This document shows, piece by piece, positions 1 to 64,000 of a DNA stretch of 64,000 nt (the first letter of the stretch is position 1; each line of letters starts with the position of its first letter). Under the pieces are notes generated by a model that ran no database searches, was not told the DNA's origin, and saw only the letters and a program-made list of their open reading frames with translations. Where the stretch lies: positions 1 through 64,000 of the forward strand of contig NZ_FNXF01000004.1 of NCBI RefSeq assembly GCF_900108485.1, written 5' to 3'. The DNA comes from Rheinheimera pacifica (GTDB lineage: Bacteria; Pseudomonadota; Gammaproteobacteria; Enterobacterales; Alteromonadaceae). Made by a program: the position numbers and the translations under genes.

Positions 1-1
1 T

Positions 2-238
2 GAGGGATTTAAAGGTAAGCAAGTCAGTGATTTACTGGACGTGATTGAAGATCGCTACGAGCAACGCAGCACGATCATCGTCAGTCAGTTACCGGTCTCA
101 GAATGGTACGGTCTGATGGATAACCCGACTGTCGCAGATGCGCTATTAGACAGAGTGATCCACAACGCCCACCGACTAGAATTAACAGGTGAGTCACAAC
201 GTAAAAAAACACTGGTTCAGGGTGAAGAAGTCGGGTAA
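2..238 (+). CDS. istB: IstB-like ATP-binding helper protein of IS21 family (3' part)
   Basis: Only the last 78 codons are present; the frame is open to the left edge of the window. The visible C-terminus contains EDRYEQRSTIIVSQLPV and DRVIHNAHR, both typical of the end of the AAA+ domain of IstB, the ATPase that assists the IstA transposase of IS21 elements. The Walker A and B motifs would lie upstream. A GTG at 41 lies in frame but is internal. The protein ends 31 bases before the terminal repeats of the element, the usual arrangement. Whether the element is intact cannot be judged from this end. Confidence 0.85.
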   Translation, partial: EGFKGKQVSDLLDVIEDRYEQRSTIIVSQLPVSEWYGLMDNPTVADALLDRVIHNAHRLELTGESQRKKTLVQGEEVG

Positions 239-268
239 AAAGAGAGCATAAACGAAGGTCAGATCATG

Positions 269-339
269 CTGGCCGGATCACACCGAAACGCCTGGCCGGA
301 TGAAACCGGAACAGGTGGCCGGACAAACCGAAATACGCA
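269..339 (+). repeat. IS21 terminal direct repeats (3 copies, 23-bp period)
   Basis: Three imperfect copies begin at 269, 292 and 315, each with the core TGGCCGGA followed by an ACCGAAA or ACCGGAA block. Such multiple end repeats are known as transposase-binding sites in the IS21 family. The last copy runs into the CA end of the element. Confidence 0.7.
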
Positions 340-352
340 GTTATACCTGAAT

Positions 353-931
353 ATGAAAAATTACCGAGTTGTAGATAATACCGAAATCCCTAAGCAAAAC
401 CTTTTTAAGGGGTTTGCTTTTAGAAATAACGAAGTTAAAGAGCACATTACCTGGTACAGGTGGGTATATCTGTGCTTTATTGAGGTGCTGTTTGGTGAAG
501 AGCTTATCGAGAGTTTGGTTACAACATCTTCAGTCAGAAACTTTAATTCTAATAGGTATGAATCGGATGAGTATGGTGTTGCTATGCACCTATCGATGCA
601 TGTACCCAGTGGTATGTGGTCAAATCTATTCAGGAAATCAATAATTGAGGTTTTGTTCTACAAGTATTTTTTGCAGTACATTCTTATCGAACCACGGGAA
701 GACTACGATAAGAATGATGATAAAAGAGTGATTGAGTGTACAAGGACGCGGTTTTCTGTATTCAAACCGAAGCTTTGGCAGGTTATCGCCTTTCGCCGCG
801 TATATCTATTTTCTTGGCTAATTATTAACTTGGCGATCGACGTATTGGTCTACCTTGCTTCTTCAAACTTAAGCGCCGCAATACTTTCGGCGTTAATTGT
901 AGAAGCTGTCCGGCGTATCGCAAAGGTTTAA
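353..931 (+). CDS. Hypothetical membrane-anchored protein, integron cassette gene, possibly 5'-truncated by IS21
   Basis: A 192-residue protein I do not recognise. The N-terminal two thirds are polar and aromatic-rich; one long hydrophobic stretch near residues 150-175 (LFSWLIINLAIDVLVYLAS) could be a membrane segment. The ATG at 353 lies only 14 bases after the IS end and has no visible Shine-Dalgarno sequence. The reading frame stays open upstream into the IS (to 266), so the original start may have been removed by the insertion. The stop codon TAA lies inside the inverse core of an attC-like site, as in the cassettes at 25.7-28.6 kb. Base composition is AT-rich compared with the core genes. 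The cargo function is unknown. Confidence 0.55.
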   Translation: MKNYRVVDNTEIPKQNLFKGFAFRNNEVKEHITWYRWVYLCFIEVLFGEELIESLVTTSSVRNFNSNRYESDEYGVAMHLSMHVPSGMWSNLFRKSIIEVLFYKYFLQYILIEPREDYDKNDDKRVIECTRTRFSVFKPKLWQVIAFRRVYLFSWLIINLAIDVLVYLASSNLSAAILSALIVEAVRRIAKV

Positions 932-1004
932 CAATTGCCATCAAATACTTGCCTGTTGGGCGCTCCTCGCAGCAAGTTGCTGGCATTTGTGGCGGGCCTT
1001 ATAA
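926..1004 (+). other. Integron attC-like recombination site (right core degenerate)
   Basis: The inverse core GTTTAAC (926-932) fits RYYYAAC and overlaps the upstream stop codon. The inner boxes GCCATCA and TGTGGCG are complementary apart from one extrahelical base, as in attC sites. The right core reads CTTATAA (998-1004) instead of GTTRRRY, so its first G is lost. The site is closely similar to the intact attC at 27416-27496, base for base over most of its length. Confidence 0.7.
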
Positions 1005-1019
1005 GTTCAAGGAAGCATT

Positions 1020-2309
1020 GTGAGTAAGCCAAAGAAGATTATTGATAATCCTACAAGTGCAGAAATGTTAAAGCAGTTAGAGGCGTTTGATAGCCTGGAG
1101 AGTCTATACAAGGCTTTTCCGTTTGCTCGTAAGCTCTTTCCTAAAATGGAAGACGCCTTCAATGAGTTCAAAAATATTAAAAAACAAGCAGAAATATTAA
1201 AGGCACCTGACCAGTTCAATGAACGTTTTACGGATCTGGGTTGGATCGCATATGAGTCAATGAATACGGACGTGATGCAGAAAGCAATAAATATTCATGA
1301 TGCTGAAGGGAAGGAAGCGGCGGAAAAATTCTTAGCCGACTCATATGACGAAAAAACATTAAAGTGGGGGATCTTACGATTTAATGGAAATCGTGATTTT
1401 AGAAAAAGAGTAAGGCTTGCGGAATTGGCCGAAGAGGATTACTTAGCTGGTAGATATCATGCGTGTATACCGTTATTGCTGAGTTTGCTTGATGGTCTCG
1501 TAAACGATGTTTCGAAGCATGTAGGCTTTTTTGCTGAGAACGTCGATCTGACAGCTTGGGATTGCATTGCGGCTCATGAGTCAGGCCTTCAAACACTAGC
1601 TTCAATTTTCACTAAAGGTAGAAATAAGACTAATGAAGAAGCTATATCTATTCCGTACAGAAATGGGATCCTTCATGGTCGAGAGTTAGCCTTTGATAAT
1701 AAATTAGTGGCAGCAAAGTGTTGGGCTGCTCTCTTTGCCGTGAGAGACTGGGCTGGAGCACTTGATGATGGAAAAAAGGAGCCAAAACCAAAAGAAGAAG
1801 TAACTTGGAAACAGTTATTTAAGCAAATTTCTGAAACAAACCTTATGAAAAAATCGATTGAAGAATGGAAGCCAAGAATATCTGAGGATATTCCATACCT
1901 GCCCTTTGAAGGAGATATTTCTAGTCTGCCTGAAAATACACCTGAACATGCAGTGGCTGACTTTTTAGATCATTGGTGCAATAAGCGATTTGGTCTCATC
2001 GCCGATGCCCTTCTATACTTTACCGATACTCCTAAGGGCAAAAAAGCTGGCATGGCACGGCAAGACTTTGGGAAGCATGTACCGGTTTCGTTCAAAGTAT
2101 TGGGTGTAGATGACCAAGCTGCTGCAGTTACTCAAGTAATAGCAGAGCTATGTTTTGAAGTTGACGGTCAAAAAAAGTTTAAAGAAGTTTCGGTACGCGT
2201 AATATACCAAGACTTAGAAAATAATCCTTCGGTCTGGTCTACTCCCGGTGGGCACTGGAGGATAGTTCAAAATTCTTTCTCTGACATCATATATGGGCTC
2301 GCCTTATAA
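1020..2309 (+). CDS. HEPN-motif protein of unknown function, probable integron cassette cargo
   Basis: A 429-residue soluble protein with no signal peptide. The GTG start at 1020 is preceded by AAGGAAG at good spacing. Residues 214-219 read RNGILH followed by G, which fits the R-x4-6-H motif of HEPN domains, known in ribonuclease toxins and defence proteins. The surrounding helices (residues about 130-240) would form the HEPN fold; the C-terminal half (about 270-429) is not recognised. HEPN nuclease activity is an inference from the motif only. The stop codon overlaps TTATAAC, which is the reverse complement of the ancestral form of the core upstream, suggesting that the gene is a cassette. 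The region is AT-rich relative to the core genes. Confidence 0.6.
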   Translation: MSKPKKIIDNPTSAEMLKQLEAFDSLESLYKAFPFARKLFPKMEDAFNEFKNIKKQAEILKAPDQFNERFTDLGWIAYESMNTDVMQKAINIHDAEGKEAAEKFLADSYDEKTLKWGILRFNGNRDFRKRVRLAELAEEDYLAGRYHACIPLLLSLLDGLVNDVSKHVGFFAENVDLTAWDCIAAHESGLQTLASIFTKGRNKTNEEAISIPYRNGILHGRELAFDNKLVAAKCWAALFAVRDWAGALDDGKKEPKPKEEVTWKQLFKQISETNLMKKSIEEWKPRISEDIPYLPFEGDISSLPENTPEHAVADFLDHWCNKRFGLIADALLYFTDTPKGKKAGMARQDFGKHVPVSFKVLGVDDQAAAVTQVIAELCFEVDGQKKFKEVSVRVIYQDLENNPSVWSTPGGHWRIVQNSFSDIIYGLAL

Positions 2310-2366
2310 CATATATAAGCCTACTCGGTATCAATAGGTAAAACCGCTGTTCTAACCGCGTTAGCA
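2304..2366 (+). other. Possible degenerate attC site
   Basis: TTATAAC at 2304-2310 overlaps the stop codon of the preceding gene and is the exact complement of GTTATAA, the likely unmutated form of the core at 998-1004. A GTTAGCA follows at 2360-2366. The inner boxes pair poorly, so this is a weak or decayed site. The call rests on the matching core and on the stop-codon position. Confidence 0.35.
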
Positions 2367-2427
2367 GCCAGATCGCTGTCCATCAGCAAGACAGACTGCT
2401 TCATCTGTCATCAAGGCGGACGATTGC

Positions 2428-2790
2428 TCAGCGGGTTAACTTGTATTTTCCTATCGGAGTAGCAAATTCTAAACGATGAGTGGCTTCAATGAGTATTTGC
2501 CAGGTAATTTCCTCATCATCCGCAGTTAACGTAAGCATATTGTCTTGCCTGGTGTAGGGGTACTGTCGGTTGCCATAGCCCTTAATAACCTCTGTTATCG
2601 TATCCGCATTAATATCAACAAAATTACCGGCTTCCAGTTGATTGACACTGCCATCATCATAAACCACTTCTGTCATTACCCAGCGGCCGAAAATATCATC
2701 ACTCTCGCTGGCATTGCTGCAGGAAGACAAGACTAAAGCGAATAGGGTTAGTACAACCATATTCTTTATTTGTGCCACAAATTTATGCAT
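2428..2790 (-). CDS. Small outer-membrane-type lipoprotein, unknown function
   Basis: A 120-residue protein with a lipoprotein signal: a hydrophobic stretch at residues 12-22 and a lipobox LSSC with the cysteine near residue 23. The mature part (FGRWVMTEVVYDDGS, then several short beta-rich segments) looks like a small lipocalin- or META-like barrel, but I cannot assign a family. It stands alone, facing away from the toxin-antitoxin pair, with an AT-rich intergenic region (2791-2974) between. No operon partner is seen. Confidence 0.7.
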   Translation of the reverse strand: MHKFVAQIKNMVVLTLFALVLSSCSNASESDDIFGRWVMTEVVYDDGSVNQLEAGNFVDINADTITEVIKGYGNRQYPYTRQDNMLTLTADDEEITWQILIEATHRLEFATPIGKYKLTR

Positions 2791-2974
2791 AACCTGCCGT
2801 AGTAAGGACGCTTTGCTGCCACTTTAGTGTTGGCAAAAATTATTGAAATCATATATATAAATTATCTATTTATAAACAAATAATTATCAATTTGGCTTGT
2901 CACTGGTGATTGGTTGTAAGCATACAATGGCACGCCAACTTGAATTTTATACTCCTTTGGCGTATGGTGCGCTT

Positions 2975-3292
2975 ATGCTGACAATCATTGAATCACCGCT
3001 ATTTACCAAGTTGTGGCCTGATTATTGGACTGAAGAAGAACGAGCCGAATTTGCCGCTTTTTTAGCTGCCACCCCTGAAGCGGGTGACGTGGTGCCGGGC
3101 TCCGGCGGCTGCAGGAAGATCCGCTGGTCGCGCTCAGGAGCCGGAAAACGCGCCGGAGTCAGAGTGATTTACACGACTCGACTTAAAAGCGGGGCTTTGG
3201 TGTTGTTAGTTATTTACGCCAAGAGTGCGCTGGAGAATATCCCGGCTCACTTGCTGAAACAAATAGCACAGGAGATGGGCAATGCCGATTGA
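2975..3292 (+). CDS. RelE/HigB-type toxin
   Basis: A 105-residue protein. I chose the ATG at 2975 because the following sequence (MLTIIESPLFTKLWPDYW) is the usual N-terminus of this family; the frame is open further upstream to 2897. The motif GGCRKIRWSRSGAGKRAGVR and the later VIYTTRL and VIYAKSALENI are typical of RelE/HigB toxins that cleave mRNA on the ribosome. The gene overlaps the downstream HTH antitoxin by 11 bases, in the toxin-first order known from higBA loci. The RelE-like arginine- and lysine-rich loop is intact, so the toxin may be active. Confidence 0.85.
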   Translation: MLTIIESPLFTKLWPDYWTEEERAEFAAFLAATPEAGDVVPGSGGCRKIRWSRSGAGKRAGVRVIYTTRLKSGALVLLVIYAKSALENIPAHLLKQIAQEMGNAD

Positions 3293-3590
3293 TGAAAAAG
3301 AGCTGCTGAAAAGAGATGCTGGCCGCAATATTGGCGAAGAGCTGCTGCTGGCGATCCGTGATGTTAAAGCTGGCAGAATTGGCCAAAGCTATGCTGTTGA
3401 ACCCAATGAAATTATCGCCACGCGGCTGAAGTGCGGCTTGTCACAAACGCAATTTGCTAAGGCATTGCATATTTCACCACGCACATTACAGCAGTGGGAG
3501 CAGGGTAGGCGTCAGCCATCAGGCGCAGCTGAAACCTTGCTGAAAATTGTGTCGAAATACCCGCAAATACTAGAAGAAGTAATGGCTTGA
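3282..3590 (+). CDS. HTH antitoxin of the XRE/HigA (NadS-like) type
   Basis: A 102-residue protein with a helix-turn-helix at about residues 45-75 (LSQTQFAKALHISPRTLQQWE), followed by GRRQPSGAAETLLKI, a pattern typical of the antitoxin partner of RelE/HigB toxins. It would neutralise the preceding toxin and repress the shared promoter through the HTH. The ATG lies inside the 3' end of the toxin gene, implying translational coupling. The AT-rich stretch at 2840-2895 upstream of the pair is the likely promoter and operator region, but I cannot place a clear operator. Confidence 0.87.
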   Translation: MPIDEKELLKRDAGRNIGEELLLAIRDVKAGRIGQSYAVEPNEIIATRLKCGLSQTQFAKALHISPRTLQQWEQGRRQPSGAAETLLKIVSKYPQILEEVMA

Positions 3591-3668
3591 ACTGGAATAG
3601 TTGCGAATAATTGCGGCAGGATAAAAACTAAATAGCCTAAGCAGCTTTAACTTTGAACTGCCCGTAAA

Positions 3669-4724
3669 TTATACCCCCCAATTATCTGAGCGAATAAACT
3701 TAGACAACACAGCCTGGTGTTGCTGTGCCCACAGGCTTATTGCCTGGCTGTCATCAGTGGTTATCTGTTCAATAAAAGCACTGGATAGCGCCTGGGTGGC
3801 GGCTTTGATCACCTGCTGCTGTGGCTGCGTATCTTTGCTGCCACGCCAGCCTGAAAAAATATTGTGGCTGCCTGAGCTAAACACCGCCAGCACTTTGTAG
3901 CTACTGGCCATGGCGTTATACAAGTCATATCTGTCTTGCGGCGATGAATAAAAACCCGGTACCCGAATTTCATCTTCGGTGGTAGTGATATGCAAAGTAG
4001 GGATGTTAACTTCAGCCAGCACTTTATCCAGTGGCTGATCATTATAAAAAGGCGGGGCTGAAATTAGAATGGCCGCTTTGATGCGGTCATCTTTCAGGCT
4101 GACCAGGGCGCCGTTTTGCTCCACTTGGGCACCGCTTAGTAACATTGAGGTATTCGCACCATACGAGTGGCCGGCCATCACAATAGTTTGGTTATCAAAA
4201 TCAGCGGCATGGGTTGACGCTAATATCTGGTCTAAAGCAAACTTCACATCCTGAACTCTGGCTAAGGCTTCGGTTGAATCAGCCGCGTCCATCAAGCGAA
4301 AGGGTAGCGTGAGCCTGCTGCCCCGCCAGACTTTTCGATCACTGCCATCATGCTGCACATGTAAGCTGGCATAGCCCTGACTGGCCCAATACTGGCCCAG
4401 GTAAGCGTAACGCTCTTTCGAACCCCCTAAGCCATGAGAAAATACAACTAATGCTTTGGCTTTTTGCTGACGCGCAGGTTTAAATAGCAAAGCGGGCACA
4501 ACCCGATCTCTGCTTTGGTCAAGCCAGTTAAAACTGATTTCTTCAATATTCAGCCACAAGCGCTCAGTAACTTCTGCCGAGTATTTTACCGAGGGCAAAT
4601 TCAGTTGCTGTTGCCAGACAACATTATCGGCTACCGGTTTTTGCGCGCATCCGATTAAAGAGATCAGCAAAGCAACAATAAATGCGGCTGCGCCTGATGC
4701 TTTAATGATGATATGAGATCGCAT
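3669..4724 (-). CDS. Lipoprotein alpha/beta hydrolase (dienelactone/PAF-acetylhydrolase-like)
   Basis: A 351-residue protein with a lipoprotein signal: LIGC with cysteine at residue 26. The mature part is an alpha/beta hydrolase: oxyanion-hole HGLG near 97-100, nucleophile elbow GHSYGA with Ser187, and a late His in SSGSHNIFSG as the probable catalytic histidine. Proteins of this type act on esters or phospholipids at the cell envelope; the substrate is not known. The gene is convergent with the antitoxin gene (78 bases between stops) and is followed upstream by a 290-base non-coding stretch. No operon partner. Confidence 0.8.
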   Translation of the reverse strand: MRSHIIIKASGAAAFIVALLISLIGCAQKPVADNVVWQQQLNLPSVKYSAEVTERLWLNIEEISFNWLDQSRDRVVPALLFKPARQQKAKALVVFSHGLGGSKERYAYLGQYWASQGYASLHVQHDGSDRKVWRGSRLTLPFRLMDAADSTEALARVQDVKFALDQILASTHAADFDNQTIVMAGHSYGANTSMLLSGAQVEQNGALVSLKDDRIKAAILISAPPFYNDQPLDKVLAEVNIPTLHITTTEDEIRVPGFYSSPQDRYDLYNAMASSYKVLAVFSSGSHNIFSGWRGSKDTQPQQQVIKAATQALSSAFIEQITTDDSQAISLWAQQHQAVLSKFIRSDNWGV

Positions 4725-5014
4725 AAAAATTCTCTTTTCTAAAACCGAGCCAAAACTAACCCGCTTAATACGCTGAAAAGTGGTTTAGGGTTTGGTTTCA
4801 GGTTATTCCACGCTAACAGTATCCGGATAAACAGTAAAAACAAGAAGCGTTAAAAAGTGGTATGTCGCTGGATAATGACAGGTTTATGCAGGAATTGGCA
4901 GATTTGACGGGGCGACGGCAGCAAATGAGGCAAAGGGGGCGGCCGGTAGGGTGGCGGAAGCAGGTTTAATTTTTATCTGACCCCAGTTATCCAGTTATCT
5001 TAGCTGTTACTCTT

Positions 5015-5899
5015 CTAAACAGCATGACTGTTTATTAAGTGGCGCATTTTTTCTGTTATCCACTCAGTGATTTCACTGCTCGGGCTGTCGAGGCGTTTTA
5101 CTATGCCTATTTCAATTAATATATCGCTTAAAAAGTCGGTTTTTACCGCTGTTATTTGATCAACAAACCACTGCGCCCTGGCGATATGTTCCGGCACTAT
5201 TGCCCAGCCCTGATTTTGCGTTACCAGCTCACAAATTAAGTAGTAACTGTCTAAATCCCAATGGTTTGGGCTTAATGCATGTTCGCGGTTCTCGCCCGAA
5301 CGGTTACATAATACAAACTGCCGGTACTGCTGCAGTTGCGACAGGCTTAATACACCGGCATTGGCCAGCGGGTGCTTGTTACCGACAATCAATATTTTTT
5401 TAGAATAGCCCAAAGACTGTAAAGTCAACTCTGCTGGCAGAACGTTATTGCTGAGCATAAAACCAAGGTCGGCTTTTTGCCTGGCAATAGCCGTGGCAAT
5501 GTCGTCTTGTGAGCCATTGGTAATAACCATATGGGTGTTCGGAAATAAATCGCCTACCTGAGAAAAGATAGAGTGAATGGTTTCCAGCGGTAAGGCTTCA
5601 TCTATCGCGATACGCAGCGAAATGGGCTCTTTATTGGCTGCCGCCAGCGCTCTTGCATCTAAGCGCAGGCATTGGTTAAGCACAGCCCGTGCTTCGGGCA
5701 GTATTTCTTTGCCGAGTGCGGTTAAGGCCGGGAATTTCGAGCTGCGGTCAAATAATTCAAAACCTAAATCAAGTTCTAAATTAGCAATAGCGCTGCTGAT
5801 GCGCGATTGCGCTTTGTGCAGCTGCCTGGCTGCTGCGGAAAAAGAACCCAGCTCGGCAGCGGTAACAAAGGCCAGTAATTGATCTAAGGTCCAGTTCAT
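5015..5899 (-). CDS. LysR-family transcriptional regulator
   Basis: A 294-residue LysR protein. The N-terminal winged HTH covers residues 1-60 (LDQLLAFVTAAELGSFSAAARQLHKAQSRISSAIANLE); a type-2 periplasmic-binding-like effector domain follows from about residue 90. It is divergent from the MATE pump gene, with 134 bases between the starts, so it probably controls the pump and itself from that interval, as LysR regulators usually do. The effector is unknown. A good AGGAG-like site (GGAGATAGC) precedes the ATG on the minus strand. Confidence 0.88.
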   Translation of the reverse strand: MNWTLDQLLAFVTAAELGSFSAAARQLHKAQSRISSAIANLELDLGFELFDRSSKFPALTALGKEILPEARAVLNQCLRLDARALAAANKEPISLRIAIDEALPLETIHSIFSQVGDLFPNTHMVITNGSQDDIATAIARQKADLGFMLSNNVLPAELTLQSLGYSKKILIVGNKHPLANAGVLSLSQLQQYRQFVLCNRSGENREHALSPNHWDLDSYYLICELVTQNQGWAIVPEHIARAQWFVDQITAVKTDFLSDILIEIGIVKRLDSPSSEITEWITEKMRHLINSHAV

Positions 5900-6033
5900 T
5901 GCTATCTCCTTAAGCGGTGCTGCTAACAGCCGTTGCTTGGTTTACACCTATCCGCTATGCGGATGATAACTAACTTTAATGTATCTTATTTTTATATATC
6001 ATGCCGGTGTTTACACACTATGGGTAGCAGGTC

Positions 6034-7428
6034 ATGCAAGTTGTAACACCGGTTCAGCCGCCACACTCTGTAGCAGGCGCATTTTGGCGTTTTGCTATGC
6101 CGTCTATCGTTGCCATGTTAGTCAGCGGTTTGTATCAAATTATTGATGGCTTTTTTGTCGGCCACTTTGTTGGTGCCAACGGGCTGGCGGGCATTAATAT
6201 GGCATTACCACTGCTGGGTTTAATTATGGGCTTTGGTTTGCTGGTGGGCATGGGCGGTGGCAGCCTGTTGTCTAAATACCGCGGTGAAAACAATCTGGCA
6301 GCCACCCAGGCAACACTGGTTGCCGCGCTTGTGTTGGTGGTGTTAATTGGTTTATTCGCCACCTTGGTGTTTATTACCTTTGGTAAAAGCCTGCTAACGC
6401 TGCAAGGCGCAACCGGCATAACCATGCAAATGAGCTGGAGCTATGTGCAGATCATGTCGTTTGGTGCGCTTATATCCATTGGGGCCAGCGCTATGCCGAT
6501 GCTGGTGCGCAATGATGACAGCCCGAACCTGGCAACATTGTTTATTATCGTCGGCGCTTTAACAAACATTGCGCTGGACTACCTGTTTCTGGCCCATCTT
6601 GATATGGGATTACAAGGCGCAGCTATCGCCACTTTAATTGCGCAGCTGGCCACCTGTGTGCTGTGTCTGCGATATTTTATGTCATCAAAAGCCAAAACCG
6701 CTCTGGCGATAAAGCAATGGGATAAAGCCATTGCTGGCCGTATTGTGCAGTTAGGCTCATCTAACCTGGTGATGTTTATCTATTTCAGCTTTGTTATGGC
6801 GTTTCATAACAAGCAATTTATGGCCTATGGCGATACCACGCAATTGGCGGCCTTTGCGATTGTCGGTTATTTAGCCAGCTGTTACTACTTCTTTGCCGAA
6901 GGCTTGGTAAGCGGCTTGCAGCCGCCGGTAAGCTACTACTTAGGCGCCAAACAATACCAGCGCATTACGCAAACGGTAAAACTGGCGTTTTCTGTCACGG
7001 TAGGCTCGGGTATTGCTATGGTAATACTGCTTAATCTTTTTCCGCAGCTGTTTATCGGTATCTTTACTTCAGGCAACGATGCATTACTTGAGGCAAGTAA
7101 AAACGGTATTCGGCTGCACTTGATGGCACTGTTTTTAGATGGCTTTTTGTTTATGGCTGCAATTTACTTTGTTGCCGTTGGTAAGAGTGGCCAGGCGCTG
7201 TTTGTATCCTTAGGCAATATGTTAATTCAGCTGCCATTCCTGTTTATTTTGCCAAAATTCCTTGGCATTAATGGTGTGTGGCTGGCTGTGCCGTTATCCA
7301 ACATAGCCTTTGTACTGATTGTACTGCCGATGCTGTTGCTTAACCTCAAAGGCTTGAGGCAACTGCATAAGCAGCAGGGCGATACAAATAGAGTAGTGGC
7401 TAAGCATCCTACTTTTGATGCCGGTTAA
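6034..7428 (+). CDS. MATE-family multidrug/sodium efflux transporter
   Basis: A 464-residue inner-membrane protein with about 12 hydrophobic segments. The N-terminal MATE signature is clear: PSIVAMLVSGLYQIIDGFFVGHFVGANGLAG, with the glycine-rich VGMGGGSLLSKYRGE after it. MATE proteins export cationic drugs or metabolites using a sodium or proton gradient; this one resembles the MepA branch. The ATG at 6034 follows a GCAGGT Shine-Dalgarno-like site. The gene ends 20 bases before the convergent GntR gene. Confidence 0.9.
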   Translation: MQVVTPVQPPHSVAGAFWRFAMPSIVAMLVSGLYQIIDGFFVGHFVGANGLAGINMALPLLGLIMGFGLLVGMGGGSLLSKYRGENNLAATQATLVAALVLVVLIGLFATLVFITFGKSLLTLQGATGITMQMSWSYVQIMSFGALISIGASAMPMLVRNDDSPNLATLFIIVGALTNIALDYLFLAHLDMGLQGAAIATLIAQLATCVLCLRYFMSSKAKTALAIKQWDKAIAGRIVQLGSSNLVMFIYFSFVMAFHNKQFMAYGDTTQLAAFAIVGYLASCYYFFAEGLVSGLQPPVSYYLGAKQYQRITQTVKLAFSVTVGSGIAMVILLNLFPQLFIGIFTSGNDALLEASKNGIRLHLMALFLDGFLFMAAIYFVAVGKSGQALFVSLGNMLIQLPFLFILPKFLGINGVWLAVPLSNIAFVLIVLPMLLLNLKGLRQLHKQQGDTNRVVAKHPTFDAG

Positions 7429-7447
7429 TTAAAGGGGGATTAACGCT

Positions 7448-8200
7448 TTAGTCGGAAATCAGCAGTAAATAAGCCTGGGTTACTTCGCTGATATGCGCTT
7501 CCATAGCCGCTCTGGCGCCGTCTGCGTCGCGCCGGCTGATGCACTGGTAAATTTTCTCGTGCGCCAGAATATTGGGCCCGGCTACCTGTTGCTGAATTTT
7601 TCGCGCAAATAACCGGCTTAGCTCTGAGCTTTCACGCAGTTGCCACAGCCATTCAATCATCGATTGCAGCGCGCTGTTGCGGGTAGCACTGGCAATTAAC
7701 TGATGAAATTTGCCGTCATAAGCTTCAGCTTCAGTGCTTTTTTGTGCCTGTACCAGCAGCGTCATCTGTTGCAGGTAGGCCTTGAGTTTTTGCAGCTCTT
7801 CATTGCTGATGCGCTCAGCTGCCAGTGCTGCGGCATCGCCTTCCAGCAGTAAGCGTGCTTCCATAATTTCCAGCGGACCGGGGGCGTCGTCAGCCACTAT
7901 TGAGCTTTTCAGGCCATGGCGGTTTTCTGCCGCTTTTTGCACATAAATGCCTGATCCTGGCCTAATTTCTACCAGGCCGGATACCTCCAGCGCGATCAGC
8001 GCTTCGCGTACCGTTTGCCGGCTTACGTCATAACTTTGTGCCAGATCACGCTCGGCCGGTAAGCGGCTGCCGGGAGGAAGTTCGCCGGCGCTGATCCGCC
8101 CGGCCAGTTTTTCGGCAATTTGCAGGTAAAGCCTTGCGCCTGCGGGTGTTGGGCGCTGTGGGCTGGTGTTGGGTAATGTCTGTACAGTTTTTGTCATCAT
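7448..8200 (-). CDS. GntR-family (FCD/FadR subfamily) transcriptional regulator
   Basis: A 250-residue regulator. The winged HTH spans about residues 20-90 (PPGSRLPAERDLAQSYDVSRQTVREAL, GLVEIRPGSGIYV); the FCD effector domain follows (EIMEARLLLEGDAAALAAERI, then GKFHQLIA with metal-binding-type histidines). FCD regulators in this branch often control hexuronate catabolism (UxuR/ExuR-like). It is divergent from the manD-type gene, and the 200-base gap carries two good TTGGCC-n-GACCAA palindromes, most likely its operators. Hence it probably represses manD until a sugar acid binds. Two ATG codons are possible (8200 and 8197). Confidence 0.9.
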   Translation of the reverse strand: MMTKTVQTLPNTSPQRPTPAGARLYLQIAEKLAGRISAGELPPGSRLPAERDLAQSYDVSRQTVREALIALEVSGLVEIRPGSGIYVQKAAENRHGLKSSIVADDAPGPLEIMEARLLLEGDAAALAAERISNEELQKLKAYLQQMTLLVQAQKSTEAEAYDGKFHQLIASATRNSALQSMIEWLWQLRESSELSRLFARKIQQQVAGPNILAHEKIYQCISRRDADGARAAMEAHISEVTQAYLLLISD

Positions 8201-8202
8201 GC

Positions 8203-8283
8203 TCTTTCAAAAAAATGGCTTTCAAAAAAATCGGCTTTCAAAAAAAATTGGCTATTCAAAAAATAGGCTTTAAAAAAAATTGG
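8203..8283. repeat. Five imperfect tandem repeats of 15-17 bp, A-tract rich
   Basis: Units of the form CTTTCAAAAAAATTGG follow each other five times, with small changes in A-tract length and in the final TTGG. They lie in the 5' leader of the GntR gene, immediately behind its start codon on the plus-strand view. The last unit runs into the left half of the first GntR operator. They are non-coding on either strand as far as I can see. Confidence 0.9.
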
Positions 8284-8355
8284 CCGGACCAATTATTTTT
8301 TATTGTAAATTGGCCTGTCCAGATGCTAGTGTCTATAAATTGGCCCGACCAATTT
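8278..8355. promoter_or_regulatory. GntR/FCD operators controlling manD and gntR
   Basis: Two near-perfect palindromes, AATTGGCCGGACCAATT (8278-8294) and AAATTGGCCCGACCAATTT (8337-8355), lie 60 bases centre to centre. A related half site, TTGGCCTGTCCA, sits between them at 8310-8321. The pattern TTGGnCnGnCCAA fits known FCD-type GntR operators. A possible -10 (TATAAA, 8335-8340) overlaps the second palindrome, so binding would block manD transcription; looping between the two sites is possible. Confidence 0.75.
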
Positions 8356-8399
8356 AGTCGGTTGGTCAGCACTATTCAAGTTTTTAGTTGAGGAACACT

Positions 8400-9608
8400 A
8401 TGAAAATCATTGATGCCAAAGTTATTGTAACCTGTCCGGGCAGAAATTTTGTTACGCTGAAAATCACCACTGATCAGGACCTGTATGGCATCGGTGATGC
8501 CACCCTTAATGGCCGCGAGCTGGCAGTTGCCAGTTATTTGCAGGATCACCTGATCCCTTGTCTGATTGGCCGCGACGCCAGCCAGATAGAAGATATCTGG
8601 CAGTTTTTCTACCGTGGCGCTTACTGGCGCCGTGGCCCGGTGGGCATGACCGCCATCGCTGCTATTGATGTGGCGTTGTGGGATATTAAAGCCAAAGCCG
8701 CCAATATGCCGCTGTATCAGTTGCTGGGCGGTCGCAGCCGCGACGGTGTTATGGTGTATGGCCATGCCAATGGCCGGGATATTGCTGAAACGGTAGCTGA
8801 AGTGGGTAAGTATATTGAGCTGGGTTATAAAGCGATCCGCGCGCAAACCGGCATACCGGGCCTGGCCAGTACCTATGGTGTATCGAAAGATAAAATGTAT
8901 TACGAACCGGCAGATAACGATTTGCCGTCAGAAAACCTGTGGTCTACCAGTAAATACCTGAACAGCGTGCCCAAGCTGTTTGAAACACTGCGCGAAACCT
9001 ACGGTTATGAGCATCATCTGCTGCACGATACCCATCACCGCTTAACACCGATTGAAGCGGCACAGCTGGGTAAATCGCTGGAACCCTACAAACTGTTCTG
9101 GCTGGAAGATGCAGTACCGGCAGAGCTGCAGGAAGGTTTCCGTTTATTCCGCCACCATACCACTACGCCCATAGCTGTGGGTGAGGTGTTTGCCTCTATC
9201 CATGATTGTCAGCAACTGATCAGCGAACAGCTGATTGATTACATCCGTACCACCATAGTGCATGCCGGCGGTATTACCCATTTACGCCGTATTGCGCATT
9301 TAGCCGAGCTATACCATGTGCGTACCGGCTTCCATGGCGCTACCGACTTAAGCCCGGTAACGATGGGCGCGGCGCTGCATTTTGATACCTGGGTGCCAAA
9401 TTTTGGTATTCAGGAATATATGCGCCATACCGATGAAACTGACGAAGTGTTCCCGCACGATTACCATTTTGATAATGGCTATCTGAAGGTGGGCGATACC
9501 CCGGGCCATGGTGTCGATATCGACGAAGCCAAAGCGGCGAAATACCCGTATAAACGTGCCTATCTGCCGGTAAACCGGTTAGAAGACGGCACTATGTTTA
9601 ACTGGTAA
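8400..9608 (+). CDS. manD: ManD-type sugar-acid dehydratase (D-mannonate/D-gluconate), enolase superfamily
   Basis: A 402-residue enolase-superfamily protein; length and sequence fit the ManD family, which dehydrates D-mannonate (some members D-gluconate) to 2-keto-3-deoxygluconate. Visible features: the capping domain [22 protein letters not shown], the barrel strand with [11 protein letters not shown] (metal aspartate and catalytic histidine), [10 protein letters not shown] (metal glutamate), VGEVF (third glutamate) and [10 protein letters not shown] with a further His. I use the ATG at 8400 after GAGGAAC; an in-frame ATG at 8388 lacks a site. The GntR gene is divergent with operators between. 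No kduD, kdgK or uxuA neighbour is seen, so it acts alone here. Low-activity ManD homologues exist, so the true substrate is uncertain. Confidence 0.87.
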
Positions 9609-9646
9609 TGGGGTTTAACTGGTGAGAGGGTTTAACTGGTAAGCAG
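9596..9646. repeat. Three 17-bp tandem repeats over the manD stop codon
   Basis: GTTTAACTGGT recurs at 9596, 9613 and 9630, exactly 17 bases apart. The first copy encodes the last residues and the stop of the dehydratase. Copies two and three are untranslated and look like recent slippage duplications. Confidence 0.9.
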
Positions 9647-9661
9647 CCCATATTGTTGGTT

Positions 9662-9720
9662 AAAGCCTGCACCAGAGCCACAGATAATGCTGTTGGCACT
9701 GGTTCAGGCTTTGTTTTTTG
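9662..9720 (+). terminator. Rho-independent terminator after manD
   Basis: The arms AAAGCCTG (9662-9669) and CAGGCTTT (9705-9712) pair, with further pairing ACCAG/CTGGT and GCC/GGC inside, followed by GTTTTTTG. It separates manD from the LacI gene. Confidence 0.85.
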
Positions 9721-9824
9721 TGTAACTTAAGCTGTTGTAAGCAGAAAGATATTTGGACAGCCAGCGGGCGCCGGTATAAAGTCGGTTAATCACGCTGCAT
9801 GCTTAGTTAATCTTATTGGACGCT

Positions 9825-10844
9825 ATGTCGAGCAAAAAACCTACCATCAAAGATGTGGCCCGGCTGGCCGGGGTATCGTTTAAAACGGTGTCACGGGTGG
9901 TCAATAACGAAGCCTGGGTCAGCGATGACATTAAAACCAGAGTGCAGGCGGTTATTGCCCAGCTAAATTATCAGCCCAACCGCACGGCGCGGCTAATGCG
10001 CACGGCGCCGTTTTCGCTGGCCTTTGTTTATGATAATCCTAACAGCCATTACGTAATAGAAATGCAAAACGGCATTTTATCGCAGTGCCGCCAGAAGGGC
10101 TTTGAACTGGTGATCCACCCGACAGATTCTCACTCTGGCCAGGTGTTGCAGGAGTTGACCACCATTATTGGTAGCAATCAGGTGGGTGGGGTGATTTTGA
10201 CACCACCGTTGTCAGAAAACCGTGAACTGGTGCAGCAATTGCTGGCTCAGCAGGCCAAAGTGGTGCGTATAGTGTCAGGCTCGGCACCGCCGGATGATCT
10301 GTGCCCGACCATTTATGTCGACGATGAACAAGCCGGTTTTAACATTACCCGGCACTTGCTGGCGCAGGGGCACCGCCGTATTGCTTTTTTGGGCTATCAC
10401 AAAGATCACCAGTCGTCATTGGGCCGCTATCGTGGCTATTGCGCAGCGCTGCGCGAAGCCGGCTTAACGGTGTCAGAACAACTGGTGATCACCGGTGATT
10501 TCACCTTTGATTCCGGTGTCGCTATGACCGAGCAGCTATTACAACGCGGCGACAAACCCACAGCACTGTTTGGCTGTAATGATGAAATTGCCGCCGGTGC
10601 TTTATTTACCGCCCGTATGCACCAACTTGCCGTACCGCAAGACTTATCGATAGTCGGCTTTGAAAACAGCCCGTTCTCGCGCCAAACCTGGCCAAGGTTA
10701 ACCACGGTGCATCAACCCAACGCTGAAATTGCCGCCAAAGCAGCGGCCTTGTTAATTAGCCTGATGCTGGAGAATGAAACGCAAACTGCACATTGCGGCT
10801 TTGAGCTGCAGTTGGTATTGCGTGATTCTGTTTCTACTTTGTAA
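9825..10844 (+). CDS. LacI-family transcriptional regulator, probable nag-cluster regulator
   Basis: A 339-residue LacI protein. The HTH and hinge are at residues 1-60 (TIKDVARLAGVSFKTVSRVVNNEAWVS, then YQPNRTARLMRT); a periplasmic-binding-like effector domain follows (GYHKDHQSSLGRYRGY, DLSIVGFENSPF). I use the ATG at 9825; an in-frame TTG at 9816 is less likely. It precedes the GlcNAc utilisation genes and the twin operator at 10884-10921, so it most likely represses the TonB receptor and downstream genes and releases them on binding an amino sugar or its phosphate. This would make it the counterpart of the LacI-type NagR of Shewanella, but I cannot confirm orthology. Confidence 0.88.
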   Translation: MSSKKPTIKDVARLAGVSFKTVSRVVNNEAWVSDDIKTRVQAVIAQLNYQPNRTARLMRTAPFSLAFVYDNPNSHYVIEMQNGILSQCRQKGFELVIHPTDSHSGQVLQELTTIIGSNQVGGVILTPPLSENRELVQQLLAQQAKVVRIVSGSAPPDDLCPTIYVDDEQAGFNITRHLLAQGHRRIAFLGYHKDHQSSLGRYRGYCAALREAGLTVSEQLVITGDFTFDSGVAMTEQLLQRGDKPTALFGCNDEIAAGALFTARMHQLAVPQDLSIVGFENSPFSRQTWPRLTTVHQPNAEIAAKAAALLISLMLENETQTAHCGFELQLVLRDSVSTL

Positions 10845-10883
10845 AAACCAATATTTCATTACTAAACAATAGCTTAAAATTTA

Positions 10884-10936
10884 TGTCAACGTTGTCATAT
10901 TTTTAATTGACAACGTTGACAGTGTGGTGCTAACTT
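10884..10936 (+). promoter_or_regulatory. Twin LacI-type operators and promoter of the TonB receptor
   Basis: TGTCAACGTTGTCA (10884-10897) and TGACAACGTTGACA (10908-10921) are exact reverse complements, 10 bases apart, and each is itself nearly palindromic around a central CG as LacI-family operators are. TTGACA at 10907-10912 and an extended TGCTAACTT at 10928-10936 make a plausible promoter overlapped by the second operator. Confidence 0.8.
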
Positions 10937-11031
10937 GAATTCAGAGTGGTTAATAAATCACCGACCAGTAAACACTGGTACAAAGGCAAAGACGTTCAAT
11001 AAACCATAATTGGCAACAAGAGAGCGCAGGT

Positions 11032-13692
11032 ATGAACAGGTTGAATCAGCACAAGTTAGGTAAGAAAACAGTTCTTGCATCGATCCTGGCGTCGTTATTA
11101 TTTCCGGCGCTGGCCCAGGAGCAACAGCAAAATAAAGAATCTGATGATGATCATTATGAGGTTATTTCAGTAACCTTCCGCGGTAGTTTAGTGGCGGCGG
11201 CAGATATTAAACGCCAGGATACTAAGGTAACCGACGCCATTACCACGGAAGATATCGGCAAATTTCCCAGTGAAAACATTGCTGAAGCTATTCAGCGCAT
11301 TCCCGGTGTACAAATTTCTAACGTTAACGGCCGTGGCTCAACAATCAGTGTGCGCGGCCTTGGCTCGCAATATGCGCGCACCACCCTGAACGGTCAGACG
11401 ATGGCCAGCGCCGATTTTACCAGTGGTTTTCGGTTTGACATTATCCAGACTGAACTGGCGTCGTTGATTGAGGTGATTAAATCACCGACAGCTGATATGG
11501 ATACTGGCGGTTTATCCGGCACCATTAATATTGATACCGCTTCGCCTTTGTCATTCAGAGAGCAAAAAATTCTGCTGTCGGCCAATGGCCAGTATTCAGA
11601 ATTTTCACCCAGCGGTGATGTTACACCAAAAGCCAATTTTACTTATATTGACCAGTTTGCCGACAATACCGTGGGTGTGTTGCTGAACATGGGTTATCAG
11701 CAGTTAGACGACCGGGTAGATAACCTCTGGATGGACCGCTGGTTTGTTGATGCACAGGACGATGTTACGCCGCGCCGGCCGCGTTATCGCCGTATTGACC
11801 GTGAAACCGACCGCACCTTGTTTAATGGTACCCTGCAGTGGCGGCCCAGCAACGAATTTGAAGCTAAATTTACAGCCGTTTATGCTGGCGATGACACCAA
11901 ACAGGATCTGAATCAGCAGGTGTTTTTGTTTAATGAAAACCAGATCACCCGTTTAGGTGCTGCTGAAAATGGCGTGTATAACCAGATCCAAATTAATAAC
12001 TTTACCACCGAAAATAACCGCCAGCTGGAACAGAAAGACGCAAAATCAGAAGCCTACACCCTGGAGCTGGATTACGACTGGAACGACTGGGCCTTTAGCA
12101 GCGTGCTGCATTACACCGCGGGCAAAGCGGTACACAATGAAGAAGCGGCAATATTAGCGACAGTAATTTCCCAGGCTACGCTGGATATCTCGAACCCGTC
12201 GAACGTGGTGTTTAATGTTGCCGAAGATTTAGCCGACCCTGCGCTGTACCCGGCTTCGATGCCGCGTAATGAATACCCTAACGGCGCCAGCCGTAGAATG
12301 AATTCAGACGAAACCGCGGTGCAGTTTGATGCCACCCGTCTGCTGGATTGGCACGGTTTTACCAGTATTTCTACCGGCGTGAAATACCGTAAAGAAACAC
12401 TGGAGCGTGAAGTATACCGTACCGACCGTGCTGCAATTGGTGATGCCGATCCGGCAGATTTACCGTCAATGGCTGAGTATGGTTATCTGGTAACGGATTT
12501 TCTCGACAATAAGATGAGTATCCCGCACAGCTGGATAGCACCTAATATTCAGGCCTACCGTGATGCACTGGTGGCTGAAGGCGTAACGGTGCCGACTTTG
12601 TTTGCTGCTCAGTCCAGCTATTCAATGGAGCGGCAAATTACCTCGGCCTACCTGATGGCTAATTTTGAAACCGAAGTATTTGGTTTGGCACTGCGCGGTA
12701 ATTTTGGTGGCCGTTACGAGCAAACCAAGCGCGATGTTAATACTTATCTTACCGGCGACACCCACCCGGACAACGAAGAAATTAAACTGGCGATTGGTGA
12801 AATTACCCAAAGCTATGATTACAACAACTTCCTGCCAAGTGCTAACTTTGTGCTGGCACTGAACGATGATATGCAGGTGCGTCTGGCTGCTGCCAAGGTA
12901 TTGGTCAGGCCTATTCTGACCTCTAATACCCAGTTAGCACCGTCAGAAACCTCAGGCGCAAACTCAGTTGGCAGCCGCACCTACTCGGTAAACCTGGGCC
13001 AGCCAGAGCTAAAAGCGCTGACGGCTAATCAGCTGGATTTAGGCTGGGAGTGGTACTACAGCCCGGGTGATTCGTTAACGGTAAACCTGTTTCAGAAAGA
13101 TATTAAAAACGGTACCGTCAGTGAGCTGGTGTGCCCAACGCAATACAACGGCACTGCCCTGAGTATGGCCGGTTCAGAATGCGTTGACGCCAGCGGCAAT
13201 ATTTACGATATCACCGCCATTTACAACGACAGTTCAACCCTTACCGTAAAAGGCTACGAAATTGGCTGGAACCAGGGGCTGGACAGCCTGTTACCGGTAG
13301 CCGGTTTTGGTTTAAGTTCTAACTATACCCGCATTCTGGTGGATGAAAGCGAAGGTTTTACCCTGAGTAATTCATCTGAGCAAACCTGGAATATTACCGC
13401 CTACTGGGAAAATGAACAATTCAGTGCCCGCGTAGCGCTGAACCATCGCAGCCCCTATGTGCAGGACAGCAGCGATGCGTTCTTTGCCCGTGAAGGCCGG
13501 GTAGTAAACGGCCGTAATCAGGTAGATTTGCTGCTAGGCTGGACCATCAGCGATCAGTGGTCGATGCGTTTTGGCGCACTGAACGTAGCCGGTAAAGATG
13601 AAGAAGCCTACCGCGATGAGCAAACCCGTGCCTGGCAAACCACCAGTGTGATCGGCCGCAGCTACTATCTGGGTGTAAGCTTTAGCATGTAA
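11032..13692 (+). CDS. TonB-dependent outer-membrane receptor, probable amino-sugar/oligosaccharide uptake
   Basis: An 886-residue receptor of the large Xanthomonas/Caulobacter type. A signal peptide ends near residue 28 (LLFPALAQ). A TonB-box-like EVISVTFRGSL follows, then the plug domain (ITTEDIGKFPSENIAEAIQRIPGVQIS, VRGLGSQYARTTLNG, GLSGTINI) and a long barrel ending SYYLGVSFSM. Such receptors import oligosaccharides with TonB energy. Position just after the LacI operators and before GH89 and the nag genes suggests a GlcNAc-containing glycan as ligand. An 11-bp perfect stem follows the stop and may reduce expression of downstream genes relative to the receptor. Confidence 0.9.
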   Translation: MNRLNQHKLGKKTVLASILASLLFPALAQEQQQNKESDDDHYEVISVTFRGSLVAAADIKRQDTKVTDAITTEDIGKFPSENIAEAIQRIPGVQISNVNGRGSTISVRGLGSQYARTTLNGQTMASADFTSGFRFDIIQTELASLIEVIKSPTADMDTGGLSGTINIDTASPLSFREQKILLSANGQYSEFSPSGDVTPKANFTYIDQFADNTVGVLLNMGYQQLDDRVDNLWMDRWFVDAQDDVTPRRPRYRRIDRETDRTLFNGTLQWRPSNEFEAKFTAVYAGDDTKQDLNQQVFLFNENQITRLGAAENGVYNQIQINNFTTENNRQLEQKDAKSEAYTLELDYDWNDWAFSSVLHYTAGKAVHNEEAAILATVISQATLDISNPSNVVFNVAEDLADPALYPASMPRNEYPNGASRRMNSDETAVQFDATRLLDWHGFTSISTGVKYRKETLEREVYRTDRAAIGDADPADLPSMAEYGYLVTDFLDNKMSIPHSWIAPNIQAYRDALVAEGVTVPTLFAAQSSYSMERQITSAYLMANFETEVFGLALRGNFGGRYEQTKRDVNTYLTGDTHPDNEEIKLAIGEITQSYDYNNFLPSANFVLALNDDMQVRLAAAKVLVRPILTSNTQLAPSETSGANSVGSRTYSVNLGQPELKALTANQLDLGWEWYYSPGDSLTVNLFQKDIKNGTVSELVCPTQYNGTALSMAGSECVDASGNIYDITAIYNDSSTLTVKGYEIGWNQGLDSLLPVAGFGLSSNYTRILVDESEGFTLSNSSEQTWNITAYWENEQFSARVALNHRSPYVQDSSDAFFAREGRVVNGRNQVDLLLGWTISDQWSMRFGALNVAGKDEEAYRDEQTRAWQTTSVIGRSYYLGVSFSM

Positions 13693-13705
13693 GCCTCCGT
13701 AGTAA

Positions 13706-13733
13706 CAGGGCCTGCCGCCTGGGGCAGGCCCTG
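13706..13733 (+). terminator. GC-rich hairpin between receptor and GH89 genes
   Basis: CAGGGCCTGCC (13706-13716) pairs perfectly with GGCAGGCCCTG (13723-13733) over a six-base loop. The following TATTGTTC is only weakly T-rich, so this is a partial terminator or an mRNA 3'-end stabiliser rather than a full stop. Confidence 0.65.
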
Positions 13734-13772
13734 TATTGTTCACTATAAAAACGATAGTAAAAAGGACACTCC

Positions 13773-16070
13773 ATGCATTTATTCCCAATGAATTTATCCC
13801 CGTTAAATTTGTCTCAGTTTCGCCGTAAGGTACTGGCATCCTGCTTATTGGCTGGCGCGCTGTTAACCGGTTGCAGCCCGGTAGTTGAGCAACCGCAAAG
13901 CCTGGTGGCAGAGCAACAAAACAGTGCAGCTGCAGAGCCGGTGCGACAGCTGTTTGAACGGGTGGCAGGCCAGGCTGTGCCGCATGTGCATTTTTCGCTG
14001 GTTAACGATGAACTGCCAGATTGGTATCAGGTGGAGGCCAAGAGCGGCCAGCTTTATGTCAGTGCCAATGCGTTAACGGCACTAAGTTATGGTACTTATG
14101 AATATCTGCGCCAGATTGGCGCTATGTCGGTAAGCTGGGAGGGCAACCGGGTGCAGTTGCCACAGCAGTTTGCCGATTACCCGGCCGAGCGGGTTACGGC
14201 ATTATTTCAGCAGCGCGCTTACTTAAATGTTTGTGCTTATGGTTACACCACGCCCTGGTGGAGCTGGGATCGCTGGCAGCAGGAACTGGACTGGATGGCA
14301 TTGCACGGGGTAAATAACCCGGTAGCAATGGAAGGCCAGGAATATATCTGGCAGCAGCTGTGGCGTGAGTTTGGTGTGTCAGATGAAGAGCTGGCGGCTT
14401 ACTTCTCTGGCCCGGCGTTTACGCCCTGGCAGCGGATGGGCAATATTGAAGGCCATGAAGGCCCGTTGCCACAGGCTTATATCGATAAAAAACATCAGTT
14501 ACAAAAGCAAATCCTGCAAAAAATGGCCAGCTACGACATGAAACCGGTAGTACCGGCGTTTTCCGGTTATGTGCCGGAGCAGTTTGTTAAAATGTTCCCC
14601 GACGCCAGAATTATTGAAATGAAAGCCTGGAGTGGTTTTCCTAAACCCACCTACTGGCTGGACCCTGCCGATCCGCTGTTTGCCAAAGTGGCCAAACGCT
14701 TTATTGAGTTATACAACGCCGAATATGGCGAGCAGCACTATTACCTGATGGATGCCTTTAACGAAATGCTGCCGCCGGTATCAAGCGATAACCGCTATCA
14801 GGATCTGGCCGGTTATGGCGAAGCACTGTACCAGTCATTGGCGCAGGTTGTGCCCAATGCCACCTGGGTAATGCAGGGCTGGATGTTTGGCTCAGATCGG
14901 CATTTCTGGGATCTGGAGTCTATTCAGGCATTTTTAAGCCGGATCCCGGATGACAAAATGATGATCCACGATATTGGTAACGACCGCTACGACGTGTGGC
15001 AGGGCGCTAAAGGTTTTTATGGTAAGCAGTGGGTGTTCGGTTTTATCCATAATTACGGTGGCAGTAACCCGGTATATGCCGATTTTGATTTCTACCGCGA
15101 AAAAACTGCTTATGCCCTAAACCATGAAGAAAAAGGCAATTTAACCGGCTATGGCGTATTTCCGGAGGGGATCCACGGCACATCATCGGCATACGAATAT
15201 ATGTTTGACGTGGCCTGGCAAGGGCAAGCCACCGCACCAACTGAGTGGTTGCAACAATACCTGAATGCCCGTTACGGCAGCACCAGCCCGGCGTTACTGT
15301 CGGCCTGGAATAAACTGTACAAAGCCGTGCTTAGCACCAGGTATTGGGACCCGCGCTGGTGGGAAGGTTCAGCCGGTGCTTATCTGCTATTTAAACGGCC
15401 CTCAACGGAGTATCTGCGTTCTACCGGTGCGCCGGGCGACTTAGCCTTGCTGGATCAGGCATTGCAGCAGTTGGTCGCGCTGCCGGCGAAAGAGCAAAGT
15501 ACGGCGTTATTCCGCTATGATTTGGTCGATTTTTCCCGCCATGCGGTTACCCAACATATTGATATGCTGCTCCAACATACCGCCCTGGCCTATCAGCAGG
15601 GCAAAGTGGAGCAGGGCGATAATTTCCGCCGTCAGGCAGAGCAACTGATACTGGGTGTGGATGCATTAATTGGCGGTCAGCAGGAAACGTTATACAGCTG
15701 GGTTAACGATGCCCGCGCCTACGCGGACACGCCGGAGCTGGCAGCCTTTTATGAGCGCAATGCGCGTAAGCAGGTAACAATTTGGGGCGGCAGCAGCTTA
15801 AAAGACTATGCCTCCAAAGCCTGGCAAGGTATGTACGCCCACTTTTATCTGCCGCGCTGGCAGGTGTTTTTCGATGCCCAGCGTCAGGCCGCGTTAAGTG
15901 GTAAGCCACTGGATACTGCCGCACTGGAGCAGCGCTTAATCGAATGGGAAAACGCCTGGCTGGACCAGCAATTACCACCAGCATCAACAGTGCCGGCCGA
16001 TGTGGTATCAGCCGTAAAAGCGCTGCAGCAGCTGGTAACGGCTAGCAAAGCGCCGCCGTCAAACCTTTAA
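13773..16070 (+). CDS. Alpha-N-acetylglucosaminidase, glycoside hydrolase family 89 (NAGLU-like)
   Basis: A 765-residue lipoprotein: a hydrophobic signal ends in LLTGC near residue 34. After an N-terminal domain (about 45-150) the GH89 catalytic region is clear: YTTPWWSWDRWQQELDWMALHGVN, EGQEYIWQQLWREFG, FSGPAFTPWQRMGNIEGHEGP, then PVVPAFSGYVPE, YLMDAFNEM with a candidate catalytic Glu, and the later EGIHGTSSAYEYMFD. GH89 enzymes release terminal alpha-GlcNAc, known from heparan sulfate and mucin glycans. RBS AAAGGACAC precedes the ATG at 13773. It lies 13 bases before nagX and supplies GlcNAc to the nag genes. Confidence 0.92.
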   Translation: MHLFPMNLSPLNLSQFRRKVLASCLLAGALLTGCSPVVEQPQSLVAEQQNSAAAEPVRQLFERVAGQAVPHVHFSLVNDELPDWYQVEAKSGQLYVSANALTALSYGTYEYLRQIGAMSVSWEGNRVQLPQQFADYPAERVTALFQQRAYLNVCAYGYTTPWWSWDRWQQELDWMALHGVNNPVAMEGQEYIWQQLWREFGVSDEELAAYFSGPAFTPWQRMGNIEGHEGPLPQAYIDKKHQLQKQILQKMASYDMKPVVPAFSGYVPEQFVKMFPDARIIEMKAWSGFPKPTYWLDPADPLFAKVAKRFIELYNAEYGEQHYYLMDAFNEMLPPVSSDNRYQDLAGYGEALYQSLAQVVPNATWVMQGWMFGSDRHFWDLESIQAFLSRIPDDKMMIHDIGNDRYDVWQGAKGFYGKQWVFGFIHNYGGSNPVYADFDFYREKTAYALNHEEKGNLTGYGVFPEGIHGTSSAYEYMFDVAWQGQATAPTEWLQQYLNARYGSTSPALLSAWNKLYKAVLSTRYWDPRWWEGSAGAYLLFKRPSTEYLRSTGAPGDLALLDQALQQLVALPAKEQSTALFRYDLVDFSRHAVTQHIDMLLQHTALAYQQGKVEQGDNFRRQAEQLILGVDALIGGQQETLYSWVNDARAYADTPELAAFYERNARKQVTIWGGSSLKDYASKAWQGMYAHFYLPRWQVFFDAQRQAALSGKPLDTAALEQRLIEWENAWLDQQLPPASTVPADVVSAVKALQQLVTASKAPPSNL

Positions 16071-16083
16071 GCAGGAAGGCACT

Positions 16084-17160
16084 ATGCAATCACAACGTTT
16101 GCTGGCATTAGATTTATTTCGTGGTTTAACCATTCTGTTTATGATTATGGTGAACAGCCCTAACACCTATGGCGAGTTTTCCCATGCCTACTGGGATGGT
16201 GTTACTTTTGCCGATTTTATTTTTCCGTTCTTTCTGGTGATTGTTGGTGTGGCGGTGGCTATCGGGTTACAGCCGGTAGCACGCACGGCACAGCAGCTTA
16301 GCGCAGTGCGGGTAAAAATTTTGCGCCGCACGCTGATCCTGTTTGGCCTTGGCATCTTCGTTAACCTGATTTACCTGAAATTTGCCGAGCTGCGCATTCT
16401 TGGCGTACTGCAACGTATTGCGCTGGTGTATCTGGCGTGCTCACTGCTGTCGATGCACTGCAGTACCAAACGCCTGGTACAGATCACGGTATTTATTCTG
16501 CTGAGTTACTGGTTGCTGATTTTACTGGTACCGGCACCTGGGCTTAGTGCCGGGCAACTGCAGCGCGACGCTAACCTGATTAACTGGTTCGACAGCCAGT
16601 TTCTGCCCGGTATGTTATGGCGTGGCAGCTGGGATCCGGAAGGCTTGCTCAGCACTTATCCGGCTATCGCCAGCGGTTTATTTGGCGTCATTATGGGCCG
16701 GCTGGTACTGCAATATAAGCAGCACCTGCCGCAACTGGTAATGCTGCTGTTTGTGCTGGGGTTTAGCAGCTTTTTGCTCGGTTGCCTGTGGAGTTTATGG
16801 TTTCCGCTGATTAAACAAATCTGGAGCAGCTCTTTTGTACTGGTAACCAGCGGTATGGCCAGCATGGTACTGGCATTGCTGGTTTGGTATACCGATGTAC
16901 AGCAATACCGCAAGTTCAGCCATATTCCGCTGGTGTTTGGCGCCAATGCCATCGTTGCCTATGTACTGCATGTGGCGCTGGAAAAACTGCTGGAATTGCC
17001 GCTAGCAGGTGTGTCGGTACACGGCAGTTATTTACAGTTGGCAGAGCAACTTGGCTTAAGCCGGTTTTTCAGTGCCGGGCTATGGATAGCGGCCTTTGTG
17101 GCCCTGTGTTATCTGCCGGTATGGTGGATGTATCAGCGCAAAATCTTCGTAAAAATTTAA
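16084..17160 (+). CDS. nagX: NagX-like transmembrane acyltransferase (HGSNAT/DUF5009 family)
   Basis: A 358-residue inner-membrane protein with about 10 hydrophobic helices. The N-terminal signature RLLALDLFRGLTILFMIMVN and the block HAYWDGVTFADFIFPFFLVIVG match bacterial NagX and the mammalian heparan-glucosaminide N-acetyltransferase; His34 lies where the transferase has its active-site histidine (family knowledge, my alignment by eye). NagX is found in GlcNAc clusters of gammaproteobacteria, but its role is not settled. It is 13 bases behind GH89, and nagK starts at or just after its stop, so they are one operon. Confidence 0.87.
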   Translation: MQSQRLLALDLFRGLTILFMIMVNSPNTYGEFSHAYWDGVTFADFIFPFFLVIVGVAVAIGLQPVARTAQQLSAVRVKILRRTLILFGLGIFVNLIYLKFAELRILGVLQRIALVYLACSLLSMHCSTKRLVQITVFILLSYWLLILLVPAPGLSAGQLQRDANLINWFDSQFLPGMLWRGSWDPEGLLSTYPAIASGLFGVIMGRLVLQYKQHLPQLVMLLFVLGFSSFLLGCLWSLWFPLIKQIWSSSFVLVTSGMASMVLALLVWYTDVQQYRKFSHIPLVFGANAIVAYVLHVALEKLLELPLAGVSVHGSYLQLAEQLGLSRFFSAGLWIAAFVALCYLPVWWMYQRKIFVKI

Positions 17161-17192
17161 TGACATCAGTAGTGCAGTCTGAGGAGATTTTA

Positions 17193-18083
17193 GTGCAGCA
17201 AAGCGAACCACTTTTTATCGGGGTTGATGGCGGTGGCAGCAAATGTAAAGCCCGGCTGGAAAATGCCAACGGCCAATTGCTGGCTGAAGCAATAGCAGGG
17301 CCAGCTAATCCGGCGACCGATTTTACACAAACCGTCGATTCGGTGCTAATGGCTTGCCATTTGGTGTTGCAAAAAGCCGGCTTTGCCACAGCACTACAGG
17401 CACAGTGCCATGTTGTGCTGGGGTTGGCCGGTGTGAATGTGCCGCGGGTACAGCAGCTAATGCAGGACTGGCAGCATCCTTTTGCTTCGCTGCAGGTTAC
17501 CACCGACTTACATATTGCCTGCCTGGGTGCCCATGCCGCACAAGATGGCGCCATTTTGATCACCGGTACCGGTACAGCCGCTTTTGCCAGTGTCAACGGT
17601 GAACAATGGCTATTTAGTGCGCAGGGCTTTCCGCTGGGCGATCGGGGCAGCGGTGCCTGGCTCGGCTGGCAGGGCGTGTGTGCCACGCTGGACGTGCTGG
17701 ATGGCTTACAACCGGCAACAGAACTGACCCGCAGTATCTGCCGCCGCCTGGGTGTTAGCAGCAATACCGATCTGATCAGCTGCTGCATGGGCTACAAAGC
17801 GGCAGAGTACGGCCAGCTGGCACCCCTGGTATTGCAACAACAGCAACAGGGCGACCCTTATGCCTGTGATATTACAGCACGGGGTCTGGGGTATATTCAG
17901 GCCTTACTGCAACGGCTGCAACACACCGGCGCAACCCGCATTGCCATGATTGGCGGTTTAGCACCGCAGCTGGCCGCATTATTACCGGCAGCATTACAAC
18001 AGCAACTTAGCCCGGTGCAGGGCTCGCCGGAAGTTGGCGCTGCTGCACTGGCCCGGCAGTATTTTCTGGAGAAAGTAATATGA
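17193..18083 (+). CDS. nagK: N-acetylglucosamine kinase, BadF/BadG/BcrA ATPase type
   Basis: A 296-residue kinase if started at the GTG at 17193, which has a strong GAGGAG six bases upstream; an ATG at 17160 that overlaps the nagX stop is the alternative. Motifs: phosphate-1 loop IGVDGGGSKCKARL near residue 8, VVLGLAGVN, the phosphate-2-like LITGTGTAAFA and DRGSGAWLG. It would phosphorylate GlcNAc in the cytoplasm after entry by the MFS permease, giving GlcNAc-6-P for NagA. It overlaps nagB-II by four bases (ATGA). Confidence 0.9.
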   Translation: MQQSEPLFIGVDGGGSKCKARLENANGQLLAEAIAGPANPATDFTQTVDSVLMACHLVLQKAGFATALQAQCHVVLGLAGVNVPRVQQLMQDWQHPFASLQVTTDLHIACLGAHAAQDGAILITGTGTAAFASVNGEQWLFSAQGFPLGDRGSGAWLGWQGVCATLDVLDGLQPATELTRSICRRLGVSSNTDLISCCMGYKAAEYGQLAPLVLQQQQQGDPYACDITARGLGYIQALLQRLQHTGATRIAMIGGLAPQLAALLPAALQQQLSPVQGSPEVGAAALARQYFLEKVI

Positions 18084-19072
18084 CATTAATGCGACAGGAA
18101 GCCAGCGAAACCTGGCAGCGCATTCAACAGCAAATAGACAGCAACGGCAGCTTATATGCAGAAGTGGCAGAGCGCATTCGCGGCTTTGATCCGGCCTTTG
18201 TTTATATTGTCGGCCGTGGCACTTCTGATCATGCCGGCGTATTTGCCCGCTATCTGATTGAGGTAGAACTGGGTGTGGTGGTTGCGGCTGCTGCGCCGTC
18301 GGTGGCCAGTTTATTTTCCCGTCAGCTTAAACTGCAACGTGCGCTGGTGCTGCTTATTTCACAATCTGGCCGCAGTGAAGACATACTGGCACAAGCCCGC
18401 GCAGCCAAACAAAGCGGCGCTTTGGTAATAGCCCTGGTAAACGATATCAGCTCACCACTGGCGGCACTGGCCGACTATGCAGTGCCGTTACTGGCCGGGC
18501 CGGAAAAAGCCGTAGCGGCAACCAAAAGTTATTTGTGTACGCTGGCGGCGATATTACAGCTGGTGGCGCACTGGAAACAGGACGCCGCGCTGCTTGGCGC
18601 ATTAACCAGCTTGCCGCAAGCCCTGCAAAGCGTACTGGCGCAACCGGCTCAGTTGCAATTGGCGCACCTGCAGCAATTGCGGCATTGTGTGGTGTTAGGG
18701 CGGGCCTTCGGTTATGCCATCAGCCGTGAAATTGCGCTTAAAATTAAAGAAGTATGCGGTATTCAGGCCGAAGCTTTTAGCAGCGCCGAGTTTTTACACG
18801 GCCCGGTATCCTTACTTAACCAGCCGCTGACCTTGTTAAATGTGGCGCTGGAGGATGAAAGTACCGCTGCGCACCAGGTGCAAATCAGTGAGGTGAAAAA
18901 GCGCGGTGCTGAGGTAGTAACACTGCACAGCACCCTGGCGGATATTCATCCGCGCCTGCAGCCATTATTGCTGATGCAGCGCTTTTATCTGGATATTGAA
19001 GCCATAGCGGTGGCGATGGGCAAAAACCCGGATGCCCCGGTGGGGCTGAATAAAGTGACCATTACGCTGTGA
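18080..19072 (+). CDS. nagB-II: Glucosamine-6-phosphate deaminase, SIS-domain type (NagB-II)
   Basis: A 330-residue protein with two SIS domains: GRGTSDHAGVFARYLIE near residue 48 and SQSGRSEDILAQARAA near 95 in the first, GRAFGYAISREIALKIKE and SSAEFLHGPVSL in the second. This is the non-homologous NagB-II that replaces NagB in Shewanella and relatives; it converts glucosamine-6-P to fructose-6-P and ammonia. It resembles the isomerase half of GlmS but lacks the glutaminase domain. Start overlaps the nagK stop. A 14-bp tandem repeat fills the gap to nagA. Confidence 0.9.
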   Translation: MTLMRQEASETWQRIQQQIDSNGSLYAEVAERIRGFDPAFVYIVGRGTSDHAGVFARYLIEVELGVVVAAAAPSVASLFSRQLKLQRALVLLISQSGRSEDILAQARAAKQSGALVIALVNDISSPLAALADYAVPLLAGPEKAVAATKSYLCTLAAILQLVAHWKQDAALLGALTSLPQALQSVLAQPAQLQLAHLQQLRHCVVLGRAFGYAISREIALKIKEVCGIQAEAFSSAEFLHGPVSLLNQPLTLLNVALEDESTAAHQVQISEVKKRGAEVVTLHSTLADIHPRLQPLLLMQRFYLDIEAIAVAMGKNPDAPVGLNKVTITL

Positions 19073-19096
19073 GTGTTAAATTGCGAGTGTTAAATT
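19071..19096. repeat. 14-bp tandem duplication between nagB-II and nagA
   Basis: GAGTGTTAAATT occurs at 19071 and 19085, just after the nagB-II stop and up to the nagA ATG. It sets the only spacing between the two genes. Confidence 0.85.
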
Positions 19097-20266
19097 ATGA
19101 GTTTGGCAAATAGCGTTATGCAAACCCTGTATGTGGCGCAGTGCTTTGATGGCAGGCAGCAGCTAAAGGATGTCAGGGTTGAGTGGCAAAACGGCCGTAT
19201 CAGCGCTATTGAGGCCGGGGTTAAACCGGCACAACACAGCCAACAGTTGCAGGGGCTGCTTTGCCCCGGTTTTTTTGACATTCAGGTAAATGGTGGCGGG
19301 GGCGTGTTATTTAACCAGCAGCCGGATATTGCCGCGCTACGCACTATCAGCCAGGCGCATCTGCAGTTTGGTACCACCGCCATGCTGCCTACGGTTATTA
19401 CCGATAAATTGCAGGTAATGCAGCATGCCGCCGATGCGGTGGCTGCGCTGTTACCACAAGCCGGGCATACGATAGTGGGCATTCACTTTGAAGGGCCGCA
19501 TCTTTCAACCGCCCGGCGGGGCATTCACCCGGCAGACTGTATCCGGCCGTTATCCGATGCTGAGCTGGCACTGTTTTGCCGTAAAGATCTGGGCACCGTT
19601 ATGGTGACACTGGCACCGGAAACAGTGCCGGTAGCGCAAATTCGCCAGTTATGTGCTGCGGGCGTTATCGTCAGCCTGGGCCATTCTGCCGCAACGGCAG
19701 AACAAGCGCTGGCCGCCATTGACGCCGGAGCCCGCTGTTTTACCCATTTATTTAATGCTATGTCACCGCTTACCAGCCGCGAACCCGGTATGGTGGGGGC
19801 GGCCCTGGCAAGCAAAGAGGTGTATTGCGGCCTTATTCTCGATCATCTGCATGTACATCCGTTATCTGCCCGTATTGCTGCGCAATGTAAAGGTGAAGAC
19901 AAACTGATCCTGGTCACCGATGCGATGGCACATACCGGCAGCGAGCTACAAAGCTTAGCCTATCAGGATACCGAAATTCGCCGCGACGGCTTAAAGCTCA
20001 CGCTACCCGATGGCACGCTGGCTGGCTCGGCACTGGATATGAACACGGCACTGCGTCATTACCAGCATGATTTAGCATTGCCACTTGGCAGCGGTTTAAA
20101 AGCGCTTAGCACTAACCCGGCAGTATTGTGTGGCCTGCATACTGATATGGGCTACCTGCAACAGGGCGCGCTGGCCAATATGTTGCTGCTTAATGCAGAT
20201 CTACAGTTACAGCAGTGCTGGCTACAAGGCAGCCGGATTAATAACAATAACAGGAGAGTTGTATGA
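19097..20266 (+). CDS. nagA: N-acetylglucosamine-6-phosphate deacetylase
   Basis: A 389-residue amidohydrolase. Visible: GFFDIQVNGGGG, the metal-binding HFEGPHLS near residue 136, LGHSAATAEQ, the substrate loop THLFNAMSPL, DHLHVHP and the catalytic aspartate in LVTDAMAHTG. It removes acetate from GlcNAc-6-P to give glucosamine-6-P for NagB-II. The ATG at 19097 has only a weak GAG site; an internal ATG at 19118 is possible but would cut off the first strand. It overlaps the permease gene by four bases. Confidence 0.93.
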   Translation: MSLANSVMQTLYVAQCFDGRQQLKDVRVEWQNGRISAIEAGVKPAQHSQQLQGLLCPGFFDIQVNGGGGVLFNQQPDIAALRTISQAHLQFGTTAMLPTVITDKLQVMQHAADAVAALLPQAGHTIVGIHFEGPHLSTARRGIHPADCIRPLSDAELALFCRKDLGTVMVTLAPETVPVAQIRQLCAAGVIVSLGHSAATAEQALAAIDAGARCFTHLFNAMSPLTSREPGMVGAALASKEVYCGLILDHLHVHPLSARIAAQCKGEDKLILVTDAMAHTGSELQSLAYQDTEIRRDGLKLTLPDGTLAGSALDMNTALRHYQHDLALPLGSGLKALSTNPAVLCGLHTDMGYLQQGALANMLLLNADLQLQQCWLQGSRINNNNRRVV

Positions 20267-21576
20267 CGCAGAGCAAAGCCGCAGGCAGCCTGCAACCGAT
20301 TATTATTATCGGTGTGCTGTTTTTTATGTTTGGTTTTATTACCTGGCTAAACGGTGCTTTAATCCCGTTTTTACAACTGGTATGCCAGCTGGGTGAAGTA
20401 GAAGCCTTACTGATCGCCTTTAGTTTTTATATTGCTTATGTGGTAATGGCACTGCCAATGGCGCGGGTGCTGATATGGTCGGGTTATAAAAATGCCATGT
20501 CAATTGGCCTTGGCCTGATTGCACTGGGTTGTGCGCTGTTTATTCCGGCGGCGCTAAGCCAGCAGTTTGGTGTGTTTTTGCTGGCACAGTTTGTCGTGGG
20601 CTCAGGGCTTACCTTATTGCAAACGGCGTCTAACCCTTATCTGGTCAGGGTAGGGCCCGAGCAATCTGCCGCAGCGCGTATTTCGCTAATGGGCATTTTA
20701 AATAAAAGTGCCGGTGTGCTGGCACCTTTGGTATTTACCTGGCTGGTGTTGCAGGACCTGGGACATATCACAGCTGAAAGCCTGGCTTTGCTGGACGAAG
20801 CACAGCGCCAGCAACAGCTGGAAATGTTGTCGCTGCAGTTAATCACGCCTTATGCCGGTATCGCTGTGGCCATTTTGCTACTGGCAGTGGCACTGCGCTT
20901 TTCTGCCTTACCTGATTTACCGGCCGAGCCTGCGCCGGTTAACACTGGCACGGGCGATGCCTCGGTATGGCAGCACCGCCATCTGGTGCTGGGCGTTATT
21001 ACGCTGTTTTGCTATGTCGGCGTTGAAGTCATCGCAGGTGACACCATTGGCTTGCTGGGCTCTGCACTAAAAGTACCGGGTGCCACCACGCTTACCTCTT
21101 ATACGTTAGCCTTTATGGTACTGGGGTACAGCTTAGGCTTATTGTTAGTGCCGCGCTTACTGTCACAGCGCCAGGCACTGGCCATTTCTGCCGGGCTGGG
21201 GCTGGTATTATCGCTGGCAATCTTATTATCCGATGCCGGCAGCACCGCTATTTCAGCCTTATTATGGGGCTGGGCCGGTATTCCGCTGCTGCCGGATCCG
21301 GTTAGCCTGGTGGCGCTACTGGGGCTGGCTAATGCGCTGGTATGGCCGGCAGTATGGCCACTGGCACTGGCGGGCTTAGGTTCGCTAACCCCCAAAGGTT
21401 CAGCCTTATTAATTATGGGTATTGCCGGTGGTGCCGTGCTGCCGCTGGTATACGGTGCCTTATCCGAGCAGACCGGGCCGGTTAGCGCTTATATAGTGCT
21501 GTTGCCCTGTTATGCGATGATTTTGTATTACGCGCTGCATGGGTCTAAGCCCAAGCACATCGCTGTAAAGAGGTAA
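20263..21576 (+). CDS. nagP: MFS sugar permease, GlcNAc transporter of the fucose/glucose permease family
   Basis: A 437-residue inner-membrane protein with 12 predicted helices. The start IIIIGVLFFMFGFITWLNGALIPFLQ and the motif QTASNPYLVRVGPEQSAAARIS are diagnostic of the FucP/GluP/NagP branch of the major facilitator family. By context it brings GlcNAc released by GH89 into the cytoplasm by proton symport. GGAGAG precedes the ATG, which overlaps the nagA stop. The PHP lipoprotein gene follows four bases after its stop. Confidence 0.92.
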   Translation: MTQSKAAGSLQPIIIIGVLFFMFGFITWLNGALIPFLQLVCQLGEVEALLIAFSFYIAYVVMALPMARVLIWSGYKNAMSIGLGLIALGCALFIPAALSQQFGVFLLAQFVVGSGLTLLQTASNPYLVRVGPEQSAAARISLMGILNKSAGVLAPLVFTWLVLQDLGHITAESLALLDEAQRQQQLEMLSLQLITPYAGIAVAILLLAVALRFSALPDLPAEPAPVNTGTGDASVWQHRHLVLGVITLFCYVGVEVIAGDTIGLLGSALKVPGATTLTSYTLAFMVLGYSLGLLLVPRLLSQRQALAISAGLGLVLSLAILLSDAGSTAISALLWGWAGIPLLPDPVSLVALLGLANALVWPAVWPLALAGLGSLTPKGSALLIMGIAGGAVLPLVYGALSEQTGPVSAYIVLLPCYAMILYYALHGSKPKHIAVKR

Positions 21577-21580
21577 ATTA

Positions 21581-23056
21581 ATGAAGTTGGCTGTATGCAT
21601 ATTAAGCCTGAGCATAGCGATACTGACCGGTTGCCAGAACAGCCCTGCGTTAACCAGAGCAACCCCGGTGGCAACCGAAGCAAGCGATACGCGCCAGTGG
21701 CTGGCCGGTGATCATCATGTGCACAGCCATTACAGCGTACGCTGGGACACCAGCGTATTTCCGCCCACCCCTATTATTGGCGGTGATGCTATTTATTCCA
21801 TTCCGCTGAACGCCCAGATGGCGGCGCACCACGGCTTAAGCTGGCTGGTGATTACCGATCACGGCGGGCCAAACCGCGCCAAACTGGCGCTGGAGCAAGC
21901 CTACCCGGAATTGCTGGCGTCGCGTAAAGTCCTGCCGCATATTCTGCAATTTTACGGTATGGAGTTTGATGTGCCGGGCAATAGCCCCGGTGGCCGCCAT
22001 GCCACCTTTATTATGCCAAAGCGGCCAACCGAAGCACAGCAACTGTATGAAATAGAAAGTAAATACAATGGCCGCCAGGGCATGCCACCGTCACCGGACA
22101 AAGCCGATGATGCCTATATGCTGCTGGCATTAAAAGCCATGAATGCCTTACCAGATAAACCCTTATTGCTGGCGAATCACCCAGGCCGGCTGGCAACCGG
22201 TTTTCGTGAATACAATAAAATTACCCCCAAACAATTACGTGACTGGCAAGATACTGCACCTGAGGTAGTGATAGGCATGAGTGGTGCCGAAGGCCATCAG
22301 GCAGCAGTATTTAACCGCGATGGCAGCCTTAAGCCAGACGGTGTGCGCGGTGAATACCCCGGTTACCCCACCATGGGCGGCTATGATCAAATGACCGCCC
22401 GTTTAGGTGGTGTTTGGGATAGCCTGCTTAGCGAAGGGCGCAAATGGTGGGTAACTGCCGTATCCGACAGCCACGGTCATTACACCGACGGCTGGGCCGA
22501 TTTCTGGCCCGGTGAATACGCCAAAACCTATGTTTACGCCGATAAAACCTACGACAGTATTTTCGACAATTTAAAAGCCGGGCGCGTGTTTGCTGTAACC
22601 GGCGATTTAATTGACGCCTTATTTGTTGAAGTTGCAATAAAAGGCTCAGATCGTAGCTCCGGTATCGGTGAAACCTTAAATGTGACACCGCAAGACGAAC
22701 TGGTACTGCGGGTACGTTTCCGTGATCCGGATACCTTAAACGCCGGCGGCTATAACCCGCAGGTAGCCAGGGTTGATGCCATCATCGGCCAGATCAACGG
22801 CCCGGCAGTTGATCGTAATAGCGATGAAACCAGCACGACCCGGGTATTGCAGCGTTTTTACCAGCAAGACTGGCGACAACAAAACGGTTTTAGTGTGTTT
22901 GAGCTGCCACTTGGCAAAGTAACGGCCGATCAGTATCTGCGCCTGCGCGGTACCAATCAGCGCGACGAACTGGAACCGCAGCCGGACGAAAAAGGTGAAA
23001 ACCCGTGGCATGATCTGTGGTTTTACAGCAACCCGGTGTTTATCAGGGTTATGTAA
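21581..23056 (+). CDS. PHP-domain metallohydrolase lipoprotein, unknown substrate
   Basis: A 491-residue lipoprotein (ILTGC, cysteine near residue 18). PHP-type metal motifs are in order: GDHHVHSHYS near 43-52, VITDHGG, FYGMEFDVPG, LLANHPGRL and the late SDSHGHYTDGW. This fits the CehA/McbA group of PHP hydrolases, phosphodiesterase- or carbamate-type enzymes in the periplasm or outer membrane. It is four bases behind nagP, so it is cotranscribed with the nag genes. A role in trimming phosphate or sulfate-like groups from a glycan is possible but is only an inference. Confidence 0.8.
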   Translation: MKLAVCILSLSIAILTGCQNSPALTRATPVATEASDTRQWLAGDHHVHSHYSVRWDTSVFPPTPIIGGDAIYSIPLNAQMAAHHGLSWLVITDHGGPNRAKLALEQAYPELLASRKVLPHILQFYGMEFDVPGNSPGGRHATFIMPKRPTEAQQLYEIESKYNGRQGMPPSPDKADDAYMLLALKAMNALPDKPLLLANHPGRLATGFREYNKITPKQLRDWQDTAPEVVIGMSGAEGHQAAVFNRDGSLKPDGVRGEYPGYPTMGGYDQMTARLGGVWDSLLSEGRKWWVTAVSDSHGHYTDGWADFWPGEYAKTYVYADKTYDSIFDNLKAGRVFAVTGDLIDALFVEVAIKGSDRSSGIGETLNVTPQDELVLRVRFRDPDTLNAGGYNPQVARVDAIIGQINGPAVDRNSDETSTTRVLQRFYQQDWRQQNGFSVFELPLGKVTADQYLRLRGTNQRDELEPQPDEKGENPWHDLWFYSNPVFIRVM

Positions 23057-23146
23057 TATGTAAGGCGCAGCAAATAAGGTAAAGCTATTAAACGGATTCG
23101 TAAAAGGATCAACGTTCCGTTATGAGAAAAACTTATACACACTGTT

Positions 23147-23176
23147 GCGTATCCAATTATGATTGTAAGGATACGC
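23147..23176 (+). promoter_or_regulatory. Inverted repeat covering the GH43 ribosome-binding site
   Basis: GCGTATCC (23147-23154) and GGATACGC (23169-23176) are perfect 8-bp complements over a 14-base loop. The Shine-Dalgarno AAGGA (23167-23171) is partly inside the right arm and the ATG follows at 23181. The stem could hide the site in the mRNA, or be a protein operator. Confidence 0.5.
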
Positions 23177-23180
23177 TACA

Positions 23181-24347
23181 ATGTTTATCGCCAAAAACAC
23201 CATACACAATAGAAATCCCTTTGCGCATCTGAGCCGGGTTGTGCAGCTGTGTTTGGTTATATCACTTTTGGGCTTATTCGCCTGCAGTGCAAAAACAGCT
23301 GAATCTGTTGAAAAAACTACTACAGCTGTCGCCCCCGCAAGCTTTGACAACCCTATTATTAAATACGATACCAAAGATCCAACCAACGAGGTGGGGGACT
23401 TTATCTATACCGCAGATCCCGCCGTGATGGTGGTAGATGACACTGTTTACCTTTACACCACGCACGATGAACAGTCAGTGGATGGCAAAGATTATCGCAT
23501 GTACGACTACCGGTTATGGACCAGTACAGACATGGTTAACTGGCAAAATAAAGGCGCTGTACTGCGCTACTCAGATTTTAAGTGGGCCAGAGGAGATCAA
23601 AAAACCGGCAACGCTTACGCCCATCATGTTATCCACCGAAAAGATCCGTCGGGTAAGTCGCGCTATTATTTTTATGCAGCCGTAGAAGGCGGCCAAACCG
23701 ACGGCAACTTTGGCTTTTCGATTGGCGTGGCTGTATCGGACAGCCCGGAAGGGCCCTTTACTGATCCACGCGGCATGCCGATGATTTTGCTGGAAGATAC
23801 CGCCAGAGATAAAGATCACAGCTGGCGTAATATCGACCCTGCAGTTTTTATTGATGATGATGGCAAAGCCTACCTGTATTGGGGCAATCAGCAGTTATGG
23901 TGGGTTGAGCTTGAGCCAGATTTAATCCATCTAAAAGGCGAAAGCTACACGCGGGATGCGTCAGGCAATATGCAAAACCGCGATACCAGCAAGGTTAAAA
24001 TTCATACTGTTGATACCTTGCCTAATTTTGAAGAAGGCCCTTACCTGTCAAAACACCAGGGACTCTATTATTTAGTCTATGCCGCGGGTTTTCCGGAAAG
24101 CCTTGCCTATGCCACCAGCACATCCGCCACCGGGCCCTGGCAGTATCAGGGCATCATCATGGAACCGCTGCCTAACACCACGACCATTCACCCGGCGATG
24201 TTCGATTTTAACGGCAACACCTATCTGGCCTATCACAGCGCCGACCTGCCCGGAGGCGGTAATTACCGCAGATCAGTGTGCGTAGACAGAGTGTACTTTA
24301 ATGCAGATGGCACCATTCAACCTATTGTCAGAACGTTTAAAAAATAG
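23181..24347 (+). CDS. Glycoside hydrolase family 43 lipoprotein (arabinosidase/xylosidase-like)
   Basis: A 388-residue lipoprotein (LFACS, cysteine near residue 35). The five-bladed propeller signatures of GH43 are visible: YTADPAVMVVDDTVYLYTTHD with the base aspartate, WRNIDPAVFIDDDGKAYLYWGN with a second aspartate, and FEEGPYLSKHQGLYYLVYA with the acid glutamate. GH43 enzymes cleave arabinose, xylose or galactose residues from plant and algal polysaccharides. It is separated from the nag operon by 124 bases and an RBS-covering hairpin, so it may have its own promoter. Linkage with the following esterase suggests debranching of an acylated glycan. Confidence 0.87.
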   Translation: MFIAKNTIHNRNPFAHLSRVVQLCLVISLLGLFACSAKTAESVEKTTTAVAPASFDNPIIKYDTKDPTNEVGDFIYTADPAVMVVDDTVYLYTTHDEQSVDGKDYRMYDYRLWTSTDMVNWQNKGAVLRYSDFKWARGDQKTGNAYAHHVIHRKDPSGKSRYYFYAAVEGGQTDGNFGFSIGVAVSDSPEGPFTDPRGMPMILLEDTARDKDHSWRNIDPAVFIDDDGKAYLYWGNQQLWWVELEPDLIHLKGESYTRDASGNMQNRDTSKVKIHTVDTLPNFEEGPYLSKHQGLYYLVYAAGFPESLAYATSTSATGPWQYQGIIMEPLPNTTTIHPAMFDFNGNTYLAYHSADLPGGGNYRRSVCVDRVYFNADGTIQPIVRTFKK

Positions 24348-24408
24348 CGCGTTTAACAGCCCTATTTAGATGATACAGCTCAGATAATACAAAAAGGAAA
24401 CTCATTAT

Positions 24409-25356
24409 ATGCAACAGATATTAAAACCAAGGTGTGCCAGCATCCGACGGGGCTTTGTGCTGGCCGCTTGCTTATTTACGGCGCAGGCCCTGGCGCAGGC
24501 AAACGACATCATGACGCCGATAGCGCCGCCTAATCAGAGCAAGGCGATCGACATCGGTACCGGCTCACTGCCAGGTGAGCAAACGCAAGAGTCATGGCAT
24601 GCTCAGTATGGCAGCCGCTTTGTGCGCAATGTTACCCTTGCCACGCTGACCCCCTTTTTGCCCGATCCGAAAAAAGCCAGCGGAGCTGCTGTGATCATTG
24701 CACCCGGCGGCGGTTTTCGCACATTGTCGATGGATAACGAAGGCTGGGAGGTTGCCCAGGCTCTGGCCAATCAGGGCATCGCAGCCTTTGTGCTTAAGTA
24801 TCGCTTAAATCAAACACCGGCAGACATGACTGAATTTAAACGGGCGATGGACGAGATGTTTTCGGCAACCGGGCGCCGGCCGCCACGGCCTGATCCGGCA
24901 CAGATGAAGCTTAGCCTCGCGCCGCAGTTGGAAGACTCCCGGGCAGCCTTCGCGCTGATCCGCAGCCGCGCAGTAGAGTGGAACATCGATCCGGACCGTA
25001 TTGGTATGCTGGGTTTCTCTGCCGGTGCCATGCTTACTATGGCAACCACGCTGGTTGATAAAGACGCTAAGCCCGCCTTTATTGGCAATATCTACGGTCC
25101 GATAGATGCGGTAGAGGTCCCAGCAGATGCACCACCGCTATTCGTTGCGCTGGCTGCAGACGATCCATTCTTTGCCAATGGTGAATTCGGTTTAATCAAG
25201 AGCTGGCATGCCGCCAAAAGGCCGGTCGAGTTTCACTTTTACGAGCAGGGCGGTCATGGCTTTGGCATGTACCCCAAAGAAACCACCAGTACCGGCTGGT
25301 TTAATGCCTTTACAAGCTGGCTAACAATGCACGGCATGTTCAAAGTTAAAGAGTAA
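24409..25356 (+). CDS. Secreted alpha/beta hydrolase, carbohydrate-esterase-like
   Basis: A 315-residue protein with a signal peptide to about residue 30 (FVLAACLFTAQALAQ). The alpha/beta hydrolase core shows the oxyanion region IIAPGGGFRTLS near 97-108, the nucleophile elbow GFSAGA with Ser204, an Asp in AADDPFF, and the catalytic His in GGHGFGMYP. The sequence resembles bacterial acetylxylan esterases and BD-FAE-type feruloyl esterases. It lies 61 bases after the GH43 gene and is likely cotranscribed with it. A good terminator begins directly at its stop codon. Confidence 0.85.
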   Translation: MQQILKPRCASIRRGFVLAACLFTAQALAQANDIMTPIAPPNQSKAIDIGTGSLPGEQTQESWHAQYGSRFVRNVTLATLTPFLPDPKKASGAAVIIAPGGGFRTLSMDNEGWEVAQALANQGIAAFVLKYRLNQTPADMTEFKRAMDEMFSATGRRPPRPDPAQMKLSLAPQLEDSRAAFALIRSRAVEWNIDPDRIGMLGFSAGAMLTMATTLVDKDAKPAFIGNIYGPIDAVEVPADAPPLFVALAADDPFFANGEFGLIKSWHAAKRPVEFHFYEQGGHGFGMYPKETTSTGWFNAFTSWLTMHGMFKVKE

Positions 25357-25387
25357 CAACCAGGCGGCGAAGCTGCCTGGTTGTTTC
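25357..25387 (+). terminator. Rho-independent terminator after the esterase gene
   Basis: CAACCAGGC (25357-25365) pairs with GCCTGGTTG (25375-25383), followed by TTTC. It ends the carbohydrate region before the cassette array. Confidence 0.8.
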
Positions 25388-25696
25388 ATGTGTAAATACC
25401 GCGCTTAATACTTTATCTGATAGTTCTGAACTAATCCGACAAGCTGTTAAGTGCCAAAAGCAGAAATTCCATCTGGTATGTATCATTGTACTCACATCGC
25501 TGTATTTATATCCAATTCGGTGCTAAAGCCAAAAGTGATTTGTCAGACGGGCTGACCCGTATTTGTCGCCAGCACAAATATAAACTGTACCGATAAGTTA
25601 TTGTAAGTTTTAAAGAAGCGGTGTAGTGTCTTGTACATTAAATTTACAAAGGCAGGTTAGCCCGTGTTTAAGTACGGGCCGACCCGTCGAATAAGC
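25388..25696. other. Non-coding leader of the integron cassette array
   Basis: No credible gene is seen. Two short GC-rich palindromic pieces (ACGGG...CCCGT near 25547-25560 and CCCGT...ACGGG near 25660-25677) stand out in an AT-rich background. The stretch ends at the first cassette core. It may hold a decayed attI or an older attC, but neither can be shown. Confidence 0.4.
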
Positions 25697-25703
25697 GTTA
25701 GCT
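25697..25703 (+). other. Left core site of the first cassette
   Basis: GTTAGCT fits the GTTRRRY core. It is the exact reverse complement of the inverse core AGCTAAC at 26467-26473, as expected for the two ends of one inserted cassette. No convincing paired site is found upstream, so the attI or attC it belonged to is not identified. Confidence 0.7.
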
Positions 25704-25744
25704 TGCAAAAGTTATTTCATCGCAAATTTTAATAAAGGATGCTT

Positions 25745-26455
25745 ATGTTACTTACATTAGATGAACTAGAAAAATCTCAAGATGTTACCTATTTAGCACT
25801 TAAAGACGATTTTTTTGTTTTTCCTGAAGGAGAGCATTCGAGTGAAAGGTTTGGCTTGAGATTAAAAGCTCAGCAGAGAATTGACGATATCGTAATGTTT
25901 CATCGGTATGTTACGACAGTTTATGAAAGCAATAAGGTACAATATGAACCGGTATACAAGAAGTTTAATGAACATTATGCACATATGTTCGATGAAATTT
26001 CTGAAGAAAAAAAGCATTTAGCTAGAATGTCATTTCCCAACTTCAATTGGAAAGAAGAGCAAGAACAAGTTAGGGCAATATCGAATGAAAGTTTAATCAT
26101 AAACTTATGGGCGACTATAGAGCAATTTACTAACCGGACGGCCAAACTTGTTAACCCTGAGGGCAACTCTTCACATCATTGGAATGTAGTGAAACAAAGC
26201 CTGTCAAACTTTGGAATTGATGTCACAGCTATAAGTTCATATAGCAGTATTAATGAACTACGAGTGGTTAATAATAAAATAAAGCACTTATATTATGTTG
26301 ATGAACAATTGTCGCAGTTTGAAAGTTTTAATGGTTGCCAAGGCCAAAGTCTGAACTCAATAAATTTTGAACTACAACGATATATCTCTTCTTCATACCA
26401 CTTTTTAATTGCACTCATAAATTTAGTAGGTGAAAGCATTTACTACCCCGAATAG
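25745..26455 (+). CDS. Cassette 1 protein, unknown, with a HEPN-like C-terminal motif
   Basis: A 236-residue soluble, highly charged protein. I use the ATG at 25745, five bases after AAGGA; the ATG at 25739 is too close to that site. The segment INELRVVNNKIKHL near residues 173-186 resembles the R-N-x3-KH region of HEPN-type proteins, and residues 115-125 (LIINLWATIEQF) look like the first helix of such a fold. This is a weak match and the function is unknown. AT content is far higher than in neighbouring core genes. It is the sole gene of the cassette that runs from 25698 to 26532. Confidence 0.7.
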   Translation: MLLTLDELEKSQDVTYLALKDDFFVFPEGEHSSERFGLRLKAQQRIDDIVMFHRYVTTVYESNKVQYEPVYKKFNEHYAHMFDEISEEKKHLARMSFPNFNWKEEQEQVRAISNESLIINLWATIEQFTNRTAKLVNPEGNSSHHWNVVKQSLSNFGIDVTAISSYSSINELRVVNNKIKHLYYVDEQLSQFESFNGCQGQSLNSINFELQRYISSSYHFLIALINLVGESIYYPE

Positions 26456-26466
26456 GATACGTCACA

Positions 26467-26538
26467 AGCTAACAAGTCACTGCACACGGAAATTTTACTC
26501 GCTTCACGCCCAAAATTCCGGTGAGTGAGGCGTTATGC
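26467..26538 (+). other. Integron attC site 1
   Basis: Inverse core AGCTAAC (26467-26473), right core GTTATGC (26532-26538). The interior forms a stem with CGGAA-TTTT against AAAATTCCG. Length 72 bp. The left core complements GTTAGCT at 25697. Confidence 0.85.
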
Positions 26539-26567
26539 AAGCCAAATCCTCAACGAGAGGCATAGAG

Positions 26568-26810
26568 ATGAAAGTTAAAGAACTAATTGCAAAACTCGAG
26601 AAGCTAGAGCCTGATCTGGAAATATATGGCTACACTGAGGATGGGTCGCTCGCAAAGCCGAATAAGCCATTTTACGTATTTGATATAGATGGTGTGGATG
26701 TGCAGATTGCCGAGACTTTCAGGGATGAAAATCGCTCACCATGCATCACTTTTGGCGAAAGTGAAAACTCCAGAAAAGTAGCGTTTCTTAATGTCACCAC
26801 AGACTTTTGA
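26568..26810 (+). CDS. Cassette 2 protein, small acidic, unknown
   Basis: An 80-residue acidic protein (MKVKELIAKLEKLEPDLEIYGY...). The ATG at 26568 is preceded by GAGAGG and AGAG; the longer frame from 26535 begins inside the attC core and is unlikely. The N-terminal helix ELIAKLEKLEPD and following strands resemble small cassette-borne proteins of unknown role that I have seen described for integrons, but no function can be given. It occupies the cassette 26533-26921. Confidence 0.7.
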   Translation: MKVKELIAKLEKLEPDLEIYGYTEDGSLAKPNKPFYVFDIDGVDVQIAETFRDENRSPCITFGESENSRKVAFLNVTTDF

Positions 26811-26817
26811 ATAAAAT

Positions 26818-26927
26818 GCATAACAAATCGTGCCAGTCGGACAGTTTGTTTCGCGGCTTTTTTGTGCTGGTCGCTACGCTAGCACAAAACGCCCCTTCAC
26901 AAACTGCCGCTGCACTCGGCGTTAGTT
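26818..26927 (+). other. Integron attC site 2
   Basis: Inverse core GCATAAC (26818-26824) is the exact complement of GTTATGC at 26532-26538; right core GTTAGTT (26921-26927). The interior carries ACAGTTTGT against ACAAACTG and TTTTGTGCT against AGCACAAAA. Length 110 bp. Confidence 0.9.
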
Positions 26928-26947
26928 TTAGGAACCAAGGGGTAGTC

Positions 26948-27421
26948 ATGATTATTGATTTTACATCATGGGAGGCAAGTGATTATGCCGCTTGGTGGGG
27001 AGCGATAATTGCTTCTTTTGCTCTTATTTGGAATGTGGTTGTTTTTCTTCGGTCTGGAGCGAGGATTAAAATTGTTGTGACGCCAAATATGGAATTGCAA
27101 CCTCCTATTCCGGGAAGCGAGGGGCAAAAATATATATTTGTTAAAGCCGTTAATACAGGTAGCTCAGCAACAACGATTACACATTTTTATGGATTTACTG
27201 CATCGAGTCACTTTGAACGGTTCAGAAAGAGAATTAATCAATTTATTATCAATGGTGATGGCAGTTACAACAAATTACCAGCCAAGCTTGAACCAGGTGA
27301 AGAATGGATTGGATTGGCTATTCAAGACGACGAATTGTTAAAAGAAAAATTGGTTTACTATGGCATCTACCATAATCAAAAAGATAAACCAGTTTGCAAG
27401 AAGGTTAAATTTGGTTCCTAA
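26948..27421 (+). CDS. Cassette 3 protein, single-span membrane protein, unknown
   Basis: A 157-residue protein with one N-terminal membrane segment (residues about 12-34, AAWWGAIIASFALIWNVVVFL) and a beta-rich soluble part (IKIVVTPNMEL, YIFVKAVNTGSSATTITHFYGF, LEPGEEWIGLAIQDD). This layout is common in small cassette-borne membrane proteins. The ATG at 26948 follows an AAGGGG site; the frame open to 26807 crosses the attC and is not coding there. The stop codon lies in the inverse core of the next attC. Function unknown. Confidence 0.75.
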   Translation: MIIDFTSWEASDYAAWWGAIIASFALIWNVVVFLRSGARIKIVVTPNMELQPPIPGSEGQKYIFVKAVNTGSSATTITHFYGFTASSHFERFRKRINQFIINGDGSYNKLPAKLEPGEEWIGLAIQDDELLKEKLVYYGIYHNQKDKPVCKKVKFGS

Positions 27422-27496
27422 CAATCGCCATCAAAAACGCGCCCTTTGGGCGCTCGACTCGCAACAAGTTGCTCGCGTGTGTGGCGGGCGTTAGGT
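27416..27496 (+). other. Integron attC site 3
   Basis: Inverse core TCCTAAC (27416-27422), right core GTTAGGT (27490-27496). Inner boxes CGCCATCA and TGTGGCG pair with one extrahelical T, and GCGCCC/GGGCGC pair further in. Length 81 bp. This is a textbook short attC. Confidence 0.92.
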
Positions 27497-27511
27497 AAGA
27501 GTGCCGATCGA

Positions 27512-28483
27512 ATGTATATATTTGAAATGAATTTGCTTAAACCTGGGGACATTATCCTGACTTCTCAGGTAGGGGCTATCAGCAAAGCGGTTCGCTTATC
27601 CACTTTTAGTAAATTTTCTCATGCAATACTCTATGTCGGAGATGGAAGTTTTATTCACTCTGACGGGCAGGGAGTTCATTCAAATAATATTCAGCGATTG
27701 CTCTTTGACAACAAAAAACATGCTGAGGTATGCCGAGTATTAGACGGAAATTATGTGGATCAAGCAATAATGTTTGCTCGCTCTCAAATAGGAACGTCGT
27801 ATTCAGTGAAAGAGGCTGTAAGAACGAGAAATCCTCTTTACCGTGGTGAGAAACTAAATAGGCAATTTTGCTCACGTTTAGTAGCACAATCTTATGAGTA
27901 TGCCGGTTTGCGACTCGTTAACAATTCGGATTACTGCACACCTAAGGACTTACAGCAGTCTTTGCATACAAGCATCGTAGATGGCTGCCTTCGGATTGCA
28001 GAGGATCATGAAGTCGAGTTCGCAAGGAGTGATAGCCCGATCCAAAGACAAACGGACATAACAAATTATATTCTAAAAGCAGTTAGGGAGCTTACACGAA
28101 GCGATATACAAAGCTTTGAAAACTTGGATCAATTTGTAATTGATAACCAAGCCTATGATGCGGAGATAACTAACATTGTAGTGAAATCGGGCTATCTAAC
28201 TATGTTTGATTATGAACTAAAAAAAAATCCTTGGCGGTACAATGGGCAGCTGTTCTTGTCTTTGGATATAGACGGTGCATATAAAAAGGAGCGAGCTGAA
28301 TTCGAATTAGAAAGTGCTGAAAAACAGGCTCAGCTCTATAGTCACAACTATCTAATGTGTCAGAATGTTCGGGGCCGTTTCCCTCTCAGATATTTTGAGA
28401 TGAAAATGGATCTATATAAGAAATTAATTGATTTTATGAATAAGCGAATTGAAGCCGCTAAGTATGTCATTAAAAATACCTAA
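27512..28483 (+). CDS. Cassette 4 protein, permuted NlpC/P60 (YiiX-like) cysteine hydrolase with extension
   Basis: A 323-residue protein from the ATG at 27512 (27527 is also possible). Residues 1-160 fit the YiiX/YebB group of circularly permuted NlpC/P60 (papain-like) hydrolases: LLKPGDIILTS, the histidine in SHAILYVGDGSFIHSD, ARSQIGTSYS and the cysteine in NRQFCSRLVAQSYEYAG. The remaining 160 residues are charged, mostly helical and not recognised. The family hydrolyses peptide, amide or acyl bonds; the target here is unknown. The stop codon lies in the inverse core ACCTAAC of the last attC. Base composition is AT-rich. Confidence 0.78.
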   Translation: MYIFEMNLLKPGDIILTSQVGAISKAVRLSTFSKFSHAILYVGDGSFIHSDGQGVHSNNIQRLLFDNKKHAEVCRVLDGNYVDQAIMFARSQIGTSYSVKEAVRTRNPLYRGEKLNRQFCSRLVAQSYEYAGLRLVNNSDYCTPKDLQQSLHTSIVDGCLRIAEDHEVEFARSDSPIQRQTDITNYILKAVRELTRSDIQSFENLDQFVIDNQAYDAEITNIVVKSGYLTMFDYELKKNPWRYNGQLFLSLDIDGAYKKERAEFELESAEKQAQLYSHNYLMCQNVRGRFPLRYFEMKMDLYKKLIDFMNKRIEAAKYVIKNT

Positions 28484-28631
28484 CAAACCGCTGCACGCCG
28501 ATACATACTGCTACGCTCGTTTTTGTGTGTCGCTGCGCGCCACTTTACACAAAAACGCTCTCCGCAGTATGTACGGCACAATGGTTTAAGTGTGGTGGTG
28601 GCGTTGCTCACTACTTAACGCGGCGTTAATG
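28478..28631 (+). other. Integron attC site 4 (last of array)
   Basis: Inverse core ACCTAAC (28478-28484) is the exact complement of GTTAGGT at 27490-27496; right core GTTAATG (28625-28631). Inner arms ACATACTGC/GCAGTATGT and GTTTTTGTGT/ACACAAAAAC are complementary. Length 154 bp, in the range of long Vibrio-type sites. No further cassette follows. Confidence 0.88.
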
Positions 28632-28753
28632 TCCGCTTTCGCTCTTAACAGACGGACAGAGCAGTCACCTTTTGTTATCAAAGTCTGTTTGACTCAGTGC
28701 ATGCATTAGTTAATGCTTTATCAGATAACACAATAAGCACGGGTTTCCGCCTT

Positions 28754-29491
28754 TCAATCTTCGCTTAACTTCCGCTGAGCCAGCAGCTCTGCTCTGGCTT
28801 CTGGCTGGGTGATATACCTTTCTATTGCTGCCATTAACACTGGCGCATCAATACCGTAGGTAGACGTCATAATGACAAAATCAGCACCGGTCCATTTGCG
28901 GGATGACGCCATTTGCTTATTTACTTTAGCCAGGTAAGACGCCGGTGCTACCAAGATATTTTCCGCGGCAACCGACAGAAATACCGCCTGATTATTGTGG
29001 ATTTCACCACGGTATAAATCGGTAATGGCTTCCCACGGAATACTGACGTTGCCTTTGGGGTAGCCAAAGGTAAAACCTGACGGGTCGAACTGGATATAGG
29101 TTTTCGCCAGGCGGCCGCTAAATAACCCGACCAGTAACACTGCACCGGTAAGGGCAATCAGCAGGGTAATGCCGTAGAAAACTCTATTATCGTCAGGCTG
29201 AAACAGCATAAGGGTGCTGCCAAATGCCAGCATGCCAATACCAAGCAAGGCGATGCGCTTTTTGGATGCATGGATAGGTTCGCCGCCGACAACGGTTACT
29301 GTGCGTAATGACTGGCGCTGCAGGCGCAATTTGCGAACAATAATATGCACCGCCACCGCAAAGCAGGCGCCAAAAAACACCAGTGTGGTGATGCCGGTAT
29401 TAAAATCTTTCTGAATAATCAGCAAGCTACTTAAAGTAAAAAGCAGGCCAATCAGGGCAAAGAGCCAGTCTTTGAAGGTAACTTTATCCAA
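28754..29491 (-). CDS. Conserved-type inner-membrane protein, unknown
   Basis: A 245-residue protein with four hydrophobic segments (about residues 10-25, 32-52, 80-98 and 103-123), followed by a soluble domain of about 110 residues with the strand-rich IQFDPSGFTFGYPKGNVSIPWEAITDLYRGEI, which resembles bacterial PH-like domains of membrane proteins. No function can be assigned. It stands alone downstream of the cassette array; its stop is 122 bases from the last attC, so it marks the return to ordinary chromosome. Confidence 0.75.
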   Translation of the reverse strand: MDKVTFKDWLFALIGLLFTLSSLLIIQKDFNTGITTLVFFGACFAVAVHIIVRKLRLQRQSLRTVTVVGGEPIHASKKRIALLGIGMLAFGSTLMLFQPDDNRVFYGITLLIALTGAVLLVGLFSGRLAKTYIQFDPSGFTFGYPKGNVSIPWEAITDLYRGEIHNNQAVFLSVAAENILVAPASYLAKVNKQMASSRKWTGADFVIMTSTYGIDAPVLMAAIERYITQPEARAELLAQRKLSED

Positions 29492-29691
29492 TGTGGATCC
29501 CGTAGCAGGGTTTGCAATGAAAATATGCCGGCATTATAGCGCGATGGAAGAGCTTATTTGCAATAACGCCGGGCTTATCCGGCGTTGTATTGTGGTTTTG
29601 CGCAGGGCGCAAATTACTGGCGGGTTAGCAAAACAATCAGGCGAGCCGGCCACCAAGGCAGCTGCATAAGGCTTTGTGGGTTGCCGGATTA

Positions 29692-30639
29692 TCAACCCGG
29701 TTTATAAGGGCCGTAGCCGGGTAATAATTTGACCAGTGCACGGCTGATCATCGACGGAAATACCGATAAATGATCTTCGTCAGCAATGATCTGGCTTTCT
29801 ACCTGTAAACCGGGGTAATTGCGGCTTTTTAAGGTTTTTTCAAACTGTTGCATGTCGGCCTTTATATTGACTGATTTAGCATAGCGCGGGCCGTCTTTTA
29901 TTTGTTCGTACTCGGCGGCATACAGTTGCACCCGTAGCGTTTTATTAAGCTTTTTCAGCTGTTGCTGCCGTGCGGTGTATTGTTGCTCAAGTTTAAACAT
30001 GTATTTTTTATCAAACCACAGCGACGGGCTGCTTAAAATATACGTATCAAAGGTTTCTGGTTTGGTTAGCAGAATTTGTGTGCCTAGTAAGCCACCATAG
30101 GAATGGCCAACAAAGAGTTTGCGGTTTGGATCTACCTGATAGTGCTTCAGTACAAACGGAATAACCTGTTGCTGCAGATAGTCGGCATATAAAGCCGCGC
30201 CGCCATAGCCCGCACGGGTAGCGGTTGGAGTGTAATCCAGATTGCGGCTGTCGGTAGGGGTATCACCTTTGGCGTAAGATAACCCGACAATAACAAAGTC
30301 TTCTATATTCTGGCCGCCAGCGCCAAGGCGGTTGCGAATGCTGCGGATAAGCGGGAATGCATAGTTAGCGTCTGACACAAAAAGCACCGGCAGCTTTTTT
30401 GTTGTTTTACCATAAGACGCCGGCAAATCTATCCACACTTCATAGTGTCGGCCATTTGCGCTCGGTAGCTGATGTACTGCGGTATCGCTAAGCTCATATG
30501 CCGGAGCCTGCTGTTGTGCCAAAGCCTGCTCTGCGCTGGCTTTGGTATCTGCCTGCGCTATCGGGCTGAGTAGCGTTAGCAGGGTAAGGCATAGGCTTGT
30601 GCAGAATGGTGTTTTGTATAGCGGTGCTGGTAATTTCAT
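29692..30639 (-). CDS. Secreted esterase of the esterase-D/Fes family
   Basis: A 315-residue protein with a signal peptide to about residue 30 (LTLLTLLSPIAQA). The esterase-D-type alpha/beta hydrolase is clear: LPVLFVSDANYAFPLIRSIRN, FVIVGLSYAKGD, nucleophile elbow VGHSYGG with Ser170, LSSPSLWFDKK and a C-terminal His in ADEDHLSVFPS. Relatives include trilactone siderophore esterases and S-formylglutathione hydrolase; the sequence fits the IroE-like periplasmic branch, but no siderophore genes lie nearby. A 99-base gap separates it from the M56-M23 gene upstream on the same strand. Confidence 0.83.
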   Translation of the reverse strand: MKLPAPLYKTPFCTSLCLTLLTLLSPIAQADTKASAEQALAQQQAPAYELSDTAVHQLPSANGRHYEVWIDLPASYGKTTKKLPVLFVSDANYAFPLIRSIRNRLGAGGQNIEDFVIVGLSYAKGDTPTDSRNLDYTPTATRAGYGGAALYADYLQQQVIPFVLKHYQVDPNRKLFVGHSYGGLLGTQILLTKPETFDTYILSSPSLWFDKKYMFKLEQQYTARQQQLKKLNKTLRVQLYAAEYEQIKDGPRYAKSVNIKADMQQFEKTLKSRNYPGLQVESQIIADEDHLSVFPSMISRALVKLLPGYGPYKPG

Positions 30640-30738
30640 GCGATTTTCCTTCTTTATTAATGGTTACAGCGTTTTTCAGGCAATAAAAACCCCTACCCGG
30701 CAGGGGCGGGCAAAAATTGGTTTGTGTTTAGTTAAAAA

Positions 30739-32130
30739 TTACAGTGGCAGGTAAGGTGCCGGGTCTTGCTGTTTACCGTGCAGCAGTAGTTCAAAGTGCA
30801 AATGCGGCCCTGTTACCCGGCCTGTGGCGCCAACTTTGCCAATGGGCTGGCCGGGTTCAACCGTTTGGCCTGCTACCACATCAAAACCGTCCAGATGCGC
30901 ATATAAGGTTTGATAACCGTGGCCATGGTCAATTAACACCACCTTGCCATACCGCTGATGCAGGCTGGTGTCATCGGTAATCAACACTCTGCCTTTTTGC
31001 GCAGCCTTTACGGTAGTGCCGGGCTGGGCTGCAAAATCGAGCCCCTGATGCGGGCGGTTATCCCTAAACGGATGCTGCTCGGCATAAAATGAGCTAACCG
31101 ATACATTGCTGACAGGCAACTGCCATGTTGCGGGTGGGGTAGTGAAGTTAAGCTGGGCAAAAGCGGTATTGAGCAATAAGGTGCTGCAGCACAATAGTAT
31201 GGCAGTGCGCCATTTTTGCCATAACGGCACGGCAGCGGCAGGTTGAAATAACTGCTGCAAACGTTGCTGGTAAAATTGTTTGTCTGCACTGGCTTGTATA
31301 AAACCGGGCATCAGCTGTGGCATTTTCTGGGGCTGGTTTAGCGTTAAGCTGGCCAGCAAGGTTTGGCCATATAGCGCTGCCAGCTGTGGTTGTGTTGCCA
31401 GTACGGCTTTATCTACGGCCAGTTCCATGCTGCGGATAAAAGCGGCTTCTATCCGCTGTAATACCGGGTTAAACCAGCACAAGGCTATCAGCATACGCAT
31501 AATAAGCAGTTGCTGTGGATCGCGCCGTTGCAGGTGCATCAGTTCATGGCTGAGCAACAGTTGCCGCTGCTGGGCGGACATCTGCCAGATATAGGCAGGC
31601 ACCACCAGCGTCAGCTTAGACCAGCCTGCAATAAAAGGTGAGATTGCCGCTTCGGTTTGGCGCAGCGTAAAACGCTGCGCTAAAGGGGCAATTTGCTGCA
31701 ATTGCGCCGCAGTAAACAGGCTGTCAGGTGCCAGCCTGGTGCTGTGCCGGATAAACTGCTGCAGCTGCTGCCATTGCCTGGCCAGCCGTGCCAGCTGTAT
31801 CAGGCTGACGGTAACGACAAAAGCTAAGGCTATTTGCCAGTACAAGCCTGTATTAACGGGTGTGCTAAGCAGTGCCGGGTGCATAGGCTGCGCCGCTAAC
31901 ACCTGCACAGAATGCACAGTATCCTGTAACAATACGGAGGGAATAGTCCAGTGCTTAAACAGCACCGGTATCGGTAACAGGGGTAAAAAACTTAATGCCA
32001 GCAGCCACCAGTATAAGGCTGGCCATTGTTGCATGGCGCGGCTTTTTTTTAACAGCGGCTGGCTAAAACCCCAAAGTGCGGCAGACCACAAAACAGATAA
32101 CAGCATCGAGAGCAACAGGTATTGCGCCAT
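30739..32130 (-). CDS. Fused M56 (BlaR1-like) and M23 (LytM-like) metallopeptidase
   Basis: A 463-residue protein with two peptidase domains. The N-terminal part is BlaR1/M56-like: three or four membrane segments, the zinc motif HELMH at residues 195-199 and a third ligand Glu in MELAVDKAV near 236. After another membrane segment (about 308-325) comes an M23 endopeptidase with HQGLDF at 361-366 (His, Asp ligands) and HLHFE at 443-447, the M23 HxH. M23 enzymes cut peptidoglycan cross-links in the periplasm. It starts one base after the stop of the BlaI-type repressor gene, so the pair is an operon. The M23 domain replaces the penicillin-binding sensor of BlaR1. Confidence 0.9.
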   Translation of the reverse strand: MAQYLLLSMLLSVLWSAALWGFSQPLLKKSRAMQQWPALYWWLLALSFLPLLPIPVLFKHWTIPSVLLQDTVHSVQVLAAQPMHPALLSTPVNTGLYWQIALAFVVTVSLIQLARLARQWQQLQQFIRHSTRLAPDSLFTAAQLQQIAPLAQRFTLRQTEAAISPFIAGWSKLTLVVPAYIWQMSAQQRQLLLSHELMHLQRRDPQQLLIMRMLIALCWFNPVLQRIEAAFIRSMELAVDKAVLATQPQLAALYGQTLLASLTLNQPQKMPQLMPGFIQASADKQFYQQRLQQLFQPAAAVPLWQKWRTAILLCCSTLLLNTAFAQLNFTTPPATWQLPVSNVSVSSFYAEQHPFRDNRPHQGLDFAAQPGTTVKAAQKGRVLITDDTSLHQRYGKVVLIDHGHGYQTLYAHLDGFDVVAGQTVEPGQPIGKVGATGRVTGPHLHFELLLHGKQQDPAPYLPL

Positions 32131-32131
32131 A

Positions 32132-32536
32132 TCAGGCCTCGTCGCTTTTTGTTGCCGCCTCTGTAACCGGCGGCGAGGCTAAATCGGCCAGTAACTTTTC
32201 CAGATCAGCAATTTCATGAGCATTGACCAGTTTACTGCTGGCAAACATGGCTACTGGTAAAGGCTCGTTTAGCTCAAACACCCGTTTGGCAAAGTCCTGG
32301 GCAAAGGCGGCCAGCGTCGGCATTTTATCTACCAGTGTGGTATAGCTGTTTTTATTGCCAAGGGTTTCACAGGCAATAAAGCCTTTATCACCCATGCGTT
32401 CCAGCGTTTTGCGGGTGGAGGAGTAGCCCCAGCTCAGAACCGTTGCCAGTTCGTCGTGGATTTCACGTGCCGTAAGCGGTTGCTTAGACCAGAGTAATTT
32501 AAGAATTTCCAGTTCAGGTGCGGTAGGCTGCTGCAT
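32132..32536 (-). CDS. BlaI/MecI/CopY-family repressor
   Basis: A winged-helix repressor of 134 residues from the ATG at 32536 (MQQPTAPELEILKLLWSKQPLTAREIHDEL); an ATG at 32569 would add 11 residues and neither has a strong RBS. The family match is at the N-terminal PTxxELEILKLLW and STRKTLERMGDKGFI. It should bind as a dimer to the two TGCGACA-nn-TGTCGCA palindromes upstream and repress itself and the M56-M23 gene. By analogy with BlaI it would be cut by the peptidase, but no cut site can be assigned here. Confidence 0.88.
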   Translation of the reverse strand: MQQPTAPELEILKLLWSKQPLTAREIHDELATVLSWGYSSTRKTLERMGDKGFIACETLGNKNSYTTLVDKMPTLAAFAQDFAKRVFELNEPLPVAMFASSKLVNAHEIADLEKLLADLASPPVTEAATKSDEA

Positions 32537-32573
32537 ATGTATCAGAGTGTTATGGCTATCAATAACCATAGAG

Positions 32574-32622
32574 TGCGACAACTGTCACAGTAGGTCAAGC
32601 TTTATTTGCGACATTTGTCGCA
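32574..32622. promoter_or_regulatory. Two BlaI-type operators
   Basis: TGCGACATTTGTCGCA (32607-32622) has perfect 7-bp arms over a 2-base centre; TGCGACAACTGTCACA (32574-32589) has one mismatch. Centres are 33 bases apart, about three helical turns, so two dimers can bind the same face. They lie just upstream of the repressor gene. Confidence 0.8.
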
Positions 32623-32803
32623 GGTTGGTGTTAACGAGTATGCCATACCAGGCTAAAACGGGTGTTTTGGCCCGGCGTTTGTTGGCGGAAAAGGCTGCGA
32701 AGATGGATAAGTAAAAAGCGCAAGCAAAACTCGTTTTATCTCAATGTTTGAACGCTTATAGTAAAGCTATTAAAAAACACCTCACTATTCTATGGAATAA
32801 CAG

Positions 32804-34411
32804 ATGCGGCAATTGGAATTACTGGATTTAATTGTGGAACCCGATGAATACAAGGTGTACCGCATTGTAAATTCAGCGGCCGCTGGTTCAGACAGGCAAC
32901 AGCTGGATTTACCCAAGCTCTCGTTTGAACTGTTGATCTATTTGATGGAGCATGCCGAAAAAGTCTGCACTGTGGAGCAGATATCTGCAGCCGTTTGGAA
33001 AAACACCGTTGTAAGCAGCGAAACCATTACTCAACGCATTACCTTGCTGAGAAAGGCGCTGGATGACGACCCCAGGCAGCCTAAATACATTGAGTCGGTG
33101 CGTGGGCGAGGCTATCGCTTATTGTCAAAGCCAATAGATAAGTCAGTGGTGAAGCCAACACGATTTTCGTCCAGCACACCTGTGGTAGTTGCTGTATTGC
33201 TACTTCTGGGCCTTGCTTTAGTACTGTATTGGGTGGCGGGTAAAGACACAGGAGTTTCTGAGACAAGCGCCATTAATCCCGGCAATCACGCCAGTAATCC
33301 GGTTGAGTTATTGATTGAGCGGGGAAATTACTATTTCAATACAGGGCAGGGCGACAATACCAACAGATCCATCGAGTTATTTAACGAAGCACTTAAACTT
33401 GAGCCACACAATCAGGCGGCACTTATTGGCTTAAGTGTAGCGCTGAGTAAATCCGTTTGCAGATACAACCAGCCCGCTGATCGCGCTATGGAAGCCAAAC
33501 AGTATGCGATGCAAGCCCTTGCGCTTGAAGGCAGCAGCAGTGATAAAAGTAAAGCTCAGGCTGCGCTTGCTTATGCCTGGGATTGTCTTGGTAACCTGGA
33601 CCAAGCTTTAGATGCCTATAGAGTATCGATACAACTTGACCCGAAAAACTATGCAAGCATGGGGTCGGCTGCTCATTTGTTGGAAGTAAAAGGGCAGCTG
33701 ATCCAGGCTTATGATTTAACGGCAAAAGCTAAACAACTGCTGCCGAATAACCACATGGCAGATTTGCAACTCAGCCGAATTTTTGAACTGCTGAACTTCA
33801 CCTCAAAAGCACAACTTAGCTATCAGCAGCTGTTTGTGCTTTACCCCGACAATGTCTTTATCAACGCAGCTTACCCACGTTTTTTGTATTTCCAGGGCCG
33901 TTTCACCGCCGCGAAAAAAGAGATTGAAAAAGTACTGAAACGGGACATCAAACGCGACGAGGTGTTTGTGTATTACGCTGAATTAGTCTGGCTGTTAGAA
34001 GGCAAGGAAAAGTCTTTGCCTTGGTTTAACACCGCAGCAGAGGTGAGCTCTGGCAATACGTATCCAAATACGCTGATGCAGATTGTAAACAACCAATTGA
34101 CAGCACAAGAGGCGATAAAAAGGTTAAATGCCATTGAAGTTACAGTGGCCAGCGGTGACAGTTGGCCCATCAATTACGTTGAGGCGGCTTTAATTGCTTT
34201 GTGGGCAGTAAAGGACGAACAGGCGGCACTGAGTTATTTGCAACAAGCTGTGCATTTGGGGTATTTAAACAGCGAATATTTAGCTATTTCGCCTTTGTTT
34301 GCAGCTCTTAAACAGCGGCCTGAATTTTATCAGTTAATTGACAATATAAACCAACGCAGAGAAAAGATGCACCAGGAGTTTCTGGCAACTTATCCGCCGC
34401 CAGAAATCTGA
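32804..34411 (+). CDS. CadC-like membrane transcription regulator with periplasmic TPR domain
   Basis: A 535-residue protein. Residues 15-105 are an OmpR/CadC-type winged helix (LSFELLIYLMEHAEKVCTVEQISAAVW, then ITQRITLLRKALDDDPRQPKYIESVRGRGYRL). One membrane segment follows at about 124-146. The remainder is a periplasmic TPR array (NRSIELFNEALKLEPHNQAALIGLS, LDAYRVSIQLDPKNYASM). Such proteins are one-component sensors that act on DNA from the membrane. It is divergent from the BlaI gene, with 222 bases between starts. The signal is unknown. GGAATAAC precedes the ATG. Confidence 0.87.
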   Translation: MRQLELLDLIVEPDEYKVYRIVNSAAAGSDRQQLDLPKLSFELLIYLMEHAEKVCTVEQISAAVWKNTVVSSETITQRITLLRKALDDDPRQPKYIESVRGRGYRLLSKPIDKSVVKPTRFSSSTPVVVAVLLLLGLALVLYWVAGKDTGVSETSAINPGNHASNPVELLIERGNYYFNTGQGDNTNRSIELFNEALKLEPHNQAALIGLSVALSKSVCRYNQPADRAMEAKQYAMQALALEGSSSDKSKAQAALAYAWDCLGNLDQALDAYRVSIQLDPKNYASMGSAAHLLEVKGQLIQAYDLTAKAKQLLPNNHMADLQLSRIFELLNFTSKAQLSYQQLFVLYPDNVFINAAYPRFLYFQGRFTAAKKEIEKVLKRDIKRDEVFVYYAELVWLLEGKEKSLPWFNTAAEVSSGNTYPNTLMQIVNNQLTAQEAIKRLNAIEVTVASGDSWPINYVEAALIALWAVKDEQAALSYLQQAVHLGYLNSEYLAISPLFAALKQRPEFYQLIDNINQRREKMHQEFLATYPPPEI

Positions 34412-34448
34412 TCCAACAGCGGATAACTGAGCTAATTGGCACACCTAG

Positions 34449-35579
34449 TTAGTGCAGAATAGCCGGCAAAATATAGTCGCTTACCATCTGCGCAACTTGT
34501 GGGTGCGCGTATTTTTTGTTGTAGGCTTTTGCTGTGATCACAATAACCACAGGAATATCTTTAAAAATAAAGATCTTATTGCCGCCATTACCGCTGGCAT
34601 AAGCCACTTCAAAAGACTGCTGACCTGATTGAATGGTATCGTTCCAGAACAAATAGCCATAATGGCCGCCATCCTTTTGCTCAGTCCGGGCGGTTTGCTT
34701 TGCTAAACTCGCCTTTACCCACTCTGCAGGAATAATTTGTTGCTTGCCCCAGCTGCCGCCGTTTTTATACAGCTGGCCGTATTTGGCAAAATCCAATGCC
34801 CTTAAACGAAGACCTCCGGCTGTATTGGCCACTTTTTGCGGTGTGTATTGCCACTGGTATTGGGTGATACCCAGTGGTGCAAACAGCTTTTTATCGGCAT
34901 AAGCTTCAAGGCCTTGTGGCACTGTTTTTTGCAACACATCACCTAAGACCACGACACCAGCAGTAAAGTAGCGCCATTTTTTGGCAGAAGATGTTGGGTT
35001 TTGCATCGGTAAATCCAGAGTGAATTTAACCCAGTCTTCAGTCGGGTACATGTTTTCTTCATTACCAGGTGAAGCCGTATCTGAATCATTGCCGGCAAAA
35101 CCCGAAGTCATCGTCAGCAGATCTTTCAGGCTGACATTGGCTTTTTGGGCTGAATAGTGTTGGTAGTTTTTCAGCGGGTAGAACTCACTCAGTGTTTGCT
35201 TTTCGCTTTGAATAAAACCTTCAGCTATGGCAATTCCCAGCATAGTGGACGCAAAACTTTTACCCACGGAGCGCGGGTCATGCAGCGATGAACGTTCACT
35301 GCCATTAAAATACTCTTCCAGTAACAAAGCTCCATTTTTAATTACAACCACACTGCTGATATCTTTGAAGTCTTTTTCAGCAATTTTTTTATTCATCGCC
35401 CGGATTAAGTCTTTGTTGTAGCTATCTTCAGAGACAGGCCAGTCATGGCTGGCCTGGATGGGTTGAATCGCAATTTGCTGCTCTGTGGCTATAGCGTTCG
35501 CTGCCAGGGTATGAGTGGCAGCAAAAACCAAGCCCAAAAACATCATAATTTTTACAGCGACTAGCAGTGTTATCTTCAT
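34449..35579 (-). CDS. Serine hydrolase of the class-C beta-lactamase family (periplasmic)
   Basis: A 376-residue protein with a signal peptide ending near residue 26 (FAATHTLAA). The beta-lactamase-fold catalytic SxxK is SVGK at residues 104-107, within LHDPRSVGKSFASTMLG. The second element is less canonical (YFTAGVVVLGDVLQ in place of YxN), and no clear KTG is seen, only ASGNGGNKIFIF. Relatives act as esterases or carboxypeptidases; beta-lactamase activity should not be assumed. It is convergent with the CadC-like gene. Confidence 0.83.
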   Translation of the reverse strand: MKITLLVAVKIMMFLGLVFAATHTLAANAIATEQQIAIQPIQASHDWPVSEDSYNKDLIRAMNKKIAEKDFKDISSVVVIKNGALLLEEYFNGSERSSLHDPRSVGKSFASTMLGIAIAEGFIQSEKQTLSEFYPLKNYQHYSAQKANVSLKDLLTMTSGFAGNDSDTASPGNEENMYPTEDWVKFTLDLPMQNPTSSAKKWRYFTAGVVVLGDVLQKTVPQGLEAYADKKLFAPLGITQYQWQYTPQKVANTAGGLRLRALDFAKYGQLYKNGGSWGKQQIIPAEWVKASLAKQTARTEQKDGGHYGYLFWNDTIQSGQQSFEVAYASGNGGNKIFIFKDIPVVIVITAKAYNKKYAHPQVAQMVSDYILPAILH

Positions 35580-35910
35580 CTTTTTTTACCTATTAAGTGA
35601 CGGTGCCCGGCAACATAACAGCCGGGCCTTTATTTACCGCAAAAGAAAGCATGAAGATTTGCTGAAGATTTGATAAAGGACTAAATGGGCCTGAAGTCTG
35701 TGTTTCTTTGCTGACTTGAGTGGATTTTGGGTGAGGTAATGTAGTCAGCAATCAAAAGGCCAGAGCCAAAGCTCTGCCCCGGGAAGTTTATCTTACAAAG
35801 TCACCGGCCCACCATGCTGGCTGGCGGATAGTGTGATGGCATTCCTTCGTAAACCGGCTATCGGGCAAGCAGCGGGATAGCTCCCGCTGTATTGGCGTTT
35901 GCTATGTCAG
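35580..35910. other. Non-coding stretch with a GC hairpin
   Basis: No gene is seen. GCCCGGC (35605-35611) and GCCGGGC (35621-35627) form a perfect 7-bp stem in the leader of the serine hydrolase, with CTTTATTT on the plus side. AGAGC/GCTCT near 35766 and AGCGGG/CCCGCT near 35865 are shorter stems; the last may end folD transcription, but it lacks a T-tract on the minus strand. Confidence 0.5.
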
Positions 35911-36768
35911 TTATCTGTCGTGATACAGCTCACAGGCTTCCAGCGTATTTTCTACTAAGCTGGCCACGGTCATCGGCCCGACACCGCCCGGTACCGGGGT
36001 GATATAACGCGCGTGTTTTACCGCAGCGCCGTATTCAACGTCGCCCACCAGTTTGCCGGAATCTAACCGGTTAATACCCACATCAATAACCAAGGCGCCG
36101 GGTTTTACCCAGTCGCCCGGAATAAATTCAGGCCGGCCTACGGCGACTACCAGTAAATCGGCGCGGCGTACCTGAGCTTCCAGGTTTTTGGTAAATTTAT
36201 GACATACCGTTGTAGTACAACCGGCCAGTAACAACTCCAGCGCCATCGGCCGGCCCACAATATTCGAGGCACCGACGACCACCGCATCCATACCTTTTAC
36301 ATTCACACCAGTGCTTTGCAGCAGTGTCATAATGCCTTTAGGCGTGCAGGAGCGCAGCGCTGGCATGCGCTGGGCTAAGCGGCCGATATTGTATGGGTGA
36401 AAGCCGTCGACGTCTTTATGCGGGTTTATGCGCTCTAAAATAGCGGATGAATCTAAGCCGGCAGGTAACGGCAGCTGCACCAGAATACCGTCGACAGTGT
36501 TGTCGTTATTTAAGTTATCAATCAGCTCCAGCAGCTGTTGCTCTGTAGTGTCAGAGGGTAAGTCGTAAGATACAGAATGAAAGCCAACTTCTTCACAAGC
36601 CTTACGTTTGCTGCCTACATACACCTGAGAGGCCGGGTTTACTCCTACCAGCACTACGGCTAAGCCCGGTGCTCTTTTACCTGCTGCAACCCGGGCGCGA
36701 ACCTGAGCGGCAACTTTATCTTTTGTTGCCTGGGCAACGGCTTTGCCATCAATAATTTGTGCTGTCAT
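35911..36768 (-). CDS. folD: Bifunctional methylenetetrahydrofolate dehydrogenase/cyclohydrolase
   Basis: A 285-residue cytoplasmic enzyme; length matches FolD. It oxidises 5,10-methylene-THF with NADP and hydrolyses the product to 10-formyl-THF. Motifs: [21 protein letters not shown] with YVxxK catalytic lysine, [20 protein letters not shown], the nucleotide loop [16 protein letters not shown] and the C-terminal [14 protein letters not shown]. The ATG at 36768 is chosen because the frame further upstream runs antisense across the promoter and a tRNA. Expressed divergently from the tRNA cluster. Confidence 0.95.
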
Positions 36769-36899
36769 TTGCTTACGTCTCTGCCATGATTTTACTGTGG
36801 CATATTTTCGCACAGCTACCCACAGAACTCCATCCTGCAATGCCCGTGGCACAATAGGTTCAAATAATAGGCAATCAGTTGATTTGTGCAAAAAAAGGT

Positions 36900-36928
36900 T
36901 TGACGCTATTGCTAGGCGGCTGTAATAT
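36900..36928 (+). promoter_or_regulatory. Sigma-70 promoter of the tRNA operon
   Basis: TTGACG (36900-36905), 17-base spacer, TAATAT (36923-36928), followed by a GC-rich stretch CCGCCCC at the start region. A GC-rich discriminator of this kind is typical of stringently controlled tRNA promoters. The first tRNA begins 29 bases later. Confidence 0.8.
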
Positions 36929-36957
36929 TCCGCCCCGTTGCAGCAGTGCAGCAAAGT

Positions 36958-37034
36958 CGGTGATTGGCGCAGCTTGGTAGCGCACTTGGTTTGGGTCCAA
37001 GGGGTCGCAGGTTCAAATCCTGCATCACCGACCA
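36958..37034 (+). tRNA. tRNA-Pro (anticodon TGG), copy 1
   Basis: A 77-base cloverleaf with acceptor arms CGGTGAT/ATCACCG, discriminator A and encoded CCA. The anticodon stem CTTGG/CCAAG carries the loop TTTGGGT, so the anticodon is TGG. It is identical to the copy at 37302. Confidence 0.95.
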
Positions 37035-37100
37035 TCTTCCTGACAGTAGCTAAGAATGTATTTTAGCTGCCGTTAAGTAGCTTGGTAGGGTTTAGATTGT

Positions 37101-37177
<77 letters not shown>

Positions 37178-37201
37178 TAACAAGCGCAAAACAGTTTCAG
37201 T

Positions 37202-37278
37202 GGTGGTTGTAGCTCAGTTGGTAGAGCCCCGGATTGTGATTCCGGTTGTCGTGGGTTCGAACCCCATCATCCACCCCA
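37202..37278 (+). tRNA. tRNA-His (anticodon GTG)
   Basis: A 77-base cloverleaf including the extra 5' G typical of tRNA-His, encoded CCA, and anticodon loop TTGTGAT giving GTG. The acceptor 5' strand GGTGGTTG against CATCCACC leaves one T-T mismatch at the fifth pair; the other pairs are intact. Confidence 0.93.
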
Positions 37279-37301
37279 TCTTTCCCCTGAGTTTTTATAG
37301 T

Positions 37302-37378
37302 CGGTGATTGGCGCAGCTTGGTAGCGCACTTGGTTTGGGTCCAAGGGGTCGCAGGTTCAAATCCTGCATCACCGACCA
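37302..37378 (+). tRNA. tRNA-Pro (anticodon TGG), copy 2
   Basis: Identical in all 77 bases to the tRNA-Pro at 36958. Its 3' end continues directly into the 83-bp tandem repeats. Confidence 0.95.
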
Positions 37379-37544
37379 TTCTCCCTAAGTTAAATAAGCA
37401 CACTTGGTTTGGGTACTCTTAATCCCACGGGCCGCAGGTTCAAATCCTGCATCACCGACCATTCTCCCTAAGTTAAATAAGCACACTTGGTTTGGGTACT
37501 CTTAATCCCACGGGTCGCAGGTTCAAATCCTGCATCACCGACCA
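37379..37544 (+). repeat. Two 83-bp tandem copies of a broken tRNA-Pro 3' part
   Basis: Units 37379-37461 and 37462-37544 differ by one base (GGGCCGC versus GGGTCGC). Each has a 19-base AT-rich lead, the tRNA-Pro anticodon arm 5' strand and loop (CACTTGGTTTGGGT), an altered linker ACTCTTAATCCCACG, then the intact T-arm, acceptor 3' strand and ACCA. The D-arm and acceptor 5' strand are missing, so no tRNA can fold. They may be duplicated attachment sites or slippage products. Confidence 0.9.
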
Positions 37545-37675
37545 TTCTCCCTGATTTAACGCAAATTATTTTTAACATCCAGTATTCTCTCTTTTATTAA
37601 AAAATAAAATCCAGTTCCCAAATCCTTAAATCTTATTGTATGCTGCTATTTAATATCAGATTAAGGATGATTATC

Positions 37676-38176
37676 TTGATAGTTGCAGAAACCCCACGCT
37701 TGCGTATCCGGCATCTTACGGCAGCAGACGCTGCTTTTACCTGTCAGTTATTAAATGAACCCTCTTTTATTGAAAATATTGCTGATCGCGGTGTGCGTTC
37801 AAAGCTGGATGCTTTGCATTACTTAGCTGAGGGGCCTATTAAAAGTTATCAGCAACATGGCTATGGTTTATTTCTGGTCGAAACCAGTGATACCAAAATA
37901 CCCATTGGGTTTTGCGGCCTGCTGTTTCGTGATTATCTGCAGGAAACCGATATTGGTTTTGCGTTTGTACCTCAGTTCTGGGGCAAGGGCTATGCGTTTG
38001 AGGCGGCTTCTGCTGTGCTGCATTTTGGTTATCAGAAGGCTAAGCTCAAACGTATTGTTGGCCTGGTTAGTGCCGGTAATCTCCCGTCAATTAAAGTGTT
38101 AACCCGTTTAGGCCTCAGTTTTGAGAAAGTAGTACAGGTTCAACCATCATTAAAAGATGTTCAGCTGTACTCCTGA
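37676..38176 (+). CDS. GNAT-family N-acetyltransferase (RimJ/RimL-like)
   Basis: About 166 residues from the TTG at 37676, which has AAGGA eight bases upstream; ATG codons at 37667 and 37640 are in frame but badly placed to any RBS. The start ETPRLRIRHLTAADAAFTCQLLNEPSFIENI and the acetyl-CoA loop VPQFWGKGYAFEAASAVLHFG are typical of the RimJ/RimL branch, which acetylates protein N-termini or small molecules. VSAGNLPSIKVLTRLGLSFEK is the expected motif B region. The substrate cannot be told. It stands alone between the tRNA remnants and proB. Confidence 0.85.
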   Translation: MIVAETPRLRIRHLTAADAAFTCQLLNEPSFIENIADRGVRSKLDALHYLAEGPIKSYQQHGYGLFLVETSDTKIPIGFCGLLFRDYLQETDIGFAFVPQFWGKGYAFEAASAVLHFGYQKAKLKRIVGLVSAGNLPSIKVLTRLGLSFEKVVQVQPSLKDVQLYS

Positions 38177-38227
38177 ATACTAACGGAAATGTAATTTAAT
38201 TACAGATTAAGTGGTTTTTTGTAGCTT

Positions 38228-38260
38228 AACTATTGTGAATGGTAGGTATTCATAATAGTT
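38228..38260. terminator. Long inverted repeat after the GNAT gene
   Basis: AACTATTGTGAAT (38228-38240) and ATTCATAATAGTT (38248-38260) pair over 13 bases with one G-T, around a 7-base loop. A weak T-rich tail (ATAGTTTATTTG) follows. It could be the terminator of the GNAT gene or an operator; AT-rich stems are weak terminators. Confidence 0.45.
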
Positions 38261-38387
38261 ATAGTTTATTTGTATCAATAATTTAAGCTTTTAATGTCCC
38301 GATCTTTTTTTTTCTAAACTGTAGCCAAGGTGGTGCCCGGTTACAGTTTTTGCTACTATAGCCGCCGGAACAACCATTGGAGGAGTT

Positions 38388-39509
38388 ATGATTAACCCAT
38401 CCTGGCGGCGGGTCGTGCTTAAAGTTGGCAGTGCCCTGATAGCGCCGGAAAACCAGGGGTGTAGTGAACAGTTCCTGCGTCCCATCGCTGAATTTATCCG
38501 GCAGTGCCGGTTACAGGGTCTTGAAGTGATCCTGGTGTCATCAGGTAGTGTGGCTGCTGGCCGCCACCATTTTAATTTTCAACATCAACGGGTTCCTATC
38601 GCACTCAAACGGGCGATGGCAGCTGTTGGCCAGAGTCAGCTAATGAATTTCTGGAGCCGGTGTTTTGACTTTCCTTGCGCACAGGTATTACTTACTCACG
38701 GTGATTTAAGCGATCGCGTGCGTCATGTTAATATTCAGAATACGCTAAAGCGGTTACTTGACCATCAGATACTGCCTATCGTCAATGAAAACGATACGAT
38801 AGCCACTGATGAGCTAAAAGTAGGCGATAATGACAATCTGGCTGCTATGGTCGCCACTGTTGCTAACGCAGATGCGTTGATTATTTGTTCTGACGTTGAT
38901 GGTTTATATACCGCAGATCCGAACAAAGACCCAACAGCCAGCCTGATCCCTGAAGTGCGTATTATTGATCAGCGTATTTATGCTCTGGCCGGTGGTGCGT
39001 CATCTAAAGTGGGTACCGGCGGTATGTATACCAAGATTGAAGCGGCAGAAAAAGCTGCTGCACATGGCATAGATACGGTTATTATTGATGGCCACAAGCC
39101 TGACGGTTTTCAGTGTATTTTAGCGGGTAAAAATCCGGGCACCATTTTTTATGGTCATGCCAAGCCCCTATCGGCTAAAAAACATTGGGTACGCCACACC
39201 TTAAGAGCTAAAGGCGAAATATGGGTCGATGATGGCTGTGTCGAGGCTTTATGCCGCCAGGGCGCCTCATTGTTGTGTAGCGGTATAGTTAGCATTAGCG
39301 GTGAATTCGATTCAGGTGATGCCGTACTGGTGCGTTGTGCTTCTGGTAAGCGTAAAATTGCCAAAGGTGTCAGCCGGTTTAGTGCCAGCGAATTGTTTTC
39401 TATTAAAGGTCAGCAAAGCCGCGATATAGCTTCTTACCTTGGCTATTGTCCAACGGGTAGTGATGCGGTGATCCATCGCAGCGAAATGATGTTACTGGAG
39501 AAACTATGA
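38388..39509 (+). CDS. proB: Glutamate 5-kinase
   Basis: A 373-residue cytoplasmic enzyme for the first step of proline synthesis: glutamate plus ATP to gamma-glutamyl phosphate. The amino-acid-kinase domain shows VVLKVGSALI, VILVSSGSVAAG, PIVNENDTIATDEL, GDNDNLAAMVA and GTGGMYTKIEAA; a PUA domain fills about residues 280-373 (GEIWVDDGCVEALCRQGASLL). A strong GGAGGAG precedes the ATG. It overlaps proA by four bases. Confidence 0.95.
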   Translation: MINPSWRRVVLKVGSALIAPENQGCSEQFLRPIAEFIRQCRLQGLEVILVSSGSVAAGRHHFNFQHQRVPIALKRAMAAVGQSQLMNFWSRCFDFPCAQVLLTHGDLSDRVRHVNIQNTLKRLLDHQILPIVNENDTIATDELKVGDNDNLAAMVATVANADALIICSDVDGLYTADPNKDPTASLIPEVRIIDQRIYALAGGASSKVGTGGMYTKIEAAEKAAAHGIDTVIIDGHKPDGFQCILAGKNPGTIFYGHAKPLSAKKHWVRHTLRAKGEIWVDDGCVEALCRQGASLLCSGIVSISGEFDSGDAVLVRCASGKRKIAKGVSRFSASELFSIKGQQSRDIASYLGYCPTGSDAVIHRSEMMLLEKL

Positions 39510-40759
39510 GTACCGATGTTGCGGCAACAATCGCCGCTAAAGCGTCACAGGCAGCTAAAGCTGTCGCAAATTTGACGACAGAGCAGAAAAATTTTGTCCT
39601 GCAGAGTATGGCCAATCATATTCGTAGCGCCAGCGCTGCAATACTGGATGCGAATAAAGATGAAGTGGCCACCGCCAGTGCCAATGGCACCAGTGCCGCT
39701 ATGCTTGACCGTTTAACACTAAACCATGACCGCATTGATGCCATGGCCAAAGCCATCGAGCAGATTATCGCCTTGCCTGACCCGGTGGGCGCTACGCGCC
39801 ATATTCAGCAGCGGCCCAACGGTATTAATATCGAAAAACGCCGCATTGCACTGGGCGTTATTTGTATGATTTATGAAGCGCGGCCTAATGTTACCGCTGA
39901 TGCCGGTGCTTTGTGCTTTAAATCCGGTAATGCGGTTATTCTGCGCTGCGGCCGTGAGGCTATTCAAACCAGCCTGGCTATTGCTGCGGCGATGCAACAA
40001 GCGCTGCGCGAACATGATTTGCCCGATGAAGTCGTGAGCATAGTGCCGGATCCGGATCGGGAGCTGATGCTGGCACTGTTAAAACAGGATCCGTATATCG
40101 ATTTGGTGATCCCGCGCGGCGGCGAAGGGTTAATCCGTTTTGTTACCGAGCACAGCCGTATTCCGGTGATTCAGCACTATAAAGGTGTATGTCATCTGTA
40201 TGTTGACCAAAGCGCAGATCTGACCATGGCGCTGGGGTTATTACTGAATGGTAAAGTGCAGCGCCCCGGCGTGTGTAATGCACTCGAAGGCTTATTGGTT
40301 AATAAGCATATTGCCGCTGATTTTCTGCCGTTGGTGGCCAATGCGCTGGCACAGCACGATGTTATCGTCCATGCCTGTAAAGCAAGCATCGGCTACTTTA
40401 ACCAGGCCCAACCAATAGCTGATAACGAGTTTGGTCAGGAATATCTGGCGCCGGAAATTGCTATCAGAGTAGTGGACGATCTGGATGCCGCTATGGCGCA
40501 TATTGACCAGTTTGGCAGCCAGCATACTGAAGTTATTTGTACCAGCGATCAGGCCAATGCTGAGCGTTTTATCCGCCAGGTAGATTCTGCCGTGGTGATG
40601 CATAACGCCTCGTCACGCTTCTCTGATGGTGGTGAGCTGGGTTTAGGTGCTGAGATTGGTATTTCTACCAGTAAGTTACACGCTTATGGCCCTATGGGGC
40701 TGGAGGCATTAACCACTGAAAAATACGTGGTAACCGGCAGCGGCCAAACCCGCAGTTAA
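39506..40759 (+). CDS. proA: Gamma-glutamyl phosphate reductase
   Basis: A 417-residue NADPH-dependent reductase that makes glutamate semialdehyde for proline synthesis. Visible: MIYEARPNVTADAGALCFKSGNAVILRCGREA, the catalytic cysteine in KVQRPGVCNALEGLL, VDSAVVMHNASSRFSDGGELGLGAEIGIST. Full length for the family. The ATGA overlap with proB implies translational coupling. A strong terminator follows. Confidence 0.96.
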   Translation: MSTDVAATIAAKASQAAKAVANLTTEQKNFVLQSMANHIRSASAAILDANKDEVATASANGTSAAMLDRLTLNHDRIDAMAKAIEQIIALPDPVGATRHIQQRPNGINIEKRRIALGVICMIYEARPNVTADAGALCFKSGNAVILRCGREAIQTSLAIAAAMQQALREHDLPDEVVSIVPDPDRELMLALLKQDPYIDLVIPRGGEGLIRFVTEHSRIPVIQHYKGVCHLYVDQSADLTMALGLLLNGKVQRPGVCNALEGLLVNKHIAADFLPLVANALAQHDVIVHACKASIGYFNQAQPIADNEFGQEYLAPEIAIRVVDDLDAAMAHIDQFGSQHTEVICTSDQANAERFIRQVDSAVVMHNASSRFSDGGELGLGAEIGISTSKLHAYGPMGLEALTTEKYVVTGSGQTRS

Positions 40760-40783
40760 CAGCTGCCACCGCAGGAAAAAACC

Positions 40784-40827
40784 AACGCAGCAATAGTAAT
40801 TTATTGACTATGCTGCGTTTTTTATTT
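40784..40827 (+). terminator. Rho-independent terminator of proBA
   Basis: AACGCAGCA (40784-40792) pairs with TGCTGCGTT (40811-40819), the stem being extended by ATAGT/ACTAT, followed by a T-rich tail. Confidence 0.9.
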
Positions 40828-40864
40828 TGTCTGCATGGGTGCTTAGCACGGTCTTGTTAAGGGC

Positions 40865-40893
40865 TCGACGTCAGACATTTACCCCGCTATAAT
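40865..40893 (+). promoter_or_regulatory. Sigma-70-like promoter before tig
   Basis: TCGACG (40865-40870), 17-base spacer, perfect TATAAT (40888-40893), about 107 bases before the tig ATG. A long leader follows with no recognised structure. Confidence 0.7.
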
Positions 40894-40999
40894 GCCGCGT
40901 CCTATTTTATAACAGGTCTGGTTCAGTGCTGCGTTTTGATACCAGATCACACTAGTAAGGCGTTCATTACACGCCCGTTTTTGAATTTGAGGTAACAAG

Positions 41000-42310
41000 A
41001 TGCAAGTTTCTGTGGAAACCACTCAGGGTTTAGAGCGCCAAGTAACTATCACTGTTCCGGCCGACAAAATTGATGCAGAAGTAAAAAGCCGTTTACGTGA
41101 TCTGGCCAAACGTCAGCGTATCGACGGTTTCCGTCCGGGCAAAGCGCCGGTAACACTGATCCAGAAGCGTTATGGCCTGGCAGTATTGCAGGAAGTGGCC
41201 GGTGAGCAAATGCAGCGTCATTTTTATGATGCCATTATTGCCAACAAACTGACTCCGGCAGGCGCACCTACTTTTGCCCCGGGCCAACTGGAGCAGGGTA
41301 AAGATTTAGAATTTAAAGCCACCTTTGAAGTGTATCCGGAAGTTGAAGTTAAAAACCTGGATAAAATCGAAGTGAACAAGCCGGTTGTTGAAATTGCTGA
41401 TGCTGATTTAGACAAAATGCTGGACACGCTGCGTAAGCAACACGCGAAGTGGGAAGCGAAAAAAGGCAAAGCGGCTACCGGTGATCGCGTAATTATTGAT
41501 TTTGTCGGTTCAATCGACGGTGAAGAGTTTGAAGGCGGCAAAGCCACTAACTTTACTTTAGAGCTGGGCCAGGGCCGGATGATCCCAGGTTTTGAAGACG
41601 GTATCATCGGCAAGAAAGCCGGTGAGCAAGTTACTGTTGACGTAACCTTCCCGGAAGAATACCACGCTGAAAACTTAAAAGGTAAAGCGGCCAGCTTTGC
41701 CGTTACGGTAAACACCGTAGAGCAACAGGTACTGCCTGAACTGACTGACGAATTTGCTACTTTGTTTGGTTTAGAAACCGCGACTGTTGATGCACTGAAA
41801 GTTGAAGTGCGTAAAAACATGGAACGCGAACTGAACCAGAATATTAAAGCTAAAGTAAAAGATCAGGTTATCAAAGGTTTGTTAGCTAACAATGACGTAG
41901 AGGTGCCACAAGCACTGATTGCCGGCGAAGTAGATGTACTGCGTAAACAGGCTCTGCAGCGTTTTGGTAATAACCTGGATCCTAAGCAGTTACCAGAATT
42001 ACCAGCGTCATTATTCGAAGAGCAGGCTAAAGACCGCGTAAAAGTAGGTCTGTTGCTGGGCGAAGTGATCAAAACCAACGAACTGAAAGTAGATGATAAA
42101 AAGGTTCAGGCGTTAATTGAAACTGTAGCTTCTGCTTATGAAGATCCGCAAGAAGTGGTACAGTACTACAACAGCAACAAAGAGCTGTTACAAAGCATGC
42201 GCAATGTAGCACTGGAAGAGCAAGCCATTGAAGTTATTCTGGCTGGCGCTAAAGTGACTGAACAAAAAGCAGCTTTTGACGAGATAATGAACCCGCAAGC
42301 TGCCAACTAA
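41000..42310 (+). CDS. tig: Trigger factor, ribosome-associated chaperone and prolyl isomerase
   Basis: A 436-residue protein of normal length. The N-terminal ribosome-binding domain contains [20 protein letters not shown], with the FRxGKxP signature; the FKBP-like isomerase domain (about 150-245) has [19 protein letters not shown] and [10 protein letters not shown]; the C-terminal helical domain holds nascent chains. It works at the ribosome exit tunnel. GAGGTAAC precedes the ATG. It has its own promoter and terminator, then clpP follows after 105 bases. Confidence 0.97.
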
Positions 42311-42338
42311 CGTTGACTTATTTTGGCTTGACGGCTTT

Positions 42339-42376
42339 AATGGCTCGGACAACAGTTCGGGCCATTTTATTTTCTG
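42339..42376 (+). terminator. Terminator of tig
   Basis: AATGGCTCG (42339-42347) pairs with CGGGCCATT (42358-42366), with TTATTTTCT after it. Confidence 0.8.
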
Positions 42377-42415
42377 CAACAGCAAAACCCAGCCATTTAA
42401 AGGGAACTCTGAAAT

Positions 42416-43039
42416 ATGTCTATGCCGCAACATTTAAATGACATAGTAAACGCTCTGGTACCAATCGTTATTGAGCAAACAGCCAAAGGCGAGCGGTCGT
42501 TCGATATCTACTCACGCCTGTTAAAAGAGCGGGTAATTTTCTTAACCGGCCAGGTTGAAGATCACATGGCCAACCTGATTGTGGCGCAATTATTGTTCTT
42601 AGAATCAGAAAATCCGGAAAAAGACATCTATATTTATATTAATTCGCCGGGCGGCTCTGTTACTGCTGGTTTGTCAATTTACGACACCATGCGTTATATC
42701 AAACCGGATATTGCCACTGTATGTGTGGGCCAGGCGGCCAGTATGGGCGCATTTTTATTATCTGGTGGCACTAAAGGTAAGCGTTATTGTTTACCCAATG
42801 CGCGGGTGATGATTCACCAGCCGTTAGGTGGCTTCCAGGGCCAGGCGACTGATTTTGAAATTCATGCCCGGGAAATTTTAAGCATTAAAGAAAAATTAAA
42901 CCGCTTAATGGCCGAGCACTGTGATAAAAGTTATGAGCAGGTTTGCAAAGATACTGAGCGTGATAATTTCTTAAGTGCGCAGCAAGCCTTGGATTATGGC
43001 CTGGTAGATGCCATATTAACCAATAGAGAAACGAAGTAA
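42416..43039 (+). CDS. clpP: ATP-dependent Clp protease proteolytic subunit
   Basis: A 207-residue serine protease. The catalytic serine lies in [11 protein letters not shown], the histidine in [11 protein letters not shown] and the aspartate follows in the [11 protein letters not shown] region; [18 protein letters not shown] is the classic upstream loop. Fourteen subunits form the barrel that degrades proteins fed by ClpX or ClpA. It lies 54 bases before clpX. A short propeptide is likely removed at the N-terminus, as in other gammaproteobacteria. Confidence 0.97.
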
Positions 43040-43093
43040 TCATTTTGGCAGCCCTGCGTTACAGGGCTGCACCGTAGTGAAAGAGGTAGTTAC

Positions 43094-44374
43094 ATGTCTG
43101 ATCACCGCACTGACGGCGATAAGAACGGTAAACTGTTGTACTGTTCTTTTTGTGGCAAATCACAGCATGAAGTGCGTAAGTTGATTGCAGGCCCACAGGT
43201 TTATATTTGTGATGAATGCGTTGATTTATGCAATGACATCATCCGTGAGGAAATTAAAGACATTTCCCCGAAACGTGATGCCGACAAATTGCCGGTGCCG
43301 CGTGAAATCCGTCATCATCTTGACGATTATGTCATTGGTCAGGATCATGCCAAAAAAGTGCTGGCAGTGGCGGTATACAACCATTACAAACGCCTGCGCA
43401 GTGCTCAGCATAAACAAGACGTTGAGCTGGGTAAAAGTAATATCCTGCTGATAGGCCCAACCGGTAGTGGTAAAACTCTGCTGGCTGAAACGCTGGCCCG
43501 TTTACTGGATGTGCCTTTTACGATGGCCGATGCCACTACGCTGACCGAAGCCGGTTATGTTGGTGAAGATGTCGAAAATATTATTCAGAAGCTGCTGCAA
43601 AAGTGCGACTACGATGTAGAAAAAGCACAGCGCGGTATTGTCTATATAGACGAAATCGACAAGATTTCCCGCAAGTCTGATAATCCGTCTATTACCCGTG
43701 ATGTATCGGGTGAAGGCGTGCAGCAGGCGCTGTTAAAGCTGATTGAAGGTACTGTTGCCTCGGTACCGCCGCAAGGTGGCCGTAAGCATCCGCAGCAGGA
43801 GTTTTTGCAGGTTGATACCTCAAAAATTCTGTTTATCTGTGGCGGCGCTTTTGCCGGGTTAGATAAAGTTATTGAGCAGCGCTGTGCCAAAGGTTCGGGT
43901 ATTGGTTTTGGTGCTGAAGTACGCAGCAAAGAAAGTACGCGCAGCTTAAGTGAATCCTTCCGCGATGTAGAGCCGGAAGATTTGGTGAAGTACGGCTTAA
44001 TTCCGGAATTTATCGGTCGTTTACCGGTAGTGGCTACGTTAACTGAACTGGATTTAGCTGCCTTAGTGCAAATTCTCAGCGAGCCGAAAAACGCTTTAGT
44101 GAAGCAATTTGCGGCGTTATTTGCGATGGAAGATGTGGAGCTGGAGTTCCGTGAAGACGCACTAAAAGCCATTGCACAAAAAGCAATGGAGCGTAAAACC
44201 GGCGCCCGTGGCCTGCGCTCTATTGTTGAAGGTGTGTTGCTGGATACGATGTATGAACTGCCATCAATGCAGGATGTGTCAAAAGTAGTGATTGATGAAA
44301 CCGTGATCCGCGGTGAAAGCGACCCTATTTTGATTTATCAGAGCAGTGAGCCCGTTGCGGCTGAGTCACATTAA
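43094..44374 (+). CDS. clpX: Clp protease ATP-binding subunit ClpX
   Basis: A 426-residue AAA+ unfoldase. The N-terminal zinc-binding domain has [11 protein letters not shown] and CDECVDLC; Walker A is GPTGSGKT, Walker [11 protein letters not shown], with the pore loop GYVGEDVEN and the ClpP-docking loop IGFGAEV. It selects and unfolds substrates for ClpP. Full length. A terminator ends the clpPX unit before the lon promoter. Confidence 0.97.
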
Positions 44375-44390
44375 TCCTGCCACAGGAAAA

Positions 44391-44416
44391 AAAAGGAGCT
44401 GAATCAGCTCCTTTTT
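44391..44416 (+). terminator. Terminator of clpPX
   Basis: GGAGCTGA and TCAGCTCC pair tightly, with AAAA on the left and TTTTT on the right, so it could act on both strands. Confidence 0.85.
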
Positions 44417-44427
44417 CGTATATGTAA

Positions 44428-44452
44428 TTGAAGTTTTTAAAACGAACCCCAT
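44428..44452 (+). promoter_or_regulatory. Heat-shock (sigma-32-like) promoter of lon
   Basis: TTGAAG (44428-44433), 13-base spacer, CCCCAT (44447-44452) then AT. This fits the sigma-32 pattern CTTGAA-n13-15-CCCCAT, as expected for lon. It lies about 50 bases before the ATG. Confidence 0.82.
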
Positions 44453-44501
44453 ATACTGAAACATATTCGCGCCTGCAGTAACTAAATTCGAGAGAGTATC
44501 A

Positions 44502-46898
44502 ATGACATCAGAACACGCTGAACGTTTGCATATGCCGGTGCTGGCACTGCGCGACGTGGTCGTTTATCCCCATATGGTTATCCCGCTGTTTGTTGGTCGG
44601 GCAAAATCGATTAAATGCCTAGATGCGGCTATGGAAAACGACAAACAAATTTTTCTGGTTGCGCAAAAAGACGCCACGCTGGATGACCCGGCAGCGACTG
44701 ATCTATATGAAGTAGGTACGGTTGCGACGATTTTGCAATTACTAAAACTGCCGGACGGTACCGTGAAGGTATTGGTAGAGGGCAGCCGTCGTGCCAGGCT
44801 GGCTGAATTTACTGAAACCGACAAAGCTTTTGCTGCTTATGTTGATATTATCGAAACCGCCGAAGTCGACAGCCGTGAGCAGGAAGTGTTTTTGCGCTCC
44901 GCCATTAATCAGTTTGAAGGCTATATCAAACTGAATAAAAAGATCCCGCCGGAAGTATTAACCGCCCTGACCGGTATAGATGAACCGGCACGGCTGGCCG
45001 ATACCATGGCTGCACATATGCCGCTAAAAGTTGAAGATAAGCAAAAAGTGCTGGAAATCTTCGATGTGACCGAGCGGCTTGAATATCTGATGGCGATGAT
45101 GGAGAGTGAAATTGACATTCTTCAGGTAGAGCGCCGTATTCGTAGCCGGGTGAAAAAGCAGATGGAGAAAAGCCAGCGCGAGTATTACCTGAACGAGCAA
45201 ATGAAAGCCATTCAGCGTGAACTGGGTGAGCTGGAAGATGCGCCGGACGAATTTGAAACACTGAATAAGAAAATTGAACAGGCACAAATGCCACAAGAAG
45301 TGGCAGATAAAGCCCGTAGCGAGCTGCAAAAGCTGAAAATGATGTCGCCAATGTCGGCAGAAGCAACAGTGGTGCGCAGCTACATCGACTGGCTGGCCAA
45401 TGTGCCGTGGAAAAAGCGCAGTAAGGTGAAGAAAAACCTGGCAGTGGCCGAGCAAATTCTTAATGCAGACCATTACGGCCTGGAGAAGGTAAAAGAGCGC
45501 ATTGTTGAGTATTTAGCTGTGCAGCAACGGGTCAACAAATTAAAAGGCCCAATTCTTTGTCTGGTTGGCCCTCCGGGTGTGGGTAAAACGTCACTGGGGC
45601 AATCTGTTGCCAAAGCTACCGGGCGTAAGTACGTGCGGATGGCGTTGGGCGGCGTGCGTGACGAAGCTGAAATTCGTGGTCACCGTCGTACCTACATCGG
45701 TTCAATGCCGGGCAAAATCATCCAGAAAATGGCTAAGGTTGGCGTGCGTAACCCGCTGTTTTTACTTGATGAAATTGACAAAATGGCGTCGGATTTCCGT
45801 GGCGATCCGGCCGCGGCGCTGCTGGAGGTATTAGATCCTGAACAGAACACAGCATTCAGTGATCACTATCTGGAAGTGGATTACGATTTATCTGATGTGA
45901 TGTTCTTCGCAACGTCCAACAGCCTGAATATTCCGGCGGCGTTACTGGACCGGATGGAAGTGATCCGTTTGGCGGGTTATACCGAAGATGAAAAGCTGAA
46001 CATTGCCAGACAGCACCTTATCACTAAGCAAATTGGCCGCAATGGGTTAAAAACCAGCGAGATTGTCATTGAAGATAGCGCCATTATTGGCATTATCCGC
46101 TATTACACCCGCGAGGCCGGGGTGCGTAGTTTAGAGCGTGAGATCTCCAAACTGTGCCGCAAAGCGGTAAAGCAAATATTGCTGACCAAAGATTTAAAGC
46201 AGGTGGTGATCAACCAGCAGAATCTGGAAGACTACCTCGGCGTGCAGCGCTACGACTACGGTAAAGCTGAAGACAGCAATCGTATCGGCCAGGTTACCGG
46301 CTTAGCCTGGACGGAAGTGGGCGGCGATTTACTGACTATTGAAGCGGCTTCGGTGATGGGCAAAGGTAAACTTACTTTTACCGGTTCACTGGGTGATGTG
46401 ATGAAAGAGTCTATCCAGGCGGCGATGACAGTAGTGCGCAGCCGCGCCGCAGGTTTGCGTATCAATGAAGACTTTTATGAAAAACGCGATATTCATGTGC
46501 ATGTACCGGAAGGCGCCACGCCAAAAGATGGCCCCAGTGCCGGTATTGCTATGGTAACAGCGCTGGTATCAAGCTTAACCGGTAACCCGGTACGGGCTGA
46601 TGTGGCTATGACAGGTGAAATTACGCTGCGTGGTGAAGTTTTACCCATCGGTGGCTTAAAAGAAAAGCTGTTGGCAGCACACCGTGGTGGTATTAAGCGG
46701 GTACTTATTCCGCATGATAACGTGCGTGACTTAAAAGATATCCCTGATAATGTGAAAGGTGATATCGAAATTTGCGCGGTAAAATGGATAGATGAAGTGC
46801 TGGAACTGGCGTTACAAGAGCCATTAGAGCGTGTTTCGGTGGTAGAAACGGTAAAAAATCCAGCAAAAAGCAAAAAAACGGAAAAAAATCCTGCGTAG
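44502..46898 (+). CDS. lon: ATP-dependent protease Lon
   Basis: A 798-residue protease of normal length. The N-terminal LON domain starts [23 protein letters not shown]; Walker A is [12 protein letters not shown], Walker [10 protein letters not shown]; the catalytic serine is in [10 protein letters not shown], with the lysine downstream in the [17 protein letters not shown] region. It degrades misfolded and regulatory proteins in the cytoplasm. A sigma-32-like promoter precedes it. The C-terminal tail is lysine-rich ([14 protein letters not shown]). Confidence 0.97.
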
Positions 46899-46947
46899 GG
46901 GCTTTTCATTCCTGTTGGCTGTGCTAAGTTATGGAAAGTTTCGACCA

Positions 46948-46968
46948 AGCCCTTGTTATACAAGGGCT
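46948..46968 (+). terminator. Hairpin after lon
   Basis: AGCCCTTGT and ACAAGGGCT are a perfect 9-bp stem over a TAT loop, 50 bases after the lon stop. There is no T-tract directly after it, so it may protect the mRNA 3' end or pause transcription rather than end it. Confidence 0.6.
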
Positions 46969-47008
46969 GCAGTCAAAGCCAGAACTGTTAGTTTTGCTGC
47001 TTTTTTGC

Positions 47009-47037
47009 TTGCAAGCCTGAAAAATGCTTGTTATAAC
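47009..47037 (+). promoter_or_regulatory. Sigma-70 promoter of hupB
   Basis: TTGCAA (47009-47014), 17-base spacer, TATAAC (47032-47037), 71 bases before the hupB start. Confidence 0.75.
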
Positions 47038-47107
47038 GATGAAGCTCACTTACAGAACTAATGAAGTGTAGTTGTTGAAAATAATAACAATTGAAGGGGA
47101 TGATATT

Positions 47108-47380
47108 GTGAACAAGTCTCAACTTATCGACAAAATTGCTGCTGGTGCAGACATTTCTAAAGCAGCAGCAGGTCGTGCTTTAGATTCGTTCATTGATGCT
47201 GTTACCGAAGCTCTTAAAGAAGGCGACTCTGTAGCATTAGTTGGTTTTGGTACTTACAGCGTACGCGAGCGTGCAGCCCGTACAGGCCGTAACCCACAAA
47301 CTGGTGCAACTATTCAAATCGCGTCTGCGAAAATTCCTTCTTTCAAGCCTGGTAAAGCGTTAAAAGACGCCTGTAACTAA
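47108..47380 (+). CDS. hupB: DNA-binding protein HU-beta
   Basis: A 90-residue histone-like protein from the GTG at 47108; this gives the standard HU length, and AAGGGG lies upstream. The longer frame from 47072 is not supported. Signatures: [32 protein letters not shown] and the DNA-binding arm [21 protein letters not shown] with the intercalating proline in NPQT. HU bends and compacts DNA as a dimer. It is in the usual place between lon and ppiD. Confidence 0.96.
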
Positions 47381-47471
47381 GCTTTAGTTTGGTACAGACA
47401 AGCAAAGTGCCAATTTTGGGAGTACCAGGCTACTTAATACGGTAACCACAGTCTTCCAAAGGCTTCTCTAA

Positions 47472-47532
47472 AAAAAGCGCATCTGTTAAGATGCGTTTTT
47501 TTTTACGGCAACCAAGATGCGTTTTTGTTGCC
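47472..47532 (+). terminator. Terminator pair after hupB
   Basis: CGCATC/GATGCG (47478-47495) is followed by nine T; a second stem, GGCAAC/GTTGCC (47507-47532), lies directly after, and the block AAGATGCGTTTTT occurs in both. The second copy looks like a partial duplication. Confidence 0.8.
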
Positions 47533-47570
47533 TCCCAGCCGTTAAAGATGAATAAAGAGATCGTGCTAAG

Positions 47571-49478
47571 ATGTTAGAGAGAATCAGAGAAGGCTCGCAG
47601 GGAATCATTGCCAAGTCTATTTTAGGCTTAGTGATCCTGACGTTCGCATTAGCAGGTGTTGGCAGTTATTTAAGTAAACCTGCTGAAGTTAATGTGGCAG
47701 AGGTTAACGGTGAAAAAATCAGCCGTGCAGACTTTGACCAGGCATTTCAGAATGAGCGGTCACGACTGCAACAGCAGTTTGGTGAAATGTACGCCACCCT
47801 GGCAGCTGATAGCGCTTATATGAATAATTTTCGTAGCGAAGTGCTGGAACGTCTTATCGACGAGACCTTGCAAAAGCAATTTGCTGCAGAGCTTGGCTTG
47901 CGTGTTAGTGATGATCAGGTGCGTGAAGCTATCCGCGGTATGACAGAATTTCAGGTTGACGGCCAGTTTAATAATGACCGTTATCAGGCTTTATTGCGTC
48001 AGGCCGGTTATCAGCCGGATCAGTTCCGTGAACTGATGCGTGAGCAAATGTCGCGTAACCAGTTATTAATTGGTTTACTGAGTAGCGAATTTGCCACAGT
48101 TAAAGATATGCAGTTACTGGCTAAATTACAGCAACAAAGCCGTGATATCGAATTTGTGCGTATTGCCGCAGCTGATTTTGCCGCTAAGGTAGAACTGACA
48201 GAGCAAATGCTGCAAGACTACTACACAACGAACCTGCAACAATTTGAGACAGAGCAAAAAGTTGCCGTTAACTATGTTGAGGTATCCGCTGCAGCGCTGG
48301 CATCAGATACTGAAGTTACTGAGCAGCAAGTGGCCGATTATTACCAGGCTAATAAAGCCCGTTACACCCGTGACGAACGTCGCCAGGTTGCGCATATTAT
48401 GCTGGAAGCAGAAGAAGATGATGCAGAAGTTGCCGCAAAAGCAGAGGCGATTTTACAGCAGTTAAAAGCCGGTGCTGATTTTGCGCAGCTGGCTAAAGCA
48501 GAATCTGCCGATACCTTTTCTGCAGAAAACGGTGGTGTGCTGGACTGGTTAGCAGCCGGTGATGTTGACCCTGAATTCGAGCGCGTTGCTTTTGGTATGA
48601 AAGAAGCCGGCGAACTTAGCCCTGTGGTAAGAAGCGCTTATGGGTACCATATTATTAAGCTGGTTACTCTGGAACCAGCCCAGGTGCAAGAGCTGGCTGA
48701 CGTATCAGCAGATATAGCTAATAGCATTAAGCAAGATGCTGCAACTGCAAAGTTTTACGAGGTGCAGCAACGTTTGGCCGAAGTGAGTTTTGAAGTGCCT
48801 GATACACTCGAAGATGCAGCAGCAGCGGTAGATGCTAAGGTCATTTCAACACCGTTATTTAGCCGCAATGAAGCAACTGCGCCTTTATCTGCACCTGCAG
48901 TAATGAGTAAAATTTTCGATAGTGGCTTTATTAAAGAGCGGCTAAACAGTGAAGTTATTGAACTGGATAATCAACGCGCTATCGTAGTGCGTGTTACCGA
49001 TTACCAGCCAAAACGTACGCAATCACTGGAAGAAGTTAAAGCTCAGGTGGAAGCGGCTGTTCGCGCAGAGCAAAGCTCATTGTTAGCTAAAGCGAAAGGC
49101 GAAGAGATATTGGCTGGCGCTGCACAGAGCAGTTTAAAGGCTCAGGCAGAGCAGGCATCGTTGACGCTGGAGCAGTCTGTAGACACACCACGCTTTGGTG
49201 GCACTCTGGATGGACAAATTCGTGCTAAAGCTTTCGCTATGCCTCGCCCGGCCGATAAACCGGCTATTGAGCTGGCAACGCTGGCCAATGGCGATACTGC
49301 GCTGGTATCTGTGCTGGCAGTGAAAGATGCCGAAGTAACAATGGTGCCAGAACCTGCCCAACTGGAGCGTTTGGCCGAGCAGCAAGCCGAACAGCATTAC
49401 CGTGCGGTAATTGCAGCGTTAAAAGCCAAAGCTGACATAAGCCGTAATCTGCGTGAAGCCGTGACGGATACTCAGTAA
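47571..49478 (+). CDS. ppiD: Periplasmic folding chaperone PpiD, SurA/parvulin family
   Basis: A 635-residue protein anchored in the inner membrane by one N-terminal helix (SILGLVILTFALAGVGSYL, residues about 15-34), the rest in the periplasm. A SurA-N-like chaperone region follows (VNGEKISRADFDQAFQNE, FREV-like LERLIDETLQKQFA), then a parvulin (PPIC) domain near residues 265-360 (RRQVAHIMLEAEE, FAQLAKAESADTFSAENGGVLDWL). PpiD helps proteins leaving the Sec channel. The gene is convergent with sapF, with a shared bidirectional terminator. Confidence 0.93.
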   Translation: MLERIREGSQGIIAKSILGLVILTFALAGVGSYLSKPAEVNVAEVNGEKISRADFDQAFQNERSRLQQQFGEMYATLAADSAYMNNFRSEVLERLIDETLQKQFAAELGLRVSDDQVREAIRGMTEFQVDGQFNNDRYQALLRQAGYQPDQFRELMREQMSRNQLLIGLLSSEFATVKDMQLLAKLQQQSRDIEFVRIAAADFAAKVELTEQMLQDYYTTNLQQFETEQKVAVNYVEVSAAALASDTEVTEQQVADYYQANKARYTRDERRQVAHIMLEAEEDDAEVAAKAEAILQQLKAGADFAQLAKAESADTFSAENGGVLDWLAAGDVDPEFERVAFGMKEAGELSPVVRSAYGYHIIKLVTLEPAQVQELADVSADIANSIKQDAATAKFYEVQQRLAEVSFEVPDTLEDAAAAVDAKVISTPLFSRNEATAPLSAPAVMSKIFDSGFIKERLNSEVIELDNQRAIVVRVTDYQPKRTQSLEEVKAQVEAAVRAEQSSLLAKAKGEEILAGAAQSSLKAQAEQASLTLEQSVDTPRFGGTLDGQIRAKAFAMPRPADKPAIELATLANGDTALVSVLAVKDAEVTMVPEPAQLERLAEQQAEQHYRAVIAALKAKADISRNLREAVTDTQ

Positions 49479-49498
49479 CATACATACAGATACATCGA

Positions 49499-49528
49499 TA
49501 AAAAACCGTGGCTTGCCACGGTTTTTTT
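49499..49528. terminator. Bidirectional terminator between ppiD and sapF
   Basis: AAAAACCGTGGC and GCCACGGTTTTT pair over a TT loop. T-runs on both strands allow termination of ppiD and of the sap operon; the sapF stop codon overlaps it. Confidence 0.9.
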
Positions 49529-50294
49529 ATGTAATAGCGCTATTAATCAGTTTGCGGCTGTAGTCATGCTCGGCATGAGCAAATACGTGTGCAGTGTTAC
49601 CGTAATCCAGCGCTGTGCCCTGATGCAGTACCAGTAAATCGTCAGCGATATGGCGCACCAGCCGCAAATGGTTGGTGATTAGCAGATAAGCCAGACCGGA
49701 TTTTTGCTGCAATTCCAGCAACAGGTTTACAATTTGTGCCCGTAGTGATGGGTCAAGTGCGGTAAGCGCTTCATCTAAAATAAGCAGTTTAGGGTCAAGG
49801 ATCAGTGCCCTGGCCAGTGCCACCCGTTGTAACTGACCGCCGGAAAACATATGCGGGTAGTATTCACTGTGTTCATCCAGCAAACCGAGTTGTTTTAATG
49901 TCTGGCGGATTTTCTGCTTACGTTGCTGCGGGTCTAATACCGTGCTAAAACGCAAGACGTCATCCAGCATCTGGCCTATCTTCTGATGCGGGTTTAGTGA
50001 CTTTGCCGCATCCTGAAAAATAAACCGGATCACATGGTTATATTGCCGGTAGTGGCTGATCTGAACTGGCTGGCCGGCCAGCAGGATCTCGCCACTGTCT
50101 GGTTTTTCAATTCCTACCAGTAGTTTTGCCAACGTACTTTTGCCCGATCCGGTTTCACCAACAATGGCCAGGGTTTTACCTTCGGCCAGTGTAAAGCTGA
50201 TATTTTGCAGGGCAATAACGCTGCGTTGACTGAACCAGCCGCTTTGTTTGCGATAGGTTTTACACAGCTCTCTGACTTCAAGCAGGGTGTTCAT
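49527..50294 (-). CDS. sapF: SapF-type ABC transporter ATP-binding subunit
   Basis: A 255-residue ATPase of the peptide transporter. Walker A GETGSGKSTLAKL near residue 45, signature FSGGQLQRVALARALI, Walker B LLILDEALTALD and the H-loop LITNHL. With SapD it powers the SapBC channel. SapABCDF is known for uptake of peptides and for resistance to antimicrobial peptides; in E. coli it also exports putrescine. It overlaps sapD by four bases and is the last gene of the operon. Confidence 0.92.
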   Translation of the reverse strand: MNTLLEVRELCKTYRKQSGWFSQRSVIALQNISFTLAEGKTLAIVGETGSGKSTLAKLLVGIEKPDSGEILLAGQPVQISHYRQYNHVIRFIFQDAAKSLNPHQKIGQMLDDVLRFSTVLDPQQRKQKIRQTLKQLGLLDEHSEYYPHMFSGGQLQRVALARALILDPKLLILDEALTALDPSLRAQIVNLLLELQQKSGLAYLLITNHLRLVRHIADDLLVLHQGTALDYGNTAHVFAHAEHDYSRKLINSAIT

Positions 50295-51286
50295 AAGTCT
50301 TTTTTACCGGTTAAAGGAAAATGACAACTGTAGTAATGATTTTGTAAGCGCTCCAGGGTGGGTGTTTTCACACATTCCTTGCGGGCATTGGGGCAGCGTG
50401 GGCCCAGGCGGCAGCCTATAGGCAGATGCTGCAGCACCGGAATACTGCCAGGCAGTGCATATAATGGTGTTTTCGGCTGCAGGTTAGGTTGAAATTCCGG
50501 TACGCTTTTAATCAGTGCATGGGTGTAGGGATGATAAGGCTGTTTGAGAATGCTGGCGGTTTCGCCTGCTTCAACCAGCTGACCACAGTACAACACACTC
50601 AGGCTTTGGGTATAGCGGGCTATGCTTTCCAGCTCATGGCTTATCAGCAATACAGATGTACCTTTTAGCTGGTTAAAGCTGGCCAGCAGACGAAACAGTT
50701 GCGCCTGGGTGGTGCTTTCCAGCGCTGTAGTGGGTTCATCAGCAATCAATAGCTTCGGCGCCTTGGCAATGGCCATAGCGATCATGATCTTCTGGCAAAC
50801 GCCTTCAGATAACTGATAAGGGTAACTTTGCAGAACAGCCTGATGGTCGCGCACACCTACTTTATGCAGTAAACCAATAGCTTTGCGCCGGCGCAGATAG
50901 CCGCGTTTCCACCAGGGGCCTTCCAACAGGTGGTCGGGAATCGCTTCTTCGAGCTGCTCCAGTATCGCTGCGGTAGGGTCGAGGCTACGACTAGGCTCCT
51001 GGTATATCATGGCGATGTCACGGCCAATTACTTTGCGCTGCTGATCGTAGGGTAGACGCAGCAAATCCTGCCCACACCAGTTAAAGCGATCGGCACTGAC
51101 CAGCCAGCGCTTGTTCAGTACGCCAACAATAGCTTTGGCAATAAGGCTTTTACCTGAGCCAGATTCACCCACCAGGCCGCGGGTTTCACCTTCACGCAAA
51201 CTAAGATTAACCCGGTCAACAGCTCGGATTAAGCCATCGGGAGTTTTCAGCTCTATGGTCAGGTTTTTAATGTCGAGTAACAGCAT
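50291..51286 (-). CDS. sapD: SapD-type ABC transporter ATP-binding subunit
   Basis: A 331-residue ATPase. Walker A GESGSGKSLIAKA, the signature region is degenerate (YQLSEGVCQKIMIAMAIA in place of LSGGQ), Walker B LLIADEPTTALE, and a C-terminal oligopeptide-transporter extension with four cysteines (PIGCRLGPRCPNARKEC...YYSCHFP), which may bind a metal cluster. The LSEGVCQK form of the signature is usual for SapD. Translation is coupled: sapC ends at the base where sapD starts. Confidence 0.92.
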   Translation of the reverse strand: MLLLDIKNLTIELKTPDGLIRAVDRVNLSLREGETRGLVGESGSGKSLIAKAIVGVLNKRWLVSADRFNWCGQDLLRLPYDQQRKVIGRDIAMIYQEPSRSLDPTAAILEQLEEAIPDHLLEGPWWKRGYLRRRKAIGLLHKVGVRDHQAVLQSYPYQLSEGVCQKIMIAMAIAKAPKLLIADEPTTALESTTQAQLFRLLASFNQLKGTSVLLISHELESIARYTQSLSVLYCGQLVEAGETASILKQPYHPYTHALIKSVPEFQPNLQPKTPLYALPGSIPVLQHLPIGCRLGPRCPNARKECVKTPTLERLQNHYYSCHFPLTGKKDL

Positions 51287-52182
51287 TAGTTTTCCCGCCG
51301 TTTTTTCATGGCGTTACGCAGGCCATCGCCCACCAGATTAACCGACAATACTGCGGTAAAGATCAGTAGCCCAGGCAGTGCAACGCCTACAGGGGCAACA
51401 TAAATAAGATCCAGCGAGTCAGCAATAATAGCGCCCCATTCTGCCGTAGGAGCCTGGGCGCCGAGACCTAAAAAGCCCAGCGCAGCAATGTCGAGAATAG
51501 CCGTTGATAATGCCATAGTCGCGGTCACGGTTAACCGCTCCCAGATATTGGGTAAAATAAGCCGGGTCAGTACCTGCCAGTTACTGGCACCGTCTAAGCG
51601 GTAAGCGGTGACATAATCCTGATTCAGCTGCTCGGCTATAGCATTACGTATGCTATGAACAAATTGTGGCAGTAAAGCCAGCATAATGGCCCACAAGGTG
51701 TTTAACAGGCCGGGGCCGAGTATGGCCACGATAATAATGGCTAACAGCAAGGAGGGGATTGTCAGCGCTAAATCGAGCACATGGTTAAATACACTGGATT
51801 TGACTCCCTTACTCATACCTGCCAGTACACCCAGCAATAAGCCTATCAGTAAAGCGCCCACTACCGTAATAAGAGCAATACCAAAAGTATAGCGGGCTCC
51901 CATCAGCATACGGGAGAACATATCACGGCCCAAATCATCGGTACCAAACGGATATTGCACCAGCCCTTGTTCAGACCATGAGGGGGCAATCAGCAGCAGG
52001 GTATCGTTTTGCATGTAGGGATCATGTGGTGTCAGCAGTGGCGAAAGTATGGCCAGCAGAAAAAACAGTATAAACAACACCAGCCCCGACATAGCACTGT
52101 GCTGGCGGGCAAATTCGCGCCATAGCAATAGCAGCGGCGAGCGGGCGTGTTGCTCATCCGGTAATAAACGAAAGCGGGCCAT
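51286..52182 (-). CDS. sapC: SapC-type ABC transporter permease
   Basis: A 298-residue inner-membrane permease with six hydrophobic segments and the usual DppC-type N-terminus (LLWREFARQHSAMSGLVLFILFFLLAILSPLL). The coupling motif is the region YRLDGASNWQVLTRLILPN. It forms the channel with SapB. Its length matches SapC. Confidence 0.92.
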   Translation of the reverse strand: MARFRLLPDEQHARSPLLLLWREFARQHSAMSGLVLFILFFLLAILSPLLTPHDPYMQNDTLLLIAPSWSEQGLVQYPFGTDDLGRDMFSRMLMGARYTFGIALITVVGALLIGLLLGVLAGMSKGVKSSVFNHVLDLALTIPSLLLAIIIVAILGPGLLNTLWAIMLALLPQFVHSIRNAIAEQLNQDYVTAYRLDGASNWQVLTRLILPNIWERLTVTATMALSTAILDIAALGFLGLGAQAPTAEWGAIIADSLDLIYVAPVGVALPGLLIFTAVLSVNLVGDGLRNAMKKRREN

Positions 52183-52183
52183 C

Positions 52184-53200
52184 TCAGCGCTTCCTTGCTA
52201 GAGGGTTAAACAGCGTATGCAGGATTTCTGTCAACATATTTACACTAATAACCAGGGTTGAGATAACCAGTAAGCCGGCCTGAATTGCCGGGTAATTACG
52301 CTGATAAATACTGTCTATCAGCCAACGGCCAATACCCGGCCAGGAGAAAATAACTTCAGTAATCATCGCCAGCGTTATAAGGGTGCTAAATTGCAGGCCT
52401 ATCTGACGGATAACCGGCAGCAGGGCGTTACGCAAAGCATGCCGGTACAGTACTTGCGCCCGGTTAAGCCCTTTGGCGCGTGCGGTTTTTATATAACTTT
52501 GTTCCCAGACATCCAGCATCGAATCCCGGGTGAAACGGATCATCACGGTGGTGGGGAAGGTTGCCAGCACTATCGTTGGCAGTAATGTGTGGCGCAGCGC
52601 ATTAAGCAGAGCTTCTGTCTGGTGCTGGCTGTTGGCCAACAGAATATCTGCCAGCATAAAACCGGTAACATGCGGAATTTCATACAAGACGCCAATGCGA
52701 CCAGCCGTTGGCAACCAGCCCAGACCAAGCGAAAACAGCATAATCAGTAGCAGTGCCCACCAGAATACCGGTATGGAATAACCTGCTATCGCCAGTGCGG
52801 AAATAATGCGGCTGATAATACCTTCCGGTTTTATTGCAGCAATAATACCCAGTGGAATACCGACAAAAAATGACACCAGCAGAGCATAAGCCGCCAGTTC
52901 TAAAGTGGCTGGCAGCAGTATTTTTATTTCCTGCAGCAGTGGTTGTTTACTGGCAAAAGACAGGCCCCAATCGCCACTGAAAATACGCTGCAGGTAGGCA
53001 ATATATTGTTGTATGTAGCCGCTATCTAAGCGGTACTCTGCCGTTAATTGGGTGGCCAGTTCAGCAGATATATCGGTCAGGCCGGTAAAATTTTGCAGCG
53101 TATTACCCGGAAACAGATACCCCAGGCTAAATGCCAGTATGCTCAGAGCAATAAAGACAAAAACCAGTAAAAACAGACGGCGCAATAAATACAGGGTCAT
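52184..53200 (-). CDS. sapB: SapB-type ABC transporter permease
   Basis: A 338-residue inner-membrane permease, DppB-like, with six segments. Start LYLLRRLFLLVFVFIALSILAFSLGYLFPGN; the EAA coupling loop is YIKTARAKGLNRAQVLYRHALRN. It pairs with SapC. The start overlaps the end of sapA by four bases, and its stop lies one base before sapC. Confidence 0.92.
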   Translation of the reverse strand: MTLYLLRRLFLLVFVFIALSILAFSLGYLFPGNTLQNFTGLTDISAELATQLTAEYRLDSGYIQQYIAYLQRIFSGDWGLSFASKQPLLQEIKILLPATLELAAYALLVSFFVGIPLGIIAAIKPEGIISRIISALAIAGYSIPVFWWALLLIMLFSLGLGWLPTAGRIGVLYEIPHVTGFMLADILLANSQHQTEALLNALRHTLLPTIVLATFPTTVMIRFTRDSMLDVWEQSYIKTARAKGLNRAQVLYRHALRNALLPVIRQIGLQFSTLITLAMITEVIFSWPGIGRWLIDSIYQRNYPAIQAGLLVISTLVISVNMLTEILHTLFNPLARKR

Positions 53201-54840
53201 TTAACATCCTTAACGGCTGTTGCCAGCGAGATACCGCCATAAGGATTAATGTCAATGCCGCTGATGTCGCTGTTAAGCGCCTGAAAGCGTTGCGAGTGCG
53301 CAATGCTCAGCAACGGCATTTGCTCGGCAAGATATTGCTGAGCCGCCATGTAATAGCTGCGTCGTTGTTTTTGATCCGATGTCAGCAATGCCTGGCTGAT
53401 AAGACGATCAAAGTTAGCATCACACCAGTTGGCGCGGTTAGTGCCGGTCTGTGCTGCACTGCAGCTTAACAGCGGCCGGAAAAAGTTGTCCGGATCGGCA
53501 TTATCGGCCGACCAGCCAATGAGTACTGAGTCATGCTCGTTGTTACTGAGTTTACGGCGAAAACTGTTCCACTCATAAGATACTATCGTGGCCCTGACAC
53601 CAATTTGCGCAAGATCTGCCTGCATCATTTCGGCCATTTTCAAGGCGTTAGGGTTATACAGGCGTTGCACCGGCATTGCCCAGATATCCATACTAAAGCC
53701 ATTGGCATAGCCAGCTTCAGCCAATAATGCTTTAGCCTGGGTTTGATCAAAAGGTAATAACGGCAACTCAGCATTATAAGCCCAGGAGGTAGGTGGTAAT
53801 ACGGAGTTTGCTGCAGTGGCATAACCAAAATACACCGCCTGTAAAATGGCTTCGCGGTTAATAGCCATTGCCAGTGCCAGCCGCACCTTGGCGTTGTCAA
53901 AAGGCGGCTTGGCAGTATTAAATGCCCAAAAACCAACGTTCATACTGGTGCTTTCCTGCACGTCGACATCTGGCCGCTGGCTGATCAGGCCAAGTTCAGC
54001 CACGCGCGGAAAGGCCACCACATCACATTCGTGGGTAAACAGTTTCGCCATACGCCGGGCATTGTTTGGCACTATGTCAAACACCAGTTGCTCTGGCTTA
54101 GCCAGTTCACGCCAGTAGGTTTTGTGGCGGTAATATCGTATCAGTACGTCTTTTTGATACTCTTTAAAGCGAAACGGCCCGGTACCAACCGGATGGCTGT
54201 CAATGCGACCGGGCTGGTCTTGCTCAAGCACGGCAGCGCCGTATTCTGCCGATAAAATGGCGGCAAAATCAGTAGCCAGATTAGATAAAAACGAGCTGTC
54301 CGGCCGGTTCAATTCAAACCGCACAGTGTTATCACTGGTAGCTACCACACGTTCAACCAAATTGGCCCAGTCAACACTTTGGAAAAACGGGTAATTACCG
54401 CCACCCTGATAATGAAAAGGATGGTTTTTATCCATAATACGGTTAAAGGTAAATACCACATCTTCGCTGTTAAAGGCCCGGCTGGGGCTAAAGTATTCGG
54501 TTTGATGAAACTGCACATCCGGACGCAGGGTAAACTCATACACAGTGCCATGGTCATTTACTTGCCATTGGGTGGCCAGTAAAGGTTTAAGCTCGCCACT
54601 TTGCGGGTCAATATCCAGCAAACGGTCATATAATTGCTGGCTGATAGCATCAATGGTTGTGCCGGATGTTACCAGCTGCGGGTTAAACGACTCGGGTGAG
54701 CCTTCAGAGCAATATACTAAACCACTGCGCACGGTTTCAGGCAATTGCGGCTGACAGGCGCCTAAGGAGGCTGCCAAAAACAGTGACAAAAAATGGCGTC
54801 CGGGTGCTGGCAGTATTATCTGACCAAAGCTGACATTCAT
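53197..54840 (-). CDS. sapA: SapA-type periplasmic peptide-binding lipoprotein
   Basis: A 547-residue solute-binding protein, same length as the E. coli protein. Signal ends in the lipobox SLGAC (cysteine 29). Family features: LVYCSEGSPESFNPQLVTSGTTIDA at the start of the mature part, then FTLRPDVQFHQTEYFSPSRAFNSEDVVFTFNRI, DSHPVGTGPFRFKEYQKD and the C-terminal RSYYMAAQQYLAEQMPLLSIAHSQR. It binds peptides outside the inner membrane and hands them to SapBC. Its ATG overlaps the pspF stop (ATGA), so pspF and sapABCDF form one unit. Confidence 0.92.
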   Translation of the reverse strand: MNVSFGQIILPAPGRHFLSLFLAASLGACQPQLPETVRSGLVYCSEGSPESFNPQLVTSGTTIDAISQQLYDRLLDIDPQSGELKPLLATQWQVNDHGTVYEFTLRPDVQFHQTEYFSPSRAFNSEDVVFTFNRIMDKNHPFHYQGGGNYPFFQSVDWANLVERVVATSDNTVRFELNRPDSSFLSNLATDFAAILSAEYGAAVLEQDQPGRIDSHPVGTGPFRFKEYQKDVLIRYYRHKTYWRELAKPEQLVFDIVPNNARRMAKLFTHECDVVAFPRVAELGLISQRPDVDVQESTSMNVGFWAFNTAKPPFDNAKVRLALAMAINREAILQAVYFGYATAANSVLPPTSWAYNAELPLLPFDQTQAKALLAEAGYANGFSMDIWAMPVQRLYNPNALKMAEMMQADLAQIGVRATIVSYEWNSFRRKLSNNEHDSVLIGWSADNADPDNFFRPLLSCSAAQTGTNRANWCDANFDRLISQALLTSDQKQRRSYYMAAQQYLAEQMPLLSIAHSQRFQALNSDISGIDINPYGGISLATAVKDVK

Positions 54841-55922
54841 GCTTGTTGGCTTTCCAGTAACTGATATTTTTTCATATAACCGCGTAGCTGATGATAGGTC
54901 AGATTCAGCAGTTCAGCCGTTTTTTTCTGGTTATACTGGCTGGCAGCCAGGGCCTGTTTAATCAGGCTTACCTCAAAATCCTGCGACAGGGTTTTAAAAT
55001 CCTGCACCTGGCTAAAATCGAACAGGTTACTTTTTGCGGCAACTACGGCCGTTGTAGCAACAGGCAACGCATTCGTGCTGTCCTGAGCCGGCAAGGCTTG
55101 TGCCTGCTGGCGCGGCGCTTTAATGCGTTGTCTGGGCCGGTAAGGTGACTCAAACGGGTCTAGCTGAATGTCGTGTACCGGTACATAAGCATTATTAGTG
55201 CGGTATACGCTGCGCTCTACCACGTTTTTCAGTTCGCGCACATTCCCGGGCCAGTGGTAATCAAGCAGGGTGCGTTTGGCTTTTTCACTAAAACCGCTGA
55301 ATAACTCAAAACCCAGCTCGCGCGCCATATTAATGGCAAAATGTTCTGCCAGTACCATAATGTCTTCCTGGCGCTCACGCATTGGCGGCAAGGTAATAAC
55401 ATCAAACGCCAGCCGGTCGAGTAAGTCGGCCCGAAATTCGCCCTGCTCGGCTAATACCGGTAAATCTTCGTTAGTCGCACAAATCAGCCTGACGTCGGTT
55501 TTTATTGAACGGCTGCCACCTACGCGTTCAAATTCGCCATATTCAATTACCCGAAGCAGCTTTTCCTGCACTAAGCCTGGCGTGTTGGCCAGCTCATCCA
55601 GAAACAAAGTGCCGCCATGAGCCCGTTCAAAACGGCCCTCATGGCGTTTACTGGCGCCGGTGAAGGCGCCGGCTTCGTGACCGAATAGCTCACTTTCCAG
55701 CAGGTTTTCGTTTAATGAGGCGCAGTTAAGCGTAAGGTATTGCTGATCCCAGCGTTGCGACAAAAAGTGCAGGCGGGCGGCGATGAGTTCTTTACCGGTG
55801 CCACGTTCACCAATAATTAATATCGGCTTGTCTAACGGCGCTATTTGCGAGACCTGATCCAGCACATTCAGAAAACTGTTAGACTGGCCCACCAGATTAT
55901 CTTGTTTGAATTTTATGCTCAT
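54837..55922 (-). CDS. pspF: PspF, sigma-54 enhancer-binding activator of the psp operon
   Basis: A 361-residue AAA+ activator without a sensory N-terminal domain, as in PspF. Walker A GERGTGKEL, the sigma-54 contact loop GAFTGA at residues 85-90, Walker B GGTLFLDELA, sensor region FRADLLDRLAFDVI and a Fis-type HTH at the C-terminus (NQKKTAELLNLTYHQLRGYMKKY). The linker (about 255-305) is Ala-, Gln- and Pro-rich and makes it some 36 residues longer than the E. coli protein (325). It is divergent from pspA and drives the sigma-54 promoter there; PspA inhibits it. Confidence 0.94.
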   Translation of the reverse strand: MSIKFKQDNLVGQSNSFLNVLDQVSQIAPLDKPILIIGERGTGKELIAARLHFLSQRWDQQYLTLNCASLNENLLESELFGHEAGAFTGASKRHEGRFERAHGGTLFLDELANTPGLVQEKLLRVIEYGEFERVGGSRSIKTDVRLICATNEDLPVLAEQGEFRADLLDRLAFDVITLPPMRERQEDIMVLAEHFAINMARELGFELFSGFSEKAKRTLLDYHWPGNVRELKNVVERSVYRTNNAYVPVHDIQLDPFESPYRPRQRIKAPRQQAQALPAQDSTNALPVATTAVVAAKSNLFDFSQVQDFKTLSQDFEVSLIKQALAASQYNQKKTAELLNLTYHQLRGYMKKYQLLESQQA

Positions 55923-56046
55923 GGCGTGCTATTTGTTAGTTAAATTGGCTAATTAGTAGTGTATTTCATAATATCCGCCAGCAGAAGCTTTAATGCAAAA
56001 TAAATAAAAATTGATACTAATCATTGGTTTAAAATAATTTGCAAAG

Positions 56047-56064
56047 TTGGCAAGGAAACTGAAT
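56047..56064 (+). promoter_or_regulatory. Sigma-54 promoter of pspA
   Basis: TTGGCAAGGAAACTGAAT has the -24 GG and, ten bases later, a -12 GA in place of GC. The upstream AT-rich stretch (55960-56040) between pspF and pspA is where PspF and IHF sites would lie, but I cannot place them exactly. The promoter lies about 45 bases before the pspA ATG. Confidence 0.75.
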
Positions 56065-56106
56065 AGATTAGGTTGTACTAAACCAGTCATTTAAGAGGTA
56101 AATATT

Positions 56107-56778
56107 ATGGGTATTTTTTCACGCTTCTCAGACATAGTGAACTCAAATATCAACGCGCTGTTAGATAAAGCCGAAGATCCGGAAAAAATGGTCCGGTTGA
56201 TTATTCAGGAAATGGAAGACACCTTAGTAGAAGTTCGTTCTTCTTCGGCTAAAACCATCGCTGAGAAAAAAGAGTTACAGCGGGTGGTGAACCGTTTGCA
56301 GGAAGAAGTTGCTGACTGGCAGGCTAAGGCCGAGCTGGCGCTTAGCAAAGAACGCGAAGATTTAGCGCGCTCTGCGCTGATTGAGCGCCAAAAAGCTGCG
56401 GATCAGGCCAATGCAGTGGCAGCAGACATTACTAATCTGGACGAGCATATCAGCAAGTTGCAGGACGAAGTGGCACAGTTACAGGAAAAACTGGCAGATG
56501 CCAAAGCACGGCAGAAGTCTATGTTGATGCGCCAGAAAACGGTGGCATCACGTCTGGAAGTGAAAAAGACACTGGACAGCAATCGTATTAACGATGCGAT
56601 GTATAAATTTGAGCGTTACGAGCAGAAAATTGATACGCTGGAAGCTCAGGTTGAAGCCTATGACTTAGGTAAGAAAACCTTAAAAGATGAGTTTGCTGAA
56701 CTGGCTGCACAGGACAAAATTGACAATGAACTGGCGGCATTAAAAGCTAAAGTTAACCAGAAAGATCAAGACGCCTGA
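56107..56778 (+). CDS. pspA: Phage shock protein A (ESCRT-III-like membrane-stress effector)
   Basis: A 223-residue coiled-coil protein: MGIFSRFSDIVNSNINALLDKAEDPEKMVRLIIQEMEDTL, then long heptad-rich helices to the end. It binds and restrains PspF in the cytoplasm and, under envelope stress, moves to the membrane with PspBC and supports it. Standard length. First gene of pspABC-ycjXF. Confidence 0.97.
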   Translation: MGIFSRFSDIVNSNINALLDKAEDPEKMVRLIIQEMEDTLVEVRSSSAKTIAEKKELQRVVNRLQEEVADWQAKAELALSKEREDLARSALIERQKAADQANAVAADITNLDEHISKLQDEVAQLQEKLADAKARQKSMLMRQKTVASRLEVKKTLDSNRINDAMYKFERYEQKIDTLEAQVEAYDLGKKTLKDEFAELAAQDKIDNELAALKAKVNQKDQDA

Positions 56779-56802
56779 GCAGCAGGCGTTTAGGAGTAAC
56801 TC

Positions 56803-57039
56803 ATGGATTTGTCAGAAGTCATTGGTGTACCAATTATCCTGTTTATGATTTTTGTGGCACCGATCTGGGTAATCATGCATTACCGTAGCAAGAACAAAAT
56901 GGGGCAGGGGTTGTCAGATCAGGAGCTGTTACAGTTAAATGATCTGGCACACCGGGCAGAGAAAATGGCTGATCGCATTAAAACGCTCGAAGCCATTTTA
57001 GATGCAGAAAGTCCCAAATGGAGATCTTCACATGACTAA
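56803..57039 (+). CDS. pspB: Phage shock protein B
   Basis: A 78-residue inner-membrane protein: one membrane helix at the N-terminus (IGVPIILFMIFVAPIWVIMHY) and a helical tail (LSDQELLQLNDLAHRAEKMADRIKTLEAIL). It signals membrane damage to PspA together with PspC. GGAG lies before the ATG. It overlaps pspC by eight bases. Confidence 0.95.
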   Translation: MDLSEVIGVPIILFMIFVAPIWVIMHYRSKNKMGQGLSDQELLQLNDLAHRAEKMADRIKTLEAILDAESPKWRSSHD

Positions 57040-57448
57040 ACTTAAACGTGAACTGTTACGTGATGATGCCAATGGCAAGATAGCCGGCGTGTGCGCCGGT
57101 ATTGCCGACTACTTTGGCTGGGAACTCTGGCTGGTACGTATTATTACCGTATCGGCATTTTTCCTCGGTGCCGGTGGGTTGGTTTCAGTGTTGTATATTG
57201 CTGCCTGGGTGGTGCTGGAAAAAAAGTCCAAGGCCGCCTTCAAAGCAACAACTACGGCTGATTTAAGCCCGGCAACAGAGAAGGTGGTAGAGGTAAAAAC
57301 CCGGGTATGGCAGCGCGGTGAAGCGCCAAAAGACGCGCTGCAGCATTTAGCCAGCCAGTTTAATGGGTTGGAGCTACGGTTGCGCGATCTTGAGCGCCAC
57401 GTGACATCAGCTAAATTTCAGTTAAACCGCGAATTTAACAGCCTCTAG
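57032..57448 (+). CDS. pspC: Phage shock protein C
   Basis: A 138-residue protein from the ATG at 57032, which has GGAG 7 bases upstream; the frame open from 57002 lies inside pspB. The PspC domain is clear: LLRDDANGKIAGVCAGIADYFGWELWLVRIITVSAF, with one or two membrane helices, then a soluble tail ending in a leucine-rich helix (FNGLELRLRDLERHV) that may contact PspA or PspB. Confidence 0.94.
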   Translation: MTKLKRELLRDDANGKIAGVCAGIADYFGWELWLVRIITVSAFFLGAGGLVSVLYIAAWVVLEKKSKAAFKATTTADLSPATEKVVEVKTRVWQRGEAPKDALQHLASQFNGLELRLRDLERHVTSAKFQLNREFNSL

Positions 57449-57466
57449 GGTGGTAAGCCTTAGCTT

Positions 57467-58846
57467 ATGAATGTATTTAAGCATCTTCAGCATCAAAGGC
57501 GCGAGCTGACAGGCCGTGCCTTTGATCGTCATTTACGCCTGGGAGTTACCGGGCTTAGTGGCTCAGGTAAAACCGCGTTTATTACCTCATTAGTGCATCA
57601 GTTAACGCAGGGCGATCAGCCGTCTAATTTGCCATTTTTTGATGTGGTACGTGAGCAACGCTATCTGGGTGGGCGTTTGGCAAGCCAGGTACTGGCAGTG
57701 CCGCGCTTTCCACTGGAGCAAAACCTGCAGTATCTGCAGCAAACCCCACCGGCCTGGCCACCATCAACCACGGGGTGGAGTCAGTTAAGCCTGCAATTGC
57801 GCTATAAAGCTGCGTCAGGTTTACGCTCTCATTTGCAGAGCCACAGCGAACTGGCGTTGGATATTATTGACTATCCCGGTGAATGGTTACTGGATTTACC
57901 GATGCTGGATATGAGTTACGCCCAGTGGTGTGAGTTTAGCTGGCAGTTGTTTGCCAAAACGCATCGCAGTGCAGCGGCACAACCGTTTGCACAGTTGCTG
58001 CAAAACACCGATTTGCAGGACGCCAGCGAATTACATCTGCAGCAGCTTACTGACAGCTATAAACAGTTACTGACACAATTTCATCAAACGCCCGGTGCTT
58101 ATTTAAACCAGCCTGGCCGTTTACTGGTGCCGGGTGTATTGTCGGGCGCCCCTATGCTGCAGTTATTTCCATTGTTACCGCAGCAGGCAGAGCAACCCTC
58201 TGCCCTGGCAACCCAGTTAGAGCAGCACTACGACAGCTATCGCAAACATGTAATCAAGCCCTTTTACCAGCAACATTTTTCAGCGCTTGACCGTCAGGTT
58301 ATTCTGGTCGATTGCCTATCGGCACTCAATGCCGGTTATGCAGCTATTACTGAGCTGCAGCAGGCCCTGCGGCTTATTTTACAAAGCTTTAATTATGGCC
58401 CGTCCAGCCTGTTAAGCCGGTTGTTTAAGCCGAAAATCAGCAAAGTACTATTTGCAGCCAGTAAGTCTGATCATGCTACGCCAGAGCAACACAAGGCCCT
58501 TACTTTGCTGTTGCAACAGTTATTACAGCAGCCGCTGAAAAACAGCCAGTATCAGGCAGCTACCACTGAAGCCATGGCGATAGCCGCAATACGTGCCAGC
58601 AGCAGCGGTTTTGTCCAGGCGGACGGTTTGGCACAACCCTGCATCAGTGGTACCGGGTTGGATCAACAGGCGCTGACCTATTTCCCCGGCGACATACCGC
58701 CAACCGTGCCACCTCAAGAGGTGTTTGAACAACACAAGTTCGCTTTTTTACCACTGCGGCCGCTGCCGTGGAACGATACTCAGGCTTTACCTCATGTGCG
58801 GATGGACCATGTACTGCAGTTTATCCTTGGAGACAAATTACGATGA
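57467..58846 (+). CDS. ycjX: YcjX-family P-loop protein of the psp operon
   Basis: A 459-residue protein with a Walker A GLSGSGKTAF near residue 30, DIIDYPGEWLLDLPML as the Walker B region, and LVDCLSALNAG and FAASKSDHAT like a G4-type specificity loop. The family (DUF463) is structurally related to small GTPases and is often cotranscribed with pspABC; a role in the envelope stress response is assumed. It lies 18 bases after pspC and overlaps ycjF by four bases. Confidence 0.9.
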   Translation: MNVFKHLQHQRRELTGRAFDRHLRLGVTGLSGSGKTAFITSLVHQLTQGDQPSNLPFFDVVREQRYLGGRLASQVLAVPRFPLEQNLQYLQQTPPAWPPSTTGWSQLSLQLRYKAASGLRSHLQSHSELALDIIDYPGEWLLDLPMLDMSYAQWCEFSWQLFAKTHRSAAAQPFAQLLQNTDLQDASELHLQQLTDSYKQLLTQFHQTPGAYLNQPGRLLVPGVLSGAPMLQLFPLLPQQAEQPSALATQLEQHYDSYRKHVIKPFYQQHFSALDRQVILVDCLSALNAGYAAITELQQALRLILQSFNYGPSSLLSRLFKPKISKVLFAASKSDHATPEQHKALTLLLQQLLQQPLKNSQYQAATTEAMAIAAIRASSSGFVQADGLAQPCISGTGLDQQALTYFPGDIPPTVPPQEVFEQHKFAFLPLRPLPWNDTQALPHVRMDHVLQFILGDKLR

Positions 58847-59856
58847 GCGAATTAAAGCAGGCCCGTCATTTTAACCAACTAAAGCTGACGCCAGAGGCCA
58901 TTGAGTTAAAAAGCGCCAGTTATTACCACGACGACAACTTTATCAGTGCACCTGCAGCAGAGCCTGCCAAGCCGGTAAAAACTAACCGCTGGTGGTGGCG
59001 CTTGTCTGCGGCAACCTTGCTGACTATTGTCGTGCTGTCGGTTTGGCAATGGGGGGTAATGTTGCAACACAGCTGGCAACAAAGTGTGCTGCAGGGCGGC
59101 CTGCTCAGCCTGGTTACTGTGGCTGTACTGGTGTTGCTAACCAGCCTGGTGTGGCGTGAAGTAAAACTATGGCGCCGTTTAGCTCGCAACCGGCATTGGC
59201 AGCAAAGCGCACAGCGTATCCGCCACAGCGTACAATTTGGCGAAGCGCAAAAGCTGTGTCAGGCGGTGGCTGCCAGTTTGCCGGCAAACCCTGATATTAG
59301 CGCTGCGATAAGCCAGTGGCACGCGGCAGTAAAAGATGAGCATAGCGATGAAGAACAACTGGCGTTGTTTGAACATTTTGTTTTATCCGTGCTGGATAAA
59401 CAGGCACAGCAAATCATTTATCGCGCTGCCACAGATACCAGTATGGCGGTGGCAATAAGCCCCTTTGCGTTGGCCGATATGATATTGGTGTTGTGGCGCA
59501 GCAGCCGTTTAGTGCGTGAACTGGCACAGCTTTACGGTGGCGCTATCGGCCAGCTGCGCAGTATGGTGCTGTTAAAGCGGCTGTTTGCGGCATTATTATG
59601 GGCTGGGGGCTCAGAGCTGGCGCTGGATATGGCATCCGACGTTATTGGCAGCGAGTTAACGGCTAAGTTATCGGCCCGGGCCGGGCAGGGTGTGATTGCC
59701 GGTTTATTGGTGGCCCGCCTTGGTAATCTGGCGCAGCAACAGTTGCGGCCACTACCGGTGACGGCTGCTGCCAAAGTCAGTATTAAATCGCTTGGCCGTG
59801 CGTTATTGCAACGTTTTAGCACTGCTGCGCAAACTAAAGCTGACAGTACCGGATAA
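58843..59856 (+). CDS. ycjF: YcjF-family inner-membrane protein (DUF697)
   Basis: A 337-residue protein. The ATG at 58843 overlaps the ycjX stop (ATGA); the frame open from 58768 lies inside ycjX. Two membrane helices lie near residues 50-68 and 78-98 (AATLLTIVVLSVWQWGVML, GLLSLVTVAVLVLLTSLVW); the C-terminal DUF697 part contains VAISPFALADMILVLWRSSRLVRELAQLYG. Last gene of the psp unit. Function unknown beyond psp association. Confidence 0.9.
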   Translation: MSELKQARHFNQLKLTPEAIELKSASYYHDDNFISAPAAEPAKPVKTNRWWWRLSAATLLTIVVLSVWQWGVMLQHSWQQSVLQGGLLSLVTVAVLVLLTSLVWREVKLWRRLARNRHWQQSAQRIRHSVQFGEAQKLCQAVAASLPANPDISAAISQWHAAVKDEHSDEEQLALFEHFVLSVLDKQAQQIIYRAATDTSMAVAISPFALADMILVLWRSSRLVRELAQLYGGAIGQLRSMVLLKRLFAALLWAGGSELALDMASDVIGSELTAKLSARAGQGVIAGLLVARLGNLAQQQLRPLPVTAAAKVSIKSLGRALLQRFSTAAQTKADSTG

Positions 59857-59959
59857 ACTTTTCTGATACCGCCAGACTGCAAGATGTCTGGCGTGCTTCC
59901 ATTAATATTAGTTTCTGCTATTTGTTACAGCGACTTTAACTTTCAGTAGCAGTAACTTT

Positions 59960-61156
59960 ATGCATGACAATAATAAAAAAGCCGAAACCCTGTGTATTCA
60001 CGCCGGTAAAGAAAAAAATCAACACGGTACTTTAGCTACGCCGCTGTACCAAACTTCCACTTTTATTTTTGATAATGCCGAGCAGGGCGCAGCCCGTTTT
60101 GCCGGTGAAGCTGAAGGCTATATTTACACCCGGCTGGGTAACCCGACCACCCGCGAGCTGGAGCTGAAAATAGCAGCGCTGGAAGGCATGGCTGATGCCG
60201 CTGCCACGGCTACCGGTATGGGCGCTGTGGCGGCCAGCACTATGGCCTTTTTGCAGCAGGGCGATCATTTAATTGCCAGTAAAGCCATTTACGGTTGCAG
60301 CTTTGCGCTGTTTAACCATATGTTTGCCCGCTATGGCATTGAGGTTAGCTTTGTCGATATGACAAACCATGCTGCGGTTGAGCAAGCGATTAAACCTAAT
60401 ACCAAAATGCTGTTTGCCGAAACACCGATAAACCCAAATCTGGTGGTATTGGATCTGGCCTTTCTCGGTGATTTTTGCCGGCGCCATCAGCTGATTTCAG
60501 TGATAGACAATACGTTTCTTACACCGTTGCTGCAAAAGCCGGCCGATTACGGCATCAATATTGTGATCCACAGCGCTACCAAATACCTGAACGGCCACGG
60601 TGATGTAGTGGCGGGGCTAATTGTATCGGACGCCGAAACGATAAAAACCATTAAACTGACCACATTAAAAGATATGGGTGCCACCATTAGCCCACATGAT
60701 GCCTGGCTGATTATCCGCGGTTTAAAAACGCTGTCGGTGCGGTTGGAGCGCCACTGCAGCAATGCGCAGACGGTAGCGGAATATCTGCAGGCACACCCTG
60801 CGGTGCGCGAAGTGTTTTACCCCGGCTTACCGTCGCACCCGGGTTTTAAATTTATTGGCAACCAGATGAAAGCCGCCGGTGGCGTGCTGGCTTTTGAGCT
60901 AAATGCCAGCCTGGACGACAGCCGCTATTTTATCAACCAGTGTCGTCTGCTTAGCCTGGCCGTAAGCCTGGGCGATGCCGAGTCGCTTATTCAGCATCCG
61001 GCCTCGATGACACACAGCCCTTACACTGCAGAAGAGCGGCAAATGGCCGGCATCAGTGATGGCTTAATCCGTGTTTCGGTAGGGTTAGAGCATGTTGATG
61101 ATATTATCGCCGATCTGGCGCAGGCACTGGATAAAATGCAGCAACGCCAGCGCTGA
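59960..61156 (+). CDS. megL: Methionine gamma-lyase, PLP-dependent
   Basis: A 398-residue member of the Cys/Met metabolism PLP family, same length as the Pseudomonas enzyme. Substrate-channel cysteine is in AIYGCSFALF, the position that marks methionine gamma-lyases; the PLP lysine is in HSATKYLNGHGDVVAG, and YIYTRLGNPTT carries the Tyr and Arg of the phosphate site. It splits methionine to methanethiol, ammonia and 2-oxobutyrate. Cystathionine or homocysteine lyase activity cannot be excluded. It stands alone; no operator was seen. Confidence 0.88.
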   Translation: MHDNNKKAETLCIHAGKEKNQHGTLATPLYQTSTFIFDNAEQGAARFAGEAEGYIYTRLGNPTTRELELKIAALEGMADAAATATGMGAVAASTMAFLQQGDHLIASKAIYGCSFALFNHMFARYGIEVSFVDMTNHAAVEQAIKPNTKMLFAETPINPNLVVLDLAFLGDFCRRHQLISVIDNTFLTPLLQKPADYGINIVIHSATKYLNGHGDVVAGLIVSDAETIKTIKLTTLKDMGATISPHDAWLIIRGLKTLSVRLERHCSNAQTVAEYLQAHPAVREVFYPGLPSHPGFKFIGNQMKAAGGVLAFELNASLDDSRYFINQCRLLSLAVSLGDAESLIQHPASMTHSPYTAEERQMAGISDGLIRVSVGLEHVDDIIADLAQALDKMQQRQR

Positions 61157-61168
61157 GAGTTAAGCTGT

Positions 61169-61186
61169 TGTAAGGCTATGTTTACG
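61169..61186 (+). promoter_or_regulatory. TyrR box before phhA
   Basis: TGTAAG-GCTATG-TTTACG fits the TyrR consensus TGTAAA-n6-TTTACA with two mismatches. It lies 155 bases before the phhA ATG, and tyrR itself is two genes downstream. Confidence 0.7.
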
Positions 61187-61340
61187 CTGCTGTAGCCAAC
61201 TTTAGGCGGCAACGAGATTAACTCTTGCCGCACTATCGCTTAGTATCCGCATTAACTAATTATCTGCCGCTACAGCAATAATAATTCAATAGCAGATAAG
61301 CGGGACACTCCCGTATAACAGAATATTCAACAGGTTGTTT

Positions 61341-62141
61341 ATGAGTAAGTCGAGTAAATATGTCTCCCGTCAGCCTGACGAGCAAGGCTTTATCGCCTGG
61401 TCAGATGAAGAAAACCAAATTTGGCATGAACTGATCACACGCCAGCTAAGTGTCATTAAAGGCAAAGCCTGCGATGAATATATGGCTGGTTTAGAAAAGT
61501 TACAGCTGCCAACCGATCGCATTCCGCAATTGGAAGAAGTCAGCAAGGTATTGCGCGCTACTACCGGTTGGGAATGTGCTGAAGTACCGGCGTTAATCAG
61601 CTTTGATAAGTTTTTTGAGCTGTTGGCGAATAAGCGGTTTCCGGTGGCGACCTTTATCCGCAGCCGGGAAGAGTTTGATTATCTGCAGGAGCCGGATGTG
61701 TTCCATGAGATATTCGGCCACTGTGCTATGCTCACCAATCCGGCTTTTGCCGAATTTACCCATATGTACGGTAAATTGGGCCTGTCAGCCAACAAGCAGG
61801 ACCGCGTTTATCTGGCCCGCTTATACTGGTTTACTATTGAATTTGGTTTGTTAAACACACCTGATGGTTTACGCATATATGGCGGCGGTATTTTATCGTC
61901 GCCGGGTGAAACCACCTATGCACTCGAATCTGCAGTGCCTGAGCGTAAACCCTTTGATGCGGTAGATGTATTACGTACACCTTACCGTATCGACATTATG
62001 CAGCCGGTGTATTTTATGATTGAACGTATTGACCAGCTGTTTGATATTGCCCATCTGGATATGATGGCGCTGGTTGAACAGGCCAGAGCATTGGGGCTGC
62101 ATGCGCCAAAATTTCCGCCCAAAGAAAAACAAGCAAGTTAG
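61341..62141 (+). CDS. phhA: Phenylalanine-4-hydroxylase
   Basis: A 266-residue iron and pterin enzyme that converts phenylalanine to tyrosine; a single catalytic domain, as in bacteria. The iron ligands are the two histidines of FHEIFGHCAML and the glutamate of YWFTIEFGL; SSPGETTYALES and RTPYRIDIMQP are further signatures. I use the ATG at 61341. phhB follows after nine bases. Confidence 0.96.
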   Translation: MSKSSKYVSRQPDEQGFIAWSDEENQIWHELITRQLSVIKGKACDEYMAGLEKLQLPTDRIPQLEEVSKVLRATTGWECAEVPALISFDKFFELLANKRFPVATFIRSREEFDYLQEPDVFHEIFGHCAMLTNPAFAEFTHMYGKLGLSANKQDRVYLARLYWFTIEFGLLNTPDGLRIYGGGILSSPGETTYALESAVPERKPFDAVDVLRTPYRIDIMQPVYFMIERIDQLFDIAHLDMMALVEQARALGLHAPKFPPKEKQAS

Positions 62142-62150
62142 GATTACAGA

Positions 62151-62492
62151 ATGTCTGAATTAAAAGCAATGCAATGTGAAGCCTGCCGCGCTGATGCGCC
62201 TAAAGTGTCTGACGCCGAGCTGCCTGAGTTAATGCGGCAGATCCCCGATTGGACGCCGGTAGTGCGTGACGGTATTTTGCAACTGGAGCGCGAGTTTAAG
62301 TTTAAAAACTTTAAGTTAGCCTGGGCATTTCATAACAAAGTGGCTGAGTTGGCAGAAGCCGAAGGGCATCATCCTGCGCTGTTGCTGGAGTGGGGTAAAT
62401 TAACGGTAACCTGGTGGTCGCACTCGATTAAAGGCTTGCATAAAAATGACTTTATCTGTGCAGCCAAAACGGATGCTTTACTGTCCGCTTAA
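62151..62492 (+). CDS. phhB: Pterin-4a-carbinolamine dehydratase
   Basis: A 113-residue protein. The active-site region [31 protein letters not shown] has the conserved histidines. It recycles the tetrahydrobiopterin-type cofactor used by PhhA. The cysteine pair near the N-terminus (CEACRAD) is usual in this subgroup. Cotranscribed with phhA. A weak terminator follows. Confidence 0.96.
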
Positions 62493-62503
62493 TGTTCTTT
62501 GGG

Positions 62504-62540
62504 TGAGTGGTGCTGGGGCGCCACTCATTGCTGTCTTTTG
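62504..62540 (+). terminator. Probable terminator of phhAB
   Basis: TGAGTGG (62504-62510) pairs with CCACTCA (62521-62527), followed after a few bases by TGTCTTTTG. Moderate strength. Confidence 0.6.
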
Positions 62541-62601
62541 TTGTTCACTGCCGCGTTGTCTTAGTTGCTACTTGTCGCAATAACCTGCTAAATCGTCTTT
62601 T

Positions 62602-62619
62602 TGTTCACATTTCTTTACA
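62602..62619 (+). promoter_or_regulatory. TyrR box before tyrR
   Basis: TGTTCA-CATTTC-TTTACA fits TGTAAA-n6-TTTACA with two mismatches in the left arm and a perfect right arm. It lies about 75 bases before the tyrR ATG and suggests autoregulation. Confidence 0.65.
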
Positions 62620-62691
62620 AAACTACTGGTCTCTTCTTAGCGTTATACCGTATTATGTTGTTAATTACTTGGTCTTGGGACACTTTGCGGT

Positions 62692-64000
62692 ATGCGTTTA
62701 GAAATTCAATGCCAGAACAGGCTCGGCCTGGCACAGGAAGTATTAAATGTACTGGTAAGTTATCAGCTGGATCTGCGCGGTATCGAAGTCGATCCCAGTT
62801 TAAGCCGGATGTACGTGTCATTTCCGACGGTAAACTTTGAAAAGTTTCAGGAGTTAATGACCAAGATGCGCCGCATCCCCGGCGTAGAAGATGTTAAAAC
62901 CACCGCTTTTATGCCGTCAGAGCGTGAGCATAATGAACTGTCTACCTTACTTAAAACCCTGCCGGATGGCCTGATTGCCGTGGATATTAAAGCCAATGTC
63001 ACGGTAATTAATGACGCCGCACTGGAGGCGTTGTCGGTAGAGCATAACGCCATTGCCGGCCAGTCACTGCAGGGCATGGTTAAAGGGTTTAACTTTCAAC
63101 GCTGGTTAGAAGGCGATGATGTGCTGGCACAAACACGCCGGCTGGAAATTCACGGCAAGCGCTTTGTGGCAGACATTCTGCCGGTGATGGTGCCGGATGA
63201 AACCGGCCATGAAATTCTGGCCGGTGCGGTTATTAATTTAAAATCAGAAAGCCGGCTTGGCCAGCATATGGTGGCGTTTAAAAAAGGTGATCAGGAAAGC
63301 TTTAACACTCTGCAGGCGCACAGTAACTTAATGCGTAAAGTAGTGCGTGAAGCGAAAAAAATGTCGCAGCTGGATGCGCCTATTCTGATTATGGGTGAAA
63401 CCGGCACCGGCAAAGAGTTACTGGCGCGAGCTTGTCATGCTGCCAGTAGCCGCACCGGTAAACCTTTTTTAGCCCTGAGCTGCGCCTCGTTACCAGACAA
63501 CGTAGCGGAGTCAGAGCTGTTTGGTTATGGCGCCAATGCCTTTCCAGGTACTGTTGAAGGCAAAAAAGGCATTTTTGAGCTGGCCAATGGCGGCACGGTA
63601 TTCTTAGATGAAGTCGGCGAAATGTCGCACCAGCTGCAAACCAAACTGATCCGCTTTTTGCAGGACGGCAGTTTTCGCCGTGTAGCCGATGAAAACGAAG
63701 TAAAAGTAGATGTGCGGGTAATTTGCACCACGCAAAAAGACTTGCCCGGCATGGTACAGGAAGGCAAGTTCCGTGAAGACTTATACTACCGCCTTAATGT
63801 GCTGACGCTGGCTTTACCGCCATTGCGTGATCGTAAGCAGGATGTGATCCCGCTGGCCGAGTTTTTTATTGCCCGTTTTGCCGCACGGCTTGGCCGCAAA
63901 GCACCGAAGTTAACTGATAGCTGTGCTAATTTTCTGCAAAATTATCCGTGGCCGGGTAACGTACGCCAGCTGGAAAATGCGCTGTATCGTGCCATTACAC
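62692..64000 (+). CDS. tyrR: TyrR, aromatic amino acid regulator (5' part, cut by window end)
   Basis: The first 436 codons are present; the C-terminal HTH is beyond the window. From the ATG at 62692: an ACT domain (MRLEIQCQNRLGLAQEVLNVL, residues 1-70), a PAS domain (about 78-190), and an AAA+ domain with GETGTGKELLARA and GTVFLDEVGEM. The sigma-54 loop is changed (GANAFPGT in place of GAFTGA), as in other TyrR proteins, which act with sigma-70. It senses phenylalanine and tyrosine and is expected to control phhAB and itself through the two TyrR boxes. Confidence 0.95.
   Translation, partial: MRLEIQCQNRLGLAQEVLNVLVSYQLDLRGIEVDPSLSRMYVSFPTVNFEKFQELMTKMRRIPGVEDVKTTAFMPSEREHNELSTLLKTLPDGLIAVDIKANVTVINDAALEALSVEHNAIAGQSLQGMVKGFNFQRWLEGDDVLAQTRRLEIHGKRFVADILPVMVPDETGHEILAGAVINLKSESRLGQHMVAFKKGDQESFNTLQAHSNLMRKVVREAKKMSQLDAPILIMGETGTGKELLARACHAASSRTGKPFLALSCASLPDNVAESELFGYGANAFPGTVEGKKGIFELANGGTVFLDEVGEMSHQLQTKLIRFLQDGSFRRVADENEVKVDVRVICTTQKDLPGMVQEGKFREDLYYRLNVLTLALPPLRDRKQDVIPLAEFFIARFAARLGRKAPKLTDSCANFLQNYPWPGNVRQLENALYRAIT

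Follow-up and report, generated by a model that had tools for sequence, protein, structure and literature searches.

How does an array of four integron cassettes come to stand at a place in the genome of Rheinheimera pacifica that has no integrase gene beside it? We addressed this question for a 64,000-nucleotide stretch of DNA (the window) on a contig labelled C16. An earlier note on the window had read positions 25697-28631 either as a four-cassette CALIN, which is a cluster of attC sites lacking an integrase, or as the tail of an array. The reading as a four-cassette CALIN stands. The tail reading is unsupported because the array is complete: an attI-like site bounds it on the left, and an orthologous host gene on the right. 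What had been overlooked is that the attI homologue lies within 250 bp to the left of cassette 1, that copies of it recur throughout the genome and the genus, and that one copy on another contig has a broken intI beside it.

Anatomy of the array

The features of the locus are as follows.

24409..25356, + strand: left flanking host gene, an alpha/beta hydrolase (Pfam Abhydrolase_3/DLH/BD-FAE)
25448..25536, + strand: left module of the dispersed element, with GTGCCAAAAGCAGA at 25451-25464; homology between non-orthologous loci begins sharply here
25540..25700, + strand: attI-like element (attI-A), matched by model R2 and ending in a GTT core
25697..25703, + strand: core GTTAGCT, with crossover at G|TT; cassette entry point
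25739..26455, + strand: cassette 1 ORF, 238 aa, no family above the cut-off
26467..26538, + strand: attC1, from its bottom-strand fold and a held-out covariance model
26535..26810, + strand: cassette 2 ORF, 91 aa, no family
26818..26927, + strand: attC2, from its bottom-strand fold and a held-out covariance model
26948..27421, + strand: cassette 3 ORF, about 157 aa, no family above the cut-off (scanned from 26951)
27416..27496, + strand: attC3, a genus-typical attC repeat, from its fold and a held-out covariance model
27512..28483, + strand: cassette 4 ORF, 323 aa, a permuted papain-like C92 (YaeF/YiiX) hydrolase
28478..28631, + strand: attC4 (long), missed by the held-out model; its terminal GTTAATG (28625-28631) is part of the docking site
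28625..28645, + strand: right junction GTTAATGTCCGCTTTCGCTCT, resembling the right end of the enterobacterial units described below
28754..29491, - strand: right flanking host gene, 245 aa, no family

The cassette cores lie where they had been placed (GTTAGCT at 25697, AGCTAAC at 26467, GTTATGC at 26532, GCATAAC at 26818, GTTAGGT at 27490, and ACCTAAC at 28478), and the cores of cassette 3 do pair less well. The left boundary proposed at 25697 is correct as the recombination point, but the feature itself starts near 25448. Folding of the bottom strands, which had been suggested as a check, gave structures more stable than dinucleotide shuffles at all four attC sites (z of -2.46, -3.61, -3.10, and -3.18, with attC4 folded as 28478-28627).

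The proposed check with an attC covariance model succeeded for three of the four sites. Our first home-made attC finders were too loose, returning many coding-region hairpins and matches on both strands; only a hand-chosen training set was kept from them, and covariance models were used thereafter. Model R1 matches all four sites in the window, but these are among its 32 training sites. Because of this overlap, we built a held-out model, R3, from 28 attC sites of the same genome, none of them from the window. Across the 64 kb, R3 matches 27416-27496 (E 2.2e-13), 26467-26538 (E 3.2e-7), and 26818-26927 (E 2.0e-5), as well as a lone attC at 926-1004, and gives no match to 28478-28631 at E<=1. 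The identity of attC4 rests on its fold, its cores, its position, and an equal arrangement in a second species. Nine further genomic copies share 77-96% identity with attC3, eight of them on contigs C45, C17, C12, and C10. The protein of cassette 4 is 44% identical to Providencia plasmid proteins.

As the earlier note had reported, there is no intI in the window, and none of the genome's 13 TIGR02249 matches lies on C16. The locus therefore has the two properties of a CALIN, at least two attC sites (three of the four found by the held-out model, and all four folds better than shuffles) and no integrase nearby; it lacks the intI adjoining attI that marks a complete integron.

The attI-A element and its integrase lineage

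The segment at 25540-25700 is homologous, at full length, to the attI that adjoins integrase genes of one lineage, IntI-A. We established this with R2, a sequence-only model of 54 dispersed elements whose training set includes the window's own copy (25540-25700) and excludes copies adjacent to intI. R2 matches the DNA directly upstream of intI, at full length and in the correct orientation, at 12 of 29 intI loci. These are all 12 loci of intI clade A (IntI-A, at least 81% identity), and none of the 17 others, among which L085 has no upstream DNA and the tree entry of L086 is a different recombinase. Two loci, L058 and L059, are presumably class-1-like. The element in the window, like the attI of this lineage, has a GTT core at the cassette junction.

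This homology bears on the possibility that no special platform is involved and that the cassettes went into a secondary site (attG) by chance. Insertion at attG is known in E. coli (cited in the available part of PMC12444791). However, an attG would have no homology to attI or attC, and here an attI homologue of 160-250 bp sits exactly at the entry point, as it does at dozens of other sites. Since the entry point is itself a homologue of attI, the attG reading is already contradicted, and we regard it as very improbable.

Might the element instead be mainly a promoter or operator module that has spread upstream of accessory genes, with the cassettes incidental? Its middle part is strongly conserved, CGG-N6-CCG palindromes occur at three places and co-vary, and one ORF in E. 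coli begins only about 35 bp downstream of the element. Moreover, 34 of 75 dispersed copies have no attC detected by the model within 2 kb downstream. Against this, the element is the attI of all 12 clade A integrons examined, locus contents switch exactly at G|TT, and a stretch homologous to a cassette of a Vibrio array runs from the element's end to the core of its attC. A consensus promoter scan of 25357-25760 also found no site on the + strand. We therefore consider a chiefly regulatory module quite unlikely, while a combined role as attI and promoter is possible, and the element presumably also carries a cassette promoter.

No consensus structure for the element emerged from RNAalifold. 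In its right hairpin, 9 of 11 pairs change on both sides (a count of named pairs), but single-sequence folds are weak (z of -1.74 and -1.66) and paired operator-like palindromes would give an equal covariation signal, so we dropped the claim of a hairpin.

The integrases available to the array were then considered. The genome's own IntI-A is broken and adjoins one element copy on a contig other than C16, and no intact intI was seen elsewhere in the host assembly. For these two reasons, the array in the window is probably frozen at present. Intact IntI-A is absent from G000 and G013; the only intI match of G013 belongs to clade B, and the sequence of that clade's attI is unrelated. Genomes without intact IntI-A carry a mean of 5.6 element copies, compared to 4.9 for those with it. 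We accordingly dropped the idea that the element depends on the presence of IntI-A, as copy numbers are as high without it. The view that attI-A alone is dispersed was also abandoned, since copies of attI-B without an intact intI likewise head attC arrays, although they are fewer.

Dispersed platforms with changing contents

Elements resembling attI-A occur in all 31 Rheinheimera genomes, at 1-13 copies each and 165 in total (E<=1e-8), a total that includes the copies adjacent to intI. Among 75 dispersed copies, 41 have an attC on the same strand within 2 kb downstream and five have one within 2 kb upstream, whereas the model search found none on the opposite strand near any of the 75. Only four of the 34 copies without a detected downstream attC have less than 2 kb of downstream DNA; not every copy demonstrably holds a cassette.

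In five genomes, 25 attC clusters have no intI within 2.5 kb, and a recognized attI-A heads seven of them. Of the 13 such clusters with at least two attC sites, four have this head; one of the 13, from G018, lies 3.4 kb from an intI. These counts include 150 of 162 attC sites and, for G024, seven of nine elements. The proposition that all CALINs have an attI-A head is thus unsupported. One-contig genomes exclude a contig artefact, as both G020 and G025 contain such arrays. In G020, an element-headed array of 12 attC sites lies 2.36 Mb from the intI-A array by record coordinates, or 0.78 Mb in the opposite direction if the replicon is circular. The 18 kb around it contains no match to intI-A or intI-B, and the nearest intI, about 47 kb away, is of another lineage (48% to IntI-A). 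G025 has arrays of the same kind with nine and two attC sites.

The most conventional explanation is ordinary decay, in which each platform started as a complete integron and then lost its intI. CALINs have been described as proposed degraded integrons (PMC9024848, available text), the genome's own IntI-A is broken, and L163 is an attI-B copy with a truncated intI adjoining it. However, no intI remnant was found within 2.5 kb upstream of any of the 75 dispersed attI-A elements (73 of which have at least 1.5 kb of upstream DNA), even though broken intI genes do get detected in a control for this search. The DNA that separates attI from intI is likewise absent upstream of all 75; subfamily I copies have instead a left module of their own in common, with a sharp edge. 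Since a genome can hold as many as 13 copies, at sites inherited vertically, decay would require many independent losses that left no trace. We judge it unlikely.

Vertical inheritance was examined at six loci, each defined by a left flank common to 3-9 species (84 species pairs). The left flank and the element are kept at these loci, while the first 400 bp past the element match in only one of the 84 pairs. Between species, elements of one locus have a mean identity of 81.6% (50 pairs), compared to 75.6% for elements at different loci of one genome (68 pairs), although pairs within each set are not independent. Because same-locus elements are more alike than those sharing a genome, we conclude that platforms are inherited vertically.

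The window locus illustrates this turnover. Orthologues of the left flank (24409..25356 region) occur in G013, G029, and G002, and the right flanking gene is present in five congeners. Of these, G029 carries other cassettes, and G002, G014, and G024 carry other genes (1.5 kb examined in G024). In the fifth, G013, cassettes 3 and 4 are 100% and 99% identical to those of the window, and a different cassette, joined exactly at G|TTAGTTTT, replaces cassettes 1 and 2. Judged from the DNA of the two species, an exchange has occurred at this locus precisely at G|TT, which indirectly supports recombination between the element and attC. The earlier note would have counted its reading as refuted by the four genes standing in one fixed order in every relative with no sign of insertion; the contents differ among congeners, which favors mobility. 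Cassettes 3 and 4 are 99% alike in the two species, compared to 88-90% for the flanking genes, and the high identity extends to about 28700, beyond the attC4 core. For this reason, homologous recombination or a separate transfer may also be involved in their likeness.

Taken together, these findings are probably best explained by scattered attI platforms that have no integrase gene of their own and are served by an integrase in trans. The four-cassette array would be docked at one copy of a dispersed attI family. An integrase whose gene lies elsewhere in the cell, or at times lay in an ancestor of the strain, would recombine incoming attC-bearing circles with G|TT (25697), where the element ends on the right, and remove cassettes again through their own attC sites. 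Each platform would gain and lose cassettes while remaining inherited at a fixed place. Both the action of an IntI in trans and which IntI is responsible are what we infer, and catalysis is putative. The data suggest that one integron system is able to serve many scattered sites.

Enterobacterial units and known systems

Outside the genus, a 1.36-kb unit consisting of the element, an ORF, and an attC is found 99% identical in different flanks on separate replicons: a Klebsiella phage-plasmid, two Pantoea plasmids, and an E. coli chromosome. Four loci (L212, L216, L217, and L218) share 99.0-99.6% identity over 1343-1362 bp in all six pairings. The same unit, with ends GTGCCA...CGCTCA, thus recurs between unrelated flanks, as expected of a mobile unit. 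It is set between 11-bp palindromic arms (AATGTCCGCTT and AAGCGGACATT), which form an 11-8-11 palindrome, and a gene for a minimal tyrosine recombinase adjoins two such units. Beside the Pantoea unit it codes for 200 aa (L217, 3000-3602), and in the other case it is broken. The arms resemble tyrosine-recombinase sites; systems considered for comparison were of the lox, pdif, and FimB types. A literature search for the arms returned only work unrelated by title, among the matches listed.

The left end is common to subfamily I, among the matches listed. The right-end motif is present in the window and in G013, which are two of 75 copies in the flanking DNA examined, and we rejected it as a general Rheinheimera feature. 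In an empty-site search at a second locus, left-end-like motifs were seen to head other, non-attI inserts as well. Viral contigs contained neither an exact empty platform running straight into the right end nor the conserved 24-mer of the element, and the element was not found in a phage collection.

The attC of the 1.36-kb unit is matched by R1 (E 1.4e-4) and, in two of the four copies searched, by R3 at no better than E 0.026. At the enterobacterial attC sites, folds are no more stable than those of shuffles (z of -0.29 and 0.36; -0.84 for the Vibrio copy). The attC of the E. coli unit beside ychF was recognized by eye only, with no model match at E<=1.

As a tentative extension, credible enough to state but short of probable, the attI itself may be the mobile part. 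Integrase-less platforms, carried in a GTGCCA-to-CGCTCA unit between 11-bp arms, would have spread across genera, chromosomes, plasmids, and phage-plasmids as docks loaded in trans by a resident or visiting IntI. The unit on Klebsiella and Pantoea plasmids and in E. coli would then give cassettes a vehicle that has a dock and no integrase.

If this picture of docks served in trans is true, an integron is a distributed system of one integrase and many docks, not a single locus. CALINs are common. Their origin has mostly been attributed to decay or stray insertion, and attI docks throughout a genus offer a specific alternative; conserved docks with changing content may explain CALINs at fixed loci. 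Search tools limited to intI and attC would overlook docks of this type because attI sites outside class 1 integrons are poorly described (PMC9024848, available text).

The window array resembles known CALINs in being a cluster of at least two attC sites with no nearby intI. It differs in having a recognizable attI head of a known integrase lineage, a vertically inherited site, and cassette turnover. The closest precedent found is a CALIN in the Shewanella prophage M16-3, which begins with the same attI as that prophage's complete integron; it is a single case, and the available text does not describe a platform family, orthology, turnover, or a cross-genus unit (PMC9892861). Other Shewanella cassettes with one or a few attC sites (SALIN/CALIN) are similarly scattered in genomes with and without intI, and the available text describes no docking element (PMC9229058). 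Delta-attI-type cassettes also place an attI-derived recombination site away from its usual location. According to the accessible part of the source, however, those sites lie inside resistance cassettes of mobile integrons (PMC12901181), whereas in Rheinheimera whole attI elements head arrays outside integrons. Finally, in about half of the Xanthomonas genomes, CALINs occupy set positions on the chromosome at a distance from intI, and the part of the report available does not report attI at them (PMC12444791). Docks of the kind found in Rheinheimera offer a possible cause for these fixed-locus CALINs.

The window array and the repeat at its left end

The window, on contig C16 of the host genome (a Rheinheimera, judging from related genomes), carries four cassettes in head-to-tail order, arranged with their flanks as follows.

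24409-25356: left flank gene, alpha/beta-hydrolase
25540-25700: attI-like element, ending in a GTT core
Cassette 1: protein of 238 aa, no family
Cassette 2: protein of 91 aa, no family
Cassette 3: protein of 157 aa, no family
Cassette 4: protein of 323 aa, C92 papain-like hydrolase
28754-29491, strand opposite to the cassettes: right flank gene, 245 aa

The cassette cores proposed in an earlier note were reproduced when the window sequence was read again, and the bottom-strand folds of the four cassette sites (attC1 to attC4) all outperformed shuffled sequences. A blind attC model, trained on 28 sites from the host genome and none from the window, recovered attC1, attC2 and attC3 but missed attC4. 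The same model found a lone attC at 926-1004 (E 6.4e-5), which follows an ORF at 266-931 and precedes a 429-aa ORF at 1020-2309; element searches of the window reported no attI-like element beside it. As had been claimed, no integrase gene is present: a TIGR02249 search found none on contig C16. The window array is a CALIN (an attC cluster without integrase), one of two readings offered in the earlier note.

The left end of the array needed revision. When 25600-28700 was used as a DNA query, its first 100 bp recurred at many other sites in the host genome, and the repeat, which runs from about 25448 to 25703 and lies to the left of cassette 1, had previously been missed. The best TIGR02249 match in the host genome is a fragment of a broken intI on contig C17, for which both protein ends are detectable in several pieces and approximately residues 101-204 are gone. 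This remnant is directly adjoined by an attI, which is one partial match to the window repeat, and by a long attC array that reaches the contig end. A further short remnant resembling intI, of which 61 aa match the integrase lineage IntI-A at 66%, is located at 3779-3979 of the 6.8-kb contig C34.

Correspondence between the element and the IntI-A integrases

A profile built from nine copies of the element aligns over its whole length to the intI-adjacent stretch at 12 further loci. We also used a blind model derived from sequence only, using 54 dispersed copies and excluding intI-adjacent copies from training. Applied to 29 intI loci, it gave 12 matches immediately upstream of intI in the correct orientation, each spanning the full element (roughly model positions 2-162 of 163); exactly these 12 loci make up one clade, IntI-A, of the intI tree. 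The other 17 loci, among which L085 has no upstream DNA and L086 is represented in the tree by another recombinase, gave no upstream match, the best score being 15.8 bits at L058 and elsewhere than upstream of intI. The attI of the second lineage, clade B, is unrelated in sequence to the element. Because the blind model matches upstream of intI in exactly the clade A loci, the element is, as judged from sequence, the attI of IntI-A (attI-A). L058 and another locus, L059 (from genomes G025 and G016), carry an intI of another lineage, whose upstream sequence we take to resemble attI1 of class 1 integrons.

In 28 of the 31 Rheinheimera genomes at least one intI passes the family cut-off, and IntI-A is intact in 13 of the 31. 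The element occurs in all 31 congeners at 1-13 copies per genome (165 in total at E<=1e-8 with the blind model, including intI-adjacent copies), and its copy number is independent of intact IntI-A (mean 4.9 with, 5.6 without). BLAST with the window copy matched 30/31 congeners and none of 29 genomes of other genera. Among 75 dispersed copies in the DNA examined, 41 are followed within 2 kb by an attC on the same strand, five have an attC within 2 kb upstream, and none has one on the opposite strand; the remaining 34 lack an attC within 2 kb downstream, including four with too little DNA. The 2.5 kb upstream contain no intI remnant at any of the 75, nor does any copy have the spacer DNA found between attI and intI. 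One subfamily shares an additional left module, ~90 bp long, with a sharply defined edge (GTRCCAAAAGC) at no fewer than about a dozen unrelated loci. A GTGCCAAAAGC-like motif also heads inserts without an attI element directly after it at L176, L180, L181 and L178 (a second Rheinheimera locus). Copies of attI-B, the clade B type, likewise occur without intact intI in the DNA examined (L159-L169); same-strand attC sites follow at 9/11 loci (L159-L164, L167-L169), and L163 retains an intI remnant.

Fixed platforms with changing content

Left flanks sort many element copies into loci common to several species. For six such locus groups (3-9 species each, 84 pairs, with a common left flank by definition), only one of the 84 species pairs shows a match in the 400 bp that follow the element on its right. 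Elements at the same locus in different species are 81.6% identical, compared to 75.6% for different loci within one genome (p about 5e-4, with non-independent pairs). Since same-locus elements are more alike across species than are different-locus elements within a genome, the platforms are, by these identities, inherited in place.

The right-flank gene of the window locus is present in five other genomes. There, G013 has the element (without 25423-25579), one different cassette, and then cassettes 3 and 4, which are 100% and 99% identical to those of the window; the junction of the swap is exactly G|TTAGTTTT. Flanking genes are 88-90% identical, whereas these cassettes are 99-100% identical, and therefore the cassettes common to both postdate the divergence of the species. 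The only intI found in G013, a clade B gene, lies on the same contig at a distance of ~575 kb. G029 carries the element with 1.65 kb of additional DNA on its left and different cassettes, and different genes occupy the site in G002 and G014, as well as in G024 within the 1.5 kb seen.

In the one-contig genome G020, the element heads a 12-attC array that, in record coordinates, is 2.36 Mb distant from the intI-A array, or 0.78 Mb in the opposite direction should the contig be circular. The 18 kb taken there gave no intI-A or intI-B match, and the nearest intI, ~47 kb away, belongs to another lineage (48% to IntI-A). In G025, also one contig, the element stands at the head of two arrays, one with 9 attC and one with 2. 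High-identity stretches are shared between satellite and main arrays in both genomes: 989 bp at 95% in G020 and 341 bp at 98.5% in G025. Across five genomes, 150 of 162 attC form 31 clusters. An attI-A head within 2.5 kb is found for 7/25 clusters without intI within 2.5 kb and for 4/13 of those with at least two attC, where chance predicts 0.001-0.003 per cluster; two G018 clusters are borderline, with intI 3.4 kb upstream of one and attI-A 2.55 kb upstream of the other. An attI-A head on such clusters is therefore common but not universal.

Most likely, cassettes enter and leave these platforms through an integron integrase acting in trans: entry would occur at G|TT of the element and exit through the cassette's own attC. 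The weakest links are which enzyme acts in species without IntI-A and the 34/75 elements without a nearby downstream attC. Because the integrase of the sequenced strain is broken, its array may be static now.

A cross-genus unit and comparison with known systems

The element also occurs in 147/5426 E. coli genomes and, with an E. coli copy as the query, on 17 of 72,556 plasmids, of which 12 are from Klebsiella, three from Providencia and two from Pantoea. The strongest result outside the genus is a near-identical unit in unrelated flanks. It spans 1343-1362 bp from GTGCCA to CGCTCA and comprises a copy of the element, a single 321-aa ORF without a family, and an attC. Copies are 99.0-99.6% identical in all six pairings among two plasmids of Pantoea, one chromosome of E. 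coli and a 110-kb K. pneumoniae plasmid that encodes terminase, portal, capsid and tail proteins. A Vibrio europaeus plasmid carries an array with six attC matches, one cassette of which is 91% identical to the ORF and attC of the unit. This homology begins at L212 5115, 4 bp past the end of the element-model match (model position 156/163), and stops in the attC core at L212 6216; the entry core of the unit is mutated.

The right junction of the window, GTTAATGTCCGCTTTCGCTC, matches the right end of the unit, GTTAATGCCCGCTTTTCGCTC. Unit-type ends sit in palindromes whose 11-bp arms flank an 8-bp centre. Their 9-8-9 core form, TGTCCGCTT-N8-AAGCGGACA, occurs in 41 viral-contig stretches (L227-L267), most commonly with the core TGTGCCAG or CCGGCCAG, and none of these stretches contains the element. 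At the plasmid site of the unit, four other Klebsiella plasmids that were read (L222, L223, L224 and L226) have different genes between similar ends. In these 110-kb plasmids, at about 1190-2740, GFA, a DUF2268 protease, SMEK and a hypothetical protein lie between the palindromic ends. Neighboring genes include a minimal tyrosine recombinase (200 aa) adjoining a Pantoea unit (L217 3000-3602), a broken tyrosine recombinase gene, annotated as frameshifted, adjoining an E. coli unit (L215 4478-4946), and an IS110-family transposase gene at the attC end in a K. michiganensis plasmid (L221 3372-4610), where the unit match ends.

In the literature searched, we found no report of a dispersed, vertically inherited attI platform family or of the cross-genus unit. 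CALINs are already known, as are conserved CALIN loci, which have been described for Xanthomonas (PMC12444791). The sole precedent found for an attI-headed CALIN is in a Shewanella prophage (PMC9892861), and the window array resembles it in that both begin with an attI.
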